From Garicola koreensis (GTDB taxonomy: Bacteria; Actinomycetota; Actinomycetes; Actinomycetales; Micrococcaceae), in NCBI RefSeq assembly GCF_014195445.1, contig NZ_JACIBT010000001.1:620001-684000 (forward strand): 64,000 nucleotides of DNA, written 5' to 3'. This document shows positions 1-64,000 of the stretch, in pieces. The translations under genes were made by a program, and so were the position numbers. Numbering within the stretch: position 1 is the stretch's first letter; every line of letters starts with the position of its first letter. The notes below the pieces were generated by a model that made no database searches, was not told where the DNA came from, and was given only the letters and a program-made list of their open reading frames with translations.

Positions 1-75
1 CTGGGTGATGTGACGATGCGGCCCCTGACCAAGCGGCTGCGCTCCAATGAACGCGCACGCGGACGACGCCGCTGA
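1..75 (+). CDS. 3' end of an upstream gene (partial)
   Basis: The frame is open from the first base to a TGA at 73-75, giving 24 residues that end in a very basic tail (RLRSNERARGRRR). A terminal Arg-rich tail of this kind is common in actinobacterial membrane or nucleic-acid-binding proteins. The fragment is too short to name, and it could be a chance open frame. Confidence 0.35.
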   Translation: MGDVTMRPLTKRLRSNERARGRRR

Positions 76-154
76 CTGCGGTGTGGCCGCGGACGCAGCC
101 CAACCAGCGGTAGTGTGCCATCAGAACGAGAAGCGAGGGCAGAGGAGAGTTGCG

Positions 155-622
155 ATGCCAGACAGTGCGACCCCACAGAGTACGACCACACAGAGTGCCA
201 CGAACGGTTCGGACGCGTCATCAGAGAGCGTCAGCACCTTCGTCGCCGCCTCAGGATTCGTCATCGACGAGGTCAGCGAGACGCGCCTGAGCGGTCATGT
301 GGAGCTCGGCGAAGAACACTTCACCCCGTGGGGCGTGGTCCATGGCGGGGTCTATACCACCATTGTTGAAACAGCGGGCAGTGTCGCCGCCAGCCACGCC
401 GTCCAGGCGCGCAACCAGTTCGCCATGGGCGTGCACAACGCCACCGACTTCCTGCGAGCCTCCACCGGCGGGCAAGCATCCGTCACTGCAGAAGCCCTCC
501 AGCAGGGGCGCACCCAGCAGCTGTGGCTGGTGGTCATCACCGACGACGAAACAGCCAAAGTGCTGGCGCGCGGTCAGCTGCGGCTGCAGAATGTCGGACT
601 GCCGGAATCGGCACAGCAGTGA
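155..622 (+). CDS. PaaI-type hotdog-fold acyl-CoA thioesterase
   Basis: A 155-residue protein with a Ser/Thr-rich N-terminus (about 1-30) and then one hotdog domain. The motif WGVVHGGVYTTIVE (about 59-72) is the PaaI/4-hydroxybenzoyl-CoA thioesterase signature, with HGG at 63-65 and the likely catalytic Glu72. Such enzymes hydrolyse acyl- or aryl-CoA thioesters in the cytoplasm; the substrate cannot be read from sequence. I chose the ATG at 155 because AGAGGAGAG lies 6 bases upstream. A start at 47 in the same frame would add 36 low-complexity residues and overlap the upstream gene. The gene converges with the transporter gene that follows. Confidence 0.8.
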   Translation: MPDSATPQSTTTQSATNGSDASSESVSTFVAASGFVIDEVSETRLSGHVELGEEHFTPWGVVHGGVYTTIVETAGSVAASHAVQARNQFAMGVHNATDFLRASTGGQASVTAEALQQGRTQQLWLVVITDDETAKVLARGQLRLQNVGLPESAQQ

Positions 623-688
623 CGACGTCGACGCGGCCGGCCCACCACTGGTGGTGACACGTGGACGGCGCCCGCTTTCGCCGGAGTC

Positions 689-1572
689 TCAGTGCTCGCC
701 GGCTTGCACCGGCTGAGCAGCGGCAGCACGCCCACGTACCAGGTACCCGAAGCCCAGGGCGATAAAAAACATCAGCACCCCGTACACCGCCGCCGGCAGG
801 CTCAGCTCGACCGAGCCCATCACCGTCTGAGCGATCACGATCGCCAGCGTCGCATTGTGGATGCCGATCTCGAAGGAAGACGCGAGGGCCTGTCGCGGTT
901 CGATCCCGAACCCTCTGGGGGCCCAAAAGCCCACTGCAAGGCTGAGAAGACAGAACAGCACAGTGATGGCGATCAGACGCGGCCCGTCCTCCACGAGAAT
1001 GTCCCAGTTCGTGACCACCGCACCCGCGATGACCACTGCCAGCACAATGACGGAGGCGATCCGCACTGGTCGGTCCATCGCTGCGGCGAACTGGCGCCAG
1101 GTGCGGCGGATCAGCATGCCGGCCAGCACCGGCAGCAGCACGATGGCGAACACCTCAATGGTCTTCGCCCATTGCAGGCCCAGCTGGTCGTCGAAGGGGT
1201 CGAAGACCCAGATCGCCAGGTTCGTGATCAGCGGCAGGGTCACCACCGCGATGACTGAGTTGATGGCAGTGAGCGAAATGTTCAGCGCCACGTCGCCGCC
1301 GAAGAGGTGACTGAACAGGTTCGCCGAGCTGCCACCGGGTGATGCTGCGAGCATCATCATCCCCACCGCCAGCACCGGTGACAGGTCGAAGAGCAGCACG
1401 AGCCCGAAACAGACCATGGGCAGCACGATCAGCTGAGCCCCCAGCGCAACCAGAACCGCCTTGGGGTGCTTGCCCACTCGCGTGAAATCGCTGACGGTCA
1501 GGCTCAGCCCTAGCCGAACATGATGATTCCCAACGCAATGGGCAGCCCGAAGGTGGTCAATGCTGAATCCAT
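689..1572 (-). pseudogene. Bile acid:sodium symporter (BASS) family transporter, frameshifted
   Basis: The longest open stretch (689-1477) encodes about 262 residues with many membrane segments and the BASS motif FEIGIHNATLA (E-x-G-x-x-N). The missing N-terminus lies upstream in another frame: ATG at 1572 after AGAAGGG, reading MDSALTTFGLPIALGIIMFG and then TAG at 1510-1512. One extra base near 1511-1513 would restore MFGLGLSLTVSDFTRV, the normal BASS first-helix motif. The gene thus carries a one-base deletion, or the assembly has an error there. The family couples sodium to uptake of organic anions. A restart at GTG 1477 would lose the first transmembrane helix, so I infer non-function if the shift is real. 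It follows the FAD dehydrogenase gene by 52 bp on the same strand. Confidence 0.75.
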
Positions 1573-1624
1573 GATGGATGCCCTTCTCTGAGTGCTGGTG
1601 AGGAGCTGGCAGTGAGAACCTGAG

Positions 1625-3322
1625 TCATCCGGCGGTTGCTGCGGCGTGGCGCCCGGCGGCGCGGCCGGAGAACATGCACCCGCCCAGGAACGTACCCTCC
1701 AGTGCGTTGTAGCCGTGCACTCCGCCGCCGCCGAATCCAGCGACCTCACCGGCTGCATAGAGGCCGTCGATGGCTTCGCCGTCGTCGTCGAGCACCCTGG
1801 AATCTAAGTCGGTCTGGATACCGCCGAGGCTCTTGCGGGTCAGGACGTGGAGCTTCACCCCGATCAGCGGCCCGTGTGCCGGGTCCAGAATCTTATGCGG
1901 TGCGGCAGTGCGGCCCAGCCGTTCGCCCAGGGACCTGCGTGCGTTGTGGATGGCCATCACCTGCGCATCCTTGGCGTAGGGATTGTCCATCTGCAGGTCG
2001 CGGGCACGGATCTGGGCCCGGATCGTTGCCGGATCAAGCGGAGGTGCCTCATCGGCCAGGCTGTTCATCCCCTCAACCAGCTCCTCCAGGGTGTTGGCGA
2101 CGACGAAATCGGCTCCGTGGGTCTTGAAGGCCTCCACAGGATCGGTGGCGTCACGGCCCAAGAGCCGCTGGCGGATGAACTCGCGCTTGCTGCGTTCGGT
2201 GATGTCGGGGTTCTGCTCTGAGCCCGAGAGCGCAAACTCCTTGCGCGCTATGGACTGGGTGGCGATGAACCAGGAATGGTCATACTCAGCGATCTCCGCA
2301 CTGGTGCGCAGATGCTTCAGCGTTCCCATCGTGTCGAAACCGGGCAGATAGGGCTCGGGCAGCCGCCGACCGAGGGCGTCGAACCACATGGAGGAGGGCC
2401 CGGGGAGGATGCGCACGGCGTGCTCCGGCCACACCGGATCCCAGTTCTTCACCCCTTCCACGTAGTGCCACATGCGGTCCCGGTTCACCAGCCGGGCACC
2501 AGCGTCGCCGGCGATGTCCAGCATGCGTCCGTCCACGTGCTCGGGGACGCCGGTGAGCATACTGCGCGGCGGTCTTCCCAGGCGGGCGGGCCAGTGTCTG
2601 CGCACCATCTGGTGATCGCCTCCGATCCCGCCGGTGGTCACGATCACCGCCGAGACTTCGAAGTCGAACTGGCCCGTCACTTCACGGCTGGAGGCCGCCC
2701 CACGGGATGCGTCATCCTCAGCCAGCACACTGCCGCGCACCCCTTGGACCCGGCCCGCACTGATGACCAGCTCATCGACCCGATGCCGGTGGTAGAAGTC
2801 CAGGAGGCCCGCGTCCACGGCTCGATGGGCAGATTCGACGAAAGGACCAACCACACCGGTGCCGGTCCCCCACGCCACGTGGAAACGCGGAACGGAATTG
2901 CCGTGGCCCTCAGCGCTGAAACTGCCGCGCTCCGCCCAGCCGACGGTCGGCAGAAAACTGATGCCGTGGGAGGCCAGCCAGGAGCGCTTCTCACCGGCCG
3001 CGAAGTCGACGTAGGCCCGCGCCCACCGCACCGCCCAAGAATCCTCATCATCCAGACGGTCGAATGCTGCACTGGCCTGCCAGTCGTTCCACGCCAGTTC
3101 CGCAGAGTCGCGGATGCGCAGGCGTCGCTGTTCGGGGCTGTTGACCAGGAACAGGCCGCCGAAGGACCAGAAGGCCTGACCGCCGATGTTGTGTGCATTC
3201 TCCTGGTCCAGGATGGCAACCCGTTTGCCGGCGGTGGTGAGTTCGTGGGCGGCAACGAGCCCGGCGAGGCCAGCACCGATGATCAGCACATCGCAGCGAG
3301 GTGAGTCGGACATATCAATCAT
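1625..3322 (-). CDS. FAD-binding dehydrogenase (COG3573/KstD-like flavoprotein)
   Basis: About 565 residues. The N-terminal Rossmann motif DVLIIGAGLAGLVAAHE (near 11-27) binds FAD. The C-terminal GLYAAGEVAGFGGGG and GTFLGGCMFSGRAAGR segments close the FAD site as in the fumarate reductase/3-ketosteroid dehydrogenase superfamily. The whole pattern matches the predicted FAD-binding dehydrogenases of COG3573, whose substrate is unknown. Two close ATGs are possible, 3322 and 3313, and neither has a strong ribosome site. The region upstream to the divergent ABC transporter gene carries two inverted repeats. It probably forms a unit with the BASS transporter gene, which would suggest uptake and oxidation of one organic compound; that is inference. 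Confidence 0.8.
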   Translation of the reverse strand: MIDMSDSPRCDVLIIGAGLAGLVAAHELTTAGKRVAILDQENAHNIGGQAFWSFGGLFLVNSPEQRRLRIRDSAELAWNDWQASAAFDRLDDEDSWAVRWARAYVDFAAGEKRSWLASHGISFLPTVGWAERGSFSAEGHGNSVPRFHVAWGTGTGVVGPFVESAHRAVDAGLLDFYHRHRVDELVISAGRVQGVRGSVLAEDDASRGAASSREVTGQFDFEVSAVIVTTGGIGGDHQMVRRHWPARLGRPPRSMLTGVPEHVDGRMLDIAGDAGARLVNRDRMWHYVEGVKNWDPVWPEHAVRILPGPSSMWFDALGRRLPEPYLPGFDTMGTLKHLRTSAEIAEYDHSWFIATQSIARKEFALSGSEQNPDITERSKREFIRQRLLGRDATDPVEAFKTHGADFVVANTLEELVEGMNSLADEAPPLDPATIRAQIRARDLQMDNPYAKDAQVMAIHNARRSLGERLGRTAAPHKILDPAHGPLIGVKLHVLTRKSLGGIQTDLDSRVLDDDGEAIDGLYAAGEVAGFGGGGVHGYNALEGTFLGGCMFSGRAAGRHAAATAG

Positions 3323-3353
3323 CGCCGTTCGGGGTCGGGCGTCGGCGTACTCA

Positions 3354-3369
3354 GTTACCTGAGAGTAAC
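3354..3369. promoter_or_regulatory. Inverted repeat in divergent intergenic region
   Basis: Perfect arms GTTAC and GTAAC separated by CTGAGA, 32 bases upstream of the FAD dehydrogenase start. The size and position suit a repressor operator, but no regulator gene is nearby and the site is not recognised. Confidence 0.35.
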
Positions 3370-3445
3370 AGATGTGCACGCCTACCGCGCTGGGGGTGGA
3401 AGCAGCCCTGATCAGCAGATGCTGGAGGCTTGGGTCGCCGCTACT

Positions 3446-3460
3446 TCTACGCTGTGTAGA
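3446..3460. promoter_or_regulatory. Inverted repeat upstream of ABC exporter
   Basis: Perfect arms TCTAC and GTAGA around GCTGT, followed 6 bases later by the TAGACT -10 box of the exporter. It lies in the -35 to spacer region of that promoter, so a bound protein would block RNA polymerase. Function is inferred from position only. Confidence 0.35.
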
Positions 3461-3466
3461 AAACGG

Positions 3467-3472
3467 TAGACT
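3467..3472 (+). promoter_or_regulatory. -10 box (TAGACT) of leaderless ABC exporter transcript
   Basis: TAGACT ends 6 bases before the GTG at 3479, so the expected transcription start coincides with the start codon. No ribosome-binding site is present, which fits a leaderless mRNA. Confidence 0.5.
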
Positions 3473-3478
3473 GGTCGG

Positions 3479-4480
3479 GTGTCCCAGCAACCCCTGTGTC
3501 TCAGTCTGCGCCAGGTGCGCTACGCCGTCGGTTCGGCGCGCAGCGCCGGCGGTGTCACCGAGATCCTCTCCGGCGTGGACGTCACCGCCCAACCGGGCCA
3601 GGTGACGGTGATCATCGGGCCCAACGGTGCCGGTAAGACCACCACGCTCAACTGCGCCCAGGGACTCCTGCGCCCCTCAGCCGGCACTGTTGAGCTGCTG
3701 GGCGAGGACCCCTACCGAGCCGGAGCCGACCTGCGTGCCCGGGTCGGGGTGATGCTGCAGGACGGCGGGCTGCCCCAGGCCGTGCCGCCGGCCGTTCTGC
3801 TCAAGCACGTCTCGAGGCTCCATCAGAACCCGTGGCCGCTGGATGACCTGGTCGACCGCCTGGACATGTCCGATTTCCTCACCACTGGAATCCGCCGGCT
3901 CTCCGGAGGGCAGAAGCAGCGCGTCGCCCTGGCCGCCGCACTGATCGGCGATCCGGAGGTCGTCTTCCTCGACGAGCCCTCCGCCGGCCTGGACCCCCAG
4001 TCGCGGCAGGTGGTCTTCGACCTGATCGAGCAGCTGCGCGACCAGGGCCGCGGCATTGTGCTCACCACCCATCTGCTGGAGGAAGCCCAACGCTTGGCCG
4101 ACACCGTCTTCATCCTCAAAGACGGCCTCGTGGTCCGTCACGGCACCGTGGCCGAACTCACCGCAGCACACGACGGCGCACACGACGACGCCCAGAACGG
4201 CACTACGGGGCAGCGCGCAGACGGCCCGGCGCGCAGGCTGGTGTTCGTCTCCCCGCGCAGGCTCACCCCTGAGGAGCTGCACGCCGCGCCGCTGCCCGTG
4301 CAGCTTGACGGGGCAGGCGCCAATCAGGCCGGCGCCCGGTGGGCGGTCAGCGACATTGCTGATCCGGCCGACTTCGGCAGCCTCAGCTCCTGGTGGCAGC
4401 ACATCGGGCTGATGCCCTCAGAGATCACCTTCGAGTCCCGCACCCTTGAGGACGTCTTTTGGGAGGTGTCCGCACCGTGA
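3479..4480 (+). CDS. ABC exporter ATP-binding protein (DrrA/CcmA-like)
   Basis: A 333-residue nucleotide-binding subunit. Walker A GPNGAGKT is at about 47-54, the signature LSGGQKQR follows mid-protein, and VVFLDEPSAGLDP gives Walker B. About 100 C-terminal residues follow the ATPase, as in the DrrA group of ABC-2 exporters. It pairs with the next gene, whose GTG overlaps its TGA by 4 bp (GTGA), so the two are translationally coupled. The GTG start is set by a TAGACT -10 box 6 bases upstream. Downstream ctaA suggests a role linked to heme or cytochrome oxidase assembly, a gene arrangement also seen in other actinobacteria. The exported substrate is unknown. Confidence 0.85.
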   Translation: MSQQPLCLSLRQVRYAVGSARSAGGVTEILSGVDVTAQPGQVTVIIGPNGAGKTTTLNCAQGLLRPSAGTVELLGEDPYRAGADLRARVGVMLQDGGLPQAVPPAVLLKHVSRLHQNPWPLDDLVDRLDMSDFLTTGIRRLSGGQKQRVALAAALIGDPEVVFLDEPSAGLDPQSRQVVFDLIEQLRDQGRGIVLTTHLLEEAQRLADTVFILKDGLVVRHGTVAELTAAHDGAHDDAQNGTTGQRADGPARRLVFVSPRRLTPEELHAAPLPVQLDGAGANQAGARWAVSDIADPADFGSLSSWWQHIGLMPSEITFESRTLEDVFWEVSAP

Positions 4481-5244
4481 GCGAGCTGACCTCGGCCAGT
4501 CCCCGACCCCGCTCCCGACCAGCGCCTGCGCTGCAGCGGGTACTGGCCCACGGCCGCTACGAGACCCGCAATACGCTGCGCAACGGCGAGCAGCTGCTGG
4601 TCACCCTCATCCTGCCGCTGCTGGTGCTGATCGGGGTGCACCGACTGGACCTGATCAGCAGTGCCACCGGAGGCATCGACGCCCTGGTCCCCGGCGTACT
4701 GGCACTGGCGGTGATGGCCTCGGCCTTCACCGGTCAGGGAATCGCCACCGGCTTCGACCGCCAGTACGGGGTGCTGGCCTACCTGGCCACCACTCCCCTG
4801 GGCCCCACCGGCCTGATCCTCGGCAAAGCCGTGGCCGTGCTCAGCGTCATCATGGTGCAGCTGGTGGTGCTCGGCGCCGCCGGCCTCACCCTGGGCTGGT
4901 CGCCGGACCCGCTGGGCCTGGTCTGGCTGCTGGCCGTCCTGGTGCTGGGAGCTGCGGCCTTCACCGCACTGGGCCTGCTGCTGGCGGGCACCGTACGGGC
5001 AGAGGCCACCCTGGCGGTCACCAATGTGGCCTGGGTGCTGCTGGGTGCCGCCGGCGGCACGATCTTCGCACTGGATCATCAGGGCCCCGGGGTGCTGCTT
5101 CTGCTGCTGCCCTCAGCGGCCCTGGGTGAGGCCGCCCGCGCTGCCGCCGCTGACGGGGTCTTCGCCGTCGTGCCCGTTCTTATTCTCGCGAGCTGGGCCG
5201 TGCTCGCGCTGCTAGCTGCCCGCCGCTGGTTCCGGTGGAGATAG
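4477..5244 (+). CDS. ABC-2 type exporter permease
   Basis: A 255-residue membrane protein with about six hydrophobic segments (for example LLVTLILPLLVLIGV and LAVLVLGAAAFTALGLLLAG) and a basic cytoplasmic N-terminus. It is the membrane partner of the preceding ATPase; one ATPase and one permease would assemble as a dimer of each. The GTG at 4477 overlaps the upstream stop by 4 bp. An in-frame TTG at 4459 is less likely. Its TAG at 5242-5244 lies inside the ribosome site of ctaA, so the three genes form one operon. Confidence 0.82.
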   Translation: MSELTSASPRPRSRPAPALQRVLAHGRYETRNTLRNGEQLLVTLILPLLVLIGVHRLDLISSATGGIDALVPGVLALAVMASAFTGQGIATGFDRQYGVLAYLATTPLGPTGLILGKAVAVLSVIMVQLVVLGAAGLTLGWSPDPLGLVWLLAVLVLGAAAFTALGLLLAGTVRAEATLAVTNVAWVLLGAAGGTIFALDHQGPGVLLLLLPSAALGEAARAAAADGVFAVVPVLILASWAVLALLAARRWFRWR

Positions 5245-5252
5245 GTGACCTG

Positions 5253-6233
5253 ATGATTTCGAAGCTTCCCACCCGCATTACCACCGCCACCAAGGTGCTT
5301 GCCTGGGCGACGCTGATCTCCAATATCGGCATCATCCTCACCGGCGGTGCGGTGCGGCTGACGGCCTCCGGGCTGGGCTGCCCCGAGTGGCCGCGATGCA
5401 CCGCTGAGTCCTGGGTGAATACACCCGAGATGGGGGTCCACGGGGTCATTGAGTTCGGAAACCGACTGCTGACCTATGTGCTGATCGCCATCAGTGTGGC
5501 GATGTTCCTGGCGGTGGTGCGGCTGTGGCGCACCCACCGGTCGCTGGTGATCTACTCCCTCGTCATCGGGTTCGGCATCCCGCTGCAGGGTGTCATCGGC
5601 GGCATCACCGTCTGGACCGATCTGAACCCGTGGGTGGTCGGGCTGCACTTCATCCTCTCCGCGGGGCTGGTCATGGTCGCGACGATGCTGCGCAACCGCG
5701 TCGCCCTGGAGCTGAAGCACCAGGGAACCCCAGGCAAACCCCTGGTCGACGGCGAACGCGATGCCGTGACGACCGGTTTGACCCCCATCATCCTCCTGGC
5801 CGGATGGGCCGCCGTGGTCCTGGGAACCATCGTCACCGGCACCGGCCCCCACGCTGGAGACCCGGGCTCACCGCGGCATGAGTTCACCCCCGAGCTGGTC
5901 ACCCGGCTGCACGTAGTGCCGGTCTACATTCTCTGCGCGGCTGCCATCGTCATCGTGATCCGCCAGCGCAGACTCGCCGCCTCACCCGCGCAGCAGCGGG
6001 CCGGCTGGTTCTTAGTGACGGTGATCGTGTTCCAGGCAGCCCTAGGCTACGTCCAGCACCTGACCGGTCTTCCGATTCTGCTGGTGGGCCTGCACATGCT
6101 CGGCGCAGCTCTGACGATCGTCGCCAGCATCGGCGTCCATGATCGCTACCGCAGCCGCTACACCACCCGCGGGCTCACCACTGAATCTGGTCTGGCTCAG
6201 CCGCGCACAACCGAGCCCCGCGCCACGGTCTAA
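5253..6233 (+). CDS. ctaA: Heme A synthase, COX15/CtaA family
   Basis: A 326-residue membrane protein with about eight helices that converts heme O to heme A for aa3-type cytochrome oxidase. The signature GGAVRLTASGLGCPEWPRC follows the first helix. Heme-ligand histidines appear in GLHFILS, RLHVVPVY and GLHMLGA. At the fourth expected site (IEFxHR in Bacillus CtaA) this protein reads IEFGNRL, with Asn in place of His. I chose the ATG at 5253 because AGGTGA lies 4 bases upstream; a GTG at 5235 is in frame. It is the last gene of the ABC exporter operon. Its stop codon overlaps the stop of the convergent YVTN gene. Confidence 0.88.
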   Translation: MISKLPTRITTATKVLAWATLISNIGIILTGGAVRLTASGLGCPEWPRCTAESWVNTPEMGVHGVIEFGNRLLTYVLIAISVAMFLAVVRLWRTHRSLVIYSLVIGFGIPLQGVIGGITVWTDLNPWVVGLHFILSAGLVMVATMLRNRVALELKHQGTPGKPLVDGERDAVTTGLTPIILLAGWAAVVLGTIVTGTGPHAGDPGSPRHEFTPELVTRLHVVPVYILCAAAIVIVIRQRRLAASPAQQRAGWFLVTVIVFQAALGYVQHLTGLPILLVGLHMLGAALTIVASIGVHDRYRSRYTTRGLTTESGLAQPRTTEPRATV

Positions 6234-7528
6234 CGCTGCGCCGTGTGGTCGTCGTAGATGTTCAGCGACCCCGCATAGCTGGCGACCCACACTGAGCCGG
6301 TGGGCTCATCGTAGGTCACTCCGATCGGCTGGGGGTCAGTGGCCTGCCGGTCGATCTCCTCCAGCGTTTCGGCGTCGAACTTGGAGACCGTGTCCTCGTG
6401 GTAGTTGACCACATACAGCGCCGTGCCGTCGGCGGAGATGTCCATAGTGCGCGGCTCCCGGCCGGTGCTGGTTGAGTCGATCACCTCATTGGTCTCGGTG
6501 TCGAAGGCCACCAGCAGGTCAGACCAGGCGAACGTCACGTAGAGGACCTCGGAGTCCGGGGAGAGCACCAGGTGCCGGGGGAACTCACCGGCGCTGTAGA
6601 TGACCTCTCCCTCACCGGACTCGAGATCCACCTCCCACAGCTCATTGGCATACATTGCGGTCACGTAGACGGTCTCGTTGTCCGGCATAGCAGCGATTCC
6701 GCGCGGCTGAGAGCTCAGCGGCACCCGCATCTCCTCCTCGCCGGTCTCGGTGTCGATCACCGAGAGGTCAAAGTCGCACCAGTTGGTCACCAGCAGCCGC
6801 GACTCATCCGGGGTCAGCGCCACAAACTTCGGCACCCGGCCGACCTCGATGAACTGGTCCCAGTCCTGGGCCTCGGCGCTGTACCGGTAGACCGCACTGG
6901 GCGCCATCGCGTCGCCGTTGCGGCAGTCGTCGAACGCCTCGGCGCCCATATCCTCCAGGCGGTACTGGGAGACATAGGCGTATTCGCCGTCCTCAGTCCA
7001 CACCGCCTCCACCGGCGCTCCGGAGACCGTCTGCGGGTAGCCCTCGACGCCGAACTCCTCGGGACTGATCGTATCGGGAAGCTCCTGGACCAGTTCCTGA
7101 GACTCGGTGTCGTAGAGCGTGACCGTGTTCTGGTACATCATGTTGTTGGCGATCGCCAGACCGTGGCCGTTGGAGACGATGGATTTCGGTGAAATCGCCG
7201 GCTCGGAGATCGTGGTCTCCGGGGTCATCGTGGTGGTGTTCGCCGCCGGCCACTCGGGCTGCGCGTCATCAGACTCGGCTGCCTCATCTGGCTGGTCCGT
7301 GCTCTCAGTCTCCGCAGATTCATCGCCCGGATCCTCAGCCGCAGTCTCACCGTCGGGGTCCTGCTCATCCAGGGTGGGGCCGGGGATGGTGCCGCTTTCG
7401 GTGCCCTGACCGGCATCCTCGGGCACCGGGTCCGCGCCGCAGGCGCTGACGGCGAGCAGCACCGCCAGCGAGGCGATGGGCCAAGACGTACGACGTCGGG
7501 TGGTGGAGTGTTGTGCCAGGGTATTCAC
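6230..7528 (-). CDS. Lipoprotein with YVTN-type beta-propeller
   Basis: A 432-residue secreted protein. The N-terminus has a basic stretch (TTRRRTSW), a hydrophobic core and the lipobox LAVSAC with Cys30, so the mature protein should be lipid-anchored outside the membrane. Residues about 35-105 are an acidic Asp/Glu/Pro/Ser-rich linker. The rest carries repeated blades such as SVIDTETGEE and VAFDTETNEVIDS, typical of YVTN/40-residue propellers that bind proteins or surface ligands. It starts at GTG 7528 with AAGAGG close upstream. The gene overlaps the ctaA stop by 4 bp in convergent orientation. The specific function is unknown. Confidence 0.75.
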   Translation of the reverse strand: MNTLAQHSTTRRRTSWPIASLAVLLAVSACGADPVPEDAGQGTESGTIPGPTLDEQDPDGETAAEDPGDESAETESTDQPDEAAESDDAQPEWPAANTTTMTPETTISEPAISPKSIVSNGHGLAIANNMMYQNTVTLYDTESQELVQELPDTISPEEFGVEGYPQTVSGAPVEAVWTEDGEYAYVSQYRLEDMGAEAFDDCRNGDAMAPSAVYRYSAEAQDWDQFIEVGRVPKFVALTPDESRLLVTNWCDFDLSVIDTETGEEEMRVPLSSQPRGIAAMPDNETVYVTAMYANELWEVDLESGEGEVIYSAGEFPRHLVLSPDSEVLYVTFAWSDLLVAFDTETNEVIDSTSTGREPRTMDISADGTALYVVNYHEDTVSKFDAETLEEIDRQATDPQPIGVTYDEPTGSVWVASYAGSLNIYDDHTAQR

Positions 7529-7540
7529 GGTCCTCTTACC

Positions 7541-7942
7541 TCACATGCGCAGCTGAACGGTTCCTGCAATTCTGTCATGCAACGGCTGTCCGTCCGGACC
7601 GACCACGACGGCGGGGATCACCAGCAGCAGCAGGGCAACGCGCGCCAGCGCCCATATGGGCCCGGGGATCCGCTGGCCGCGCACCACCTGAATGCGCACC
7701 AGGCGCTTGCCGATGCTGACCCCCAGCATGCCCACCAGGCCCACATGCATCAGGACAAAAATGCCCAGGGTCACCCACGGGTCCAAATCGAACCAGGTGG
7801 CGGAGATGACAGTGGCGATGCCCCAGTCGATGAACAGCGCCAGGATCCGGCGGCTCCAGGGGGCCAAGGACCCGGGGCCGAATGCGGGCAGGCCCAGCTC
7901 GTCGCCGGGCCAGCGGGAAGCGGGGGAATCGTCAGTGGGCAC
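7541..7942 (-). CDS. RDD family membrane protein
   Basis: About 133 residues with the RDD signature: RRILALFIDW near residue 31, then GVSIGKRLVRIQVV, and a terminal PDGQPLHDRIAGT. Three hydrophobic segments predict a small integral membrane protein. Biochemical roles of the family are mostly unsettled; some members exchange ions. The first in-frame ATG is at 7945, but TAGACT lies 6 bases before the next codon (GTG, 7942), which fits a leaderless start there. It is divergent from glnA, and a small membrane protein upstream of glnA is also found in mycobacteria. Confidence 0.75.
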   Translation of the reverse strand: MPTDDSPASRWPGDELGLPAFGPGSLAPWSRRILALFIDWGIATVISATWFDLDPWVTLGIFVLMHVGLVGMLGVSIGKRLVRIQVVRGQRIPGPIWALARVALLLLVIPAVVVGPDGQPLHDRIAGTVQLRM

Positions 7943-7948
7943 CATGTC

Positions 7949-7954
7949 AGTCTA
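7949..7954 (-). promoter_or_regulatory. -10 box (TAGACT) of RDD gene
   Basis: TAGACT on the minus strand, 6 bases before the GTG at 7942 and 3 before the ATG at 7945. No ribosome site is visible, so a leaderless start is likely. Confidence 0.45.
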
Positions 7955-7967
7955 ATCCAGCACCCGG

Positions 7968-7992
7968 TTCCGAGCAGACTGCGCACTCGGAA
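7968..7992. promoter_or_regulatory. Inverted repeat between RDD gene and glnA
   Basis: Arms TTCCGAG and CTCGGAA, 7 bp and perfect, with an 11-base spacer, about 100 bases upstream of glnA. It could be a binding site for a nitrogen regulator, but it does not match a GlnR or AmtR box that I can recognise. Confidence 0.35.
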
Positions 7993-8039
7993 ACATGCCG
8001 CAAGCGTTGGCGTGACAATCATCAGCCCTCTTCGGCGAC

Positions 8040-8045
8040 TATTCT
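8040..8045 (+). promoter_or_regulatory. Candidate -10 box of glnA
   Basis: TATTCT matches the -10 consensus in four of six positions and would give a 5' leader of about 40 bases. No convincing -35 is seen at the right distance, so an activator may be needed. Confidence 0.35.
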
Positions 8046-8090
8046 GGAGGGGTCGGTACTGAAACTCACCTGTCGAGGAGCGTTGCACGC

Positions 8091-9512
8091 ATGTTTTCCA
8101 GCCCAGAGGAAATCCTGAAGTTCATTGAGGACGAGGGTGTGAAGTTCGTCGATGTCCGCTTCACCGATCTTCCCGGCCTGCAGCACCACTTCAACGTCCC
8201 CGCCCACACGGTGGACCTGGATTTCTTCGAGAACGGTCAGCTGTTCGACGCCTCCTCCATCCGCGGGTTCGCGGGCATCCAGGATTCAGACATGCAGCTG
8301 ATCCCCGATCCCAGCACCGCCTATGTGGATGAGTACCGCGACGCCAAAACCCTAATGATGACGTTCTCGATCGTCAGTCCGCTCACCGGAGAGCCCTATG
8401 GGCGCGACCCGCGCGGGGTGGCGCAGAAGGCCGAGGAGTACCTGGCGTCCACCGGCATCGCTGATACGGCCCTCTTCGGTCCCGAGGCGGAGTTCTTCCT
8501 CTTCGACTCGGTCTCGTTCAGGTCCACACCGCAGGAGTCCTTCTACTCCATCGGTTCCCGGGAGGCTTCCTGGTCCTCCGGCGAGGCGAAGGATGTGCCG
8601 GGCGGTCACTGGATGGCCAATAGGGGCGGATACTATCCGGTCTCGCCGCAGGACCAGACCGCTGAGGTCCGTGATGAGATTGTGCTGGCCCTGGAGCGTG
8701 CCGGCCTCTCGGTCGAGCGGGCCCACCACGAGGTCGGTGCCCCCGGCCAGCAGGAGATCAACTACAAATTCAACACGCTGACCCACTCCGCCGACGACAT
8801 CCAGAAGTTCAAGTACGTCGTGAAGAACACTGCGGCCACCTATGGGTTCACCGCAACCTTTATGCCCAAGCCGGTGTTCGAGGACAACGGTTCGGGCATG
8901 CATGTCCACCAGTCACTCTGGACCGAGGGTGAGCCGCTCTTCTACGACGAGAAGGGCTACGCCAACCTCTCAGACACTGCGCGCTGGTACATCGGCGGCA
9001 TCCTGCAGCACGCCCACGCGCTGCTGGCGTTCACCAACCCGACGGTCAACTCCTACCGACGCCTGGTCAAAGGCTACGAGGCACCGGTTTCGCTGGTGTA
9101 CTCCCAGGGCAACCGCTCAGCGGCCATCCGGATCCCGGTCACCGGCTCAAACCCGAAGGCCAAGCGCATTGAGTTCCGCGCCCCCGACGCTTCGGGAAAC
9201 CCCTACCTGGGCTTCGCGGCCATGCTGATGGCCGGACTGGACGGTATTAAGAACCGTATTGAGCCCCACGAGCCGGTCGACAAGGACCTCTACGAGCTTC
9301 CCCCCGAAGAGCTGAAGGACATCCCGCAGGCACCCGCCTCCTTGGACGAGGCGCTGGCAGCCCTGGAGCAGGATCAGGAGTTCCTGCTCGAAGGCGGGGT
9401 CTTCACCGAGGAGCTCCTCCAGACTTGGATCGACTATAAGCGTGAAGAGGAGATCCTCCCGCTGAGCCTGCGCCCGAACCCCTATGAGTTCGAGCTCTAC
9501 TTCTCCGTCTGA
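8091..9512 (+). CDS. glnA: Glutamine synthetase type I (adenylylated form)
   Basis: A 473-residue enzyme making glutamine from glutamate, ammonia and ATP. It has the beta-grasp N-domain with [11 protein letters not shown] and the catalytic domain with [24 protein letters not shown] and NRSAAIRIP. Near the C-terminus [10 protein letters not shown] carries the adenylylation tyrosine, Tyr401, so activity should be shut down by GlnE, encoded 5 kb downstream. The length fits the GSI-beta class. GAGGAG lies 10 bases before the ATG. The upstream region has an inverted repeat and a candidate -10. It corresponds to mycobacterial glnA1. Confidence 0.95.
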
Positions 9513-9541
9513 GGCGGAGGGGTCAGGCGCACCGGGCCTCA
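9510..9541. terminator. Weak bidirectional hairpin between glnA and poxB
   Basis: TGAGGC (9510-9515) pairs with GCCTCA (9536-9541) across the short gap between the two convergent genes. The 20-base loop and lack of a T-run make it a weak candidate. Confidence 0.25.
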
Positions 9542-11251
9542 GAAGAGTTGGCGCAGGTTCGTCCTGGCCAGGTCCAGCAGCTGATCACCCTTGCCGCTGA
9601 GAACGGTGCGGATGGCGTACAGGGTGAATCCCTTGGCCTGGGCTGCGGTCACCGCCGGCGGCATAGACAGCTCCTGGCGTTCCGTGGTGACGTCCAGCAG
9701 CGCAGGCCCGTCATGGGCCATGAAGTCCTGCATCGCTGAGGGAAGTTCCTTGGAGGTCTCCGCACGGATTCCCCGAATCCCCATAGTCTCCACCATGTCT
9801 GCGAAGTTGGGATTCTTCAGCCCGGTGCCGTAATTGACGAAGCCGTCGGCCTTCATCTCCACCTCCACGAAGTTCAGCGAGGAGTTGTTGAAGGTCACGA
9901 TCTTCAGGGGCAGATCATATTGGGCGATGGTCAGCAGCTCACCCATGAGCATCGCCAGTCCCCCGTCACCGGCCAGGGCAACGATCTGCCGATCCGGATA
10001 GGCCAGCTGAGCCCCGATGCCTTGGGAGACAGCATTGGCCATCGAACCGTGGGCGAAGGACCCGATGAGTCGGCGCCGCCCGTTCATGCTCAGGTAGCGG
10101 CAGGCCCAGATCACCGGACTGCCCACGTCTGGGATGAACACTGCGTCGTCGTCGGCTGCTTCGTCCACCAGCCGGGCCACGTACTGCGGGTGGATGGTCC
10201 GCTTCGAGGGGCTGGCCAGAGAGTCCAAACCCTTGCGCGTCTTCTGGTAGTGCTTGGTCATGGTGTCCAGATGCTTAGCGTCCCGGTGGGCCTCCAGCCG
10301 GGGCAGCAGCTGCTCCAGGGTCTCCTTCACACCCCCGACGAGTCCGACGTCTACCGCTGCCCTGCGCCCGATCTGCTCGCCTCGGATGTCGACTTGGACG
10401 ATGGTCGCATCCGGATAGAACTGCTGGTAGGGAAGGTCTGAGCCCAGCACCACCAGGGTCTCGGCCGCCTCCATGGCCTTATATCCGGAGGAGAAGCCCA
10501 ACAGACCGGTCATCCCGACGTCGTAGGGATTGTCGTATTCGACGTGCTCCTTGCCCCGCAGTGCGTGGACGATGGGAGCCTGAAGCCGCTCGGCGGCCTG
10601 CAGCAGCTGCGTGTGGGCACCCTCGACCCCGGCACCGGCCAGTATGGTGACCTTCTCACACGTGTTGAGTGCCTCAGCGGCACGGTCGAGCTGATCCTCG
10701 GCAGGGGTGACGTGGGAGCGGGCCGCAGTGATGGTCTCCGCTTCGGCCTTGATGTCTGCCAGGGCGACGTCGCCGGGGATCACCAGCACGGCCACCCCGC
10801 GCTTCTGCAGCGCTTCGCGCATTGCGATTCGCAGCAGCCGCGGCATCTGTTCCGGGTGGGCGACCTGTTCGACGTAGACGCTGCATTCTCTGAAGAGCTC
10901 CTGGGGGTGGGTCTCCTGGAAGTATCCCGACCCGATCTCCTCGCTGGGGATGTGCGCGGCAATTGCCAGCACTGGGGTGCGTGAGCGCTGAGCGTCATAG
11001 AGCCCATTGATCAGATGCAGGTTCCCCGGCCCGCAGCTGCCGGCGCATACGGCCAACTCGCCGGTCAGCTGGGCTTCGGCACTCGCGGCGAATGCGGCAG
11101 CCTCTTCATGCCGGGTCTGGATCCAATCCAGCGTTCCGGCGGCCCGCAGCGCATCGGTGATCCCGTTCAGCGAATCTCCGGGAATCCCATAGACGCGCTT
11201 CACACCACTGGCGTGCAGGGTGTCGACAATATTGCGGGCAACTGTGGCCAC
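9539..11251 (-). CDS. poxB: Pyruvate dehydrogenase (quinone) / pyruvate oxidase
   Basis: A 570-residue thiamine-diphosphate enzyme of the PoxB group, which oxidises pyruvate to acetate and CO2 and passes electrons to menaquinone at the membrane. The N-terminal ThDP domain has VYGIPGDSLNGITDAL and the catalytic Glu in TRHEEAAAFAAS. The FAD-binding middle domain follows. The C-terminal domain carries the ThDP/Mg motif GDGGLAMLMGELLT and an Asn-rich NNSSLNF. The start is GTG at 11251, 7 bases after GGGAGGA. TAGACT and TATACC in the upstream 120 bp are possible -10 boxes. It lies between glnA and glnE, which are neighbours in mycobacteria. Confidence 0.9.
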   Translation of the reverse strand: MATVARNIVDTLHASGVKRVYGIPGDSLNGITDALRAAGTLDWIQTRHEEAAAFAASAEAQLTGELAVCAGSCGPGNLHLINGLYDAQRSRTPVLAIAAHIPSEEIGSGYFQETHPQELFRECSVYVEQVAHPEQMPRLLRIAMREALQKRGVAVLVIPGDVALADIKAEAETITAARSHVTPAEDQLDRAAEALNTCEKVTILAGAGVEGAHTQLLQAAERLQAPIVHALRGKEHVEYDNPYDVGMTGLLGFSSGYKAMEAAETLVVLGSDLPYQQFYPDATIVQVDIRGEQIGRRAAVDVGLVGGVKETLEQLLPRLEAHRDAKHLDTMTKHYQKTRKGLDSLASPSKRTIHPQYVARLVDEAADDDAVFIPDVGSPVIWACRYLSMNGRRRLIGSFAHGSMANAVSQGIGAQLAYPDRQIVALAGDGGLAMLMGELLTIAQYDLPLKIVTFNNSSLNFVEVEMKADGFVNYGTGLKNPNFADMVETMGIRGIRAETSKELPSAMQDFMAHDGPALLDVTTERQELSMPPAVTAAQAKGFTLYAIRTVLSGKGDQLLDLARTNLRQLF

Positions 11252-11371
11252 GTTGGTCCTCCCAATAGTTTTCGGTCGGGGGTGCCGGCCGGTATAGCTT
11301 CCTGTGCGTTGAGTCTAGGGTCCTCCGCACGGCAAAGGCCAGAGTATGGGAGCGGACTGCGTGGCCTTCTC

Positions 11372-13162
11372 CTATTCGGAGTCCGTCGGCTTCTGACTGC
11401 GCGCCTGCCTGCCGATTCTTGCCGAACCTGTCCTCGCCGCGATCGTGCCTCGCGGTCCGGCCGGGCGGTCCTTATCAACGTAGGGGTCACGCATCACCGG
11501 CGGCTCATCAACAGCCTCAGGTTCGACGACGATTTCGGAGGTGTCGAACTCGCGCTCGTCCTGGCGCCGATCATGCTCTTCGGGGGGCAGTACCTTTTTC
11601 CAGGTGCGTGTTCGCATCGGAGGCAGCTCGCTGGCATCTTCTCGCAGACCGCGATACAGGGCATACATTTGGAAGTACCCCATCACGAAGAACGGCAGGC
11701 CGACCAGAACAATGGTCTTCTCCAGCGCCTCCAGGCCCCCGCTGCCGGAGAAGACCAGCAGAGCGGCGGTGATCACAGCAATAGCGACGGCCCAGAAGAT
11801 GCGCTGGCCCAGGGGGTTGAAGTCTTCGTGCCCATTGGCCATCGTGTCGGTGACCAGAGCCGCAGAGTCTACCGAGGTGATGAAGAAGATCACGATCACC
11901 ATGATCGCGATCACCGAGACGAACGTGGAGGCAGGGTAGTTCGCTAAGAAGGCGAACAGCGCGCCGGGGATGTCCTCGTCCTCGACAACCGTTTGGACCA
12001 GACCGCCCTCACCGTTGAGCTCAATGTCGAAAGCAGCATGGCCAAAGATGCCGAACCACAGCACCGAGAAGCCCGCAGGGACCCCAAGCACCCCGGCAAC
12101 GAACTGCCGGACCGTGCGGCCTTTGGAGATCCGAGCGATGAAGATGCCCACGAAAGGTGACCAGCTGATCGTCCAGGCCCAATAGAAGACGGTCCAGGAG
12201 TCCTGCCAGCCAGAGTCAGCGAAGGCGTCGTTCCACAGCGCCAACTCGGGCAGATTTATCAGGTAGCTGCCCGCTGCCTCGATGGTGCCCTGCAGGACGA
12301 AGAGGGTGGAGCCGGTCACCAGAATGAACACCAGCAGCCCGATTGCCACCCAGATGTTGACGTTGGAAAGCACTTTGATGCCACGGTCCAAACCCAACGC
12401 GACCGAGATCATTGCCGCCCCGCCGACGACGCCGATGATGACCAGCTGCCACACGGCATTCTCGGGGATGCCGAACACACGAGAGATTCCGCCGTTGATC
12501 TGCAGGGCGCCCAACCCCAGGGACACCGCGACGCCGAAGACGGTGCCGATGATGGCGACCACGTCGATGACCTTGCCGATCGGCCCATGAATCCGCTCGC
12601 CCAGGATGGGCTGGAAGATCGAGCTGACCCGGGGCGGCAGGTTGCGCTTGTGGATGAAGTAGGCGAAGCACAGTGCCGGCAGCGTGAAGATGGCCCAGGT
12701 GTGCAGGGTGAAGTGGTAGAAGGTGAAGTTCATCGCATCTGCTGCAGCCTCGGTGGTTCCGGGTTCTATCCCCAGCTCAGGCCCGCGCGGCGGATCGCCG
12801 AAATGGCTGACCGGTTCGGCCACGCCCCAGAACATCAGAATGCTGCCGATGCCGGCGGCGAACAGCATGCCGCACCACGCAAAACCGGAGTGCTCGGGAG
12901 CTTAGTCATCGGGGCCCAATGTGACACGGCCGAACCGGCTGATCGCGACGAGGACCAGAAAGATCAGAAACAGGGTGAGACCGAGGATATAGAACCAGCC
13001 CAGGTTGGTGTAGAGCCAGTCTGAGGCGGCGGTGACGGCTGCATCGAGGGGTTCGGTGAAGACGATGGTGGTAATCACGAACAGGATCATCAGCGCGGCC
13101 GCGCTGAAGAATATCGGCGGCGAGGTGCGCAGCCGCAGCAGATCGTGCAATCGGGTCAGCAT
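11372..13162 (-). pseudogene. BCCT family osmolyte transporter interrupted by an in-frame stop
   Basis: The full frame runs from ATG 13162 (GAGGAG upstream) to 11372 and would encode about 596 residues with twelve membrane segments. A TAA at 12902-12904 cuts it after 86 residues. Both halves are in the same frame, and the join reads GPDD-stop-APEHSGFAW followed by MLFAAGIGS and FWGVAEP, exactly the second-helix region of BCCT carriers. Later motifs such as WTISWSPFVGIFIARISKGRT are intact. BCCT proteins import glycine betaine, choline or ectoine-type solutes with sodium. One base change in the stop codon would restore it. Either a recent nonsense mutation or a sequence error; I cannot separate these. 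Confidence 0.8.
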
Positions 13163-13290
13163 TACGTTGACTCCTCAGACCAGGCGCGACCCGAGCTGAT
13201 CAGGCCGGGGTGCCGATTCTGCCGCTGATTCACTTATATGGGAACCCCTCATCAGGTCCCGGAATGTTCTGACCGGCTCGGTGAGTTGGG

Positions 13291-14304
13291 ATGTATATGA
13301 GCTCACCTGTATCCCGCCCCCTGTCCTGGCTAGACCTCGCTCGCGTCCGTCAGGGCGAACCCATGGCCGATGCGATCAACCGGTCCGTGCGCCTGGCGCA
13401 GACTGCTGACCGCAGCGGCTATACCCGCATCTGGTTCGCCGAGCACCACAACATGCCTCACATCGCATCCTCGGCGACCTCCCTACTGATCCAGCACATT
13501 GCCGCGAACACCGAGCACCTGCGCGTCGGGGCCGGGGGCATCATGCTGCCCAACCACTCCCCGCTGGTGATCGCCGAGCAGTTCGGCACACTGGGGACCC
13601 TCTACCCCGGCCGCATCGACCTGGGGCTGGGCCGCGCCCCCGGAACCGACGGGCAGACCATGCGCGCCCTGCGGCGTGACGGCACCGAATCTGACCGGTT
13701 CCACGCCGATGTCATGGAACTCTCCGGCTATCTGACCGGACACACCCGCATCCCAGAGGTCAACGCCTTCCCCGGTCACGGCACCGATGTGCCGCTCTAC
13801 ATTCTGGGGTCATCTCTCTACGGCGCCCAGCTGGCGGCCACCCTGGGGCTGCCCTATGCCTTCGCCTCACACTTTGCCCCGCAGATGCTCGAGCAGGCTG
13901 CGCAGACCTACCGGGAGAACTTCAGCGCCTCCGGGTCGCTGCTGGGCCCCGACGCGCAGCCGCACTTCATCGCAGCAGCCAATGTGGTGGTTCACGACGA
14001 CGCCGACACCGCCCGGGACCAGCGGCACCGAGCTGAGAACAGCTGGATCAAGATGATGCTGGGCCGCAACCGGTCACTGGCCGAGGACGACGTGGAGCAG
14101 CTGCGCGACCACCCGGCAGGCCAGCAGGTGCTGGGTATGCTGTCCCGCACGGCCTCCGGGGGCCCGGACGAGGTGACTGCCTGGCTGGAGAGCTTCGCCG
14201 ATCAGGTGCAGGCTGATGAGCTGATGCTGGTCAATCTTGCCCCTGACGAGCAGGTCCAGCATCGCGCCGTCGAGCTGTTGGCACCGTCGCCGGCACAGTC
14301 CTAG
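13291..14304 (+). CDS. Luciferase-like FMN-dependent monooxygenase (LLM class)
   Basis: A 337-residue TIM-barrel protein of the group-1 luciferase-like family. Seen motifs are the N-terminal [29 protein letters not shown] near 50-63, and [20 protein letters not shown] with [11 protein letters not shown], all diagnostic of this group. Members use FMNH2 and oxygen on unknown substrates, so the role is not assigned. ATGs at 13291 and 13297 are both possible, and neither has a clear ribosome site. The gene is divergent from the broken BCCT gene and converges with glnE, with 16 bp between the stops. Confidence 0.82.
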
Positions 14305-14320
14305 CTGTCGAGGCGCAAGC

Positions 14321-17300
14321 CTAACTGTCGTAGAACAGCTTCTCGAAGACCTGCCGGGCGCGCCGGGTTGTGCGCAGGTAGTGCTCTTCGAAGGCGGCGG
14401 CGCGTCCTTTGTCGAACCCGCACCAGCGAGAGATGGCCTCCAACTCCAATCGCGATGAGGGCAGCACGTCAGAGAGTTTGCCGCTCCAGATCACGATTCC
14501 GCTGCGCACCCTGGTGCACAGCAGCCACGCATCGGCCAGTGCGGCGGCGTCGTCGGGGGCCAGCAGCTCCTCATCGACCAGGGAGTTGAGCACCTGAAGA
14601 GTGCCGGTGGTGCGCAGCACCGGTTTGTGGTGGGCATGCTGGAGCTGAAGCAGCTGCACCACCCACTCGACGTCGGTGAGCCCTCCGCGGCCCAGTTTGA
14701 CCTGCCGCGCCGGGTCGGCCCCGCGTGGCAGCCGCTCGCCCTCCACCCGGGCCTTGAGGCGGCGGATTTCGCGCACCTCGGATTCTTGGAGAGGCTGATC
14801 GTAGCGGACCGAGTCGATGAGTTCGGTGAAATCGTGGGCGAGCTCATCAGAGCCGGCGGCTGGTCGGGCGCGCAGCAGCGCCTGCCGCTCCCAGGTGGCC
14901 ATCCACCGCTGGTAGTACTCTCGGTAGGAGTCCAGGGACCGGGAGAGCGGGCCTTTCTTTCCCTCCGGGCGCAGGTCGGCATCAACCTGCAGCGGAAACT
15001 CGCCGCGCACTGCCGGTCTGACCGGTTTGGAGAGCAGCTGGGTCATGCGCAGGGCGATCTTCTGCGCCTGGGAGTCCGCCTCGGCCTTCTTCGCCCCGGG
15101 AAGGGCACGGTGGACGAACATCGCGTCCATATCTGAGCCGTAGCTGATCTCTTGGCCGCCCTGGCGGCCCATGGCGACCATCAGGAACTCCACCGCCAAG
15201 TCTCCCTCTCGGCGGATCTCGTTCTCCGCCACCCGCAGGGCCCCGACGGCGGCCGCCCGGTCGGCGGCTGACAGCGCCCGGCCGGCCTCCTCCACCGAGA
15301 GCAGCCCACATGCTTCGGCAATGGCGATCCGCAGCGTTTCGCGCTGTCTGATCATGCGTGCCGGGCGGACTGCAGAGCTGAGCTGCCCGTTGTGACGAGC
15401 GATGGCGCTGCGCACTTCTGCCCAGAGGGTCTCGAAGCTGTGGGTGACCAGCAGGTCATCCTCCCCCAGCCACCGGGCAGACTCCGGCATATGCTCCAGC
15501 ATCTCGGAGATCAGCTTGGAGCTGGTGAGCATATGCGAAAGTCGTTCCGCGGCCATCGACGAGTCCCGCAGCATGGTCAGGTACCAGGGACTGGCACCCA
15601 GGGACTCGCTGATGCGTCGGAAGGCCAGCAGGCCGTGATCGGGGTCGACGCCCTCGGCCAGCCAGCCCAGCATGGCCGGCAGGATGCGCCGCTGCAGGGT
15701 CGCCTTGCGTGATACCCCGGAGGTCAGCGTCTCGATGTGTCGCAGGGCGCCGGCGGTGTCGCTGTAGCCCAGCGCGCTCAGCCGGTCCCGCACCGCCTCT
15801 GCGGAGAGCCTGACCTCGTCGTCGGCCAGCACAGCAGTGGTCGACAGCAGCGGCCGGTAGAAGATCTTCTGGTGGAAGGTGGAGACTTCACGGCGGGTGG
15901 CTCGCCACGCCTTGAGGAAACCCTCGGGCGCATGGCGTCGAGTCTGGCCCGGCGGCCGGGTGGCCTGAGCAAGGGCGCGCAGCTGAGTCTCATCCTCCGG
16001 CATCAGATGGGTGCGCCGCAGCTGGCGCATCTGGATCCGGTGCTCGTAGAGCCGAAGTTGCTGGTAGCAGCGGATCATGGCCGCTTGGTCGCGGCTGGAG
16101 ACGTACTCGCCGGTTCCCAGGGCCGCAATGGCTGACAATGTGTCCCGGACTCGGATGCTGGGGTCCACCCTGCCGTGGACCAGCTGCAGCAGCTGGACGG
16201 TGAACTCGATGTCACGCAGCCCGCCGTGTCCCAGCTTCAGCTCCCGGTCGGTCTGCTCGGAGGGGATGTTGGCGAAGACCCGGCGGCGCATCGCCTGCAC
16301 GTTCTCCACGAAGCCTTCCCGGGCCGAGGACTGCCACACCAGCGGCCAGATGGCCTCCATGTAAGCCTCACCGAGGCTGCGGCTGCCGGCGATGGGACGG
16401 GCCTTGAGCAGGGCCTGAAACTCCCACCCGCTGGCCCACCGCCGATAGTACTGCTGGTGCGACGCCACCGTGCGGGACAGCGGCCCGTCCCGACCCTCGG
16501 GCCGCAGGTTGGCATCTACCTCCCAGAGTGCGGGTTCACCTTCGGAGGCGTTGAGCACTTTGGCGATCCCCCCGGAGAGCGCAGCGGCGATTCGCTGGGC
16601 GGTGTCCTCGTCGACGTCATCTGGGGCACGGTGGACGAAGAGGACGTCCACGTCCGAGACATAGTTCAGTTCCCGTGCCCCCGTTTTGCCCATACCGATG
16701 ACGGCCAGCTCCACCCTGGACGCCTGTTGGCTGCGGCTCTCCTCCTCGGCCCGGGCCACGGCCAGTGCCCCTTCGACGGCGGCGGCAGCCGCGTCGGCAA
16801 GCTGACGCGAGGCCTGTGGCACATAGCCGGCCGGATCGTCGGCGCAGAGGTCACGCAGGGCCAGTCGGGCCACTTCGCGCCGATAGGCGATCCGCAGGGC
16901 CCGACCAGCGTCCTTGGCGGTGAAGTCCTCATTGAGCCGGGCGGCGGGAAGCTCAGCGTCGGCGTCGGCCCGCACTGCGCTCATCATGGTGCGCAGCAGA
17001 TCATCGGCGCCGACCACATGAGGCTGCGGTCCGCAGGGCTCGGTAAGGATGTCGGTGTGTTCGGGGTGCCGGATCAGGAACTCGCCCAGCGGCGGGGAGG
17101 CGCCCAGCAGGCGAATCAGCGGGACAGCCGCGGGGTAGTGCCGATCCCCCTGGCGGAAGAGGTCGTGGACGTCTGGGGCCCGTTCGGCCAGGCGGATCAG
17201 CAGCAGCAGGGCCTCATCGGCGTTGGGCGCCTCCGCCAGGGTGCGGACCAGGGACGCGGGGTCGAGGTCGGCCAGCTCGTCATCGGCGAGAAAAGTCTCC

Positions 17301-17359
17301 GCCCGCTGCAGCTCCTGGAAGCCTGCGGCTATGAGGTCCCGGGATGCGACTTCGCTCAT
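14321..17359 (-). CDS. glnE: Bifunctional glutamine synthetase adenylyltransferase/deadenylylase
   Basis: A 1012-residue GlnE. Two nucleotidyltransferase domains are visible: ELNYVSDVDVLFVHRAP in the N-terminal half (de-adenylylation) and EISYGSDMDAMFVHRALPG in the C-terminal half (adenylylation), each followed by a helical domain beginning VKLGRGGLTDVEW or LKLGHGGLRDIEF. It adds or removes AMP on GlnA Tyr401 according to nitrogen state. The length matches the family. It lies 35 bp downstream of glnA2 on the same strand, so the pair is probably co-transcribed; the same order occurs in mycobacteria. Confidence 0.95.
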   Translation of the reverse strand: MSEVASRDLIAAGFQELQRAETFLADDELADLDPASLVRTLAEAPNADEALLLLIRLAERAPDVHDLFRQGDRHYPAAVPLIRLLGASPPLGEFLIRHPEHTDILTEPCGPQPHVVGADDLLRTMMSAVRADADAELPAARLNEDFTAKDAGRALRIAYRREVARLALRDLCADDPAGYVPQASRQLADAAAAAVEGALAVARAEEESRSQQASRVELAVIGMGKTGARELNYVSDVDVLFVHRAPDDVDEDTAQRIAAALSGGIAKVLNASEGEPALWEVDANLRPEGRDGPLSRTVASHQQYYRRWASGWEFQALLKARPIAGSRSLGEAYMEAIWPLVWQSSAREGFVENVQAMRRRVFANIPSEQTDRELKLGHGGLRDIEFTVQLLQLVHGRVDPSIRVRDTLSAIAALGTGEYVSSRDQAAMIRCYQQLRLYEHRIQMRQLRRTHLMPEDETQLRALAQATRPPGQTRRHAPEGFLKAWRATRREVSTFHQKIFYRPLLSTTAVLADDEVRLSAEAVRDRLSALGYSDTAGALRHIETLTSGVSRKATLQRRILPAMLGWLAEGVDPDHGLLAFRRISESLGASPWYLTMLRDSSMAAERLSHMLTSSKLISEMLEHMPESARWLGEDDLLVTHSFETLWAEVRSAIARHNGQLSSAVRPARMIRQRETLRIAIAEACGLLSVEEAGRALSAADRAAAVGALRVAENEIRREGDLAVEFLMVAMGRQGGQEISYGSDMDAMFVHRALPGAKKAEADSQAQKIALRMTQLLSKPVRPAVRGEFPLQVDADLRPEGKKGPLSRSLDSYREYYQRWMATWERQALLRARPAAGSDELAHDFTELIDSVRYDQPLQESEVREIRRLKARVEGERLPRGADPARQVKLGRGGLTDVEWVVQLLQLQHAHHKPVLRTTGTLQVLNSLVDEELLAPDDAAALADAWLLCTRVRSGIVIWSGKLSDVLPSSRLELEAISRWCGFDKGRAAAFEEHYLRTTRRARQVFEKLFYDS

Positions 17360-17394
17360 GCGCCGTCTTCGGTCTGCGACGTCGAGCCCATGGG

Positions 17395-18735
17395 TCAGAC
17401 CATGCCCAGGTACTTGTTGACTTCAAAGGGTGAGACGTTGATGCGGTACTCGTCCCACTCGTCCTGCTTATTGCGCAGCAGGTTCTCGAAGACCTGCTCA
17501 CCGAGGATTCCGGCGACCAGCTCGGACTCCTCCATCTTGCGGATCGCGTCGTGCAGGGTGCTCGGCAGCGGGTTGAGCCCCAGTGCCTTGCGCTCTGCGG
17601 TGGTCAGGGACCAGACGTCCTCGGTGACGTGCTCTGAGAGGTCATAGCCCTCCTGGATGCCCTTCAGCCCCGCGCCGATGATCACCGCGTAGCCCAGATA
17701 CGGGTTGGTGGAGGCGTCGCTGCCGCGGAACTCGACCCTGGCGGAGCCTCCTTTGGTGGGCTTGTACAGCGGAACCCGCATCAGGGCCGAGCGGTTGTTG
17801 TGCCCCCACGAGATGTGGCTGGGTGCCTCTCCCCCGCCCCAGAGCCGCTTATAGGAGTTGACGAACTGATTAGTGATGGCGGTGAACTCCGGGGCATGGG
17901 TCAGCACTCCGGCGATGAACTGCCGTGCCGTGGTGGAGAGGTTGAACTCCGCACTGGGGTCGAAGAACACGTTGGTGTCGCCTTCGAACATGCTGAAGTG
18001 GGTGTGCATACCGGAGCCGGGATGCTCGCCGAAGGGTTTGGGCATGAAGGTCGCGTACTTGCCGTGGGCCAGTGCGACCTCTTTGACGATGGTGCGGAAG
18101 GTCATGATGTTGTCCGCAGTGGTCAGCGCGTCGGCGTAGCGCAGGTCGATCTCGTTCTGGCCGGGTCCGGCCTCACTGTGGCTGAACTCCACAGAGATGC
18201 CCACCGATTCCAGCATGTTGACCGTCTGCCGGCGCAGGTCCTGGGCGACGATCCCCGCACTGTGGTCGAAGTAGCCGGCTCTGTCGGCCGGCACGGGCTG
18301 TCCCTGTTCGTCGAGCTCCTCCGACTTCAGCAGATAGAACTCGATCTCCGGGTGGGTGTAGCAGGTGAAGCCCATCTCTGCGGCCTCGTCGAGCTGGCGG
18401 CGCAGCACAAAGCGCGGGTCGGCCGCCGCCGGTTCCTGGTCGGGGGTGAGGATGTCGCAGAACATGCGCGAGGTGGGCTCGTCCTCACCGCGCCAGGGCA
18501 GAATCTGGAAGCTGGAGGGGTCAGGCTTCAGCAGCATGTCCGATTCGAAAACCCTGGAGAGCCCCTCAATGGAGGAGCCGTCGAAGCCCAAGCCCTCGGT
18601 GAAGGCACCCTCCACCTCCGCCGGGGCCAGAGCCACTGACTTCAGGGTGCCGACGACGTCGGTGAACCACAGCCGCACGAAGCGCACATCGCGCTCCTCA
18701 ATGGTTCGCAGCACGAATTCCTGCTGACGGTCCAT
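17395..18735 (-). CDS. glnA2: Glutamine synthetase type I, GlnA2 group
   Basis: A 446-residue glutamine synthetase-family protein. Motifs: LWFTDVVGTLKSVAL, GFDGSSIEGLSRVFESDM, HPEIEFYLLK and GPGQNEIDLRYADAL. The segment after GRNN-type HNNRSALMRVP is shorter than in GlnA, and the adenylylation sequence DLYxLPPEE is absent (here TAERKALGLNPLPSTL), so GlnE should not modify it. Some actinobacterial GlnA2-4 proteins act on polyamines instead of ammonia, so its true substrate is open. Start at ATG 18735 with AGGAGG upstream. It precedes glnE in the same operon. Confidence 0.9.
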   Translation of the reverse strand: MDRQQEFVLRTIEERDVRFVRLWFTDVVGTLKSVALAPAEVEGAFTEGLGFDGSSIEGLSRVFESDMLLKPDPSSFQILPWRGEDEPTSRMFCDILTPDQEPAAADPRFVLRRQLDEAAEMGFTCYTHPEIEFYLLKSEELDEQGQPVPADRAGYFDHSAGIVAQDLRRQTVNMLESVGISVEFSHSEAGPGQNEIDLRYADALTTADNIMTFRTIVKEVALAHGKYATFMPKPFGEHPGSGMHTHFSMFEGDTNVFFDPSAEFNLSTTARQFIAGVLTHAPEFTAITNQFVNSYKRLWGGGEAPSHISWGHNNRSALMRVPLYKPTKGGSARVEFRGSDASTNPYLGYAVIIGAGLKGIQEGYDLSEHVTEDVWSLTTAERKALGLNPLPSTLHDAIRKMEESELVAGILGEQVFENLLRNKQDEWDEYRINVSPFEVNKYLGMV

Positions 18736-18848
18736 GGTGTACCCGGCCTCCTGAGAATGTGGGATGCTCCAGCGATTTCCACTCTACCCAACGGCCGGGA
18801 CACCGGCGCTGGCATGAATCCTGCGTTCGCTGCCTGGAACAGACAGCT

Positions 18849-19058
18849 TCAGGAGGTCTGGGCGTCGTCGTCCTGCACGTCAGCATCCCCGTCGTCGTCG
18901 ACGCCGCCCTCTTCCCAACGCTGGTTGTTCCGGTGGACCCGGTCCAAGGCTCGGCTGGCCTCCGCATGCGTCGTATAGGGGCCCAGCAGGTGTTTCCAGC
19001 TAGATTTCGCGCCCTCTTCCACCTGCCCGGTGTTGATGTTGTACCAGTAATCAGCCAT
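18849..19058 (-). CDS. Small conserved actinobacterial SPOR-like protein
   Basis: A 69-residue protein. The N-terminal WYNINTGQVEEGAKSSW and GPYTTHAEASRALDRV are a conserved pattern in actinobacteria, resembling a short SPOR domain (a peptidoglycan-binding fold); the C-terminus is acidic. The function is unknown. TAGGCT (19065-19070) ends 6 bases before the ATG, suggesting a leaderless message. It is divergent from map. Confidence 0.7.
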   Translation of the reverse strand: MADYWYNINTGQVEEGAKSSWKHLLGPYTTHAEASRALDRVHRNNQRWEEGGVDDDGDADVQDDDAQTS

Positions 19059-19064
19059 ACACCC

Positions 19065-19070
19065 AGCCTA
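19065..19070 (-). promoter_or_regulatory. -10 box (TAGGCT) of the SPOR-like gene
   Basis: Minus-strand TAGGCT, 6 bases before the ATG at 19058, with no ribosome site between; leaderless geometry. Confidence 0.45.
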
Positions 19071-19107
19071 CGCCCAGCGTCACCTCCAGTGCCCACCCAA
19101 GGGCCCA

Positions 19108-19143
19108 GCCCACCGCACCGCCCACCGCACCGCCCACCGCACC
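19108..19143. repeat. Three perfect 12-bp tandem repeats
   Basis: The unit GCCCACCGCACC occurs three times without mismatch at 19108, 19120 and 19132. The last copy's GCCCACC also pairs with GGTGGGC at 19148-19154, followed by GTTTT, giving a terminator-like hairpin. It lies between two divergent genes, so no transcript should end here; the repeat may instead be slippage-derived or regulatory. Confidence 0.8.
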
Positions 19144-19262
19144 GTCTGGTGGGCGTTTTGCGCCGCAATAGCGCGGTGAGCTGCCAACGAAGCGGCACTT
19201 ATCGCCCACCAGAGCCCAGAGCGGGGCAGCGGCAGCAGGAGTTGTCCGGCCGGCACGGCAGA

Positions 19263-19268
19263 TAGACT
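19263..19268 (+). promoter_or_regulatory. -10 box (TAGACT) of map
   Basis: TAGACT ends 7 bases before the ATG at 19276, and TTGTCC 15 bases upstream of the -10 is a possible -35. The absence of a ribosome site fits a leaderless transcript. Confidence 0.5.
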
Positions 19269-19275
19269 GACACCC

Positions 19276-20163
19276 ATGGCTTCTGCAACCTCCACTGCCC
19301 CTGTAGGTACTCTGACCCCCGGCACGGTCTCCCCCGAACGCTCGGTGCCTGCCCACATCGACAGGCCCAACTACGTGGGGCTGTCGGAGCCGCCCAAGTA
19401 CACCGGTCCCGACGCCTACGACCCGGACACGGTGCAGCGGATCCGGCGTGCCGGCCAGCTGGCAGCCGACTGCATGGTGGCCACCGGCGAGCTCATCAGA
19501 CCAGGAGTCACCACCGACGAACTCGACGCCTTCGCCCACAACTACCTCATCGAGCGCGGCGCCTATCCCAGCTGCCTGCTCTACCGGGGGTTCCCCAAGT
19601 CCATCTGCACCTCGGTCAATGAGGTCATCTGCCACGGCATCCCCGACTCCACCGTCCTCAACGACGGCGACATTGTGAACCTGGACATCACCGCCTATCT
19701 GGACGGCGTCCACGGCGACCACAACGTCACGTTCTTGGTCGGCGAGGTGGATGAGGAGTCCACGCTGCTGGTCCAGCGCACCCACGAGGCGATGATGCGC
19801 GCCATCCGTGCTGTGAAGCCCGGGCGCCCGATCAACGTCATCGGCCGGGCCATCGAGTCCTACGCCAAGCGGTTCAACTACGGGGTGGTGCGCGAGTTCA
19901 TCGGCCACGGCGTCGGCGAGGCCTTCCACACCGGCCTGGTGATTCCCCACTACGACGCCGCCCCGGAGTACTCCCAGCCCATGGAGCCGGGCATGGTCTT
20001 CACCATCGAACCGATGCTCACCCTGGGCACCCGCCACTGGTACCTGTGGGAGGACCAGTGGACCGCAGTCACCCGCGATCAGCGCCGCACCGCCCAGTTC
20101 GAGCACACCCTGGTGGTCACCGACGACGGCGCCGAGATCCTCACCCTCCCCTCCGCAGACTGA
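19276..20163 (+). CDS. map: Methionine aminopeptidase, type I
   Basis: A 295-residue enzyme removing the initiator methionine from nascent proteins. The pita-bread fold and its five metal ligands are recognisable: VNLDITAYLDGVHGDHN supplies two Asp, EFIGHGVGEAFH gives the His, and MVFTIEPMLTLG plus the final RTAQFEHTLVV give the Glu residues. About 45 N-terminal residues precede the core, with PNYVGLSEPPKYTG matching the actinobacterial extended form. The ATG at 19276 follows a leaderless-type -10 box. An overlapping reverse ORF across this gene is a GC-rich shadow. Confidence 0.93.
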   Translation: MASATSTAPVGTLTPGTVSPERSVPAHIDRPNYVGLSEPPKYTGPDAYDPDTVQRIRRAGQLAADCMVATGELIRPGVTTDELDAFAHNYLIERGAYPSCLLYRGFPKSICTSVNEVICHGIPDSTVLNDGDIVNLDITAYLDGVHGDHNVTFLVGEVDEESTLLVQRTHEAMMRAIRAVKPGRPINVIGRAIESYAKRFNYGVVREFIGHGVGEAFHTGLVIPHYDAAPEYSQPMEPGMVFTIEPMLTLGTRHWYLWEDQWTAVTRDQRRTAQFEHTLVVTDDGAEILTLPSAD

Positions 20164-20271
20164 GGACACGCTATCCTGTTGCACAGATCCCCTGACATGG
20201 ATCCCTTGACGCAGCGTCGCGTCGCCATCAATTACTGCGTCCGTCCCAACGTGTGATTTCTGTGGAGAGCT

Positions 20272-21129
20272 ATGCCGAACCCTGCGCCCAAGCCGCCCAC
20301 CGCTGCCGTGCCCCCAACCGCGGCTGCGGCGCTGACTGACCTGCCCCAGCTCGCGGTGGGGATCGACGTCGGCGGCACCGGCACCAAAGGCGGCATCGTC
20401 GATCTCACCGACGGCACCCTGGTGGGAAAGCGCTTCCGGATTCCCACGCCCCAGCCGGCCACCCCTGAGGCGGTGGCCGAGGTGATCGGCCAGATTCTCG
20501 ACGAGCTGCTCAGCCGCAACGGCGCGCCTGCACAGACTGATCTGAGCGTGGGCGTGACCTTCCCCGCGATCGTGATCGACAATGTGGTGCTGTCGGCCTC
20601 CAACATCGATCAGTCCTGGCTCAACTGCGACACTGGTCTGCTGCTGGGTCACCTGCCGGGCCGCACCTTCACACTCAACGACGCCGACGCCGCCGGGCTG
20701 GCAGAGGCCCGCTACGGCGCCGGAGCCGGACGCACCGGCACCGTGATGACGGTGACCCTGGGCACCGGGGTCGGTTCGGCACTGGTGCACGACGGCGTCC
20801 TGGTCCCCAACTCTGAGCTGGGGCACCTGGAGTTCGAGGGCGTGGTCGCCGAGACCAAAGTCTCAGCCGCCGCCCGGCAGCGGGCCGATCAGCCCTGGGA
20901 CGAGTACGGTGAGGTGCTGCGCCGGTACCTGACCCACGTGGAACGGATTCAGGCGGTGAATCAGTTCATCATCGGCGGCGGCGTCTCCAAACGCAGCGAC
21001 GATTTTCTGCCCTACGTGACCGGACTGCGCGCCGAGGTGGTCCCGGCAGCACTGGTGAACAACGCCGGAATCGTCGGTGCGGCCCTGTTTGCGACGGAGC
21101 AGGCCGCGCTGACCGACCTGCGCGGATAG
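20272..21129 (+). CDS. ppgK: Polyphosphate glucokinase (ROK family)
   Basis: A 285-residue kinase that phosphorylates glucose using polyphosphate or ATP, feeding glycolysis. The phosphate motif GIDVGGTGTKGGIVDL is near residue 28, TVMTVTLGTGVGSALVHDG follows, and the C-terminal YLTHVERIQAVNQF and IIGGGVSKR match actinobacterial PpgK. The first 25 residues are Ala/Pro-rich. GGAGAG lies just upstream of the ATG. TTGACG at 20206 is a possible -35. It follows map by 108 bp and may have its own promoter. Confidence 0.9.
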   Translation: MPNPAPKPPTAAVPPTAAAALTDLPQLAVGIDVGGTGTKGGIVDLTDGTLVGKRFRIPTPQPATPEAVAEVIGQILDELLSRNGAPAQTDLSVGVTFPAIVIDNVVLSASNIDQSWLNCDTGLLLGHLPGRTFTLNDADAAGLAEARYGAGAGRTGTVMTVTLGTGVGSALVHDGVLVPNSELGHLEFEGVVAETKVSAAARQRADQPWDEYGEVLRRYLTHVERIQAVNQFIIGGGVSKRSDDFLPYVTGLRAEVVPAALVNNAGIVGAALFATEQAALTDLRG

Positions 21130-21199
21130 CGGTTCTCTGCCGCCGTCGTCGGTTTGCTAGACTTTCCCCTTGTGCTGGCCGATCCTGCCAGCACGCTTT

Positions 21200-21273
21200 G
21201 CGCCGATAGCTCAGTTGGTTAGAGCACTGCGTTTACACCGCAGGTGTCGGGGGTTCGAGTCCCTCTCGGCGCA
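21200..21273 (+). tRNA. tRNA-Val (TAC anticodon)
   Basis: A 74-base cloverleaf. Acceptor GCGCCGA pairs with TCGGCGC, the D arm is GCTCAGTTGGTTAGAGC, the anticodon stem CTGCG/CGCAG encloses TTTACAC (anticodon TAC, read at 34-36), and the T arm contains GTTCGAGTC. The 3' CCA is not encoded (ACCC follows the acceptor). Confidence 0.95.
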
Positions 21274-21309
21274 CCCAGCTTCCCGGTGGTGATCGGGTGC
21301 TTGCCTGAG

Positions 21310-21315
21310 CATAAT
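21310..21315 (+). promoter_or_regulatory. -10 box (CATAAT) of the DUF2200 gene
   Basis: CATAAT matches TATAAT in five of six bases and ends 6 bases before the ATG at 21322. AGAGGG directly abuts the ATG and is too close to act as a ribosome site. Confidence 0.45.
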
Positions 21316-21321
21316 AGAGGG

Positions 21322-21672
21322 ATGGCTGAGCACAAGATCTACTCCATGAGCTTCTCCAACGTGTATCCCCACTATGTGAGGAAGGCGGAGAAGAAGGGCC
21401 GCACCCAGGCAGAGGTCGATGAGATCACCCGCTGGCTGACCGGCTACACCCAGAAGCAGCTTGAGCAGCAGCTGGAGGCTGAGACCGACTTCAAGACGTT
21501 CTTCGCCCAGGCACCGGAGCTGAACCCCTCCCGCAGTCTGATCACCGGAGTCATCTGCGGGGTGCGCGTCGAAGACATCAAAGAGCCCACGATGCAGCAG
21601 ATCCGCTACCTGGACAAGCTCATCGACGAGCTCGCCCGCGGTAAAGCCATGGAGAAGATTCTCCGCGGCTGA
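21322..21672 (+). CDS. DUF2200 domain protein
   Basis: A 116-residue cytoplasmic protein matching the DUF2200 family along its whole length: the [24 protein letters not shown] start, an [14 protein letters not shown] segment, the [19 protein letters not shown] core and a [15 protein letters not shown] end. No enzyme motif is visible. The family is widespread, often in cold-shock or stress neighbourhoods, and uncharacterised. It starts at ATG 21322, about 50 bases after tRNA-Val. An in-frame ATG at 21244 lies inside the tRNA and is rejected. Confidence 0.82.
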
Positions 21673-21724
21673 CAGCCCCCGCTGCGGCTCTCATGGTCGC
21701 GCAGTGGTCAGGGTCGCACAGCGG

Positions 21725-22201
21725 TCATGGTCTCACGGCGGTCGGCGTCCCGGCGGTGATGGTCAGCATCTGCTCGTACGTCGTCGGAAACACCGTCTTT
21801 GGATGACCGGCGGCCGCCCACACTTCGCTGTAACCGCGCAGGGCTGTGTCCACAAACGTTCGGACGGGGTGCGGGTGCCCGACCGGCGCCACTCCCCCGA
21901 TGACTTGGCCGGTCGCGGCTTTGACGACGTCCTTGCTCGCCCTGCCGATCGTCCCGCCCAGGTGGGGCCCGAGCCAGTCGGTATCCACCCGGTGGGCTCC
22001 GGAGGTCAGCACCAGGATCGGCTCCTCATCCAGGGTGAACACCAAGGAGTTGGCGATCTGCCCCACGTAAATGCCCAACGCTTCGGCCGCAGCAGCCGCA
22101 GTGGTGGTGGCGTCGTCGAACCAGGTCACCTCCGGGTGAAGCCCGTGCCGCTGCAGGTCGGCGATGACATGGGACACGCTGGGATGCTGTGGATTGGCCA
22201 T
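21725..22201 (-). CDS. YbaK/ProX-type aminoacyl-tRNA deacylase
   Basis: A 158-residue protein of the YbaK/EbsC family, which clears mischarged aminoacyl-tRNAs in trans. Motifs: HGLHPEVTWFDDATTTAAAAAEALG near the N-terminus, then QIANSLVF, PILVLTSGAHRVD and IGGVAPVGHPHPVRTFVD, the last matching the family's GGVxPxG loop. The start at ATG 22201 is preferred because TAAGTT lies 7 bases upstream, a leaderless arrangement; an upstream ATG at 22300 would add 33 unlikely residues. It is divergent from the HNH gene. Confidence 0.82.
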   Translation of the reverse strand: MANPQHPSVSHVIADLQRHGLHPEVTWFDDATTTAAAAAEALGIYVGQIANSLVFTLDEEPILVLTSGAHRVDTDWLGPHLGGTIGRASKDVVKAATGQVIGGVAPVGHPHPVRTFVDTALRGYSEVWAAAGHPKTVFPTTYEQMLTITAGTPTAVRP

Positions 22202-22208
22202 GCGCACG

Positions 22209-22214
22209 AACTTA
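22209..22214 (-). promoter_or_regulatory. -10 box (TAAGTT) of YbaK gene
   Basis: Minus-strand TAAGTT ends 7 bases before the ATG at 22201. The hexamer keeps only the TANNNT core. Confidence 0.35.
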
Positions 22215-22394
22215 TCAACTTCTCTCGCGTGTAGTCTGCGGTCATGGCGATGGACTTCAGTGCCCAGGGAATCGCCGCCGCCTCTCCGGCAGACCGGCAT
22301 CCGGGAATCTGACCGCTGGACGCTCTGGACGACGCCGCGCTGAGGTCTGCTCGGTCCTCTTGTTGGTGACAGTGGTCGTGTCCTACCTCACATC

Positions 22395-22400
22395 TAGTGT
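22395..22400 (+). promoter_or_regulatory. -10 box (TAGTGT) of the DUF222-HNH gene
   Basis: TAGTGT ends 7 bases before the ATG at 22408; leaderless geometry decides this start over ATG 22189. Confidence 0.4.
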
Positions 22401-22407
22401 GGTGGGT

Positions 22408-23808
22408 ATGGATGATCAGCAGCTGCTTACCCCACCGGTGCCGCCGAAGCTGCGGCATCTGATGGATGAGCCTGCCCTGGCCCAAGCGTGGGAGCATCAA
22501 GTCTCCGCGCGGCAAGCCGAAGCGGCCAAAATCAGGGTCCTGGTGGATCATGTGGCCGCCTGCCGGGACGAGCACTGCGACGAGTACGACTTCATCCAGG
22601 ATGCTGCCGAGCGGGCCGCGGTGCATCAGGCGGCTCTGCTGTTGGGGTTCAGTGATCAGAGCACTGCGATCACCCTCAACGTGGCCGAGTACGCCCGTGA
22701 GCACCTGCCCTGGAGCTGGGAGGCCTTCTGCCGGGGCCTGATCGATACGCTGCGACTGCGCAAGATCAGCACCGCCGCCCAAAACCTGACGGGCCTGAAC
22801 CTCGCGGGCGCCGATGTGCAGCGTCTGGATCCTGCCGCAGCGTTGGAGGCCATTGACCGCAGCCTGGGGGACTTTCAGAACTGGCTGCACCGGTTCATCG
22901 CCCACCTGGACTATGACGCCTACACCGCCCAGTGCGCGAGGAACCGTGCCCAGCGGTACGTCGGGTTCAGCCACGGCACCGATGGGATGAGCTTCATCGA
23001 GGCCCGGATCCCCACCGTGGAGGCCGCCGCGATCCAGAAACGCCTGAGCCTCACCGCCCGCCGCCACCACCGTGCCGCCCAAGACACGGCGGCCCAAGAC
23101 ACGGCGGCCCAAGACACTGGGGACACAGGCGCCCCGCAGCACCAGGCTGGCGCCGACAATGGCTCAGCAACGGGCCATCAGGCCCAGATGCCGACTTTGG
23201 CTCAGCGGGAGGCTGATCTGTTCTCCGCGTGGCTGCGCACCGGCGACACCCCAGAAGACGGTGCCCGGCCGGTGGAGGCGAAGATCATGATCATGATCCC
23301 CGAAACCACCCTGACCGGGGGGAGCAACCAGCCCGCCATGGCCGCTGACCGGTCCTGGATGCTCGCCGCCGACCAGGCCCGCACCCTCGCCGGGCACCCA
23401 GACGCTGAGCACCACTGGTACCACGGGCGCACCCGCCCCAACCGGGCCGGTGCTGATGTGGACGTGCTCTCGGTGACCTATGCCGGCCGCTACCCGCCAC
23501 AGCGGCTGCGCGACGCACTGCTCTTCCGCGACGGGGTATGCACCACACAGGGCTGCACCATCGCCGCAGAACGATCCGACATCGACCACCACACACCCTT
23601 CGACGCCGGCGGCCCCACCAACGCAGCGAACCTATCCAGCCTGTGCCGCCGGCACCACCGGCTGAAATCCCACGGATTCCTCCACCCACCAGCACCACCG
23701 GAGGCCACCGGACGAGACAGCCCCCGAGACAGACCCCGAAGACGACCACAGTGCCCACCGGCAGACCTCATCCACACCGCCGCACACCCCATCACCTACG
23801 CCGTATGA
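22408..23808 (+). CDS. DUF222 domain HNH endonuclease
   Basis: A 466-residue protein with a helical DUF222 region (about 30-330) and a C-terminal HNH nuclease (about 370-430). The nuclease motif is seen as C-x4-C, DIDHHTPFDAGGPTNAANL and LCRRHHRLKSHG. An internal spacer has three AAQDT pentapeptides encoded by 15-bp tandem repeats. Such proteins occur in many copies in actinobacterial genomes, including the REP13E12 repeats of Mycobacterium, and are thought to be mobile or domesticated nucleases. No flanking inverted repeats or recombinase were seen. The C-terminal tail is Pro/Arg-rich. Confidence 0.8.
   Translation: MDDQQLLTPPVPPKLRHLMDEPALAQAWEHQVSARQAEAAKIRVLVDHVAACRDEHCDEYDFIQDAAERAAVHQAALLLGFSDQSTAITLNVAEYAREHLPWSWEAFCRGLIDTLRLRKISTAAQNLTGLNLAGADVQRLDPAAALEAIDRSLGDFQNWLHRFIAHLDYDAYTAQCARNRAQRYVGFSHGTDGMSFIEARIPTVEAAAIQKRLSLTARRHHRAAQDTAAQDTAAQDTGDTGAPQHQAGADNGSATGHQAQMPTLAQREADLFSAWLRTGDTPEDGARPVEAKIMIMIPETTLTGGSNQPAMAADRSWMLAADQARTLAGHPDAEHHWYHGRTRPNRAGADVDVLSVTYAGRYPPQRLRDALLFRDGVCTTQGCTIAAERSDIDHHTPFDAGGPTNAANLSSLCRRHHRLKSHGFLHPPAPPEATGRDSPRDRPRRRPQCPPADLIHTAAHPITYAV
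23074..23118. repeat. 15-bp tandem repeat, three copies, in the HNH gene
   Basis: Three units starting at 23074, 23089 and 23104 each encode Ala-Ala-Gln-Asp-Thr; the second unit is GCGGCCCAAGACACG, and the others differ from it at one base. The unit is a multiple of three, so copy-number changes keep the frame. Confidence 0.85.
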
Positions 23809-23939
23809 CCAGATGCCTACCGGCGCGGCAGACGCGGCTGCGTGCGGGTCGATAATGTCACACCGCTCTTCCATAGCCTCCGCAGGCCCATGTGGGTAGC
23901 CTCAGAGCACAGTATCCATACATCGAAAGGAGCAGGAAC

Positions 23940-25004
23940 ATGAAGGCAGTTCTCTACTACGGCAAGGAAGACCTGCGCATCGAAGATGTGGAGGAACCCC
24001 AGCTACGCTCCGGAGCGGTGAAGATCGCGCCAGCCTACAACGGCATCTGCGGAAGTGACCTGCATCTTTACCACGATGGTCCGATCCCGCCCGCGCCTAC
24101 TGAGCAGGAGCCGCACCCGCTCTCCGGTGAGACCTTGCCGGTAGTTCTCGGCCATGAGTTCTCCGGTGTGGTGGAAGAAGTCGGCGAAGGCGTGACCGGC
24201 CTCTCCGTCGGCGCCTCCGTGGTGGTCGAACCGCTTATGGTCGATGGCACCTGCCCGGCCTGCCGCCAGGGAGCCTACAACCTCTGCGAGAAAATGGGGT
24301 TCATCGGCATCTCAGGTAGAGGCGGTGGACTCAGCGAGCACATCGTCGTCGACAAGGAATGGGTGCACCCCGTCGGCGAGATGCCGCTGGACCACGCGGC
24401 CATGATCGAACCGCTGGCAGTCGCCGTCCACTCCGTCCAGCACTCCCGGGTGAAGAGCGGACAGACTGCCGTCGTCGGTGGAGCGGGACCCATTGGTCTG
24501 ATGGTCGCCTCAGTGCTGAAGGCATACAACGTCACAACCATTATCAGCGAACCCTCCCAGACCCGTCGCCAGGTGGCGCAACAGTCCGATGTCGCCGACT
24601 TCGTGGTGGACCCGGTCAATGAAGACCTCAGCAAGGCAGTGGCATCCCATACTGATCAAGCAGGCGCCGAAGTGGCATTCGACGCCGCCGGCGCGGGCCC
24701 CGTCGTCGGGCAGCTTCTGGACGTGCTGGCCCCCGCAGGACGGCTGGAGGTCGTCGCGCTCCACTCGAGTCCGGTCGAACTCGACATCACCGCGCAGCTG
24801 ACCATGCAGGATCGTGAGATGGGCAGCACAATCGGCTACGCCCATGACCACGCCGAGGCGATCGAGCTGGTGCGGAGCGGCAAGGTGAACCTGGAGCCGT
24901 TCATCACCAGTCGCATCCTCGCCGACGACATCGTTGAGCAGGGATTCAACCGGCTCATCGAGAACAAGGACTCAGAAGTGAAAATCTTGGTATCGATGAG
25001 CTGA
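23940..25004 (+). CDS. Zinc-dependent 2,3-butanediol/alcohol dehydrogenase
   Basis: A 354-residue medium-chain dehydrogenase closest to (R,R)-2,3-butanediol dehydrogenases. Catalytic zinc ligands are in GICGSDLHLY and GHEFSGVVEEVGEGV, and the NAD-binding site is VVGGAGPIGLMVASV. The structural-zinc lobe reads VDGTCPACRQGAYNLC, with Asp where the first of four cysteines is usual. The family interconverts acetoin and butanediol with NADH. AAAGGAG lies 8 bases before the ATG at 23940; an in-frame start at 23892 is less likely. It is followed 14 bp later by an aldo/keto reductase in an evident operon. Confidence 0.85.
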   Translation: MKAVLYYGKEDLRIEDVEEPQLRSGAVKIAPAYNGICGSDLHLYHDGPIPPAPTEQEPHPLSGETLPVVLGHEFSGVVEEVGEGVTGLSVGASVVVEPLMVDGTCPACRQGAYNLCEKMGFIGISGRGGGLSEHIVVDKEWVHPVGEMPLDHAAMIEPLAVAVHSVQHSRVKSGQTAVVGGAGPIGLMVASVLKAYNVTTIISEPSQTRRQVAQQSDVADFVVDPVNEDLSKAVASHTDQAGAEVAFDAAGAGPVVGQLLDVLAPAGRLEVVALHSSPVELDITAQLTMQDREMGSTIGYAHDHAEAIELVRSGKVNLEPFITSRILADDIVEQGFNRLIENKDSEVKILVSMS

Positions 25005-25018
25005 GGCGGAGGATCAAA

Positions 25019-26008
25019 ATGCAGCATAGGACTTTTGGACCTACTGGTCGCAGGGTCTCCAGCATCGGATTGGGCACCTGGCAACTGGGCACCGAATGGG
25101 GAGACGTGGCTGAGGCCGATGCCCTGGCGGTGTTGGATGCCGCCGTCGAATCTGGGGTGACCCTCTTCGACACTGCCGATGTTTACGGTGACGGGCGCAG
25201 CGAGCAGCTGATCGGCCGCTGGCTCGCAAAGAACCCCACGTGGGGCGGCACCGTTGCCACGAAGATGATCCGTCGGGCGCCGGAACCGACGCTGGAGCAC
25301 GCCACGGCCGCGAACTTCCGGGCATGGACCGACCGCTCACGCGCCAATCTGGGCGTCGACACGCTGGACCTGGTGCAGCTGCACTGCCCCACCGACGATG
25401 TGTATGGCTCAGACCTCGTCTTCGACACTCTCGACTCCCTGGTTGAGGACGCAACCATTACCGCATACGGGGTCAGTGTCGAGACCTGCGAGCAGGCGCT
25501 GCGTGCCATAGCCAGGCCGAACGTCGCCAGCGTGCAGATCGTCCTCAACGCCTTTCGGCAGAAGCCGCTGGAGGAAGTCATTCCTGCGGCCCGGCAGGCC
25601 GGGACGGCAATCATCGCCCGTGTGCCACTGGCCAGCGGTCTGCTCACCGGTCGTTACACCAAGGAGACGACCTTCGCGGATACCGACCATCGCAGCTTCA
25701 ACCGGCACGGTGAGGCTTTCGACATCGGAGAGACTTTCGCCGGAGTCGACTTCGAAACCGGCGTTGATGCGGCTGCCGAATTCTCCGAACTGGCGCGCGA
25801 CTTCCGACTGAAGCCTTCAGCAGCCGCCCTGGCATGGGCAGTGCAGCAGCCCGGAGTCAGCACCGTGATACCCGGTGCCCGCAGCCCCGAGCAGGCCCGC
25901 GGCAATGCGGCGGCTGCAGAGACGGACCCGCTGCCCGCTGAGTTTATGGCCGCGGTCCAAGAGCTCTACGGGCGGCGCATCAGGCCGTTGGTGCACCATA
26001 AGTGGTGA
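25019..26008 (+). CDS. Aldo/keto reductase
   Basis: A 329-residue TIM-barrel oxidoreductase. The catalytic tetrad can be placed in LFDTADVYGDG (Asp, Tyr), VATKMI (Lys) and LVQLHCPTDD (His). The NADPH-binding C-terminal STVIPGARSPEQARGN is intact. The ending LYGRRIRPLVHHKW is typical of the YajO/AKR-like bacterial group. GGAGG precedes the ATG, 14 bp after the dehydrogenase stop. Together the two genes suggest a carbonyl/diol redox pair, but substrates cannot be read from sequence. Confidence 0.86.
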   Translation: MQHRTFGPTGRRVSSIGLGTWQLGTEWGDVAEADALAVLDAAVESGVTLFDTADVYGDGRSEQLIGRWLAKNPTWGGTVATKMIRRAPEPTLEHATAANFRAWTDRSRANLGVDTLDLVQLHCPTDDVYGSDLVFDTLDSLVEDATITAYGVSVETCEQALRAIARPNVASVQIVLNAFRQKPLEEVIPAARQAGTAIIARVPLASGLLTGRYTKETTFADTDHRSFNRHGEAFDIGETFAGVDFETGVDAAAEFSELARDFRLKPSAAALAWAVQQPGVSTVIPGARSPEQARGNAAAAETDPLPAEFMAAVQELYGRRIRPLVHHKW

Positions 26009-26055
26009 TAGGGGTCATTGCACCCTCACTGCCGCCATGGCCGTCTACGCAGCCG

Positions 26056-26973
26056 TCAGGGAAGGATCAGCTCACCGGTGAAGTGGCGCCGGTTCTTCCG
26101 TGCGTTCCATCCGGTGAAGCGCTGGGTGCCGTCGGAGATGTCTTCCACAGCGAAGTTGACCGTCCCTGGCAGCGCCACCGGCGCTTCGAACTCAATGCTC
26201 CACCGGTGCCCGGCCGATTCCGGCTCTCGGCCCTCGAGCATCCGGGCGGCCGAATACATGCCGTGGGCGATCATCCCGCGCTGACCCAGGGCTTTGGCCG
26301 CCAGGTTGGAGACGTGTATGGGGTTATAGTCACCCGAGACGGCGGCATAGTCGCGACCGGCACCGGCACCCAGATTCCACTGCGCGGTCTTCCTCGGGGG
26401 CGTGAAGCCGCCCTGGCCGCGCCGGGACTGCTCGCCCTCCGGCTTGCCCGCTACAAAGGTGCCAATCCCCAAATAGGTGGAGACCCCGCTCCACAGCAGC
26501 TCACTCTGGTCAGCGGAGTCGACGTCGACGCCCTGCGGGTAGACGTCCACCGTAATGTCCACCTGGGTCCCCTTGCGGTGGGCACGGAAGTTCTGCGCCT
26601 TCACCAGGATCTGCAGCGATGTGTTCGGCATGACCGGCTGGTGGTGCTCCACCGTGTTGGCCAGGTGCACCATGCCCAAAAGCGGCAGCGGGAAGTCCTT
26701 GCTGCTCATCAGGCCCATCTGCACTGGAAACGCGGCGATGTGGATCAGCACTGAGGGCAGCGCGCCGCGGTGGGCGCCGTCGAAGGCCTCCCCGGCGAAC
26801 AGCCGCCGGTAGTCCTCCACCTGCTGCTCGCTGATGCCCGGATGCCGGGCCACCACCGGCTCCACAGTCAGCCCGCGCAGTGAGCCGTTGGAGGAGAGCT
26901 TCGACTTCAGCGCACCCAGTGCCGCGCGGCGGTAGAGCGAACTCAGGTTCGGAAGGTCGATGGTCCGCGTCAT
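26056..26973 (-). CDS. MaoC-type (R)-hydratase, HtdX-like
   Basis: A 305-residue double-hotdog protein. The C-terminal half holds the hydratase-2 motif YAAVSGDYNPIHVSNLAAKALG with the Asp and His dyad, then GMIAHGMYSAARML. The N-terminal half has lost these residues, as in mycobacterial HtdX/HtdY. It should hydrate trans-2-enoyl-CoA or -ACP. It is the third gene of a minus-strand operon behind FadA2 and FabG4, 4 bp after the FabG4 stop, the same order as Rv0241c-Rv0243 in Mycobacterium. TAGGAG precedes the ATG. Confidence 0.85.
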   Translation of the reverse strand: MTRTIDLPNLSSLYRRAALGALKSKLSSNGSLRGLTVEPVVARHPGISEQQVEDYRRLFAGEAFDGAHRGALPSVLIHIAAFPVQMGLMSSKDFPLPLLGMVHLANTVEHHQPVMPNTSLQILVKAQNFRAHRKGTQVDITVDVYPQGVDVDSADQSELLWSGVSTYLGIGTFVAGKPEGEQSRRGQGGFTPPRKTAQWNLGAGAGRDYAAVSGDYNPIHVSNLAAKALGQRGMIAHGMYSAARMLEGREPESAGHRWSIEFEAPVALPGTVNFAVEDISDGTQRFTGWNARKNRRHFTGELILP

Positions 26974-26977
26974 GCGA

Positions 26978-28336
26978 TCACGCTCCTACCAGGTTCTGGC
27001 CGCAGACCCGCAGGGTCAGCCCTGAGGTGCCTGCCGCCGAGGGCGAGGCGAGGAACGCCACCGTCTCGGCGACGTCGACCGGCAGCCCGCCCTGGCTCAG
27101 GGAGTTCAGCCGGCGGGCCACCTCGCGGGTGCCCAGCGGCATCTTCGCGGTCATTTCGGTCTCGATGAAGCCCGGTGCCACGGCGTTGATCGTGCCGTGG
27201 CGGGCCTCCAGCTGAGCCGAACCTGCCGAGACCATGCCCATCACCGCGGACTTGGAGGCCGCGTAGTTGGTCTGTCCGCGGTTTCCGGCGATGCCTGAGG
27301 TCGAAGCCAGCGAGACGATGCGCGGGCCCACACCGTTCTCGACACGGCTGAAGAGCTCCGAGCCCAGCAGCGTCCGGTTCATTCGCAGCTGTGACTCAAT
27401 GTTCACCGCGATCACCGAATCCCAGCGCGGGGCGTCCATATTGGCCAGCAGCTTATCGCGGGTGATGCCGGCATTGTGCACCACAATGTCCAAGCGGCCG
27501 TAGTGCTGCTGGGCATGATCCAGAATGCGCTCGGCGGCGTCGTCTCTGGTGATGTCCAGCTGCAGGGCGGTGCCTTCGACCTCATTGGCCGCAGCTGCCA
27601 GCGCCTCCCCGGCGGCCGGGACGTCGACCAGGATCACCTGGGCACCGTCGCGACGCAGCACCTTGGCGATGGAGGCCCCAATCCCGCGGGCAGCACCGGT
27701 GACCACCGCGACCTGGTCCTGAAGTGGGGCGGCCCAGTCATGGGGAAGCTGGCCGTTGACGCTGTTGACGCTGACAAACTGTCCGGAGACGAAGGCGGAG
27801 CGGCCCGAGAGCAGGTAACGCAGCGCACCGGCCACCCCGGGGGCAGTCGCGTCCAGCTGTTCGTGCAGCACGATGCCGTTGGCCGTAGCACCGGCGCGCA
27901 TCTCGTGCGCCAGCGACCGGGTCATACCCTCTGCGCCCTTGCGCGCAGCGCGGGCGGTCGGGTCGTCTGTGGACTCGGGGTCGCGGAAGACCGTGATCAC
28001 CCGCCCGGAGGGCTTGAGCTGTTTGAGCATCCCGCCCAGCTCCAGCACGTTTCTGCTGAGATCAGCCGGGGTGGCCGCTGTGTCGAAGACGGCGACGACG
28101 GCGGCGACCTTCTCCTTAGGGCCGATGTGGCGTCGCACGTCCAGATCCCAGGTGAGCAGCCGGGCGGCAATATTGTCCGCCACCTCTGATGCACCCACCA
28201 CGACGACGGGGCCTTCGATCAGCGGTGCCTCCGGCCGGTAGCGGCGCAGCTTGGCCGGCTGCGGCAGCCCCAGGCTCTTGGTGATCTTCCGGCCCAGGCC
28301 GCTGTTGACGAATTCGGTGTAGGTATCAGTTGCCAT
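26978..28336 (-). CDS. FabG4-type 3-oxoacyl reductase
   Basis: A 452-residue high-molecular-weight FabG. Residues about 1-205 form the flavodoxin-like N-domain seen in mycobacterial FabG4 (Rv0242c, about 454 residues). The C-domain is a classical short-chain reductase with the NAD site VVTGAARGIGASIAKVL, VHNAGITRD, Ser in SLASTSGIAG and the catalytic YAASK. It reduces 3-oxoacyl-CoA/ACP to 3-hydroxyacyl forms. It sits between fadA2 (10 bp upstream) and the hydratase, so the three enzymes make a fatty-acid chain-modifying module. Confidence 0.88.
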   Translation of the reverse strand: MATDTYTEFVNSGLGRKITKSLGLPQPAKLRRYRPEAPLIEGPVVVVGASEVADNIAARLLTWDLDVRRHIGPKEKVAAVVAVFDTAATPADLSRNVLELGGMLKQLKPSGRVITVFRDPESTDDPTARAARKGAEGMTRSLAHEMRAGATANGIVLHEQLDATAPGVAGALRYLLSGRSAFVSGQFVSVNSVNGQLPHDWAAPLQDQVAVVTGAARGIGASIAKVLRRDGAQVILVDVPAAGEALAAAANEVEGTALQLDITRDDAAERILDHAQQHYGRLDIVVHNAGITRDKLLANMDAPRWDSVIAVNIESQLRMNRTLLGSELFSRVENGVGPRIVSLASTSGIAGNRGQTNYAASKSAVMGMVSAGSAQLEARHGTINAVAPGFIETEMTAKMPLGTREVARRLNSLSQGGLPVDVAETVAFLASPSAAGTSGLTLRVCGQNLVGA

Positions 28337-28346
28337 GAAGTCAGTC

Positions 28347-29633
28347 TCACCGTCCTTCGATGATCGCAGTGATTCCTTGGCCGCCTGCGGCGCAGACTGA
28401 GATGAAGCCCAGCTTGCCCGGCTTGCCGTGCAGCAGCTTGGACAGGGTGGCCACGATGCGTCCGCCGGTGGCGGCGAACGGGTGCCCGGCAGCCAGGGAG
28501 GATCCGTTCACATTGAGTCGGCTGCGGTCGATGGTGCCCAGCGGCTTGTCCAGACCCAGCTTCTCGCGGCAGAACTCCGCAGACTCCCAGGCCTTCATCT
28601 GTGCCAGCACGGTGGAGGCGAAGGCCTCGTGGATCTCGAAGTACTCGAAGTCCTCGAAGCTGAGGTTGTTGCGCTTCAGCATCCGTGCCGCGGCGTAGGT
28701 GGGCGCCATCAGCAGCCCCTCCGCACCGTCGACGAAGTCCACTGCGCCCTCTTCGTAGTCGATGAAGTTGGCCAGCTTCGGCAGGTCACGCTCATCGGCC
28801 CACTCTTCCGAGCCCAGCAGCACCGCCGAGGCGCCGTCAGTCAGGGCAGTGGAGTTGGCCGCCGTCATCGTGGCCTGATCGCCCAGGTCCTTGCCGAACG
28901 CCGGGGAGAGCTTGCCCAGCTTCTCCATGGTGGAGTCGGCGCGCATATTGTTGTCCCGGTCCACCCCCTTGAACGGGGTGACCAGGTCGTCGAAGAAGCC
29001 GTCGTCGTAGGCTTTCGCCAAGTTCTTGTGGGAGGCCAGGGCCAGTTCGTCCTGCTCTTCGCGGGAGATCCCCCACTGGTCTGCGGTGATGGCCATGTGC
29101 TCGCCCATCGACAGCCCGGTGCGCGGTTCGTTGACCCCCGGAGCCTGCGGGGCCAGGTGGCCGGGCCGGATCTTCGCCAGCGCCTTCAGCCGCTGCCCGG
29201 TGGTCTTGGCCCGGTTGGCTTCCATGATGATGCCGCGCAGCGCATCGGTGACCACGATGGGGGCATCGGAGATCGAGTCCACCCCGCCGCCGATGGCGGA
29301 GTCGATCTGGCCCAGCTTGATCTTATTGGCCAGCGAGCCGATGGCCTCCATCCCGGTGGCGCAGGCCATCTGCACGTCGTAGGCCGGGGTGTTGGAAGCG
29401 ATCGGGGTGCCCAGCACGGATTCGCGCACCAGGTTGAAGTTCTTGGAGTGCTTCATCACCGCACCGCCGGCCACAGCTCCCAGCTGGGCGCCCTGCAGCC
29501 CGTAGCGGGCAACCAGGCCGTTGAGCGTGGAGGTCAGCATGTCCTGATTGGAGGCCTTGGCGTAGGCGCCGTGGGCGCGGGCAAAAGGTATGCGGTTTGC
29601 GCCGATGATGACGGCGTCGCGGATGTCTGCCAT
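28347..29633 (-). CDS. Acetyl-CoA acyltransferase (thiolase), FadA2/FadI-like
   Basis: A 428-residue thiolase. The nucleophilic cysteine is in VQMACATGMEAIG, the histidine in AAGHPFAATGGRIV, and the second cysteine in SVCAAGGQGITA. It cleaves 3-ketoacyl-CoA with CoA, or runs in reverse. GGAAGGTGA precedes the ATG at 29633. It heads the fadA2-fabG4-htdX operon and is divergent from the FadE5-type dehydrogenase, sharing a 99-bp control region with it. Confidence 0.9.
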   Translation of the reverse strand: MADIRDAVIIGANRIPFARAHGAYAKASNQDMLTSTLNGLVARYGLQGAQLGAVAGGAVMKHSKNFNLVRESVLGTPIASNTPAYDVQMACATGMEAIGSLANKIKLGQIDSAIGGGVDSISDAPIVVTDALRGIIMEANRAKTTGQRLKALAKIRPGHLAPQAPGVNEPRTGLSMGEHMAITADQWGISREEQDELALASHKNLAKAYDDGFFDDLVTPFKGVDRDNNMRADSTMEKLGKLSPAFGKDLGDQATMTAANSTALTDGASAVLLGSEEWADERDLPKLANFIDYEEGAVDFVDGAEGLLMAPTYAAARMLKRNNLSFEDFEYFEIHEAFASTVLAQMKAWESAEFCREKLGLDKPLGTIDRSRLNVNGSSLAAGHPFAATGGRIVATLSKLLHGKPGKLGFISVCAAGGQGITAIIEGR

Positions 29634-29676
29634 GGTGTTTCACCTTCCCGTGTGGCTTTATTACTCATCAGTATCT

Positions 29677-29682
29677 TAGACT
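29677..29682 (+). promoter_or_regulatory. Candidate -10 box (TAGACT) of fadE5-like gene
   Basis: TAGACT, 50 bases before the ATG, would give a leader of about 44 bases carrying the AGGAGG at 29721-29726. The same 99-bp region must also drive the divergent fadA2 operon. Confidence 0.4.
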
Positions 29683-29732
29683 ACAGGTGTCGGCTATCAC
29701 CAACGCCTAAATTCTCCCTCAGGAGGTTCCCT

Positions 29733-31811
29733 ATGACCACTGCTCACGACGACGCCACCACCGACGAGTTCTCCATGGCGTCCGTTGACGTCGAAGAGGT
29801 CGAACAGCTGCTGCTGGGCGACTTCCCGGATGTGCGCCGCGATGCGCGGGAACAGATGAAGGATCCGCAGTTCCACAAGATCGAGGGACTCAGCACCGAG
29901 GACCAGCGCGAGCGGACCTATAAGCAGCTCATCGCACTGACCGAGAGCGGCTCGGTCCACCGCGCGTTCCCCGCCGAGTTCGGCGGCCAGGACGCCCACG
30001 GGGCCAACATCGCCTCCTTCGAGGAGCTGGTCACCGCTGATCCCTCCCTGCAGATCAAGGCAGGTGTGCAGTGGGGCCTGTTCGGCGCAGCGGTGATGCA
30101 CCTGGGCTCCCACGAGCATCACGGACGCTTCCTGCCCGGGATCATGGATCTCTCCGTGCCCGGAGCCTACGCGATGACCGAATTCGGCCACGGCTCGGAT
30201 GTCGCCGCCCTGGGAACCACTGCCACCTACGATCCGCAGACCCAGGAATTCGTGGTCCACACACCCTTCACCGCCGCCACCAAGCGTTTCCTGGGCAACG
30301 CGGCCCTGCACGCCAAGGCCGCTGTGGTCTTCGCCCAGCTGATCACCCAGGGGGTCAACCACGGGGTGCACTGCTTCTACATGGACATCCGTGATGACAG
30401 CGGCGAGCCCCTGGAGGGAATCACCATCACCGACGACGGCCATAAGGGCGGTCTCAACGGTGTGGACAACGGCCAGGTCAGCTTCGATCAGGTCCGCATT
30501 CCGCGCACCAATCTGCTCAACCGCTACGGCGACGTCGACGCCGAGGGCACCTATTACTCCTCCATCGAATCGCCGGGCCGGCGGTTCTTCACCATGCTCG
30601 GCACTCTGGTGCAGGGCCGGGTCTCGCTGACCGGTGCCGCCGTCTCGGCCTCGAAGCTGGGCCTGGTCGGGGCGATCACCTACGGCAATCAGCGCCGCCA
30701 GTTCAACGCCGCCTCCCCCACTGAGGAGGAGGTGCTGCTGGACTATCAGCTGCACCAGCGCCGGCTGATTCCGCGGCTGGCGACCACCTACGCCGCCTCC
30801 TTCGCGCACGAGAAGCTGCTGGCCAAACTCGATGAGGTCTTCTCCGGCCGCGACGGCTCTGATGAGAACCGTCAGGAGCTTGAGACGTTGGCCGCGGCCA
30901 TAAAACCGACCACCACCTGGCACGCACTCGACGCGCTGCAGGAGGCCCGTGAAGCCTGCGGCGGGGCCGGCTACATCTCCGAGAACCGGTTCACCTCCCT
31001 GCACGCAGACCTGGACGTCTACGTCACCTTTGAAGGCGACAACAACGTGCTGCTGCAGCTGGTCGCCAAGCGGCTGCTGGCCGACTACGCCGCCGAGTTC
31101 AAGGACGCCGACGTCGGGGCGCTGGCCAGCTACGTGGCCAACCAGGCCTCAGACACGGTGATGCACCGCTTCGGCCTGCGCCGGGCGCTGCAGGAGGTGC
31201 GCGACACCGGCAACGAGCGACGCAGCGCCAACTGGTTCAAGCAGCCTGAGGTGCAGCACGGGCTGCTGGCCGGCCGGGTGCGTCAGCTGGTCGCCGATGT
31301 GGCCACTGAGCTGCGCAGCGTGGCCAAGCTGTCCCCGCAGCAGCAGGCCGATAAGTTCAACGAGCACCAGTACGAGATCATCAGCGCCGCCAAGGCCCAC
31401 GCCGACCTGCTGCTGTGGGAGTCCTTCACCGACGCCCTGGAGAGGATCAAGGACCCCGGCACTGTACAGGTGCTCACCTGGCTGCGCGACATCTTTGCAC
31501 TGAGCCAGATCGAGGACTCCCTGGGCTGGTACCTCAGCAACGGGCGGATGTCCTCACAGCGGGCCAGGACCCTGGCCCCCTACATCAACCGTCTGGTGGC
31601 ACGGGTGCGGCCCCACGCCCAGGATCTGGTCGACAGCTTCGGGTTCGCCCCGGAGCATGTGCGCATGGAGGTCGCCTCCGGCGCGGAGAAGGCCCGTCAG
31701 GATGAGGCCATGGACTACTACCGCAGGCTGCGGGCCTCCTCCGAGGCACCAGTGGATGAGAAGACGCTGGTGGACCGCAAGCGGGCCGCCAACAAGAGTA
31801 GAAAGAAGTAA
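29733..31811 (+). CDS. Acyl-CoA dehydrogenase, FadE5 type
   Basis: A 692-residue large acyl-CoA dehydrogenase. FAD-site motifs include AYAMTEFGHGSDVAALGTTATYD and a QVRIPRTNLLNRYGDV segment. The C-terminal EACGGAGYISENRF and FEGDNNVLLQLVAKRLL complete the active site, and an extra helical domain follows as in FadE5 (Rv0244c). It performs the first step of beta-oxidation across many chain lengths. AGGAGG lies 6 bases before the ATG at 29733, and 435 codons of upstream open frame are the antisense shadow of fadA2. Confidence 0.9.
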   Translation: MTTAHDDATTDEFSMASVDVEEVEQLLLGDFPDVRRDAREQMKDPQFHKIEGLSTEDQRERTYKQLIALTESGSVHRAFPAEFGGQDAHGANIASFEELVTADPSLQIKAGVQWGLFGAAVMHLGSHEHHGRFLPGIMDLSVPGAYAMTEFGHGSDVAALGTTATYDPQTQEFVVHTPFTAATKRFLGNAALHAKAAVVFAQLITQGVNHGVHCFYMDIRDDSGEPLEGITITDDGHKGGLNGVDNGQVSFDQVRIPRTNLLNRYGDVDAEGTYYSSIESPGRRFFTMLGTLVQGRVSLTGAAVSASKLGLVGAITYGNQRRQFNAASPTEEEVLLDYQLHQRRLIPRLATTYAASFAHEKLLAKLDEVFSGRDGSDENRQELETLAAAIKPTTTWHALDALQEAREACGGAGYISENRFTSLHADLDVYVTFEGDNNVLLQLVAKRLLADYAAEFKDADVGALASYVANQASDTVMHRFGLRRALQEVRDTGNERRSANWFKQPEVQHGLLAGRVRQLVADVATELRSVAKLSPQQQADKFNEHQYEIISAAKAHADLLLWESFTDALERIKDPGTVQVLTWLRDIFALSQIEDSLGWYLSNGRMSSQRARTLAPYINRLVARVRPHAQDLVDSFGFAPEHVRMEVASGAEKARQDEAMDYYRRLRASSEAPVDEKTLVDRKRAANKSRKK

Positions 31812-31817
31812 GAGCGA

Positions 31818-34526
31818 CTAGGCAGCCCCGGCCTGAGCGCTCAGCGCCCGCAGCAGGTGATCCTGCTCCTCGACGAGGATGCGGCGCAGCGCGGCCGGGG
31901 CCGCTGTGTGCTCGGCCAGCCAATCGCGGGTCAGCACAGCCACCGGATGCTTCTGCGGCTGCTGGCCGGGGCTGAGGCTCTGGCTGCCGGGGAAGAGCCC
32001 ACGGATTACCCGCGTCGCCTGACCCTGGGTCATCTTCTCCCACACCCCCGTCAGCGATTCGAAGTAGGCCTCAGCGAAGTCGGCCGTCAGGCCCTGGGGG
32101 TCAGCGCAGAACCCGGCCACCGTGGCGCTGAGATGATCGTTGGAGAGCTCCACACCCTCGGCGTCGGTGCCGGTCAGCGCCTGATCGAAGGCCGCCTGCT
32201 TGACTTTTCGGTCCGGCCGGGCCGCCAGCGCCAGCCGGTGGGCGATCCTCGAGCGCGCCGTAGTCCGGCTGTTCAGCTCGGCGTCGAGCATCTGTGCGTC
32301 GGCGCGGCCGTGGGCCGCCAGGGCCTGCAGGAAGGCCCAGCGCAGCTCCTCATCGACGTCGAGTCCGCTGATGCCGTTGTCGGCGGCGTTTCCGTCCAGC
32401 AGATCCGCGATGAGATCCAGCTGCTCGGGGCTGCGGCGAGAGACGCTGGCCAGGGTGCGCGCCGCCGCGCGCTGCACGTCTGAGCCCTCAGCGGCAGCGA
32501 TGAATTCGGCCAGCCGGGAGGTCAGTTGGGCTTCCAGCTCGGCGCGCTGGGAGGCTGGGGCGAAGCGGTCGGTGGCCGCATCGGCCTGGCGCAGCAGTGT
32601 GGAGGCCACCGAGACTTCCGGGATCTGCAGCCCCAGGGTGGTGACGGCGTTCACGAACCGCGCAGCGGTCAGCTCGGCGTCACGGACCATGGACCACAGT
32701 GCGGCCCAGACCGTAGCGCGGGCCAGCGGGTCGCCCACCGGGCAGCTCAGCGCCGCGGCGACCGAGGCCGGGTCCAGGCTCAGCTTGGCGTAGGTCAGGT
32801 CCTCATCGTTGGGCAGGATCAGCCGCGGCACCTCCTCCTGGGGAAGGTTGATGCCCGGCACCTCCGTGAGCCCGTCGGGGGCATCGGGGGGGATCTCCAC
32901 TGGGACTGAGGCCGTCCGGGTCAGCGCTCCTGTGCCGTCCAGGGTGAAGAGTCCCACGCGGGTCACATGCGGCCGAGCAACCGGATCACCGGTGGTGGGA
33001 TCGGTCCCGCTCTGGCGGACCGACAGCGTTCCGGCGTCGTCGATCTCTGCGGCCAGCACCGGAATGCCGGCGGTCTGCAGCCACGCCTGTGCCCAGGTGT
33101 GCATGTCTTTTCCGGTGGTGGCCTCCAGCTCGGAGAGGAAGTCCTGCAGAGTGGCGTTGCCGAAGGCATGGCGGGCGAAGTACCGCTGGGCTGCGGTGCG
33201 GAAGGAGTCCTGACCGGCGTAGGCGGCCAGCTGCTTCAGCACTGCGGCCCCCTTGGCGTAGGTGATGCCGTCGAAGTTCTGGTCGGCGGCCTCCAGATCG
33301 GTGATGTCGGCGACGATGGGGTGGGTCGTGGGCAGCTGGTCCTGTACATAGGCCCACCCCTTGCGCGAGTTGGCGAAGGAGATCCATCCGGTGGTGAACT
33401 CGGTGGCCGAATCCACCCCGTAGGCGCCCATGTAGTCGGCGAAGGACTCCTTCAGCCACAGATCGTCCCACCAGCCCATGGTGACCAGGTCGCCGAACCA
33501 CATGTGCGCCATCTCGTGCAGGATGGTGTTGGCGCGGGTCTCGTGCTGGGCCTGCGTCGCCGCAGTGTCGAACACATAGGCTTCGGTGAAGGTGACCAGA
33601 CCGGGGTTCTCCATCGCACCCAGGTTGTACTCCGGGACGAAGACCTGATCGTACTTCTGCCTGCCGTGAGCACCGGCTCCCCAGGGGTAGGGGTAGGCAA
33701 ATTCGGCGTGGAAGAAGTCCAAACCCTGTTTGGTGACGGTGAAGAGCTCCTCGGCGTCGAGGTGTTCGGCCAGTGATCTGCGGCACAGCAGGGCCAGATC
33801 GATGCTGAAGGGCTCACCGCCGGGCACGCTCCCGCGCCACTGGTCGCTGACCAAGTGATAGGGCCCGGCCAGCAGGGTGGTGATGTAGGTGCTCATCGGT
33901 TCGGTTTCGGCGAAGCTGACCTTCACCAGGCCCACCCCCTCCAGCCCTGCGGCGTGGCCGCTGACGGTCTGGCGGGAGACTTCGGGACTGTTGGAGCGCA
34001 GCTGCCAGGTCACCGGCCCGGTGACGGCGAAGCGGAATCGGGCCTTGATGTCGGGCTGCTCGAACACCGGGAACACCCTGCGGCAGTCGGCCGGCTCGTA
34101 CTGGGTGTAGAGGTAGACCTGGCCGTCGCTGGGGTCCACGAACCGGTGCATGCCCTCCCCGGAACGGCTGAAACGCGAGTGCGAGCGGATCTCCACCACA
34201 TTCTGCCCCTCGCTGAGCCCGGAGAGCAGGATCCGTGCGCCGCCGACATGGGTGTCGATGGGCCGGGGTTCGCCATTGATGCTCAGCGACTCCACCGAGG
34301 CGCCGATGTAGTCCAGGAAGATGTAGTCCGACAAGCCGGCGTCGTCGTGGGTGGGGGTGTACGTGAGGTCGATGCGGGTCTCGACCGGATAGGTGGCAGC
34401 ATTCTCCCCGGCAGCGTCGGAGAGGTCAGCGTGGACCTGGTAGTGCGAGACCGAGATGGCCGCTGAGCGGGCGCGGGCCTCCTCGCGGGTGAGGTTCTCT
34501 TCGTGAAGATCAGGCATACCTGCCAT
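31818..34526 (-). CDS. pepN: Aminopeptidase N (M1 family)
   Basis: A 902-residue zinc aminopeptidase removing N-terminal residues from peptides in the cytoplasm. The substrate-anchoring GAMENPGLVTFTE and the zinc site HEMAHMWFGDLVTMGWWDDLWLKESF, cut here by rule to its key parts HEMAH and the Glu in LKESFADY, are intact. The C-terminal half is the helical ERAP1-like domain. Its ATG (34526) abuts the tatC stop (TGA then ATG), so translation is probably coupled. The ending AQAGAA is ordinary for the actinobacterial enzyme. Confidence 0.93.
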   Translation of the reverse strand: MAGMPDLHEENLTREEARARSAAISVSHYQVHADLSDAAGENAATYPVETRIDLTYTPTHDDAGLSDYIFLDYIGASVESLSINGEPRPIDTHVGGARILLSGLSEGQNVVEIRSHSRFSRSGEGMHRFVDPSDGQVYLYTQYEPADCRRVFPVFEQPDIKARFRFAVTGPVTWQLRSNSPEVSRQTVSGHAAGLEGVGLVKVSFAETEPMSTYITTLLAGPYHLVSDQWRGSVPGGEPFSIDLALLCRRSLAEHLDAEELFTVTKQGLDFFHAEFAYPYPWGAGAHGRQKYDQVFVPEYNLGAMENPGLVTFTEAYVFDTAATQAQHETRANTILHEMAHMWFGDLVTMGWWDDLWLKESFADYMGAYGVDSATEFTTGWISFANSRKGWAYVQDQLPTTHPIVADITDLEAADQNFDGITYAKGAAVLKQLAAYAGQDSFRTAAQRYFARHAFGNATLQDFLSELEATTGKDMHTWAQAWLQTAGIPVLAAEIDDAGTLSVRQSGTDPTTGDPVARPHVTRVGLFTLDGTGALTRTASVPVEIPPDAPDGLTEVPGINLPQEEVPRLILPNDEDLTYAKLSLDPASVAAALSCPVGDPLARATVWAALWSMVRDAELTAARFVNAVTTLGLQIPEVSVASTLLRQADAATDRFAPASQRAELEAQLTSRLAEFIAAAEGSDVQRAAARTLASVSRRSPEQLDLIADLLDGNAADNGISGLDVDEELRWAFLQALAAHGRADAQMLDAELNSRTTARSRIAHRLALAARPDRKVKQAAFDQALTGTDAEGVELSNDHLSATVAGFCADPQGLTADFAEAYFESLTGVWEKMTQGQATRVIRGLFPGSQSLSPGQQPQKHPVAVLTRDWLAEHTAAPAALRRILVEEQDHLLRALSAQAGAA

Positions 34527-35351
34527 TCAAGCAGATACGGCCTCACCTTTAGCGCGGCGTCTGTCGTGGAGCAGGCACAGGCCGATCGCGACGGCGAAGA
34601 GCGCGGTGATCGGGCCCATGAGGAAGAACATGGTGATCGCCTCGCCTCCCGGGGCAGCCATGGCTGAGATGACGGCGATCAGCAGCACCACCCAGCGCCA
34701 GGAGTGCAGGATCTGCTTGCCGCTGACGATGCCCATCATATTGATGCCCACCAGGACCACCGGCACAACCATCGCGACGCCGCAGGCCAGGAAGAGGTGC
34801 AGCACGAAGGTGAAGTAGATGTCGGGGGCGATGATGTTCGCCGTGCCCTCGGGGTTGAGGCTGAAGAAGAACTCGATGGCCCGCGGCAGCACAATGTAGG
34901 CCATCAGGATCCCGGCGACGAACAGCGGAACCGAGGCGCCGATGAACGCGATCGCGTAGCGCTTCTCGACCTTGCGCAGCCCGGGCATGATGAAGGCCCA
35001 CAGCTGATAGAGCCACACCGGTGAGGAGATGATGACGCCGACGAACAGTGAGATGCGGATCAGCAGGTCAAGGGGCTGGCCGACGGCGTTGAAGGCGATC
35101 TGGGTCAGCCGGTTGCCCTCGGCGTCTGTGTAGCCCTGAACGGGGTCGGAGAGCAGCTCGAAGATCCAGTCGTAGAGGAAGAAGCCTGCGACCGAACCGG
35201 CCACAATGCCCACTGCCGCGATGGTGAGGCGTTTGCGCAGCTCTTTGAGATGCTCGCGCAGCGACATATGGGCCTCGGGGTCGCGGCGACGCCCCTTGCG
35301 GCGCTTCTTCGTGGCCCCCTCAGCCGGCTGGCCGCGTTCAGCGAGCGTCAT
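34527..35351 (-). CDS. tatC: Sec-independent protein translocase TatC
   Basis: A 274-residue membrane protein, the receptor and core of the twin-arginine export channel. It has six hydrophobic segments and the family N-terminal pattern SLREHLKELRKRLTIAA. A Lys/Arg-rich extension of about 28 residues precedes this (GATKKRRKGRRRD), so an internal start at the Met before SLREHL is also possible. It lies 6 bp after tatA. No tatB is in the window; actinobacteria often encode it elsewhere. Confidence 0.93.
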   Translation of the reverse strand: MTLAERGQPAEGATKKRRKGRRRDPEAHMSLREHLKELRKRLTIAAVGIVAGSVAGFFLYDWIFELLSDPVQGYTDAEGNRLTQIAFNAVGQPLDLLIRISLFVGVIISSPVWLYQLWAFIMPGLRKVEKRYAIAFIGASVPLFVAGILMAYIVLPRAIEFFFSLNPEGTANIIAPDIYFTFVLHLFLACGVAMVVPVVLVGINMMGIVSGKQILHSWRWVVLLIAVISAMAAPGGEAITMFFLMGPITALFAVAIGLCLLHDRRRAKGEAVSA

Positions 35352-35357
35352 CCGGGG

Positions 35358-35609
35358 TCAGCGGTGGTCTTTGGGCTTGCGCGTTCTGTGCGCCTCAGCG
35401 GTGGGGTCGACGACTTCGCCTTGGACGGCGCGCGGCTCACCCTCGGTGTGGTCACCGGAGCTCTGATCCTCATTGGTGGTCTTGATCTCTGACTTGAAGA
35501 TCCGCGCAGACTGGCCCATGGATTTCGCCAGCTTCGGCAGCCGGGTGGCGCCGAAGAGCAGCAGAACGATGGCCAGGATGATCAGCCACTGCCAGCCTTG
35601 AATTCCCAT
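35358..35609 (-). CDS. tatA: Sec-independent protein translocase TatA
   Basis: An 83-residue pore-forming subunit. One N-terminal transmembrane helix (GWQWLIILAIVLLLF) is followed by the hinge FGATRLPKLAKSMG and an amphipathic, then acidic, tail. It oligomerises with TatC to pass folded twin-arginine proteins across the membrane. GAGGAAAGGA precedes the ATG. It follows pafBC by 39 bp in the same operon, an order shared with Mycobacterium (pafC-tatA-tatC). Confidence 0.93.
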   Translation of the reverse strand: MGIQGWQWLIILAIVLLLFGATRLPKLAKSMGQSARIFKSEIKTTNEDQSSGDHTEGEPRAVQGEVVDPTAEAHRTRKPKDHR

Positions 35610-35648
35610 TACGAGTGTCCTTTCCTCAATGGTCCAAGTTTAGCGGAC

Positions 35649-37613
35649 TCACCTGGACTGCGAATCCAGGTCGCTGAGCCGCTCTTCGGCGGCGCGCAGC
35701 ACCTGGTGGCGCAGGTCTTCGGGGTGGACCAGTTCAATGTCGCCTCCGGCCTCCAAGCAGATGGTGATCGCCGTGCGGCGCGAGGCGAAGTGGGTGCGGA
35801 TGAACACGGAGCCGTCGCGGGAGTCTCTGCGCTGCAGCTCGGGGGCGAATCGCGGGGCCGCGGCGGCGAAGGGCGCAAAGCGCAGTACGACGCCGGTGAG
35901 TGAGTCGCTTGTCTTCTGCACGGCGGCCGGCCCGGCCTCGGTGCGTTCCAGCGCGTGGGCTTCGGCGCTGCGCGCCGAGTCCGGCAGCGGGGTCAGCGAC
36001 TGGAAGCGGTCGAACCGGAAGAGCCGCTCCCCGGCTGCGCTGCGGCACCAGGCCCGCAGGTAGATGTGCGGGCCGTCGTAGATCACATGCACCGGTTCCA
36101 CGCTGCGGTGCGAGGAGCCTCCGGCGGCGTCGGTGTAGTGCAGCTGCAGCGCGTAGTCCCCGGTGATGGCCGCTTCGATGACCCCCAACGCCTCGGAGTC
36201 GGCATCAGTGCGCTGCAGCGTCATGGCCTCAGCTGCCGAGGCGATGGACTCCGGCACCACGCCCATCACCTTCTGCTGCACACTGTGAGCCGCATCGGTC
36301 AGGTGCTGATGCTGCGCCGGTGAGACTTCGATCAGGGCCTTCAGCGCGATCAGCAGGCTCAGCGCCCCGGGTTTGGTCAGCGAGACGGGCCGGTGCATGG
36401 CCGCAGCCGAGGTGCCGTCGGGAACGGTGAGGATGATCGGCTCATCGGCGCCGAGGTAGTGCTCATCGAAGCTGGCCCGGTCCAGGGGAAGCTCCGGCTC
36501 CACGCTGACGTAGCGGCTCATGCCCACATTGGGGCCCGACTGCTCGATGCTCAGCAGGTCCCGGTGCAGCTGCTCGGCGGTGATGTGGTATTCCGAAAGC
36601 AGCCGGCTGGGCGGCACACCTTCGTTGTCCAGCAGGTAGGCGGTCATATTGATGACCCGGTCGGTGCTCAGCCCGATATTGTCCTTGCGCACCTCTGCGC
36701 CGACCGGCCGCAGCCGGCCCGGTTCCGGTGCCTGGCCGGAATGGGCGTCGATGACGGCCTGCAGGGCTTCGCGCGGCTCTTGGTATTCGGCCATGCGGCG
36801 CAGGATGGTCTGCGTCTGCCCGGCGTCGAAGTCCGGTGCGTTCGCCTGCTGCTCGACCTCGTCGCGTTCGGCGCTGCCCAGGTCCTTGGTCTTCAGCTCG
36901 ACGACGGCGTCCTGGATCCGGTCCAGCCTGAAGATCCGCTGTGCCCGGCGGTCCAGGTCGTGGCCGATTAAGTACCAGTGGCCCCGGCCTCCCAGGGCCA
37001 GGGGCACCGCACGTCGCCGCTGGGTGCTGCTGGGTCCGCGGCCGGTGTAGGTGAAGGTGATCGGCGTCCGCAGACCGATCAGGCTGATCTCCAGCAGCCG
37101 GTCCAGCTCTGTCGCCGAACCGAGGGAGGCCTGCAGGACGGTCGGTGCGCCAGGGTCTTCGGCGGCAGCTGGGTTCTCGGCGGTGCCGCTGAGCGCCCAC
37201 ATCGCGTGCTGCAGGCCGCGGACGCTGCTGGCGGAGAACAGCATTCTGGCCTGATGCAGCGCTAGGCGCTCCTGCTGGCTGAGCTGAAGATCGGGAAGCC
37301 CGTACTCCTCAGTGGGGATGCGGTAGCGGTGATCGCCGGTGAGGTCCTCAGACTCCTGAATCGGGATCCCGGCTGAGCGCAGGTACTGCTTATCGGAGCT
37401 GAACCGGCGCTCCAGGGCGGAGAGCTCCCGCTCCCGGGAGGCTTGGTCCAGGAATTGGGCCTCGCGGTAGCGGCCGGCGTAGCCGTCGACCTGCTGGTAG
37501 ATCTGCTCCTTGGTCAGCCCGTGCGGGCTGTGCTCCAGCACGCTCTGGTGCAGGGTCAGGCACCGGACCAGCATCGGGTCCGCCTGCACTGTCTGCTCCC
37601 CCTGCTGCGCCAT
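35649..37613 (-). CDS. pafBC: PafBC fusion, WYL-domain DNA-damage regulator
   Basis: A 654-residue natural fusion of PafB and PafC, which are separate genes in Mycobacterium. Each half has an N-terminal winged helix, a WYL domain and a WCX tail. The first WYL core is HWYLIGHDLDRRAQRIF with FRLDRI; the second is IYLRAWCRSAAGERLF with FRFDRF. In mycobacteria PafBC activates the LexA-independent DNA damage response. Arthrobacter has the same fused form. The N-terminus begins MAQQGEQTVQADPMLVRCL, so the ATG after QAD is an alternative start. It lies 4 bp after the FKBP gene and upstream of tatA. Confidence 0.88.
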   Translation of the reverse strand: MAQQGEQTVQADPMLVRCLTLHQSVLEHSPHGLTKEQIYQQVDGYAGRYREAQFLDQASRERELSALERRFSSDKQYLRSAGIPIQESEDLTGDHRYRIPTEEYGLPDLQLSQQERLALHQARMLFSASSVRGLQHAMWALSGTAENPAAAEDPGAPTVLQASLGSATELDRLLEISLIGLRTPITFTYTGRGPSSTQRRRAVPLALGGRGHWYLIGHDLDRRAQRIFRLDRIQDAVVELKTKDLGSAERDEVEQQANAPDFDAGQTQTILRRMAEYQEPREALQAVIDAHSGQAPEPGRLRPVGAEVRKDNIGLSTDRVINMTAYLLDNEGVPPSRLLSEYHITAEQLHRDLLSIEQSGPNVGMSRYVSVEPELPLDRASFDEHYLGADEPIILTVPDGTSAAAMHRPVSLTKPGALSLLIALKALIEVSPAQHQHLTDAAHSVQQKVMGVVPESIASAAEAMTLQRTDADSEALGVIEAAITGDYALQLHYTDAAGGSSHRSVEPVHVIYDGPHIYLRAWCRSAAGERLFRFDRFQSLTPLPDSARSAEAHALERTEAGPAAVQKTSDSLTGVVLRFAPFAAAAPRFAPELQRRDSRDGSVFIRTHFASRRTAITICLEAGGDIELVHPEDLRHQVLRAAEERLSDLDSQSR

Positions 37614-37617
37614 CGGT

Positions 37618-38019
37618 TCAGGCCTTGCGCACCTTCACCAGGTCGACCACAAAGATCAGCGTCTCGTTGGGGCCGATCGCGGCTCCGGCGCCGGCCTCCC
37701 CGTAGCCCAGGTGCGGCGGAATCTCGAAGCGGCGGCGGCCGCCCTCCTTCATCCCGATCAGACCCTGGTCCCAGCCCTGGATGACCTGGCCGATGCCGGC
37801 GGTGAAGTCCAGCGGCTTGCCGCGGTTCCAGGAGGCGTCGAACTCCTCCCCGGTGGACCAGGAGACACCCACGTAGTGGCAGGAGATCTCGTCGCCGGGA
37901 ACCACCTCAGCGCCGGAGCCGGGGATCATGTCCTCAATAACCAGCTCCTGCGGAAGCGGACCTTCGGGGAAGTCGACCTCTGGCCGGGTACGGTCATAAC
38001 TGCGCTGTCCGAAACTCAT
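37618..38019 (-). CDS. FKBP-type peptidyl-prolyl isomerase, cytoplasmic
   Basis: A 133-residue single-domain FKBP. Core motifs VVPGDEISCHYVGVSW, GEEFDASWNRGKPLDF, VIQGWDQGLIGMKEGGRRRFEIP and YGEAGAGAAIGPNETLIF give all main active-site residues, including the aromatic Trp and Tyr. It catalyses proline isomerisation in protein folding. There is no signal peptide. It is followed by pafBC after 4 bp and sits downstream of two lipoprotein genes, one of them also carrying an FKBP domain. Confidence 0.9.
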   Translation of the reverse strand: MSFGQRSYDRTRPEVDFPEGPLPQELVIEDMIPGSGAEVVPGDEISCHYVGVSWSTGEEFDASWNRGKPLDFTAGIGQVIQGWDQGLIGMKEGGRRRFEIPPHLGYGEAGAGAAIGPNETLIFVVDLVKVRKA

Positions 38020-38036
38020 ACTATTCAGTCCTCTTC

Positions 38037-38744
38037 CTACCCGTCGTGGGTGCCGTCTACGGATGTCGGATTCTCAAAGGATTCCAACGCCGCTTCTAAG
38101 ATTTCGTCAAAGTTCTCCCGATTCATAAAACCGGCTTCCACGACTATGTGGTTGTTGCCGTAACTCATCGCACCGACTCGGTAGTTCGGATCCGGTACGT
38201 CCTCCCCCTCAGAATCGTCGCGCGCACCCTTCAGCACGACTTCGAAACCGCTCAGGTCGCCAGACATTTGGTCAAACTCATAAACCGAATTAGACGAATT
38301 CTGATTCTGTTCTTCGGAACAAGATCCCCCTACAGCATCGAACGCCCCCGTTACATCTCCCTCAGCGGCGGTGCTCAGCAGATACGCATCAAAAATACCA
38401 TCCTGCCAATCAGAGTACGACGCAACTAAGGCCGCGTGAGTATCCACACTGCTTCGCCACAAATCATCGAGGACGTTCTGGCAATCACCCTGAACGTTTT
38501 CGAGGGCATTAAGCGCGAAGAACCCGCCGAGATACTTTTCCCGCAGCGAGAACTCTTCAATATCTAGAACCCTCGGGTCTCCGTCACTCTCGAATCCCGC
38601 CGGCAACTGACTTTCGCTCAGGACTCTATCGGTGAGTTGAGTCTCGGTCAGTGGTGCTTCGGGCATCGACTGTGAGGCACACCCCACCAACACCACGCTG
38701 GCAATGCAAGTAGTTACAAACGCTGAAATTTTCCTGGATATCAC
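38037..38744 (-). CDS. Lipoprotein of unknown function
   Basis: A 235-residue secreted lipoprotein: basic N-terminus, hydrophobic core and lipobox VVLVGC with Cys22. The mature part has Cys residues in NVQGDCQNVLD and VGGSCSEEQ that may form a disulphide, and no domain I recognise. The start is assigned to GTG 38744 because TAGACT lies 7 bases upstream; an ATG at 38783 would add 13 residues ahead of that promoter. The DNA here is clearly richer in A and T than its neighbours, suggesting transfer or relaxed constraint. It lies between two FKBP genes in the Pup-associated block. Confidence 0.65.
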   Translation of the reverse strand: MISRKISAFVTTCIASVVLVGCASQSMPEAPLTETQLTDRVLSESQLPAGFESDGDPRVLDIEEFSLREKYLGGFFALNALENVQGDCQNVLDDLWRSSVDTHAALVASYSDWQDGIFDAYLLSTAAEGDVTGAFDAVGGSCSEEQNQNSSNSVYEFDQMSGDLSGFEVVLKGARDDSEGEDVPDPNYRVGAMSYGNNHIVVEAGFMNRENFDEILEAALESFENPTSVDGTHDG

Positions 38745-38751
38745 CTTCAAG

Positions 38752-38757
38752 AGTCTA
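38752..38757 (-). promoter_or_regulatory. -10 box (TAGACT) of lipoprotein gene
   Basis: Minus-strand TAGACT ends 7 bases before GTG 38744, so the lipoprotein appears to have its own leaderless promoter within the operon. Confidence 0.5.
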
Positions 38758-38864
38758 CGGCTTGTAAATCTAGCCGTGCACACCGATTACGATTCCGCAC
38801 CCAACGTGCGCATGCCGACACCCTGCGAAGACGTTCCATTCGAATCCACGACAAACTTAGAAAC

Positions 38865-39956
38865 TCACTTGTCGGTATCTTCGCCTTGCTCCATCTGGTC
38901 CAGCATCTCCTGCAGCTCCTCTTCGGACATGTCCTCCGGCATGGGCTGCTGCTGAGGCTGCTGCTGAGGCTCGGGAAGGTCGTCAGGGCTGATCGCCTGG
39001 ACGATGTCGATGACGAAGATCAGGTGTCCGCCGGGCTGGCCGCCTTCGGTGAGTCCTTCATCGTCGGCGGCTTCGCCGTAGGCTTGTTCCGGCGGGATCA
39101 CCAGCATCAGCCGGTCGCCGACGTTATTTCCGGGGATGCCTTCAATCCAACCGTCGATCACACCCCCGGTCAGTGAGAATCCGAACGGTTGGCCGGCTTC
39201 ACCGTCCTCGGTCCAGGAGCCGTCGAACTCCTCGCCGTTCTGCCACTGCCAGCCGCGGTACTGGACGAAGAGCTGGTCGTCCTCGGCGATCTCACGGCCC
39301 TCGCCAGCGATCAGCTCCTCGGTGGCAAGCTCCTCGGGTGCTTCAGCCTCGGAGTCGTGGTTCTGCAGCTCTGGGGCTTCGCCGATCTCGTTGGTGACCT
39401 CCGGCAGGTCGCCGGACGGCTCCTGGACTTCGCCGTCAGCGTAGGCGGGGTACTGGTCCTCCAGTCGGAAGATGGCCAGCTGCTGATCGTGGGCGCCCTC
39501 GTCATCTGCCGGGTAGTAGATGGCCACATCGGAGCCGACCGTCACCCCCTCGGCAGTCAGCGCATCGAAGTAGAACTGATCAATGTCCATCCCGGTCTCT
39601 TCCATGCTGGGAAGCCAGGCGATCTGCGGAAGCTCGGCGTCGAAGTTGTGGCCCATCACATCACCGCTCTCCGGTGAGGCCGCCACCTGCCGAACCTCAA
39701 GGAGTGAGTCTTCCTTGACCTGCTCGCCGTCGCCGGAACGAAGCACCCGGGAGGCACCCTCGTCGGTGTCGACCGGGGAGTAGAGAACGACCTCGGGCTG
39801 GTTATCATCTCGAACATGAAGGTCAACGTCTAGAAGAGCATCAGAATCCCCCAACCCGGCAGCTCCAGACGGTTCAAAAAAGGATTCATCATCTTGACCG
39901 CATGCTGTGAGCAATAAAACGGCGGCAGTCGGCAGGGCAAAATTTCTAGTGCGCAT
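38865..39956 (-). CDS. Secreted lipoprotein with FKBP domain
   Basis: A 363-residue lipoprotein. The signal ends LLLTAC with Cys19. An uncharacterised N-terminal region (about 25-200) is followed by an FKBP domain at about 210-335, with DQLFVQYRGWQWQNGEEFDGSW, GVIDGWIEGIPGNNVGDRLML and IPPEQAYGEA as the isomerase core. The C-terminus is a Gln/Pro/Glu-rich tail (PEPQQQPQQQPMPEDM). It likely helps folding of exported proteins on the outer face of the membrane. It starts 32 bp downstream of the pafA stop, probably in the same transcript. Confidence 0.78.
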   Translation of the reverse strand: MRTRNFALPTAAVLLLTACGQDDESFFEPSGAAGLGDSDALLDVDLHVRDDNQPEVVLYSPVDTDEGASRVLRSGDGEQVKEDSLLEVRQVAASPESGDVMGHNFDAELPQIAWLPSMEETGMDIDQFYFDALTAEGVTVGSDVAIYYPADDEGAHDQQLAIFRLEDQYPAYADGEVQEPSGDLPEVTNEIGEAPELQNHDSEAEAPEELATEELIAGEGREIAEDDQLFVQYRGWQWQNGEEFDGSWTEDGEAGQPFGFSLTGGVIDGWIEGIPGNNVGDRLMLVIPPEQAYGEAADDEGLTEGGQPGGHLIFVIDIVQAISPDDLPEPQQQPQQQPMPEDMSEEELQEMLDQMEQGEDTDK

Positions 39957-39988
39957 CAGGGGAACCTTACTAGGTGTGGGTGAATTCG

Positions 39989-41479
39989 TCAGATCAGCGG
40001 GGGCTCGTCGCGCTCGGGCTCGCCCAGCAGTGCGTAGCGGTCAGTCAGCGCCAACGAGGCCCCGCTCCCCCGGCGCTCATCCAGGGTGCGTTCACGCAGC
40101 TGACTGCTGCGGTCTCCGAGTTTGTCCAGCAGCGCATCAATGCGTGAATCGACGACGGCGAAGGGGTCTTTGAGCATCACCGCGTCCAGGGGCCGGTCGG
40201 TCAGCTTGTGGTGGACCCAGTCCACCGTGCTCTGCGCACCATAGGCCCGAGCAGTGGAGACGACCTGCCCGCGCAGCGCCGCCCGGGTGGCCGGCGGGGT
40301 GATCATCGCCTCGGTCACTGCGCCGGCGTCCAGCACATCGGTGGCGCGGCCGCGCCGGCGCAGCATGTGAAAGAGCCCCCGGTCGGGGTTGACATCGTGA
40401 TAGGCCATATCCACCTGCTCCAGGCGCCGGTGGCCCATCTCAAGGCCGCGGGCATCAGCGACCTCCTCGACGAGGCGCTTCTTGATCGCCCAGTCGATGT
40501 CGTGGTCGATCAGCGTGTGGTCCCCGGTCTCCACCGACTCCAGAGCACGCTCCCAGAGCTCCAGCACGGTCTCGACGTGCTCGTGGTGGGCGCCGTGCTC
40601 TGCGACAAAGCGTTGGGCCCGCTGCAGCAGACCGCGCTGGATCTGCACTGCGGTGTGGTCTTCGGCTCCGCGGACGCGCACTGCGGCGTGGCCGGTGATG
40701 TCGTGGCTGATGTGGCGGATGGCGCTGATCGGGTTCTCCAGCTCATAGTCGCCGATCGGCACACCGGCTTCGATCATGCGCAGCACCAGGTCGGTGGATC
40801 CGTAGCGCAGCAGCGCGGTGGTGGTGGACATATTGGAGTCGCCGACGATCACGTGCAGCCGGCGGTGGGTTGCGGCGTCGGAGTGGGGTTCGTCGCGGGT
40901 GTTGATGATCGGCCGTGCCCGGGTGGTCGCCGAAGAGATGCCCTCCCACATGTGATCGGCCCGCTGGGAGAAGGCGAAGTGGGCCTCGGTCTCATCCGTT
41001 GCCGGCACCACCCGGCCTGCCCCGCTGATGATCTGACGGGTCACCAAAAACGGCAGCAGGATGCCGGAGAGTCTGCGGAAGTGGGTGGTGCGCGGGATGA
41101 GGTAGTTCTCGTGGCTGCCGTAGGAGTTTCCCGCGGAGTCCACATTGTTCTTCAGCACGTAGATCTGCCCGCTGAATCCGTCTAGGTGGATGGCCTTCTC
41201 CGCAGCGACGGCCAGGTCATGCATGATCCGGTCCCCGGCGTTCTCATTGGCGATCAGATCGATCAGGTCGGCGCATTCGGCGCTGGCGTACTCGGGGTGG
41301 GAGCCGACGTCCAAGTAGAGCCGGGACCCGTTGGGGATGAAGATGTTGGAGCTGCGGCCGAACTCCACAACCGGCCGGAACAGGTAGCGGGCCAGCTCAT
41401 CGGGCGGCAGACCCCGGCCCTCCACGGGCCGGTGGGAGATGCCGAACTCAGTCTCGACGCCGAAGATGCGGCGGTCCAC
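39989..41479 (-). CDS. pafA: Pup-protein ligase
   Basis: A 496-residue ligase that joins the C-terminal Glu of deamidated Pup to substrate lysines using ATP. The N-terminal RRIFGVETEFGI carries the catalytic Glu, SRLYLDVGSHPEYASAE the catalytic Asp, and KNNVDSAGNSYGSHENYL and [20 protein letters not shown] the nucleotide site, all as in mycobacterial PafA. It starts at GTG 41479, only 3 bases after the pup stop, with AGAAGGGCGG inside the pup end as ribosome site. In most actinobacteria prcB and prcA separate these genes; here they are absent. Confidence 0.95.
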   Translation of the reverse strand: MDRRIFGVETEFGISHRPVEGRGLPPDELARYLFRPVVEFGRSSNIFIPNGSRLYLDVGSHPEYASAECADLIDLIANENAGDRIMHDLAVAAEKAIHLDGFSGQIYVLKNNVDSAGNSYGSHENYLIPRTTHFRRLSGILLPFLVTRQIISGAGRVVPATDETEAHFAFSQRADHMWEGISSATTRARPIINTRDEPHSDAATHRRLHVIVGDSNMSTTTALLRYGSTDLVLRMIEAGVPIGDYELENPISAIRHISHDITGHAAVRVRGAEDHTAVQIQRGLLQRAQRFVAEHGAHHEHVETVLELWERALESVETGDHTLIDHDIDWAIKKRLVEEVADARGLEMGHRRLEQVDMAYHDVNPDRGLFHMLRRRGRATDVLDAGAVTEAMITPPATRAALRGQVVSTARAYGAQSTVDWVHHKLTDRPLDAVMLKDPFAVVDSRIDALLDKLGDRSSQLRERTLDERRGSGASLALTDRYALLGEPERDEPPLI

Positions 41480-41482
41480 GCG

Positions 41483-41686
41483 CTACTGTCCGCCCTTCTG
41501 CACGAAGCTGCTGACGAACTCCTCAGCGTTGGACTCCAGGACGGTGTCGATCTCATCGAGCAGGCTGTCCAGCTCCTCGGCCTGCTGGCTCGCCTGCGGG
41601 TTGGCCTTCGCCTGCGCTGCCGCTTCGGGGCTCTGATCGTCTTCGCCGCCGGGACGGCGGGGCTGCTTCTGGGGCTGGGATGCCAT
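41483..41686 (-). CDS. pup: Prokaryotic ubiquitin-like protein Pup
   Basis: A 67-residue, Gln/Ala/Glu-rich, mostly disordered tag. The C-terminal half AEELDSLLDEIDTVLESNAE is the helix that binds the coiled coil of the ATPase, and the end SSFVQKGGQ carries the GGQ terminus that Dop must deamidate to GGE before ligation. AAGGAGG lies 7 bases before the ATG. It sits between dop (61 bp upstream) and pafA (3 bp downstream). Confidence 0.95.
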   Translation of the reverse strand: MASQPQKQPRRPGGEDDQSPEAAAQAKANPQASQQAEELDSLLDEIDTVLESNAEEFVSSFVQKGGQ

Positions 41687-41747
41687 CGGTGATCCTCCTT
41701 CAGGGCGTCTTACCCATATTAGGTCATGAACGTGGGTGCTTATTCCC

Positions 41748-43472
41748 TCATCGGCCGCTGCCGAGCAGCTTCTGCAGCGCCGAGATCATGCTGGGGGCAT
41801 CCGCAGCCGACTCCAGAACGGGTTCGGCCTCGGTGCGCCGGCCGGCCTCCGGTTCGGCCAGCCGCAGCCGCACCGGTGAAGAGGCCTCGTCGGGGCGCAG
41901 CAGGATCTGGTCCCAAGAAGCCCCGGCGACCAGGTGGCTGTAGTCGGAAATGAGCTTTCCGCGCAGCCAGGCCCGAGTCTCCTCCGGAGGGTGGGTCGCG
42001 GCCCAGGTGACCTGTTCGTCGCTGAACAGCCGACGCATCCGCCCGGCGCGGACCAGCCAGTAGTAGAGGCCCTTCTGCTCACGCAGGTCGTGGTACTGCA
42101 GGTCGATCATCCCCAGCCGCGCCGAGTCCCAGTCCAGCCCGTCGCGGCGACGGTAGGACTCTAAGATCTGCAGCTTCGCGACCCAGTCGACCCGGTCCGC
42201 GGCGCGGGCGGGGTCCTCCTCCAGATCGGTGAGGATCTCCTCCCAGGCTTCGAGCACCTCGGCGGTCTCGGTGTCCGGCACCGTGTGCGGCAGGCCGGGG
42301 CTGCTGGCCTGACCGGCGTGCTCCACTGCGGCCTGCAGGTACAGCCGCTGGATTTCCACTGCCGTCATGGGGCCGCGGTCGGTGCTCACCGTGGTCTTCA
42401 GGCTCGGGTCGTGGGAGACGGCCTTCAGTGCCGCCACCGGGTCGCTGAGCCGGATCACGGGGGCCCTGCCGGCTTCGATCATGTCCAGCACCAGGGCGGT
42501 GGTGCCCACCCGCAGCCAGGCGGAGTATTCGCTCATGTTGGCGTCGCCGATGATCACGTGCAGCCGCCGCCACGAGTCGAAGTCCGCGTGGGGCTCATCA
42601 CGGGTATTGATCATGGGTCGGCGCACCGTGGTCTCCAGGCCCACCGGCTCTTCGAAGAAGTCGGCCCGCTGCGAGATCTGGAAGCCGGCCTGCTGCGCCA
42701 GCTGGCCGATGCCCACCCGGCCGGCGCCGCAGAAGATCTGCCGGGTCGCGAAGAACGGCAGCAGGTGGGTGACCAGCTGGTCGAAGGCCAGGCTGCGCGG
42801 CACCAGATAGTTCTCATGAGCACCGTAGGAGACCGATTTGTTGTCGGTGTTGTTCTTATACAGCAGCACCTCTGGGGAGTTCGGCTCCCGGTTGAGCCTG
42901 GCCGCCGCGGCCCGGGCAACCTCGTCACCGGCGACGTCGTAGAGCACCGCACGTTTGGCCCCGATCGTCTCCGGCGCCGAGTATTCGGGGTGAGCGTGGT
43001 CCACGTAGAACCGGGCGCCGTTGCCCAGCACCAGGTTCATCAGCAGCTGCGGCTGGTCCTCGTTGAGCTGGAAGAAGTCTCCGCGCCAGTGGGCGGAGCC
43101 GGGGGCGTTGAACCCGCCGCGCTCGGCGGTGTCGGCCGGGCTGGGGTCACCTCCGGAGACATTGCCCAGCGCATCGCGGACCGACCCAGAGCCGGCCTCC
43201 TGCTCGGCGGCGTAACTGAGCGCCTCATCACTGTCGGTCAGCTGGGTGGGGTGGGCGGCTGAGCGGGGCAGCACCCAGCCGCGGGCATCGACCAGCGGTG
43301 ATTCTGACTGGTAGTCCCACTCGGTGCCGGCCACCGATCCGCCCGCTTCGGTGACGTGGGCGGCGTAGGCGTTGACCAGCTCGATGGACAGCGCCACGTG
43401 GTTGGCCTTCGGGTTGGCCGGAGCGTGGATCCCGTACTCGGTCTCCATGCCGATGAGGCGGCGCACGCTCAT
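41748..43472 (-). CDS. dop: Deamidase/depupylase Dop
   Basis: A 574-residue PafA homologue that deamidates Pup and removes it from substrates. Catalytic and nucleotide motifs are intact: [15 protein letters not shown] near the start, [18 protein letters not shown] with the catalytic Asp158, [18 protein letters not shown] and [19 protein letters not shown]. Residues 71-147, at the position of the regulatory Dop-loop, form a long acidic/Gly-rich insertion, making the protein longer than the usual 500 residues. The ATG overlaps the mpa stop by 4 bp (ATGA). Confidence 0.93.
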
Positions 43473-45034
43473 GGGTTCAGTCCCATTCCGCTGATCATGG
43501 CCCGCTGCTCGGTCATCTCGGCTTCGAGCGCGGCCTCCAGGTGCTCTGCGGTGAGCCCCTTGGCCGCCGGGTCCTGCTCATTGCTGAGGAACTCCTTGAT
43601 CGCGCCCTTCTTGGCCCGGTCCACCACGTTGGAGAGCACCGCACCGGACATGAACCCGGCCTGCTCCGGGTAGAGCCGGGTCACCACCGTGTTGATCAGC
43701 GCCTCGCGGGCAGCGACGGCGCCGCCGTGGTCGGCCATCAGGGAGGCGCGCAGCGGCACATCGGAGCCTAGGTGGATGCGCAGGATCTCCCGCGCCCCAT
43801 CGGCGGAGGGCCGCTGCACCCGGATCTTCACGTCCAGCCGGCCCGGCCGCAGGATGGCCGGGTCAATCATGTCCTCACGGTTGGAGGCGCCGATGACGAT
43901 CACATTGTCCAGCGACTCCACCCCGTCGATCTCGGCCAGCAGCTGCGGCACGATCGTGGTCTCCGCGTCGGAGGAGACCCCGGTGCCGCGGGTGCGGAAC
44001 AGCGCTTCCATCTCGTCGAAGAAGACGACGACGGGCCGGCCCCCGGAGGCCCGCTCACGGGCGCGGGAGAAGATCACCCGGATATGGCGTTCGGTCTCAC
44101 CGACGTATTTGTTCAGCAGCTCCGGGCCCTTGATGTTCAGGAAGAAGGCGCCGTCGCCGTTCTCATCGGCCAGCGAGGAGGCCACGGCCTTGGCGATCAT
44201 GGTCTTGCCGGTGCCCGGCGGGCCGTAGAGCAGGATGCCCTTGGGGGCGAGCAGGCCGTGCTCCTCGTAGAGGCCGGCGTGCAGGAAGGGCAGTTCGACG
44301 GCGTCGCGGATCTGTTCGATCTGATCGGCCAGGCCGCCGATGTCGGCGTAGGAGACGTCGGGGGACTCCTCCAGCACCACGTCCTCGACCTCGGAGAGCG
44401 CGACGACTTCGGTGGCGGTGCCGGTGCGCAGGTCCACGATGACCGCGTCGCCGATGCGCACCGGGTGACCTTCGGGCTTATCGGTCACCGGGGTCAGGCG
44501 GACCACCCGTTCTTCCTCACCGCGGGTGATGATCACCAGCCGGTCATCGGGAAGCACCTCTTTGATGCGGGCGACCTCGCCGGTGCGCTCCGGGGCGCCG
44601 ACGGCGATGATGCTGAGGTTCTCGTTCAGCAGCACTTCGGCTCCGGGAATCAGCTCCTCGGTGCTGATCAGCGGGGAAACGGAGACCCGCATCTTGCGTC
44701 CGGCGTGCAGCACATCGCAGCCGGCGGCGGTGGCGGCCTCGATTTCGCGGCCCTCGGCGGCGTCGCGGGCTGGGTGGTAGCGGATGACCGAGGCGTAGGT
44801 GAACGGTGGGTTCCCGTCGGCCTCCAGGGCCTCCTTGAGCTGCTCGATCTGCCCGCGGGTGGACTCCAGCATGCCGGTGATCCGCTCATTGTGCCGCCCG
44901 GCGGTCTGCAGCTGCTGCTCCAGGTCGCGCTGGCGGTGCCGCAGGTTGTCGATCTGCCGGTGCGCCTGCTCCAGCTTCTGCTGGGCCTGCTGTGCGGCGT
45001 CGCGGTGTTCGGCGTCATTGTGGTCAGCGGCCAT
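43469..45034 (-). CDS. mpa: Proteasome-type AAA+ ATPase Mpa/ARC
   Basis: A 521-residue ring ATPase. Residues about 10-65 form the coiled coil that captures Pup ([18 protein letters not shown]), followed by tandem OB folds and the AAA+ module with Walker [13 protein letters not shown] and Walker [13 protein letters not shown]. Mpa normally ends in a Gln-Tyr-Leu type motif that opens the 20S gate; this one ends [11 protein letters not shown] with no tyrosine. The ATG at 45034 has AGGAGGT 5 bases upstream; an in-frame ATG at 45133 is rejected. Its start overlaps the trmI end by 11 bp. Confidence 0.92.
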
Positions 45035-46097
45035 CGGGCACCTCCTGTGCTGCCTCGGCGATGGACTGTGCGTGGCTGCGTACTCGGCGGGCCTTCCTGC
45101 CGGAGACCGTCCGTGTTCCCAGGTTAGCCTCATCCCAGACCGGGCCCTGATCAGCTGTTTCCTGACCTGCCTGCCAACTGGTGCCGGCCCAGGCGGCGGT
45201 GTCCTCAGCGGCGGGCTCGGAGACCTTCTCGCGCTTCTTCAGCGCCAGCGGCTGCTGGCCATCGGCTAAGCGCCGGACGGAGAGCAGGAACCCGGTGTGG
45301 GCGACCATCCGGTGGTCGGGCCGCACGGCCAGGCCGTCCAGGTGCCAGGTGCGCAGCATGATCTCGTGGGCCTCGGGTTCGGTGAAGCCTCCGGAGTCGC
45401 GGACGGCTTCGGCCAGTCGGGACAGCTGGGTCACTGAGGCCACATAGCTGACCCAGACTCCGCCGGGCGCCAGCACAGTGGAGACCATGTCCAGACAGTC
45501 CCAGGGGGCGAGCATGTCCAGCACCACCCGGTCGACGCTGCCGGGGCGCTCAATGTCTGTGGGCACCACGGCGGCGTCGCCCTGGTGGATCTGCCAGCCG
45601 GGGTGGGCGTCGCCGAAGAAGGCGTCCACATTGGCCCGGGCAATCTCGGCGAACTCTTCGCGCAGCTCGTAGGAGTGCAGAGTGCCGTGTTCGCCCACCG
45701 CCCGCAGCAGCGAGATGGACAGTGCCCCGGAGCCGACGCCGGCCTCCAGCACGTGGGCGCCGGGGAAGACGTCGGCGAGTTGGACGATCTGCGCGGAGTC
45801 CTTCGGGTAGACCACTGTGGGTCCGCGCGGCATGGAGAGCACGAAGTCGTTCAGCAGCGGGCGCAGCACCTGGTACTGGTGCCCGCCCTCGTTGGTGACC
45901 ACGATGCCCTCCGGCTGGCCGATGAGCGCGTCGTGGTGCAGCACCCCGTGGTGGGTGTGCCACTGCCCGGCCTCGGCCAGGGTGATGGTGGATCGCCGGC
46001 CCTTGTAGTCGGTGAGCTGCACGCGTTCGCCGGCCTTCAGCGCCCCGGTGCGCATATGGGCGCCGACCGCCCGGCCTGTGGTGCTGTGATCGCTCAT
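45024..46097 (-). CDS. trmI: tRNA (adenine-58-N1)-methyltransferase TrmI
   Basis: A 357-residue Rossmann methyltransferase that methylates N1 of A58 in the tRNA T-loop. It has an N-terminal beta domain ([18 protein letters not shown]), the SAM-binding core [20 protein letters not shown] with the following acidic YELREEF, and the catalytic region [12 protein letters not shown] basic and disordered C-terminal extension of about 70 residues follows. The ATG overlaps the HAD gene stop by 4 bp and the end overlaps mpa. The trmI-mpa neighbourhood is conserved in actinobacteria. Confidence 0.92.
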
Positions 46098-46816
46098 GCG
46101 CTGGCTGGTGCGGCGCTGACGGGTACCGGGCTGCGCAGCAGGGCCCGCAGGTCATCGACGCCGAGGCCGGCCAGGCTGTCCACCAGGTGCCAGGCCCCGT
46201 GCTCGGGCAGCTGCGCGTAGTGGGGCACGGCCACCGTGACCATGCCGGAGGCCACGGCGGAGGCGGTGCCCGGGATGGAGTCTTCCACGGCGATGCAGCG
46301 GGCACGGTCCAGCTCCTCGCCGGTGCGCTGGGCGTGGTCGGCGGCCATCATCGTGAAGGCTGAGTGGTAGGCCTCGGGGTCAGGTTTTCCGGCGGAGACC
46401 ACGTCCCCGGTGACCACGCACTCCAGGCTGCCGGCCGGCAGGGCGGAGACGATGGCCTCGGCCAGCGGCGCGAAGCTCATGGTCACCAGCGCGCATCGTA
46501 CGCCCTCGTCGTTGAGCGCCTGCAGCAGCTCACGGGCGCCGGGGCGCCATGGGATGCGCTCAGCGCAGCGGGCGGCGACGTCGGCGGTGAGGTGGTCGAT
46601 GATCTCACGGTTTCCCATGTCCACACCGGCTCCCTGCAGCACGGAGGCGGAGTACTCCAGGGCTTGGCCGACCAGCAGGTGGGCCTGCTCCTGACTCCAG
46701 GCGCCTCCGTAGGACTCCACGAGTTCGCGCTCAGCGGCGATCCAGTAGGGCTCAGTGTCCACCAGTGTGCCGTCCATATCCCAGAACACGGCCTGCAAAT
46801 CTGACATGGTCTCCAT
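46094..46816 (-). CDS. HAD superfamily phosphatase
   Basis: A 240-residue haloacid dehalogenase-like phosphatase. Motif I FWDMDGTLVDTEPYW supplies the nucleophilic and acid/base Asp, motif II is LVTMSF, motif III is near GKPDPEAY and motif IV ends CIAVEDSIPG. A helical cap lies between motifs I and II, as in beta-phosphoglucomutase-like proteins. The substrate is unknown. Start ATG 46816 has GGGGAAG upstream; ATG 46807 is an alternative. It is the first gene of the HAD-trmI-mpa-dop-pup-pafA operon. Confidence 0.88.
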   Translation of the reverse strand: METMSDLQAVFWDMDGTLVDTEPYWIAAERELVESYGGAWSQEQAHLLVGQALEYSASVLQGAGVDMGNREIIDHLTADVAARCAERIPWRPGARELLQALNDEGVRCALVTMSFAPLAEAIVSALPAGSLECVVTGDVVSAGKPDPEAYHSAFTMMAADHAQRTGEELDRARCIAVEDSIPGTASAVASGMVTVAVPHYAQLPEHGAWHLVDSLAGLGVDDLRALLRSPVPVSAAPASA

Positions 46817-46844
46817 CGTACTTCCCCGGCGCAGGCACTGGGAC

Positions 46845-46850
46845 TACTGT
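46845..46850 (+). promoter_or_regulatory. -10 box (TACTGT) of PAC2 gene
   Basis: TACTGT ends 7 bases before the GTG at 46858. The 41-bp gap between the divergent HAD and PAC2 starts must hold both promoters. Confidence 0.4.
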
Positions 46851-46857
46851 GAGGAAC

Positions 46858-47811
46858 GTGACTGAGGAGAATCGCCCACCCGACTCTGAGGACCCTGACG
46901 GCCCAGCCGGTGGCCTGGACAGGGCCAAGCTGCTGGCTGCCCACCTGCGCAGCATCGCCGACGAGTCCGCCGAGGAGACCGGCCGGCCCACGGTGATGGT
47001 GCTGGCCTTCGAGGGCTGGAACGACGCCGGCGGGGCAGCCTCAGCCGCGGTGCGCAGCGTCGCCCACGCCCTGGATGCGGACCTGGTGGAGAAGCTCACC
47101 GAGGAGGAGTACTACGACTTTCAGTTCTCCCGGCCCAAAGTGGTCAACAATTCCGGCCACCGCGAGATCATCTGGCCGGCGACCACCATCCTGCGCGCCA
47201 CGCCCCCACGTGGTGAGTTCGATGTGCTCTTCGTCCACGGGGTGGAGCCCAGCTTCCGCTGGCAGGCCTACACCGCAGACCTGCTCACCAAGGCCGCCGA
47301 ACACGAGGTCACTGCTGTGGTGCTGATGGGTGCGCTGTTGGCCGATGTGCCGCACACTCGGCCGATTCCCACATCGTTCTCCAGTGAGGATTCCCAGCTG
47401 CGTGCGCTGCTGGACATTGATGAGCCCACCTATGAGGGTCCGACCGGGATCGTCGGGGTGCTCTCCCACACTGCCCATCAGGCTGGTGTGCCGGCCGTCT
47501 CGCTGTGGGCGGCGGTGCCGCACTACGTGGGCCAGGCCCCCTCGCCGAAGGCGCAGCTGGCACTGATCCGCAAGCTCGAGGAGCTGCTGGGGCTCTCCCT
47601 GGACACCCACGAGGCCGAAGAGATCGCCGAGGACGCCGCCGCCTGGGAGCGTGGGGTCGACGATCTGGCCGAGGACGACGAGGAGATCGCCGACTACGTC
47701 AAGCGCCTGGAGGAGGCCACCGACACCACCAACCTCCCCGAAGCCTCAGGCGAGGCGATCGCCGAAGAGTTCGAACGCTATCTGAAGCGCCGCAAGCCCC
47801 CGGAGAAGTAG
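46858..47811 (+). CDS. PAC2 family protein
   Basis: A 317-residue protein of the PAC2 (proteasome assembly chaperone 2-like) family, recognised from VMVLAFEGWNDAGGAASAAV, the EEYYDFQFSRPKV segment and GVLSHTAHQAGVPAVSLWAAVPHYVG. In archaea and eukaryotes PAC2-like proteins help 20S assembly; bacterial members are uncharacterised. It is divergent from the Pup operon with only 41 bp between them, which would suggest a functional link, but no 20S subunits are encoded nearby. GTG 46858 is chosen for its leaderless-type -10; GAGGA is also close upstream. Confidence 0.8.
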   Translation: MTEENRPPDSEDPDGPAGGLDRAKLLAAHLRSIADESAEETGRPTVMVLAFEGWNDAGGAASAAVRSVAHALDADLVEKLTEEEYYDFQFSRPKVVNNSGHREIIWPATTILRATPPRGEFDVLFVHGVEPSFRWQAYTADLLTKAAEHEVTAVVLMGALLADVPHTRPIPTSFSSEDSQLRALLDIDEPTYEGPTGIVGVLSHTAHQAGVPAVSLWAAVPHYVGQAPSPKAQLALIRKLEELLGLSLDTHEAEEIAEDAAAWERGVDDLAEDDEEIADYVKRLEEATDTTNLPEASGEAIAEEFERYLKRRKPPEK

Positions 47812-47857
47812 GTCCCATCGCTGTCAGACAACCGTGCAGAACCTCCTCTGGACCGAG

Positions 47858-49039
47858 TCAGGGGTCGGTCTTCTCGGAGGCCTCGCGTGCTTCGCGGGCT
47901 GAGCCCACGTCGTCGACCACTATCACGATGTGGCGCACACTGGTCAGCAGCGCCCCGTAGAGCGGCCATGCGCTGTCGGGCAGGCTGTCCGCGTCAGAGA
48001 GTTCAGAGGCCAGTTCGTCCAGGTGGTCGTAGTACTGCTCGACTTCTGCATCCGGATCGGCGATTGCTTCACCGACGCCTCGGACAACCTCCACCCACTG
48101 CTCACGGAATCGGGCGTCCCAGCCGCCTTGGACGTAGGAGGCCTCACGCAGAGTGCGGGTAAGGTTGCGAAGGTGGGAGATTCCCTCATCGATCCTGCCG
48201 AGGATCTCCTCATAGCTGACCTGATCCTCCCGCGTGGCCCGCCGGCGCTGTGCCTTTTGCACGCGCATTCCGAAGCGCGGGTTGGCGACTTTGCTTTCAC
48301 GGGCGAAGCGCACCACTGACCAGGCGGAGCCCAGCTCCGCAGTCATCGAATTGGTCTCCTTCAGCCAGGACTCTGCCTGGTCGGTGTCCCACGATTCGTC
48401 AAACTCGTGGGCCATATTCAGCAGCACTGCGCCCATCCGGCGGTTGATGCTGTCGACGTAGCGGCTGGCCTGCTGGTCCCGCACCGGCGGCAGCACCAGC
48501 ATGTTCACCGCCACGCCCAGTGCGACCCCCAGTCCCACTTCCAGGACTCGCTCGCCCAACAGTGACTCTTGCTGGGAGTAGTCGTTGCCGAGTATGAAGA
48601 TCGCCGTGGTCGCGATCGCTGCGCCTTCATCTCTGACCCAGCGGAAACGGGAGATCACCACTCCCACCAGCAGCGCCAGTGCGAACGTCCATAGGCTCAC
48701 CCCCAAGAAGTGGCCGACGACGAACGACAGGCCCACCCCGACTGCCGAGGATACGGTGGTCTGAGCACCGTGGGCGAACGAGCGATACACCGTGGCGTGG
48801 ACGGTCAGCAGCGCCGTCCACGGCGCCAGAAAGGGCATCTGGGAACCCAGGACGTAGATGGAGAGCGCCCAGGCAGCCGTGGCGGCCACAACGGTCTTAC
48901 TGATCTGCAGAACGTCGGTGAACGTTTCCGGGCGACTCGCCCACTGACGCAGCCGTTCCTTCAGGGCCCCTGGGGCCGATCGCTTGCGGAACTGCGGCAC
49001 AACTCTCCTGCTCTCCTCGGGTACGAAAGAACCTACCAT
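47858..49039 (-). CDS. FUSC/aromatic acid exporter family membrane protein
   Basis: About 393 residues. Five or six hydrophobic segments span about 45-180, with VLQISKTVVAATAAWALS, VHATVYRSF and AAIATTAIFILGNDYSQQ as the FUSC/ArAE pattern. The C-terminal 200 residues are a soluble helical domain. Members export aromatic or weak acids, but this is not proven for actinobacterial types. ATG 49039 is preferred because GGCGGAG lies about 9 bases upstream; GTG 49063 is an alternative. It lies 30 bp downstream of mshC's neighbour region in convergent relation to PAC2. Confidence 0.75.
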   Translation of the reverse strand: MVGSFVPEESRRVVPQFRKRSAPGALKERLRQWASRPETFTDVLQISKTVVAATAAWALSIYVLGSQMPFLAPWTALLTVHATVYRSFAHGAQTTVSSAVGVGLSFVVGHFLGVSLWTFALALLVGVVISRFRWVRDEGAAIATTAIFILGNDYSQQESLLGERVLEVGLGVALGVAVNMLVLPPVRDQQASRYVDSINRRMGAVLLNMAHEFDESWDTDQAESWLKETNSMTAELGSAWSVVRFARESKVANPRFGMRVQKAQRRRATREDQVSYEEILGRIDEGISHLRNLTRTLREASYVQGGWDARFREQWVEVVRGVGEAIADPDAEVEQYYDHLDELASELSDADSLPDSAWPLYGALLTSVRHIVIVVDDVGSAREAREASEKTDP

Positions 49040-49093
49040 TTCCAGGTTCTCCGCCCCCTGCACAAGCGGATTCTCAGCCGGTCAGATCCAGGC

Positions 49094-50383
49094 TCAGCTG
49101 GTCAGGTCCAGGCCCAGCAGGGCTTGGACTACCTCGGCCACACGCTTGGTACTGGTGGTGGCGGCCAGGTTGCCGGCGGCCCACTGGTCAAGCTGGTCCA
49201 GTGCCGCCGGAGCATCGAGGTTATCCGCCAGAGCAGCCATCAGCGCCCGCTGCAGCTCCTCGGGCGCATCCGCGTCGACGGCAGCGGCGTCGTCGTGCTG
49301 GGCCTGCGGTGCCGCGGCCAGTGCCTGCTTCCAGGCGGTGAGGCGCTCTGCGGCGCGACTGAGGTCGGCGTCGGTGTAGCTCCAGTCGCTGCGCCAGTGG
49401 TTGCTCAGCAGCAGGGTGCGCATCGCCTGGGGGTCCTCCCCGCGTTCGCGCAGCCTGGAGATGAGCACCAGGTTGCCCTGTGACTTGGACATCTTCTCGC
49501 CCTGCAGCCCCACCATTCCGGTGTGCATATAGCGCTGCGCCAGCGGGACCTGGTCGGCGGCGGTGGCGTGGGCGGCGGAGAATTCGTGGTGCGGGAAGCG
49601 CAGGTCGGAGCCTCCGCCCTGAACGGTGAAGGGTGCGGGCAGCCTGCGGCGGGCGATCACCGAACACTCGATGTGCCAGCCGGGCCTGCCCTCCCCCAGG
49701 CCGGCGCCGTCCCAATAGGGTTCGCCCGCGCGCCTGGCCCGCCACAGCAGCGGGTCCAGCGGGTCGCGTTTGCCCGACCGCTGCGGGTCTCCGCCACGTT
49801 CGGGAAAGAGCTCCTCCATGGTGGGCCGGTCGTAGCCGCCCACACTGCCCAGCCGCCAGTCGGACCGGGATTCGGCGGCGGCGATGTCGAAGTAGTAGTC
49901 AGCCCCGGCGGCGTCGTCGGTCTCCACCTGGTAGGCGATGCCCAGGTCGGCCAGACGCTCCACATCCTCCACCACCTCCGGAATCATCTCCACTGCCCCG
50001 ATGTAGGAGGTCGGTGGGATCACGTCCAGGGCGTCCATGTCCTGGCGGAAGAGTTCGGTCTGCTCCTCGGCCAGCTCACGCCAGTCCACCCCGGTGGCCT
50101 CTGCGCGCTCCAGCAGGGGGTCATCGATGTCGGTGACGTTCTGGACGTAGTTGACCTGAAGGCCGGCGGCACGCCAGTAGCGCACCAGCAGATCGAACTG
50201 CACGTAGGTGTTGGCGTGGCCCAGGTGGGTGGCGTCGTATGGGGTGATGCCGCAGACGTAGAGCGAGGCCAGTCCGTCGTCGGAGGTGGTGGGCAGCGTG
50301 GCTGCGTTGGGGGTGTCGTAGAGCCTCAGGCTCTCTGCCAGCTGGGGCAGGCTGGGCACATCAGGGGCACTCCACGATCTCAC
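49094..50383 (-). CDS. mshC: Mycothiol ligase MshC
   Basis: A 429-residue ATP-dependent ligase that joins cysteine to glucosaminyl-inositol, the third step of mycothiol synthesis. It descends from cysteinyl-tRNA synthetase: the HIGH-like HLGHANTYVQFD and KMSKSQGN motifs are present, as are the zinc-site residues in SLYVCGITPYDAT, ECSVIARR and HHEF. It lacks the C-terminal tRNA-binding domain of CysRS. The GTG at 50383 follows AAAGGA. Presence of mshC supports an actinobacterial source with mycothiol as the main thiol. Confidence 0.93.
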   Translation of the reverse strand: MRSWSAPDVPSLPQLAESLRLYDTPNAATLPTTSDDGLASLYVCGITPYDATHLGHANTYVQFDLLVRYWRAAGLQVNYVQNVTDIDDPLLERAEATGVDWRELAEEQTELFRQDMDALDVIPPTSYIGAVEMIPEVVEDVERLADLGIAYQVETDDAAGADYYFDIAAAESRSDWRLGSVGGYDRPTMEELFPERGGDPQRSGKRDPLDPLLWRARRAGEPYWDGAGLGEGRPGWHIECSVIARRRLPAPFTVQGGGSDLRFPHHEFSAAHATAADQVPLAQRYMHTGMVGLQGEKMSKSQGNLVLISRLRERGEDPQAMRTLLLSNHWRSDWSYTDADLSRAAERLTAWKQALAAAPQAQHDDAAAVDADAPEELQRALMAALADNLDAPAALDQLDQWAAGNLAATTSTKRVAEVVQALLGLDLTS

Positions 50384-50475
50384 GCAGACGGTCCTTTCGC
50401 AGGGGGTCACAAGGATGATTCACAGTCACAGGGGTGGTTCAAAGTGGCAACAGTTCTTATGGGGAGCAACTCGGC

Positions 50476-51303
50476 TCAGGCGTTGATAATTCCGAACCCG
50501 AGGCAGATGTAGACGAAGAGGCCCAGCAGGATCCGGTAGTTGACGAAGACCGTGTAGGAGTGGGTGGAGACGTACTTGAGGAACCAACCGATGATCACGT
50601 AGGCGACGACGAACCCCACACCGGTGGCCAGCATGGTCTGGGCGAAGTTGTAGGGGCCGCTGGGCTCCTCCACAGAGCCGATGAGCTTATAGAAGCCGGA
50701 GCCGAAGACGGCGGGGATGGCCAGCAAAAACGAGTAGCGGGCCGCGGCCTCACGGGTGTAGCCCATCAGCAGCCCGGCGGTGATGGTGCCCCCGGAGCGG
50801 GAGACGCCGGGGATCAGCGCCATGGCTTGGGCGAAGCCGTAGATGATGCCGTCGCGGATGCTCAGCTCTTCCAGCGGCTTCTTCTGTCTGCCGTAGTGAT
50901 CGGCCACCGCGAGGAAGAAGCCGAAGACCACCAGCATGGTGGCGGTCAGCCACAGGGTCCGGAAGACGGTGTCGATGTAGTCCTCAAACACGAGTCCGAG
51001 GATCACAATGGGGATGCTGCCCACGATGATCATCCACCCCATGCGCACATCCGGGTCATTGTGCGGCAGTTTGCCGGCCACGGCGGCGAACCAGGCGCGG
51101 ATGATGCGTACGATGTCGCGCCAGAAGTAGACGACGACGGCGGCCTCGGTGCCCAGCTGGCTGATCGCGGTGAAGGCGGACCCGGGGTCGGCGGCTCCGG
51201 GGAGGAACTCACCGACGATGCGCAGGTGCGCAGAGCTGGAAATGGGGAGGAACTCGGTGATGCCTTGGACCAGGCCAAGGATGATCGCTTCAATCCACTG
51301 CAC
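50476..51303 (-). CDS. uppP: Undecaprenyl-diphosphatase
   Basis: A 275-residue membrane phosphatase (BacA type) that recycles undecaprenyl pyrophosphate for peptidoglycan synthesis. Signature motifs [20 protein letters not shown] at the N-terminus and the central [10 protein letters not shown] are exact. About eight hydrophobic segments are present. Start GTG 51303 lies 6 bases after TAGGCT, a leaderless arrangement. It is upstream of mshC on the same strand with 92 bp between. Confidence 0.93.
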
Positions 51304-51309
51304 GCAGGA

Positions 51310-51315
51310 AGCCTA
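51310..51315 (-). promoter_or_regulatory. -10 box (TAGGCT) of uppP
   Basis: Minus-strand TAGGCT ends 6 bases before GTG 51303, with no ribosome site; the same hexamer and spacing as the SPOR-like gene at 19058. Confidence 0.45.
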
Positions 51316-51406
51316 GTGCAGTCGGGTCAGTGCGGGTAAACGGCGCGCCCAGTGTTCAGCTACCAACAGAGTTCAGCTGCCAGCAGGGTTCCGATTCCAG
51401 CAGGGA

Positions 51407-51685
51407 TCAGTTGTCTGCGCCGTCGGTGTCTGCGCCGTCGCTGTCAGTGTCGAGGTCGTCATCATCGAGCGTATCGTCGTCGTCCTCGTCGTAGAGGTCC
51501 AGCGGGGTGACTTCCCCGGTGGCGCCGAAGAGCGCATCCTCGTAGGCCTCGAAGGCGTCAGCCACGCTGTAGAAGGCCGATTCCACGGCGGGGTCGTCGT
51601 CGCTGCGGCGGTTGACCGCGGTGGAGAGGTGCTCCTCCAGCGCGTTGGTGAGGGCGCTGAGCGCGATGCGCGGATCCATGTTCAT
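51407..51685 (-). CDS. Small acidic conserved protein
   Basis: A 92-residue protein. The first 60 residues, MNMDPRIALSALTNALEEH and DDPAVESAFYSVADAFEAYEDALF, look like a helical domain conserved in Micrococcaceae. The C-terminal 30 are almost entirely Asp/Glu (LYDEDDDDTLDDDD). The function is unknown. The ATG at 51685 is preferred because TACTGT lies 7 bases upstream; in-frame ATGs further up would read through that promoter. It is divergent from the DUF5703 gene. Confidence 0.6.
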   Translation of the reverse strand: MNMDPRIALSALTNALEEHLSTAVNRRSDDDPAVESAFYSVADAFEAYEDALFGATGEVTPLDLYDEDDDDTLDDDDLDTDSDGADTDGADN

Positions 51686-51692
51686 AGCCATC

Positions 51693-51698
51693 ACAGTA
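51693..51698 (-). promoter_or_regulatory. -10 box (TACTGT) of the acidic protein gene
   Basis: Minus-strand TACTGT ends 7 bases before ATG 51685; the same hexamer and spacing precede the PAC2 and M20 peptidase genes. Confidence 0.4.
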
Positions 51699-51766
51699 TC
51701 AACGCTTCCCAGCGGAGGTAAGACCCCCATCCGGCGGGTCCACTGCACAGAGTGGATCGTGTGTCC

Positions 51767-51772
51767 TATGGT
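51767..51772 (+). promoter_or_regulatory. -10 box (TATGGT) of DUF5703 gene
   Basis: TATGGT ends 7 bases before ATG 51780, so that ATG rather than the one at 51768 is the likely start. Confidence 0.4.
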
Positions 51773-51779
51773 GGTCTGC

Positions 51780-52004
51780 ATGTTGGCCACTGACCGCTAT
51801 GTCACCGAAACCATGGATGGCCGCGGCTGGGAGTATATGGTGCTGACCTGTCAGCCGCAGGAGTCGTTGAAGGAGGTCCGGCGCCAGGTGGTCGATCACG
51901 CGGAATACGGCCGCTGGGAGCTGCGCCGCACCCGGCTCTACATCGGTGGAGTGCGCAAGTACTGGCTGCGCCGGCGCATCATGCGCGTTCAGCGCACGGC
52001 CTGA
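51780..52004 (+). CDS. DUF5703 family protein
   Basis: A 74-residue basic protein. GWEYMVLTCQPQESLKEVRR and VVDHAEYGRWELRRTRLY with a final KYWLRRRIMRV match DUF5703, a small actinobacterial family of unknown function. Its 3' end overlaps the convergent nucleotidyltransferase-fold gene by 16 bp. Confidence 0.75.
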   Translation: MLATDRYVTETMDGRGWEYMVLTCQPQESLKEVRRQVVDHAEYGRWELRRTRLYIGGVRKYWLRRRIMRVQRTA

Positions 52005-52459
52005 AGATAGTCTTCCAGCAGCTGGGCACGGTCCTGGCGGCCCATCAGGCGGTAGGCACGTCGCCAGTCCTCGGGCTGGGCCATCTCTAAACCACGCCAA
52101 CGGTGGCTGACCCGCGCCGGGATGGTGACTGTGCCGCTGGGTGAGGCCAGCGCGAAGCCCACCAGCACGTCGATCTGATGGTCGGCCGCGTCGACGGTGA
52201 AGAGCGCTTCGGTCCGGAATATCCCCGATCGACTCCGGCGACTGAAGCTGAGTCCCAGCTCCTCGATGAGTGCGTGGACCGTTGCCGGTTCGGCGTCGAC
52301 GCACAGGTCCCAGTCGTTGACCCGGTCGATCAGCCCCAGGGAGGCCAGCAGCCCCGAGCCGCCCACAGCGCTTGGAATGTCGCTCTCCCGCAGTCGCTGC
52401 TGCAGGTTGAGGACGACTCTCAGCGGTGGGGTCTGAGGTGGTCTCCGCTTCTCAGGCAT
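51989..52459 (-). CDS. Nucleotidyltransferase-fold protein
   Basis: A 156-residue protein. VGGSGLLASLGLIDRVNDWDL resembles the GGS/GSG plus D-x-D metal motif of minimal nucleotidyltransferases, and VDAADHQIDVLVGF could supply the third carboxylate. No substrate domain is present. It may be an active transferase or a degenerate member such as an AbiEii-like fold, but no antitoxin partner is adjacent. It follows the M20 peptidase gene by 26 bp on the same strand. Confidence 0.55.
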   Translation of the reverse strand: MPEKRRPPQTPPLRVVLNLQQRLRESDIPSAVGGSGLLASLGLIDRVNDWDLCVDAEPATVHALIEELGLSFSRRSRSGIFRTEALFTVDAADHQIDVLVGFALASPSGTVTIPARVSHRWRGLEMAQPEDWRRAYRLMGRQDRAQLLEDYLQAVR

Positions 52460-52485
52460 GTGCTCAGGCCGGGTTCGTCGTCGGA

Positions 52486-53808
52486 CTACTGCGCGGTGAG
52501 GAACCGGTGCATGACCCGGACGCCGAAGGTCAGCGCGTCAACGGGGACCCGTTCGTCCACGCCGTGGAACATGCCGGTGAAGTCCAGTTCGGCCGGCAGG
52601 CGCAGGGGCGCGAAGCCGTAGCCGGTCACGCCCAGCTTGGCCAGGTGCTTATTGTCGGTGCCGCCGCCGAGCATGTAGGGCAGCACGACGGCGTCGGGGT
52701 CCTCGGCCCGCAGCGAGGAGACCATCTGTTCCACCAGCGCCCCGGAGAAGGGCGCCTCCAGGGAGATGCCTTCGTTGAGCAGCTCGAAGCGGATGTTCTC
52801 ACCGGCGAGTTCTGCCAGTTTTGCTGCGACCTTCGCGTCCTGATCGGGCAGGGTGCGGGCATCAACGAGTCCTTCGGCGGTGCCGGGGACCACATTGTGC
52901 TTATAACCGGCCTCCAACTTGGTGGGGTTGGAGGTGTTGCGCAGGGTGGCGGCGATGAATTTTCCGGTGGAGCCGGTGGCTTCAATCAGTGCGCTGGGGT
53001 CTTCGGGGTCGAACGGAATGCCGGTGAGCTCGGAGAGCTGTTCGAACAGCGCACGAGTAGTCTTGGTGTATTCGATGGGCCACTGGTAGTTGCCGATGGC
53101 TGCCGCCGCTTCGGCCAAGTGCACCACGGGGTTGTCGCTGTGGACTGCGGAGCCGTGGCCGGCGGTGCCCTCGGCGATCATCTTGGTCCAGTGAACGCCC
53201 TTCTCCCCGGTCTGGATGAGGTAGGCGCGCTGCCCGGCGATGTCCGCGGAGAAGCCTCCGACTTCGCTGATGGCCTCGGTGGCGCCGTCGAAGAGTTCCG
53301 GGTGGGTGTCGGTGAGCCAGCCGGCACCGTAGCGGCCGTTGTCCTCCTCGTCGGCGAAGAAGGCGAAGATGATGTCGCGCTTGGGCTGGTGGCCCTCGCG
53401 TGCCATCTGCAGCAGCACCGCAAGGATCATGGCGTCCATGTCCTTCATGTCCACCGCACCGCGGCCCCAGATGAGTCCGTCGATCAGCTCGGCGGAGAAA
53501 GGGTCGACCTGCCAGTCCTCGGCCTGGGCGGGGACCACGTCGAGGTGACCGTGGACCACCAGCGCGCCGGCGTCGGGGTCAGTGCCGGCCATCCGGGCGA
53601 CCACGCTGGTGCGAGCCTCACCGTCAGGAGGTTCGAAGAACTGCGGCTCCAGGCCCGCCTCCCGCATGATCGCGGCGCAGTATTCTGCCGCCTCGCGCTC
53701 GCCTTTGGCGTTGCCTTCGCCCCAGTTGGTGGTGTCGATGCGAATCAGGTCGCGGCAAAACTCCACGACGTCGATCTCTGCCTGCGCTGCCGAGTCCATA
53801 GAAGCCAT
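52486..53808 (-). CDS. M20 family metallopeptidase
   Basis: A 440-residue zinc hydrolase of the M20/ArgE/DapE/CPG2 family. Metal ligands are in LVVHGHLDVVPA, GRGAVDMKDMDAM and FFADEEDNGRYGAGW, with the catalytic Glu in the last. The final His is in GGGTDNKHLAKLG/FHGVDER. Dimerisation-domain sequence lies between. The likely role is hydrolysis of dipeptides or acyl-amino acids in the cytoplasm. ATG 53808 follows TACTGT by 7 bases; GTG 53817 would start inside that box. Confidence 0.85.
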   Translation of the reverse strand: MASMDSAAQAEIDVVEFCRDLIRIDTTNWGEGNAKGEREAAEYCAAIMREAGLEPQFFEPPDGEARTSVVARMAGTDPDAGALVVHGHLDVVPAQAEDWQVDPFSAELIDGLIWGRGAVDMKDMDAMILAVLLQMAREGHQPKRDIIFAFFADEEDNGRYGAGWLTDTHPELFDGATEAISEVGGFSADIAGQRAYLIQTGEKGVHWTKMIAEGTAGHGSAVHSDNPVVHLAEAAAAIGNYQWPIEYTKTTRALFEQLSELTGIPFDPEDPSALIEATGSTGKFIAATLRNTSNPTKLEAGYKHNVVPGTAEGLVDARTLPDQDAKVAAKLAELAGENIRFELLNEGISLEAPFSGALVEQMVSSLRAEDPDAVVLPYMLGGGTDNKHLAKLGVTGYGFAPLRLPAELDFTGMFHGVDERVPVDALTFGVRVMHRFLTAQ

Positions 53809-53815
53809 GGCCACC

Positions 53816-53821
53816 ACAGTA
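53816..53821 (-). promoter_or_regulatory. -10 box (TACTGT) of M20 peptidase gene
   Basis: Minus-strand TACTGT ends 7 bases before ATG 53808; leaderless geometry. Confidence 0.4.
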
Positions 53822-53850
53822 CCGGTCTCAATCTGCAGCGCGGTTGAGCG

Positions 53851-54003
53851 TCACTGATGAGGTTCGTCTGTGCGCCGCAGATCGAGTTCGCGCGGCGGTT
53901 CCAACCGGCGCTCCGGCAACTCACAGTCGATGTGATCAGTGCCGCGTGACCACAGGCGCTCACCCATCAGCCCAGAATCTTCTGCCAGTGGATCGGTCAT
54001 CAT
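53851..54003 (-). CDS. Small hypothetical protein
   Basis: A possible 50-residue charged protein beginning MMTDPLAEDSGLMGERLWSR and ending with an Arg/Pro/Glu-rich stretch. AGGAAGTGAG lies just upstream of the ATG. No family is recognised. It sits upstream of the M20 peptidase in the same direction. The ribosome site is the main support. Confidence 0.45.
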   Translation of the reverse strand: MMTDPLAEDSGLMGERLWSRGTDHIDCELPERRLEPPRELDLRRTDEPHQ

Positions 54004-54632
54004 GCTCACTTCCTGAGTGCTTCTGCTGTACAGCACTTTAGCAACTGGCATTATCCGCACGGGTCTGGACATCCCAATGGAAAATCGAAATTACTCGAAC
54101 TATTCTGATCAGTCATGAGGGCTCCTTTCGTCAGAATCCCCACTGAATATTCGCTTTACTGGGGTCCACCGGTCGTGTGTTCGGGGGCCGGGAAGCTGAG
54201 GATGCAATCGAGGTGATGGGTGCCGATGATGGCTGGCGTGGGGGCCAGTGCCCTTCGGCCGATTCCTATGCGCGAACGAATACGCTGCAGAAGCGCAGCA
54301 GTCCGTGGGGGGAGAAGACCCACGCGGTCCGAAGCCGTGAAGGGAGCAGAGGCTTCTGAGTATGTGCCCCCCAGCACGGTTCTGCAGCAGGCCGCGGGTG
54401 CAATCCGCTTCGGCTGGAGCGGGGACCTAGCGGCATTGCTACAACAGGGCTTGCACAGGTGCCCACCTGGCGCGCTGAGCAGAAAGGCGTGTTGGATCAG
54501 CAGCGCGAATGACCCGCGATTGAGCGTAGTGGCCCCGAAGGACACCACCGCTGGACCCCAGAGACAATATCGCTGGCCCCCGGACGCAATATCGGGTGGC
54601 CTCCAAAGCTTCGAATACTCACCACCGTAAAC
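54004..54632. other. Gene-poor stretch at the edge of an accessory pocket
   Basis: About 630 bases with no credible gene. Reading frames on both strands (54156-54716 minus, 54220-54630 plus) have unlikely composition and no ribosome sites. The right part (54526-54608) contains two CAATATCG octamers in similar GGCCCC-rich surroundings and may be a decayed insertion-sequence end. Composition is less GC-rich than elsewhere. Confidence 0.5.
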
Positions 54633-54890
54633 ATGGCAGATCAGAGGCGCCTGAACGAGGACTTTGATGCCTCTGTGTGCCCGCAAGGGCTCCGGTACAT
54701 ACACAACGAGCCACAACAGGGCCCAGCCCGCGTACGCCGCCGTGCCAAGCTGACCTCCAAGCAGGTGGACAACATTGTCCGCGACTATCAGGCGGGTCTC
54801 CCTCTACAGCAGATTGCGGAGACGTTAAACATCCACCGCAAGACTGTCCACCACAACCTGAAGCGGCGAGGTGTGCCACCGAGGGGTTGA
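54633..54890 (+). CDS. Orphan helix-turn-helix protein, likely recombinase C-terminal remnant
   Basis: An 85-residue protein. Residues about 39-82 form a Hin/resolvase-type HTH (LTSKQVDNIVRDYQAGLPLQ, then IAETLNIHRKTVHHNL and KRRGVPPR). This unit is usually the DNA-binding end of a serine recombinase; here the catalytic domain is missing and replaced by about 38 residues without homology that I recognise. It could be a remnant of a lost mobile element or a short autonomous regulator. No clear ribosome site is seen. Confidence 0.55.
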   Translation: MADQRRLNEDFDASVCPQGLRYIHNEPQQGPARVRRRAKLTSKQVDNIVRDYQAGLPLQQIAETLNIHRKTVHHNLKRRGVPPRG

Positions 54891-54902
54891 AGCCCACTGC
54901 AC

Positions 54903-54927
54903 AACCTGTAAGAAATCCTTACAGGTT
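54903..54927. repeat. 25-bp palindrome downstream of rhuM-fic
   Basis: Perfect 10-bp arms AACCTGTAAG and CTTACAGGTT with a 5-base loop, between the convergent HTH and RhuM-Fic genes. It could act as a bidirectional transcription stop, although no T-run follows. It is clearly related to the palindrome at 55700-55724, and about 38 bases align at roughly 31 identities. Confidence 0.75.
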
Positions 54928-54952
54928 GCTATCTCGTCCACTCCGTCAACGA

Positions 54953-55930
54953 TTACGCTGCATTGGGTGCAGTGAGCATGTTGATCACCAGGGCGATCAT
55001 CAGCTCTTTCTCTTGGGGCTTGCTCATCGCCACCATCAGCGTGATTGCCGCCAGTGCGCTGTTAGAGATGGCTACCTGGGAAGAACTGTCCTGAAGTAGT
55101 CCGTTTTTGCTCAGGAACGTCACAAACAGTGCGGCAGCGGAGCGCTTGTTGCCGTCCGCCAACGGGTGGTCCTTGATGATCAGGTACAGCAGGTTCGCAG
55201 CCTTCTCCTCGGCTGAGGCGTAGAGCTCCTGCCCGGCGAAACTCTGGTAGATCGCTTCTATGATGCCGCGTAGGCCATCGCCACGTTCTTGGCCAAACAA
55301 CGTATTCTGGGGGAACTGGGCGGCAAGTTCATTAATAATCCCGCGGGCTTCATCGTAGGTGAGCTGCCAGCGTGGGGCGGTGCCCTCGGGTGTAGGCAGG
55401 TCGCCTTCGTCGTAGTGCTGGAGTAACTGCAGGCTCGGCAGATACTGCGACAGCACCTCAGCCACTCCACCGAGCACTTCATCACTGGAGCGCTGCAGGA
55501 TCTCTACCATGGAACCCAGCTGCTCCAGGCGGCGGTTGTTGATGGCCACGCCCTGTACCAGGTACTCCTTGAGCCGTTCGGTTGCCCAGATGCGGAACTT
55601 GGTAGCGGTGGCGGACTTTACGCGGTAGCCCACCGAAATGATCATGTCGAGGTTGTAGTGCGGAATTTGGCGGGCGACCCGCCGAGAGCCCTCTTGCCGA
55701 ACCTGTCGGAAATTCCGACAGGTTGCTGTTTCGTCCAGCTCACCCTCGTCATAGACGTGCTGAATATGCTCCACGATGTTGGTGCGCGAGCTCTGGAACA
55801 GCTCCGCTAGCTGCTGCTGAGTCAGCCACACAGTCTCGCCCTCAAGCCGCACATCGACTCGAGTAGCACCGTCCTCTGCTGCGTAGAGCAGAATCTCAGT
55901 ATTAGGTGTCAATGAGGACTGTTGAGGCAT
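54953..55930 (-). CDS. RhuM-Fic/Doc fusion protein
   Basis: A 325-residue protein. Residues 1-130 are the RhuM domain: TVWLTQQQLAELFQSSRTNI, then CRNFRQVRQEG and HYNLDMIISVGYRV and FRIWATERLKEYLVQG. The C-terminal 140 residues are a Fic/Doc domain whose motif reads KDHPLADGNKRSAAALF. The Lys after Asn is Doc-like, and the last Arg of the classical Fic motif is Ala, so phosphotransfer rather than AMPylation is a possibility. Such fusions occur in genomic islands; roles in defence or virulence are proposed but unproven. ATG 55930 has GGAGGAG 9 bases upstream; ATG 55939 abuts it. Confidence 0.82.
   Translation of the reverse strand: MPQQSSLTPNTEILLYAAEDGATRVDVRLEGETVWLTQQQLAELFQSSRTNIVEHIQHVYDEGELDETATCRNFRQVRQEGSRRVARQIPHYNLDMIISVGYRVKSATATKFRIWATERLKEYLVQGVAINNRRLEQLGSMVEILQRSSDEVLGGVAEVLSQYLPSLQLLQHYDEGDLPTPEGTAPRWQLTYDEARGIINELAAQFPQNTLFGQERGDGLRGIIEAIYQSFAGQELYASAEEKAANLLYLIIKDHPLADGNKRSAAALFVTFLSKNGLLQDSSSQVAISNSALAAITLMVAMSKPQEKELMIALVINMLTAPNAA
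55700..55724. repeat. 25-bp palindrome inside rhuM-fic
   Basis: Perfect arms AACCTGTCGG and CCGACAGGTT with loop AAATT, encoding the conserved Cys-Arg-Asn-Phe-Arg-Gln-Val segment on the minus strand. It is the in-gene counterpart of the palindrome at 54903-54927. Confidence 0.8.
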
Positions 55931-56157
55931 TGTTGGCATCTCCTCCGCGCGGCGCGGACATTACGTGTTGATCTGATTCAGCCTAGCCGTAGGGCCGGAC
56001 ATGGCCACTGACTGTCATGGAAGGTCTCGACCTCTATCCAGCCAACGCCACGCCGCTGTTCGTCCCTGCTGCCTCGCGAAGAGCCCGTAGCACGCCGACA
56101 ACGTCTGCCACATTCGAGAGTAGTTTCCTAGGACAAGTCGTCCAGCACGTACGGAAC

Positions 56158-56181
56158 GAGCCCCACCAGTTGGTGGAGCTC
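56158..56181 (-). terminator. Hairpin after tRNA-Ala
   Basis: On the minus strand GAGCTCCACCA pairs with TGGTGGGGCTC around 2 bases, with one wobble, beginning 16 bases past the tRNA 3' end. GC-rich stem and position suggest a tRNA terminator, though the following GTTCC is a poor U-run. Confidence 0.5.
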
Positions 56182-56197
56182 GATTCGTGATGAGTGG

Positions 56198-56273
56198 TGG
56201 TGGAGCATATCGGACTCGAACCGATGACCTTCTGTATGCCATACAGACGCGCTACCAGCTGCGCCAATGCCCC
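56198..56273 (-). tRNA. tRNA-Ala (GGC anticodon)
   Basis: A 76-base cloverleaf with encoded CCA. Acceptor GGGGCAT pairs with ATGCTCC, the anticodon stem TCTGT/ACAGA encloses ATGGCAT (anticodon GGC), and the T arm contains GGTTCGAGTCC. Its 3' end faces the accessory pocket at 54.0-56.2 kb, the usual orientation for an integration target. Confidence 0.95.
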
Positions 56274-56376
56274 GTATTCATTTAGTTCTCGCCACCGCAT
56301 CTCTGCGTTGGCAACCCTTACACTTTACTGCGGGTGAAGGGCCCTAAGCAAATCGCAACGCCACTCCCCCGCGTGC

Positions 56377-56763
56377 TCAGGCGACGGCGTCGTCGGACTC
56401 TGCCGCCAGTCCCAGATCGACCTTCGGCACGTCAGCGTACAGCCGGTCCAGACCGTAGAGCGCACGATCCTCCTGGTGCTGGACGTGGATGACCATGTGC
56501 CCGTAGTCCAGCAGCACCCAGGTGTCAGAGTCGCGGCCCTCACGGCGCACCGGTGAGGACTGGTGCTGCTCCTTGAGCTGGTATTCGATCTCGTCGCAGA
56601 TCGATTTCAGCTGCCGGTCTGAGGGCGCAGAGCAGACCAGGAACGCATCGGTGATGCCCAACCGCTCCCCCACGTCGAAGCCGGAGATGTTGGTGGCGAG
56701 TTTGTCAGCCGCTGCGGCAGCCGCGGTTCGCAGTTCAGAGAGCACAGTGTCAGGAACAGTCAT
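56377..56763 (-). CDS. rsfS: Ribosome silencing factor RsfS
   Basis: A 128-residue RsfS/Iojap protein that binds ribosomal protein L14 and blocks subunit joining under nutrient limitation. Motifs: LGITDAFLVCSAPSDRQLKS, WVLLDYGHMVIHVQHQED and ALYGLDRLYADVP. The length is standard. It lies 12 bp after the acidic membrane protein and ends the nadD operon, an order widely conserved in actinobacteria. Confidence 0.93.
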   Translation of the reverse strand: MTVPDTVLSELRTAAAAAADKLATNISGFDVGERLGITDAFLVCSAPSDRQLKSICDEIEYQLKEQHQSSPVRREGRDSDTWVLLDYGHMVIHVQHQEDRALYGLDRLYADVPKVDLGLAAESDDAVA

Positions 56764-56775
56764 GAGGCCCCCATT

Positions 56776-58038
56776 CTAGAGGAATACCGTGAAGATCACG
56801 ACGCCGATCGCCACCAGCAGCAGCACCGCCAGCACGACCAGCAGCCACATCATCATGTTCTGCCTGCCGGCCTGCTTGGAGCTCGCATCGAGCATCTCGT
56901 TGAGCTCCAGCCCGTGGGCGCCCTGGGCGTCGACCGGTTCGATGTGGCCGGTGAGGAACATCTCCTCCTGGTGGTCGCCGTCGCGGGCGTCGCGCACCGT
57001 TTTGCCGGTGATGACCTCAGAGTCGGGCCGCTGGTGGCTGCGTCGCTGGGCTTCACGATCGGATTCTTCCTGCTGCTGACGCATCCGCGCCTGGTTGGCC
57101 TGCATGGCTTTGGCCGCCAAGGCCTGCTGCTTCTTCAGCAGCTCAGGGTCCACCCGCTCAGGGTCATCATGCTTAGCGATCTGGCCTGTGGTCTCGTTGA
57201 GCTCATCCATCAGCTCCGGGGCCAGTCTGGGCAGCGATTCGGTGTCCCGCAGCAGCCGTTGGGCACGCCGTGACGCCGGAATGGGCGCATCCTGATAGTC
57301 GATGAGCTCCGGGGCCTCGGCCTCAGTGTCGGCGTCTGGGTCACCCTCAGTCTCATCGACTTCGTCGGCGTCGTCGTCGTGCTCGCCTTCGGCAGGCTCG
57401 TCCTCGGCGGCTGCGTCCTCCGCTGCTTCGGCGTCCTGCTCGGCCGTCAGGGCGGCGACCTCTTCGGGTGAGAGCGCCACGTCGGGTTCAGCAGGTTCAG
57501 TCGGATCAGCTAGCTCAGCTTCAGCGGGCTCAGCGGGTTCGTCTGTGCCGGCCTCCGGGAGGTTGAGGTCCTCGTCGTCGGGCTCTTCGGCCTCGGCGTC
57601 GGCGAGCTCCTCCTCGGGCCGGGCGGGGCCTTCTTCGTCTGCGGGCTCGGGAAGCTCGGCCTCGGCGACCTCCACCGGAAGCTCTTCCTCAGCGTCTTCA
57701 GACTCATCATCCGCAGCACTCTCAACAGCAGCGTCTTCTGCCTTCGAGATCTCAGCCTCAGAATCATCGCGCGGCGGCGGCGCAGGCAGTTCGATGGCCT
57801 CGGTGGCCTCCGTGTCCTCCACCGCACGGGAGAGCTCGTCGTCAGAATCCGCGGTGCCCGCCTCTGCTGGTGGCTGGGCCAACTCATCGACGGTGGCCTC
57901 GGCCTCCTCCTGGGCGGCGCGCTGGGCGGCCAGCTCCTCCTCACGACGGCGGCGCAGCTCCCGGCGGGAGACCGGCAGGTAGCGGGCGCGCTTCTCGTTG
58001 TCTCCAGCCCTGTCCTGCTCAGTGGTGTCTGCGCTCAT
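56776..58038 (-). CDS. Acidic protein with C-terminal membrane anchor
   Basis: A 420-residue protein. An Arg-rich N-terminus (RRELRRRREEELAAQRAA) leads into about 190 residues dominated by Asp, Glu, Ala and Pro, then a Gln/Arg-rich helical part, and one C-terminal hydrophobic helix (MMMWLLVVLAVLLLVAIG). This predicts a tail-anchored protein facing the cytoplasm. No enzyme motif is present. Similar proteins sit between nadD and rsfS in related actinobacteria, but their role is unknown. Its ATG directly follows the nadD stop (TAG-ATG). Confidence 0.65.
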   Translation of the reverse strand: MSADTTEQDRAGDNEKRARYLPVSRRELRRRREEELAAQRAAQEEAEATVDELAQPPAEAGTADSDDELSRAVEDTEATEAIELPAPPPRDDSEAEISKAEDAAVESAADDESEDAEEELPVEVAEAELPEPADEEGPARPEEELADAEAEEPDDEDLNLPEAGTDEPAEPAEAELADPTEPAEPDVALSPEEVAALTAEQDAEAAEDAAAEDEPAEGEHDDDADEVDETEGDPDADTEAEAPELIDYQDAPIPASRRAQRLLRDTESLPRLAPELMDELNETTGQIAKHDDPERVDPELLKKQQALAAKAMQANQARMRQQQEESDREAQRRSHQRPDSEVITGKTVRDARDGDHQEEMFLTGHIEPVDAQGAHGLELNEMLDASSKQAGRQNMMMWLLVVLAVLLLVAIGVVIFTVFL

Positions 58039-58743
58039 CTAGAAAGCCTCCTGGTCTTTGCCCACCATGGTAAGCCCGGCCGGGGACCGCACATGGTCCA
58101 CCAGCGGGCGTGTGCTGGATTCGGGCTGGTACAGCCGGTGCTTATTGATGTACTGGACCACACCGTCGGGCACCAAGTACCAGACCGGCTTATCCCCCGC
58201 CGCCCGTTCACGCAGATCGGTGGAGCTGATGGCCATGGCGGGGATCTCCATCAGCGAGATCTGGTTCTTGCGGCCGAAATCCTCACTCGGGTACCCGGGC
58301 CTGGTCACCGAGACGAAGTGGGCCAGGCCCCAGAGCTCCTCCACGTTTTTCCAGGACATGATCTGGGCCATCGCATCAGCACCGGTGATGAAGAACAGCT
58401 CCTCATCCGGGTACAGGTGCGAAAAGTCGCGCAGCGTGTCGATGGTGTAGGTCTTGCCGCCACGATCAATATCCACCCGGGAGACGGTGAACCGCGGGTT
58501 GGATGCGGTGGCGATCACCGTCAGCAGGTACCTGTGCTCCGCGCCGGTGACTTCGCCGGTCTCCTTCTGCCACGGCTGGCCGGTGGGCACGAACACGACC
58601 TCGTCGAGCTCGAACTCGGCGGCGACTTCGCTGGCTGCCACCAGGTGGCCGTGATGGATCGGGTCAAAGGTCCCGCCCATGATCCCCAGGCGGCGGCGCC
58701 GGGGCTGATCTGAGGCCGTGGCCTGCGAGGTTGGGGGCGTCAA
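58039..58743 (-). CDS. nadD: Nicotinate-nucleotide adenylyltransferase
   Basis: A 234-residue enzyme making deamido-NAD from nicotinate mononucleotide and ATP. The nucleotidyltransferase motif [12 protein letters not shown] is near residue 23, and the C-terminal [11 protein letters not shown] is the second ATP-binding motif. The first 20 residues are an unconserved Pro/Arg extension, so an ATG nearer GGTFDP could also serve. It heads the nadD-acidic protein-rsfS operon. Confidence 0.92.
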
Positions 58744-58762
58744 ACTGTCCTGCTGCCGGGTT

Positions 58763-58948
58763 TCAGTGGTCCGAGTGGGCTTCCGCCGGCAGCTCTCTGC
58801 CCTTATTGGAGAACCCCAGGGTGATCAGCAGGGCAAACAGCAGAATGGCGAACATGATGATGCCGAACCAGTGGCTGGGCATAAAGAGTGCGGACTCCTC
58901 TGCCCCTTCAGCGGACAACATCTGTGCAGCGAACGGCAGGTTCAGCAT
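58763..58948 (-). CDS. Small single-pass membrane protein
   Basis: A 61-residue protein with one transmembrane helix ([20 protein letters not shown]) near residues 26-46 and a polar C-terminus ending EAHSDH. GAGGGAGAGG precedes the ATG and TAGACT at 58983-58988 (minus) may be its -10. It has the look of a conserved small membrane protein of Micrococcaceae found near proA/nadD; the function is unknown. It lies 19 bp upstream of nadD. Confidence 0.7.
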
Positions 58949-59098
58949 GCCTCTCCCTCAACGGACGACAAATAACACATCAAGTCTACGTGAATACCGG
59001 GCCCATTCGCCCACCGGCGCACCGAAGGGCCCCGTCCTGAATGACGGAACCCTTGGGTGACACCGGCGGGCGTGCATGAGCCTCGGCGCAGCGGGACC

Positions 59099-61261
59099 TC
59101 AGCGCTGGGCTGCTTTGACCTGACGACGACGCCGGTGCAGGATCGGCTCGGTGTAGCCGTTGGGCTGGGCCAATCCGTCGAAGACCAGCTCACGAGCAGC
59201 TTGGAAGGCGATGCTGGATTCGAAGTTCGGCGCCATGGGCCGGTACTGATCATCGTCGGCGTTCTGCTCATCGACCACGGCTGCGATACGTTCCATGGAC
59301 TCGCTGACCTGCTCTTCGCTGACCACCCCGTGGTGCAGCCAGTTGGCCAGCAGCTGCGAGGAGATCCGCAGCGTGGCGCGGTCCTCCATCAGCGCGGTCC
59401 CGTAGAGGTCGGGCACCTTGGAGGAGCCCACGCCCTGGTCGACCCAGCGCACCACATACCCCAAAAGGGACTGGACGTTGTTGTCCACCTCTTCGCGGCG
59501 CTGCTGATCGGTCCAGTCCGGGGTGGCGACCACCGGGATGGTCAGCAGTTCGCTGCGCGTGCTGCGCCGGGTGCCGCGCAGCTCGCTCTGCCGCTGGGCG
59601 ACGTCGACCCGGTGGTAGTGCATCGCATGCAGTGTGGCGGCCGTGGGTGAGGGCACCCATGCGGCCGAGGCTCCGGCGGTGGGATGACCGCTCTTCTGGG
59701 CGACCATATCGGCCATCAGCTCCGTCATCGCCCACATGCCCTTGCCGATCTGGCCGTGGCCGGGAAGATCGACCTCCAGGCCGATGTCGACGTTCTGGTC
59801 CTCATAGGCGCCGATCCAGGGCTGGGACTTCATATCGGCCTTGCGGACCATCGGGCCGGCCTGCACCGAGGTGTGGATCTCGTCGCCGGAACGGTCCAGG
59901 AACCCGGTGTTGATGAACACGATCCGGTCCTTCGCCTCGGCGATGCAGGCCTTCAGGTTCGCGCTGGTGCGCCGCTCCTCATCCATCAGCCCCATCTTCA
60001 GGGTCCCGGCCGGCAGGCCCAGCAGCTGCTCGACCCGGCTGAAGAGCTCAACGGTGAAGGCCACCTCTTCGGGGCCGTGCATCTTCGGCTTGACGATGTA
60101 GATCGAGCCGGTGCGGCCGTTGCGGAACTCGTTGGACTCTCTGCGTCCGTCAAGTGCACCCAGGGTGGTGACAATCGTATCCAGCAGGCCCTCACCGATC
60201 TCCTGGCCGGAGGGGTCCAGTACGGCGTCGGTGGTCATCAGGTGCCCCACGTTGCGCACCAGCAGCACGGAGCGGCCCTGAACGGTGAGGCTGCCGCCCT
60301 CGGGGCCGACATACTCACGGTCCTTGGCCAGCCGGCGGGTGCGGCTCTTGCCGTCCTTCTCGAAGGTCTCGGCCAGGTCACCGCGGTTCAGCCCCAACCA
60401 GTTCCGGTAGGCCTCCACCTTGTCTGCGGCATCGACAGTGGCCACCGAGTCTTCGAAGTCGACGATCGTGGTCAGCGCCGATTCGAAGACCACATCGCTC
60501 ATCGACGCACTGTCCTCGGCTCCAACCTCAGTGCTGGAATCGAACTGCAGCTCTAAGTGCAGGCCGTTGTGACGCAGCAGAACCGCGTCCGGATTCGCGG
60601 GATCGCCGGTGTAGCCGGCCAGCGCTTCAGCGTCGGCCAAGGGCGTCGTCTCCCCCTGCTTCAGGGTGACGACCAGCCGCCCAGACTCGATGGCGTAGCC
60701 AGTGGAGTCGGCGTGGCTGCCCTGAGCCAACGGGACGAACTCATCGAGCAGAGCCCGGGTGTAGGCCACCACTTTGGCCCCGCGAGCCTTGTCATAGCCG
60801 CCCGGCTGCGGGGAACCTTCGATCACGTCGGTGCCGTAGAGCGCGTCATACATCGAGCCCCACCGCGCGTTGGCAGCGTTGAGCGCGTAACGTGCATTGG
60901 TCACCGGCACCACCAGCTGAGGCCCGGCGATATCAGCGATCACCGCATCCACCCCAGTAGTGCTCACCTGCACATCATCCGGCTCAGCGACCAGATAGCC
61001 AATCTGGGTGAGGAAGTCCTCATAGGCGCCCTGGTCCACGGTCCCGGGGTTCTGCCGGTGCCAGGAATCGATCTGGGTCTGCAGCTCCTCCCGGCGCTGC
61101 AGCAGCTCCCGGTTGCGCGGCATCAGATCAGTGATCATCTTCTTCACACCGGCCCAGAACTCGTCTACTGACAGGTCTGCGTGCTCAAGTGCCTCGCTGC
61201 CGATGAACTCATGCAGCTGCGAGTCCACCGAAAGACCGTCGACGTCGACGTACTTGCTCAT
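59099..61261 (-). CDS. glcB: Malate synthase G
   Basis: A 720-residue TIM-barrel enzyme condensing glyoxylate with acetyl-CoA to malate in the glyoxylate cycle. Recognised parts are the N-terminal [84 protein letters not shown] and the C-terminal [18 protein letters not shown] lies 8 bases before the ATG. The 5' leader contains an inverted repeat. No isocitrate lyase is in the window. Confidence 0.94.
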
Positions 61262-61280
61262 ATTCTGATCCTCCTGGCTC

Positions 61281-61297
61281 GGAGCGGGAATCGCTCC
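61281..61297. promoter_or_regulatory. Inverted repeat in glcB leader
   Basis: Arms GGAGCG and CGCTCC with 5 bases between, just upstream of the glcB ribosome site. It may be an RNA hairpin or operator; no known motif is matched. Confidence 0.3.
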
Positions 61298-61355
61298 ACG
61301 GTTGCGTGTGTTGTCGGTGAGTTCGTCACTCCAGTATCCACTAAATGAAATATAC

Positions 61356-61372
61356 AGTCCAGATGACGGACT
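61356..61372. promoter_or_regulatory. Inverted repeat upstream of glcB
   Basis: Arms AGTCC and GGACT with a 7-base spacer in the A/T-rich 140-bp gap between proA and glcB. The position suits a regulator of glyoxylate-cycle genes, but the site is not recognised. Confidence 0.3.
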
Positions 61373-61402
61373 CTAGGTGACGCTCGGAGACCACCGGGCA
61401 CC

Positions 61403-62695
61403 TTATTCGCGGATCTGGCCCTCACCGCGGATGATCCATTTGGTGGTGGCCAGTGCGGCCATGCCCATGGGTCCGCGGGCGTGCATCTTCTGGGTGGAGA
61501 TCCCCACCTCAGCGCCCAGGCCGAACTCGCCGCCGTCGACGAACCGGGTGGAGGCGTTGACGATGACCGCGGCCGCATCCACCTCGGCGATGAACGTCTC
61601 GGCATTGGCCACCGAATCAGTGACGATCGCCTCGGTGTGCGCCGTGCTGTGCGTGCGGATGTGCTCAATCGCCTCATCCAAGGAGTCGACCACCCCGACG
61701 GCCAGTTCCAGGTCGTTGAACTCGGTGGCGTAGTGCTCACCGGTGACCTCGGTGACGTCCGCCCCCTGGTGCTCAGCCTCGCCGAACCAGGCTTTCGCGC
61801 GTGGATCTAAGTGCAGTACGACGCCGGCCTGGTGCAGGGTGGTCAGCACCTGGGGCCCGGCGTCCTGGGCGCCTGCGTGGATGAGCAGGGTTTCGGCGGC
61901 GTTGCACACGCTGGGGCGTTGGATCTTCGCGTTGAGCACGATCTCGGCGGCCTGCTGCGGGTTGGCGGTGGCGTCGATGAAGATGTGCACATTGCCCTCG
62001 CCGGTTTCGATGACCGGCACCACCGAGTTGCGCACTACGTGCTGGATGAGGTCGCGTCCGCCGCGCGGGATGAGCACGTCCACGCTGCCGCGGGTGGTCA
62101 TCAGCTCGGTGGCACCCTCGCGGCCGAAGGCGTCGATGGACTGGACCGCGTCCACCGGCACCGAGGTGGTGGCCAAGGCCCGGCCGATGATGGACAGCAG
62201 CATCTCGTTGGTGGCCTGGGCGGCTGATCCGCCGCGCAGGATGGCCGCGTTGCCGGATTTGATCGCCAGGGCGGCGATGTCCACGGTCACGTTGGGCCGG
62301 GCCTCGTAGATCGCACCCAGCACACCCAGCGGCACGGCGACCTGGCTCAGCCGCAGCCCATTGGGAAGGGTCCGGCCCTGCAGCACCCGTCCCACCGGGT
62401 CCTCCAAGCCCATGATCTCCTCCACAGCGGCGGCCAGCTCCTCGATCCGCTGCTGGGACAGCTGCAGCCGATCCTGCATGGAGGCGGGCAGCCCGTTCTG
62501 CTGCGCCCGGGCGAGATCCTGCTCGTTGGCTGCGATCAGGTCGGCTCCGGATTCGCGCAGCCCGGCGGCCACCGCCGCCAGGGCCTGATCCTTGTGGCTG
62601 CGGTCCAGGCCCGCCAGCGGCCGGGCCGCCTCCCGTGCCCGGCGGCTGATCTGTGCGACCGATCCCCCGGCCTTACCTGCGGCTTCTACGCTCAT
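61403..62695 (-). CDS. proA: Gamma-glutamyl phosphate reductase
   Basis: A 430-residue aldehyde-dehydrogenase-fold enzyme reducing gamma-glutamyl phosphate to glutamate semialdehyde, the second step of proline synthesis. VPLGVLGAIYEARPNVTVD and IKSGNAAILRGGS are conserved, QRPSVCNAAETLL carries the catalytic Cys, and IVNASTRFVDGGEFGLGAEVG is the C-terminal signature. It follows proB by 15 bp on the same strand. Proline also serves as an osmolyte. Confidence 0.95.
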   Translation of the reverse strand: MSVEAAGKAGGSVAQISRRAREAARPLAGLDRSHKDQALAAVAAGLRESGADLIAANEQDLARAQQNGLPASMQDRLQLSQQRIEELAAAVEEIMGLEDPVGRVLQGRTLPNGLRLSQVAVPLGVLGAIYEARPNVTVDIAALAIKSGNAAILRGGSAAQATNEMLLSIIGRALATTSVPVDAVQSIDAFGREGATELMTTRGSVDVLIPRGGRDLIQHVVRNSVVPVIETGEGNVHIFIDATANPQQAAEIVLNAKIQRPSVCNAAETLLIHAGAQDAGPQVLTTLHQAGVVLHLDPRAKAWFGEAEHQGADVTEVTGEHYATEFNDLELAVGVVDSLDEAIEHIRTHSTAHTEAIVTDSVANAETFIAEVDAAAVIVNASTRFVDGGEFGLGAEVGISTQKMHARGPMGMAALATTKWIIRGEGQIRE

Positions 62696-62710
62696 GCGGG
62701 TACCTCCATT

Positions 62711-63847
62711 TCAAGCCTGCACTCTGACCATGTCATCAGTATGGATCACCGGGCGCTGATAGTCCGAGCCCAGTTCTTCGCCCAGCTCGGCGGTGCTGCG
62801 TCTGAGCATCTGCGGAAGCTGTGCGGAGCTGAAGGCGCACACCCCGCGGGCGCGGACCAGCCCGTCGGGCCCGGCCACCTCCACCACGTCGCCGGCGTCG
62901 AAGGTGCCGGCGACCTCAGTGATTCCGGCCGGCAGCAACGAGCGGCGGTCTTGGACCACGGCGGTGACCGCCCCGGCGTCGATGTAGAGGCTGCCCTCGG
63001 TGTGGGCCAGGTGGGCCAGCCAGGCCGAGCGGGCGCCGCGGCGTTTGCCCCGGGCTTCGAAGAAGGTCCCGACCTGCCCGCCGGTCAGCAGGGTGGCCGC
63101 ATTGGCGGCAGAGGTGAGCACGGCGGGGGTGCCGTTGTCGTTGACGATCTGGGCGGCCTCCACCTTGGTGACCATGCCGCCGGTGCCCACACCGGCGCGG
63201 CCGCGGGGCCCCAGGGTGACCCCGGTGAGGTCTTCGCGGCTGCGCACCCGGGCCACCGGTTGGCCGCCCTGCGCCGGTGGGCCGTCGTAGAGCGCGTCGA
63301 CGTCGGAGAACAGCACCAAAGCATCCGCGTGCAGCAGGTTGGCGGTGACTGCGGCAAGCCGGTCGTTGTCGCCGAACCGGATCTCTGCGGTGGCCACGGC
63401 GTCGTTCTCATTGATGATCGGCACAGTGCCCAGGGCAAGCAGCTTCTCCAGGGCACGCAGCGCGTTGGTGTAGGTGGAACGGCGGATCAGGTCATCCACG
63501 GTCAGCAGCAGCTGGGCGACGGTGGCCCGGTATTCGCCGAAGGCCCTCGAGTAGTGGGCCAGCAGCTCCCCCTGCCCGACGGCGGCGGCGGCCTGCTGGG
63601 TGGCCAGATCGTGTGGACGTGCGGCCAGCCCCAGCGGCGCCAGACCGGCGGCGATCGCCCCAGAGGAGACCAGCACCACTGCTGTGCCGTTGCTGCGCAT
63701 CTGCTGGACCGCATGCACCAGCGAGTTCAGCGCGTCAACGCTGATCCCCCCGGACACGGTGGTCAGCGAGGAGGAGCCGATCTTGATGACCACGCGCTTC
63801 GCGCTGGTGAGGTCGGCTGCCGAAGTGATCACCGAGCCGGCGCTCAC
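62711..63847 (-). CDS. proB: Glutamate 5-kinase
   Basis: A 378-residue amino-acid kinase with a C-terminal PUA domain, phosphorylating glutamate for proline synthesis. Motifs: RVVIKIGSSSLT at the N-terminus, VLVSSGAIAAGL, IINENDAVATAEIRFGDND and GTGGMVTKVEAAQI. The PUA domain covers about 285-370. The GTG start at 63847 overlaps the upstream stop by 4 bp (GTGA), so it is coupled to the obgE-like gene. Confidence 0.94.
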   Translation of the reverse strand: MSAGSVITSAADLTSAKRVVIKIGSSSLTTVSGGISVDALNSLVHAVQQMRSNGTAVVLVSSGAIAAGLAPLGLAARPHDLATQQAAAAVGQGELLAHYSRAFGEYRATVAQLLLTVDDLIRRSTYTNALRALEKLLALGTVPIINENDAVATAEIRFGDNDRLAAVTANLLHADALVLFSDVDALYDGPPAQGGQPVARVRSREDLTGVTLGPRGRAGVGTGGMVTKVEAAQIVNDNGTPAVLTSAANAATLLTGGQVGTFFEARGKRRGARSAWLAHLAHTEGSLYIDAGAVTAVVQDRRSLLPAGITEVAGTFDAGDVVEVAGPDGLVRARGVCAFSSAQLPQMLRRSTAELGEELGSDYQRPVIHTDDMVRVQA

Positions 63848-64000
63848 GGTGTGCGGTCCTGCTGGGTGAAGACCACCTCCACCTCGCCGTCGTCCTCTGC
63901 GCGGTAGATCTCTTCCATCTCTTCGCGCATGGTGCGCCGGGCAGCGCGGCGCTCGGCCTGATCCTGCTTCTTCTCCCCCCGGGTGGGCCGGTGGTGCTGC
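63844..64000 (-). CDS. obgE: C-terminal end of probable GTPase ObgE (partial)
   Basis: The last 51 residues of a gene running off the window, reading RPTRGEKKQDQAERRAARR and then an acidic MREEMEEIYRAEDDGE. The charged tail and the position directly before proB match actinobacterial obgE, whose product is a ribosome-assembly GTPase. The GTPase domain lies outside, so the name rests on gene order. Confidence 0.55.
   Translation of the reverse strand, partial: QHHRPTRGEKKQDQAERRAARRTMREEMEEIYRAEDDGEVEVVFTQQDRTP

Follow-up and report, generated by a model that had tools for sequence, protein, structure and literature searches.

A pupylation gene cluster of Garicola koreensis that lacks 20S proteasome genes and the proteasome-docking parts of its ATPase

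The window, a stretch of 64,000 nucleotides from Garicola koreensis, carries four Pup-system genes head to tail on the minus strand (45034-39989), in an operon-like row. The first, mpa/arc (43469..45034), encodes a Pup-binding AAA ATPase of 521 amino acids, counted from the ATG used, with OB and AAA domains (TIGR03689, 613 bits). It is followed by dop (41748..43472), encoding a depupylase/deamidase of 574 residues (TIGR03688, 591 bits), by pup itself (41483..41686; 67 residues; TIGR03687, 72 bits; PF05639, 77.5 bits), and by pafA (39989..41479), which encodes a Pup ligase of 496 residues (TIGR03686, 636 bits). All four score above the curated cut-offs of these TIGR profiles. When the coordinates were re-derived, the gene order and spacing given in the preliminary description held: mpa and dop overlap by 4 bases, dop and pup are 61 bases apart, and the GTG start of pafA lies 3 bases past the TAG of pup. 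This junction (41480..41482), where relatives carry prcB and prcA, contains neither. Pup ends in GGQ (encoded at 41494-41486) and, since a Pup with this ending needs deamidation by Dop, that step is required here.

As for the surroundings, also on the minus strand, the cluster is preceded by its usual upstream neighbor, a trmI-like tRNA methyltransferase gene (45024..46097; PF14801, PF08704). On the other side lie an FKBP-type isomerase gene, the usual neighbor of pafA (38865..39956; PF00254), a second such gene (37618..38019; PF00254), and a pafBC-like regulator in a single 654-residue frame with WYL, HTH_PafC, and WCX domains (35649..37613). Canonical loci in Arthrobacter and Streptomyces show the same arc, dop, pup, pafA order, with trmI, FKBP, and pafBC genes nearby. 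However, in contrast to the window, they carry prcB-prcA between pup and pafA, and their ARC ends in GQYL wherever its end falls within the fetched stretch. The window instead resembles Corynebacterium glutamicum (ARC-Dop-Pup-PafA), in which pup directly precedes pafA and there is no 20S. A further feature is a C-terminal extension of PafA of about 40 residues (39992..40117), which ends in EPPLI here. Among 15 Nesterenkonia PafA proteins compared, 13 end in [DE]PP[LV]I and one in EPPLV, while that of G020 is different. In an AlphaFold2 model of PafA, the mean pLDDT of ten-residue blocks is 76-92 over residues 441-490 and 49 for the final six residues.

We then asked whether 20S genes lie elsewhere. 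A profile search of the organism's own genome, assembled to 79.92% completeness, returned no match to the proteasome family (PF00227). Since rpoB was not found in this assembly either, the case for absence rests on congeners: PF00227 is missing from all 30 genomes of the genus Nesterenkonia, including our own, and from all 26 of good quality. The junction leaves no room for prcBA or a remnant, it measures 3-6 bases in 15/15 Nesterenkonia loci read, and it is closed in two named species as well (L157, the locus of G006, with a gap of 3, and L158, with a gap of 4). The own genome also shows no Bpa/PafE activator (PF10759) and no GQY[LF]-stop pattern, while a 20S-bearing control genome searched likewise yields ARC and Bpa. 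That 20S genes are present but were missed, being unassembled or elsewhere, is thus scarcely conceivable, the incomplete assembly and the missing rpoB speaking for it and the genus-wide absence, the closed junctions, and the lack of a GQY[LF] ending against it. The claim of a Pup operon without 20S genes is therefore borne out, and the whole-genome search for prcA/prcB that had been proposed as its check found none. With no 20S found, Pup tags can hardly serve to send proteins to a proteasome in this organism.

The ATPase has changed as well. The coiled coil, OB, and AAA regions of the window ARC can be aligned to solved Mpa, but there is no counterpart of Mpa residues 490-511 or of anything after residue 557 (of 609). 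Its C terminus reads ...MISGMGLNP, so that GQYL is gone, and both the alignment and a count of spacing indicate that the β-grasp hairpin is gone too, the Mpa hairpin loop (501-505) falling inside the missing 490-511. This loop and GQYL are the two contacts of Mpa with the 20S described in passages of PMC9599533 and PMC8755798. Because the ATPase lacks the proteasome-docking tail and hairpin, calling the cluster complete apart from the protease was too strong. Part of PMC3511204 reports that the ATPase is kept without its C-terminal proteasome motif in corynebacteria and 20S-less genomes, as in the window. C. glutamicum Mpa/ARC retains a hairpin stretch with an altered loop, IDGSV (from a portion of PMC8755798), whereas in the window ARC the hairpin is absent. 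In sum, the window shares pup adjoining pafA, no 20S, and an ARC without GQYL with the Corynebacterium type, while PrcB and PrcA, the ARC GQYL and hairpin, and Bpa/PafE, all traits of Pup-proteasome systems, are absent from the window or genome.

Could ARC instead pass Pup-tagged substrates to another peptidase, e.g., ClpP1P2? Unfolding without a protease would be wasteful, and the ARC ends of hairpin-less Nesterenkonia include short GLGL/GMGL-like stretches, which we take to resemble, faintly, ClpP-binding loops. However, no gained ARC domain was seen, the ARC tails are variable, and nothing has replaced prcBA at the junction. No sign of such a partner was seen in ARC or at the junction, and we regard it as decidedly improbable.

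To place the locus among relatives, PF00227 was counted across the family, where it is present in 239/395 genomes and 19/32 genera. In a set of 66 genomes covering all 32 genera, 27 have PF00227 and 39 do not; Pup is present in 66/66. ARC C termini were read at the 66 loci: ARC ends in GQYL in 22/27 genomes with 20S versus 1/39 without (one of the 39 having a broken, unreadable frame), and Bpa is present in 20/27 versus 1/39. Micrococcus luteus belongs to a proteasome-less subgroup and to the same family as our organism. Its Pup locus is named in a figure legend of PMC8223512, the legend itself speaking of a subgroup without proteasome genes. Across the order, Pup without 20S occurs in 37/119 genomes sampled, and sections of two reviews (PMC3511204 and PMC8223512) describe it. 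The arrangement is thus already known, from Corynebacterium, and common, and the suggestion that this locus is a special place to look is not supported.

A tree of rpoB and rpoC from 51 genomes gives, when only losses are counted, 11 losses of 20S and six of the ARC tail. Across the rootings considered for the family tree, the number of 20S losses ranged from 11 to 14, so that 11 is the lowest of these counts. The six tail losses depend on one branch of support 60 (seven without it), and the losses-only count assumes no regain of 20S in the Yaniella group and g2. One genome, G037, retains a prcBA deletion scar at the locus while its ARC and Bpa still end in GQYL. Eight other short junctions yielded no prcBA remnant (best E 0.013), so G037 is the only one with a scar.

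All four Pup-system genes are under purifying selection. Across six Nesterenkonia pairs, dN/dS was 0.10-0.31 for mpa, 0.09-0.24 for dop, 0.08-0.27 for pafA, and 0.08-0.31 for pup, as compared with 0.05-0.27 for trmI, taken as a housekeeping gene. Of the six pairs, the one that includes the window's genome (G000-G025) gives the largest ratio for each of the four Pup-system genes (mpa, 0.31). A broken ARC frame in a congener (G001), together with the ongoing loss of ARC parts, might suggest that the cluster is a decaying remnant, functionless since the protease was lost. Ratios far under 1 and close to those of trmI, and the presence of Pup in all 66 genomes of the set despite about 11 losses of 20S, render this very improbable.

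What, then, would the system do? We consider it probable that the window carries an actinobacterial Pup system that has secondarily lost the 20S, and in which Pup tagging, unfolding or disassembly by ARC, and removal by Dop proceed without proteolysis, the proteasome having been given up stepwise. Dop would convert the GGQ end of Pup to GGE, and PafA would attach Pup to lysines of target proteins. The coiled coils of ARC, which would no longer dock on a proteasome, would hold Pup while the target is drawn through the pore, and the target, or the complex to which it belongs, would fall apart; Dop would then strip Pup, and the released protein could be reused. A non-proteolytic role, as put forward earlier and taken here to be unfolding or disassembly and then depupylation, is the best reading given the absent 20S, and it matches the published one for Corynebacterium. 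In evolutionary terms, the first step may have been loss of the ARC-20S contact, in an ancestor shared by Nesterenkonia, the Yaniella group, and four sister genera; several deletions of prcBA would then have followed, and the ARC hairpin would later have disappeared too in some Nesterenkonia.

For C. glutamicum, the one target with published evidence is ferritin, taken apart for iron by the Pup system (Kuberl 2016, as recounted in parts of PMC8223512, PMC5515868, and PMC12288473). That the present system mainly frees iron in this way is improbable. A ferritin-class match occurs in 11/21 sampled 20S-less genomes, but the other ten, all with Pup, have none, and for this reason ferritin is probably not the general target. 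Ferritin-class matches were found in 3/7 Nesterenkonia tested; the own genome and 3/6 others gave lower-scoring matches only, the class split resting mainly on bit scores (≥110 versus ≤91), with the matches of G055 left unclassed. NCBIfam classing of seven ferritin-hit proteins (fragments) placed none at a curated cut-off. In the own genome, 80% complete, the search gave a Dps-class match but no ferritin, which leaves the model without a concrete substrate; Dps may serve as substrate instead.

What is informative beyond the preliminary description is that ARC has lost its docking parts as well, and that related genomes shed light on the order in which the changes arose. In the literature reviewed, arguments about the role of proteasome-free pupylation have so far drawn on a single target in a single organism. 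This family offers about eleven losses of 20S, universal Pup among the genomes tested, and intermediates in both directions: in G037 the protease is gone and the docking tails are intact, whereas in the Yaniella group and g2 docking is gone and the protease is intact. With such intermediates and repeated loss, two questions are open to comparative test, namely, which target sustains pupylation once the protease is gone and in what way a 20S can operate when no activator docks on it. Relatives midway suggest how proteasome-free pupylation can arise.

Five genomes, from g2 and the Yaniella group, have a 20S but an ARC without docking tail, and Bpa was not found in any of the five. The docking helix of PrcA, which reads SPEQ.MKDRADF[AS]RKG in 21/21 tail-bearing loci with a readable PrcA, is altered in all four of the five in which it could be read: it is SPQQ.MEDRADFARAG in 3/3 Yaniella-group loci and SPQQLMKDRADFARQG in g2. 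With the ARC tail gone and the PrcA helix changed while the 20S is kept, the coupling seems to have been lost before the protease in this clade. It is possible, though we put this forward tentatively, that pupylation and proteasome separated, while both still worked, in a bacterium ancestral to Nesterenkonia, the Yaniella group, and their sister genera, the contact being dismantled on both sides. Unfolding driven by Pup tagging would then exist alongside an independent 20S supplied in some other way, and Nesterenkonia, having discarded the uncoupled protease, would represent the final stage.

Alternatively, the Yaniella group and g2 may have regained 20S by gene transfer, in which case the loss of coupling did not precede that of the protease. 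This would need fewer events in the clade, in which g2 and part of g21 are alone in having a 20S. The position of the g2 and g21 PrcBA is not firm either, the branch setting them among other PrcBA having a support of 82 and a neighboring branch 45. However, prcBA sits at the ancestral place and in the ancestral order in the loci read, and the PrcBA of g2 and g21 group with each other (support 100) at the end of a long stem rather than falling within another genus. We regard regain as unlikely.

A search of four genomes gave no plausible other GQY[LF] protein for the 20S of the Yaniella group or g2. The frames with this ending have 4 to 31 residues, apart from two longer ones, of 65 residues in G134 and 128 in G177, are absent from some of the three Yaniella-group genomes, and were judged non-coding by eye only. 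A precedent for a 20S without activator is Propionibacterium acnes, which according to part of PMC4254994 has 20S without ARC and Bpa; there ARC is wholly missing, whereas the Yaniella group and g2 keep an ARC without docking tail. The surviving 20S of the Yaniella group is under purifying selection.

The positions and spacing of the four pupylation genes in the window were borne out, each gene passing its curated NCBIfam cut-off. On the minus strand, mpa (45034-43469), whose product Mpa is called ARC here, overlaps dop (43472-41748) by 4 bases, followed after 61 bases by pup (41686-41483) and after another 3 by pafA (41479-39989). The operon lies among its usual neighbours, with a TrmI-like methyltransferase upstream, and two FKBP isomerases and a PafBC-like regulator (as a single frame) downstream of pafA. 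An unassigned protein encoded between both FKBP genes (38037-38783) has a start that looks lipoprotein-like by eye. Adjoining the locus is a PAC2-family gene (46765-47811; PF09754, 175 bits), although its host lacks the 20S proteasome core; it weakly matches an NCBIfam proteasome assembly chaperone family. Pup ends in GGQ in 11 of 15 Nesterenkonia genomes and in GGE in four (G002, G004, G009 and G019; loci L041, L094, L060 and L047), and the need for Dop deamidation would therefore differ within the genus.

The preliminary description had the operon lacking 20S genes, and no prcBA was found elsewhere in the genome. A PF00227 search gave no match in this genome, nor in any of the 30 genomes of the genus (own included), 26 of which are of good quality. 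Since the assembly is 79.9% complete and rpoB was not found in it, the absence of 20S rests on the genus. On sequence grounds, that genus is Nesterenkonia. Among the best 80 of 593 matches, the closest named relatives of its PafA are N. ebinurensis (77%) and N. halophila (69%), neither of which has prcBA; the N. ebinurensis locus (L157) is identical to that of genome G006 across 12,101 bases.

In the family Micrococcaceae, PF00227 was found in 239 of 395 sampled genomes and 19 of 32 genera; it is missing from every sampled genome of 13 genera, plus part of a 14th, g21. Among 66 genomes picked to represent all 32 genera, every one has Pup, with PF00227 present in 27 and absent in 39. Of 119 genomes sampled across the order, Pup is found in 110 and PF00227 in 73, all within the 110, while 37 have Pup alone, none has 20S alone and nine have neither. 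Because 37 of the 119 order genomes have Pup alone and 39 of the 66 family genomes lack PF00227, the arrangement is widespread. It is also already in print. We take Micrococcus luteus to belong to the 20S-less group. It is named in a figure legend of PMC8223512, a source that describes the proteasome loss as secondary, and PMC3511204 places pup immediately 5' of pafA in corynebacteria and describes an ATPase without the C-terminal motif in 20S-less genomes. No comparison like the one given below was found among the listed papers on Nesterenkonia, Yaniella or Micrococcaceae with proteasome, pupylation or prcB, judged partly by title.

The locus was read in all 66 genomes, from 65 fetched loci plus the window. 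A recount upheld the numbers given here for 20S, tails, Bpa, the PrcA helix and PafA ends. ARC ends in the proteasome-docking tail GQYL in 22 of the 27 genomes with 20S and in one of the 39 without (G037). In another of the 39 (G001, locus L055) the ARC frame is broken past the sensor region, by assembly error or real loss. The window ARC ends in MISGMGLNP. Of the 609 residues in the solved Mycobacterium Mpa structure 7px9_A, its alignment covers 52-489 and, at a weak 14.7 bits, 512-557, leaving residues 490-511 without a counterpart. The beta-grasp hairpin loop 501-505 falls in this missing stretch; according to PMC9599533 and PMC8755798, it contacts the alpha ring, and degradation fell when it was altered. 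Judged from its sequence, the window ARC has lost its docking parts for the proteasome. Spacing indicates that nine of 14 readable Nesterenkonia have lost the hairpin and five keep it; the hairpin loop is ANGD, ANGE or close in tail-bearing loci with 20S and is altered in most other loci. Short GLGL/GMGL-like stretches, possibly mere helix ends, stand at the ARC ends of hairpin-less Nesterenkonia (43472-43500 in the window).

In a tree of RpoB plus RpoC (51 genomes, 2460 columns), where five congeners stand in for the own genome, Nesterenkonia (g1) forms one clade with genera g2, g4, g14, g16 and g21 (support 100). The last is the Yaniella group: locus L217 of Candidatus Yaniella excrementavium is 84% identical in DNA to genome G076 (among the best 80 of 593 matches). 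The tail is absent from every genome of this clade with a readable ARC; nevertheless, the single g2 genome has 20S, as do four of the six from g21. If only losses are allowed, the tree requires 11 for 20S (11 to 14 across all leaf rootings) and six for the tail, a count that places g11 and g12 with this clade via a support-60 branch and is otherwise seven.

For PrcB and PrcA, the g2 and g21 sequences pair as sisters with support 100, at the end of a long stem, and do not fall inside another genus; the adjacent branches have support of 82 and 45, and the proteins may have been regained through transfer. The catalytic PrcB positions 1, 17 and 33 are conserved in the sequences compared, and dN/dS in g21 (two pairs) is 0.05-0.09 for prcB and 0.06-0.11 for prcA. 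At its start, PrcA includes the helix contacted by ARC: every one of the 21 tail-bearing loci whose PrcA is readable has SPEQ.MKDRADF[AS]RKG there, the three loci read from g21 have SPQQ.MEDRADFARAG, and g2 has SPQQLMKDRADFARQG. With the ARC tail gone and the PrcA helix altered, both contact sides have therefore changed while the protease was retained. A search for Bpa, a 20S activator, found no match in g2 and the four 20S-bearing g21 genomes. The docking-protein search in genomes G118, G134, G177 and G030, confined to GQY[LF] tails, returned frames of 4 to 31 residues, bar two of 65 and 128 residues that were judged by eye to be non-coding; in the control genome G060, it recovered ARC and Bpa plus one four-residue frame. 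Loci L049, L059 and L064 (Yaniella group) and L099 (g2) combine 20S with a tail-less ARC and an altered PrcA docking helix, no Bpa being found.

The opposite order is seen in G037 (g9), which gave no PF00227 match. Its pup-pafA gap (locus L065) spans 272 bases with a single open frame in which 37 residues from the PrcB leader region (E 2e-7) are fused to the PrcA C-terminus (E 4e-11), while its ARC and its Bpa (L267, shortened at the front) both retain a TGQYL end. By its sequence, this junction is a prcBA deletion scar in one genome with docking parts still there. Searched for prcBA remnants, eight other pup-pafA junctions gave a best E of 0.013. Published work states that 20S-less genomes also lack Bpa, to which the G037 Bpa is an exception.

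The Pup system here is best read as a putative cycle without protease, in which proteins would be tagged with Pup, unfolded or disassembled, and then untagged. In Corynebacterium glutamicum, ferritin is the target, as stated in three reviews (PMC8223512, PMC5515868, PMC12288473). Of 21 20S-less genomes sampled, 11 have a ferritin-class match (PF00210 at >=110 bits). Since the other 10, own genome included, have lower-scoring PF00210 matches only, which are Dps by NCBIfam in the three readably tested (G000, the own genome, G003 and G044), ferritin is probably not the general reason for keeping Pup.

Pairwise NG86 estimates for six Nesterenkonia pairs, rough for such diverged high-GC genes, gave dN/dS of 0.10-0.31 for mpa, 0.09-0.24 for dop, 0.08-0.27 for pafA and 0.08-0.31 for pup, versus 0.05-0.27 for trmI. 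As far as these values can be read, the Pup genes are under constraint and not decaying; the pair including the window's genome has the highest value for all four. Nesterenkonia PafA also carries a C-terminal extension of ~40 residues (39992-40117 in the window), ending in [DE]PP[LV]I in 13 of 15 genomes, EPPLV in one and otherwise in one (G020). An AlphaFold2 model, built on an input alignment of 16 sequences only, has mean pLDDT of 76-92 for ten-residue blocks of 441-490 and 49 for the last six residues, which suggests that most of the extension would pack onto the enzyme. Similar ends, PPFI and PPII, occur in PafA of G061 and G064, which belong to 20S-less genera other than Nesterenkonia.
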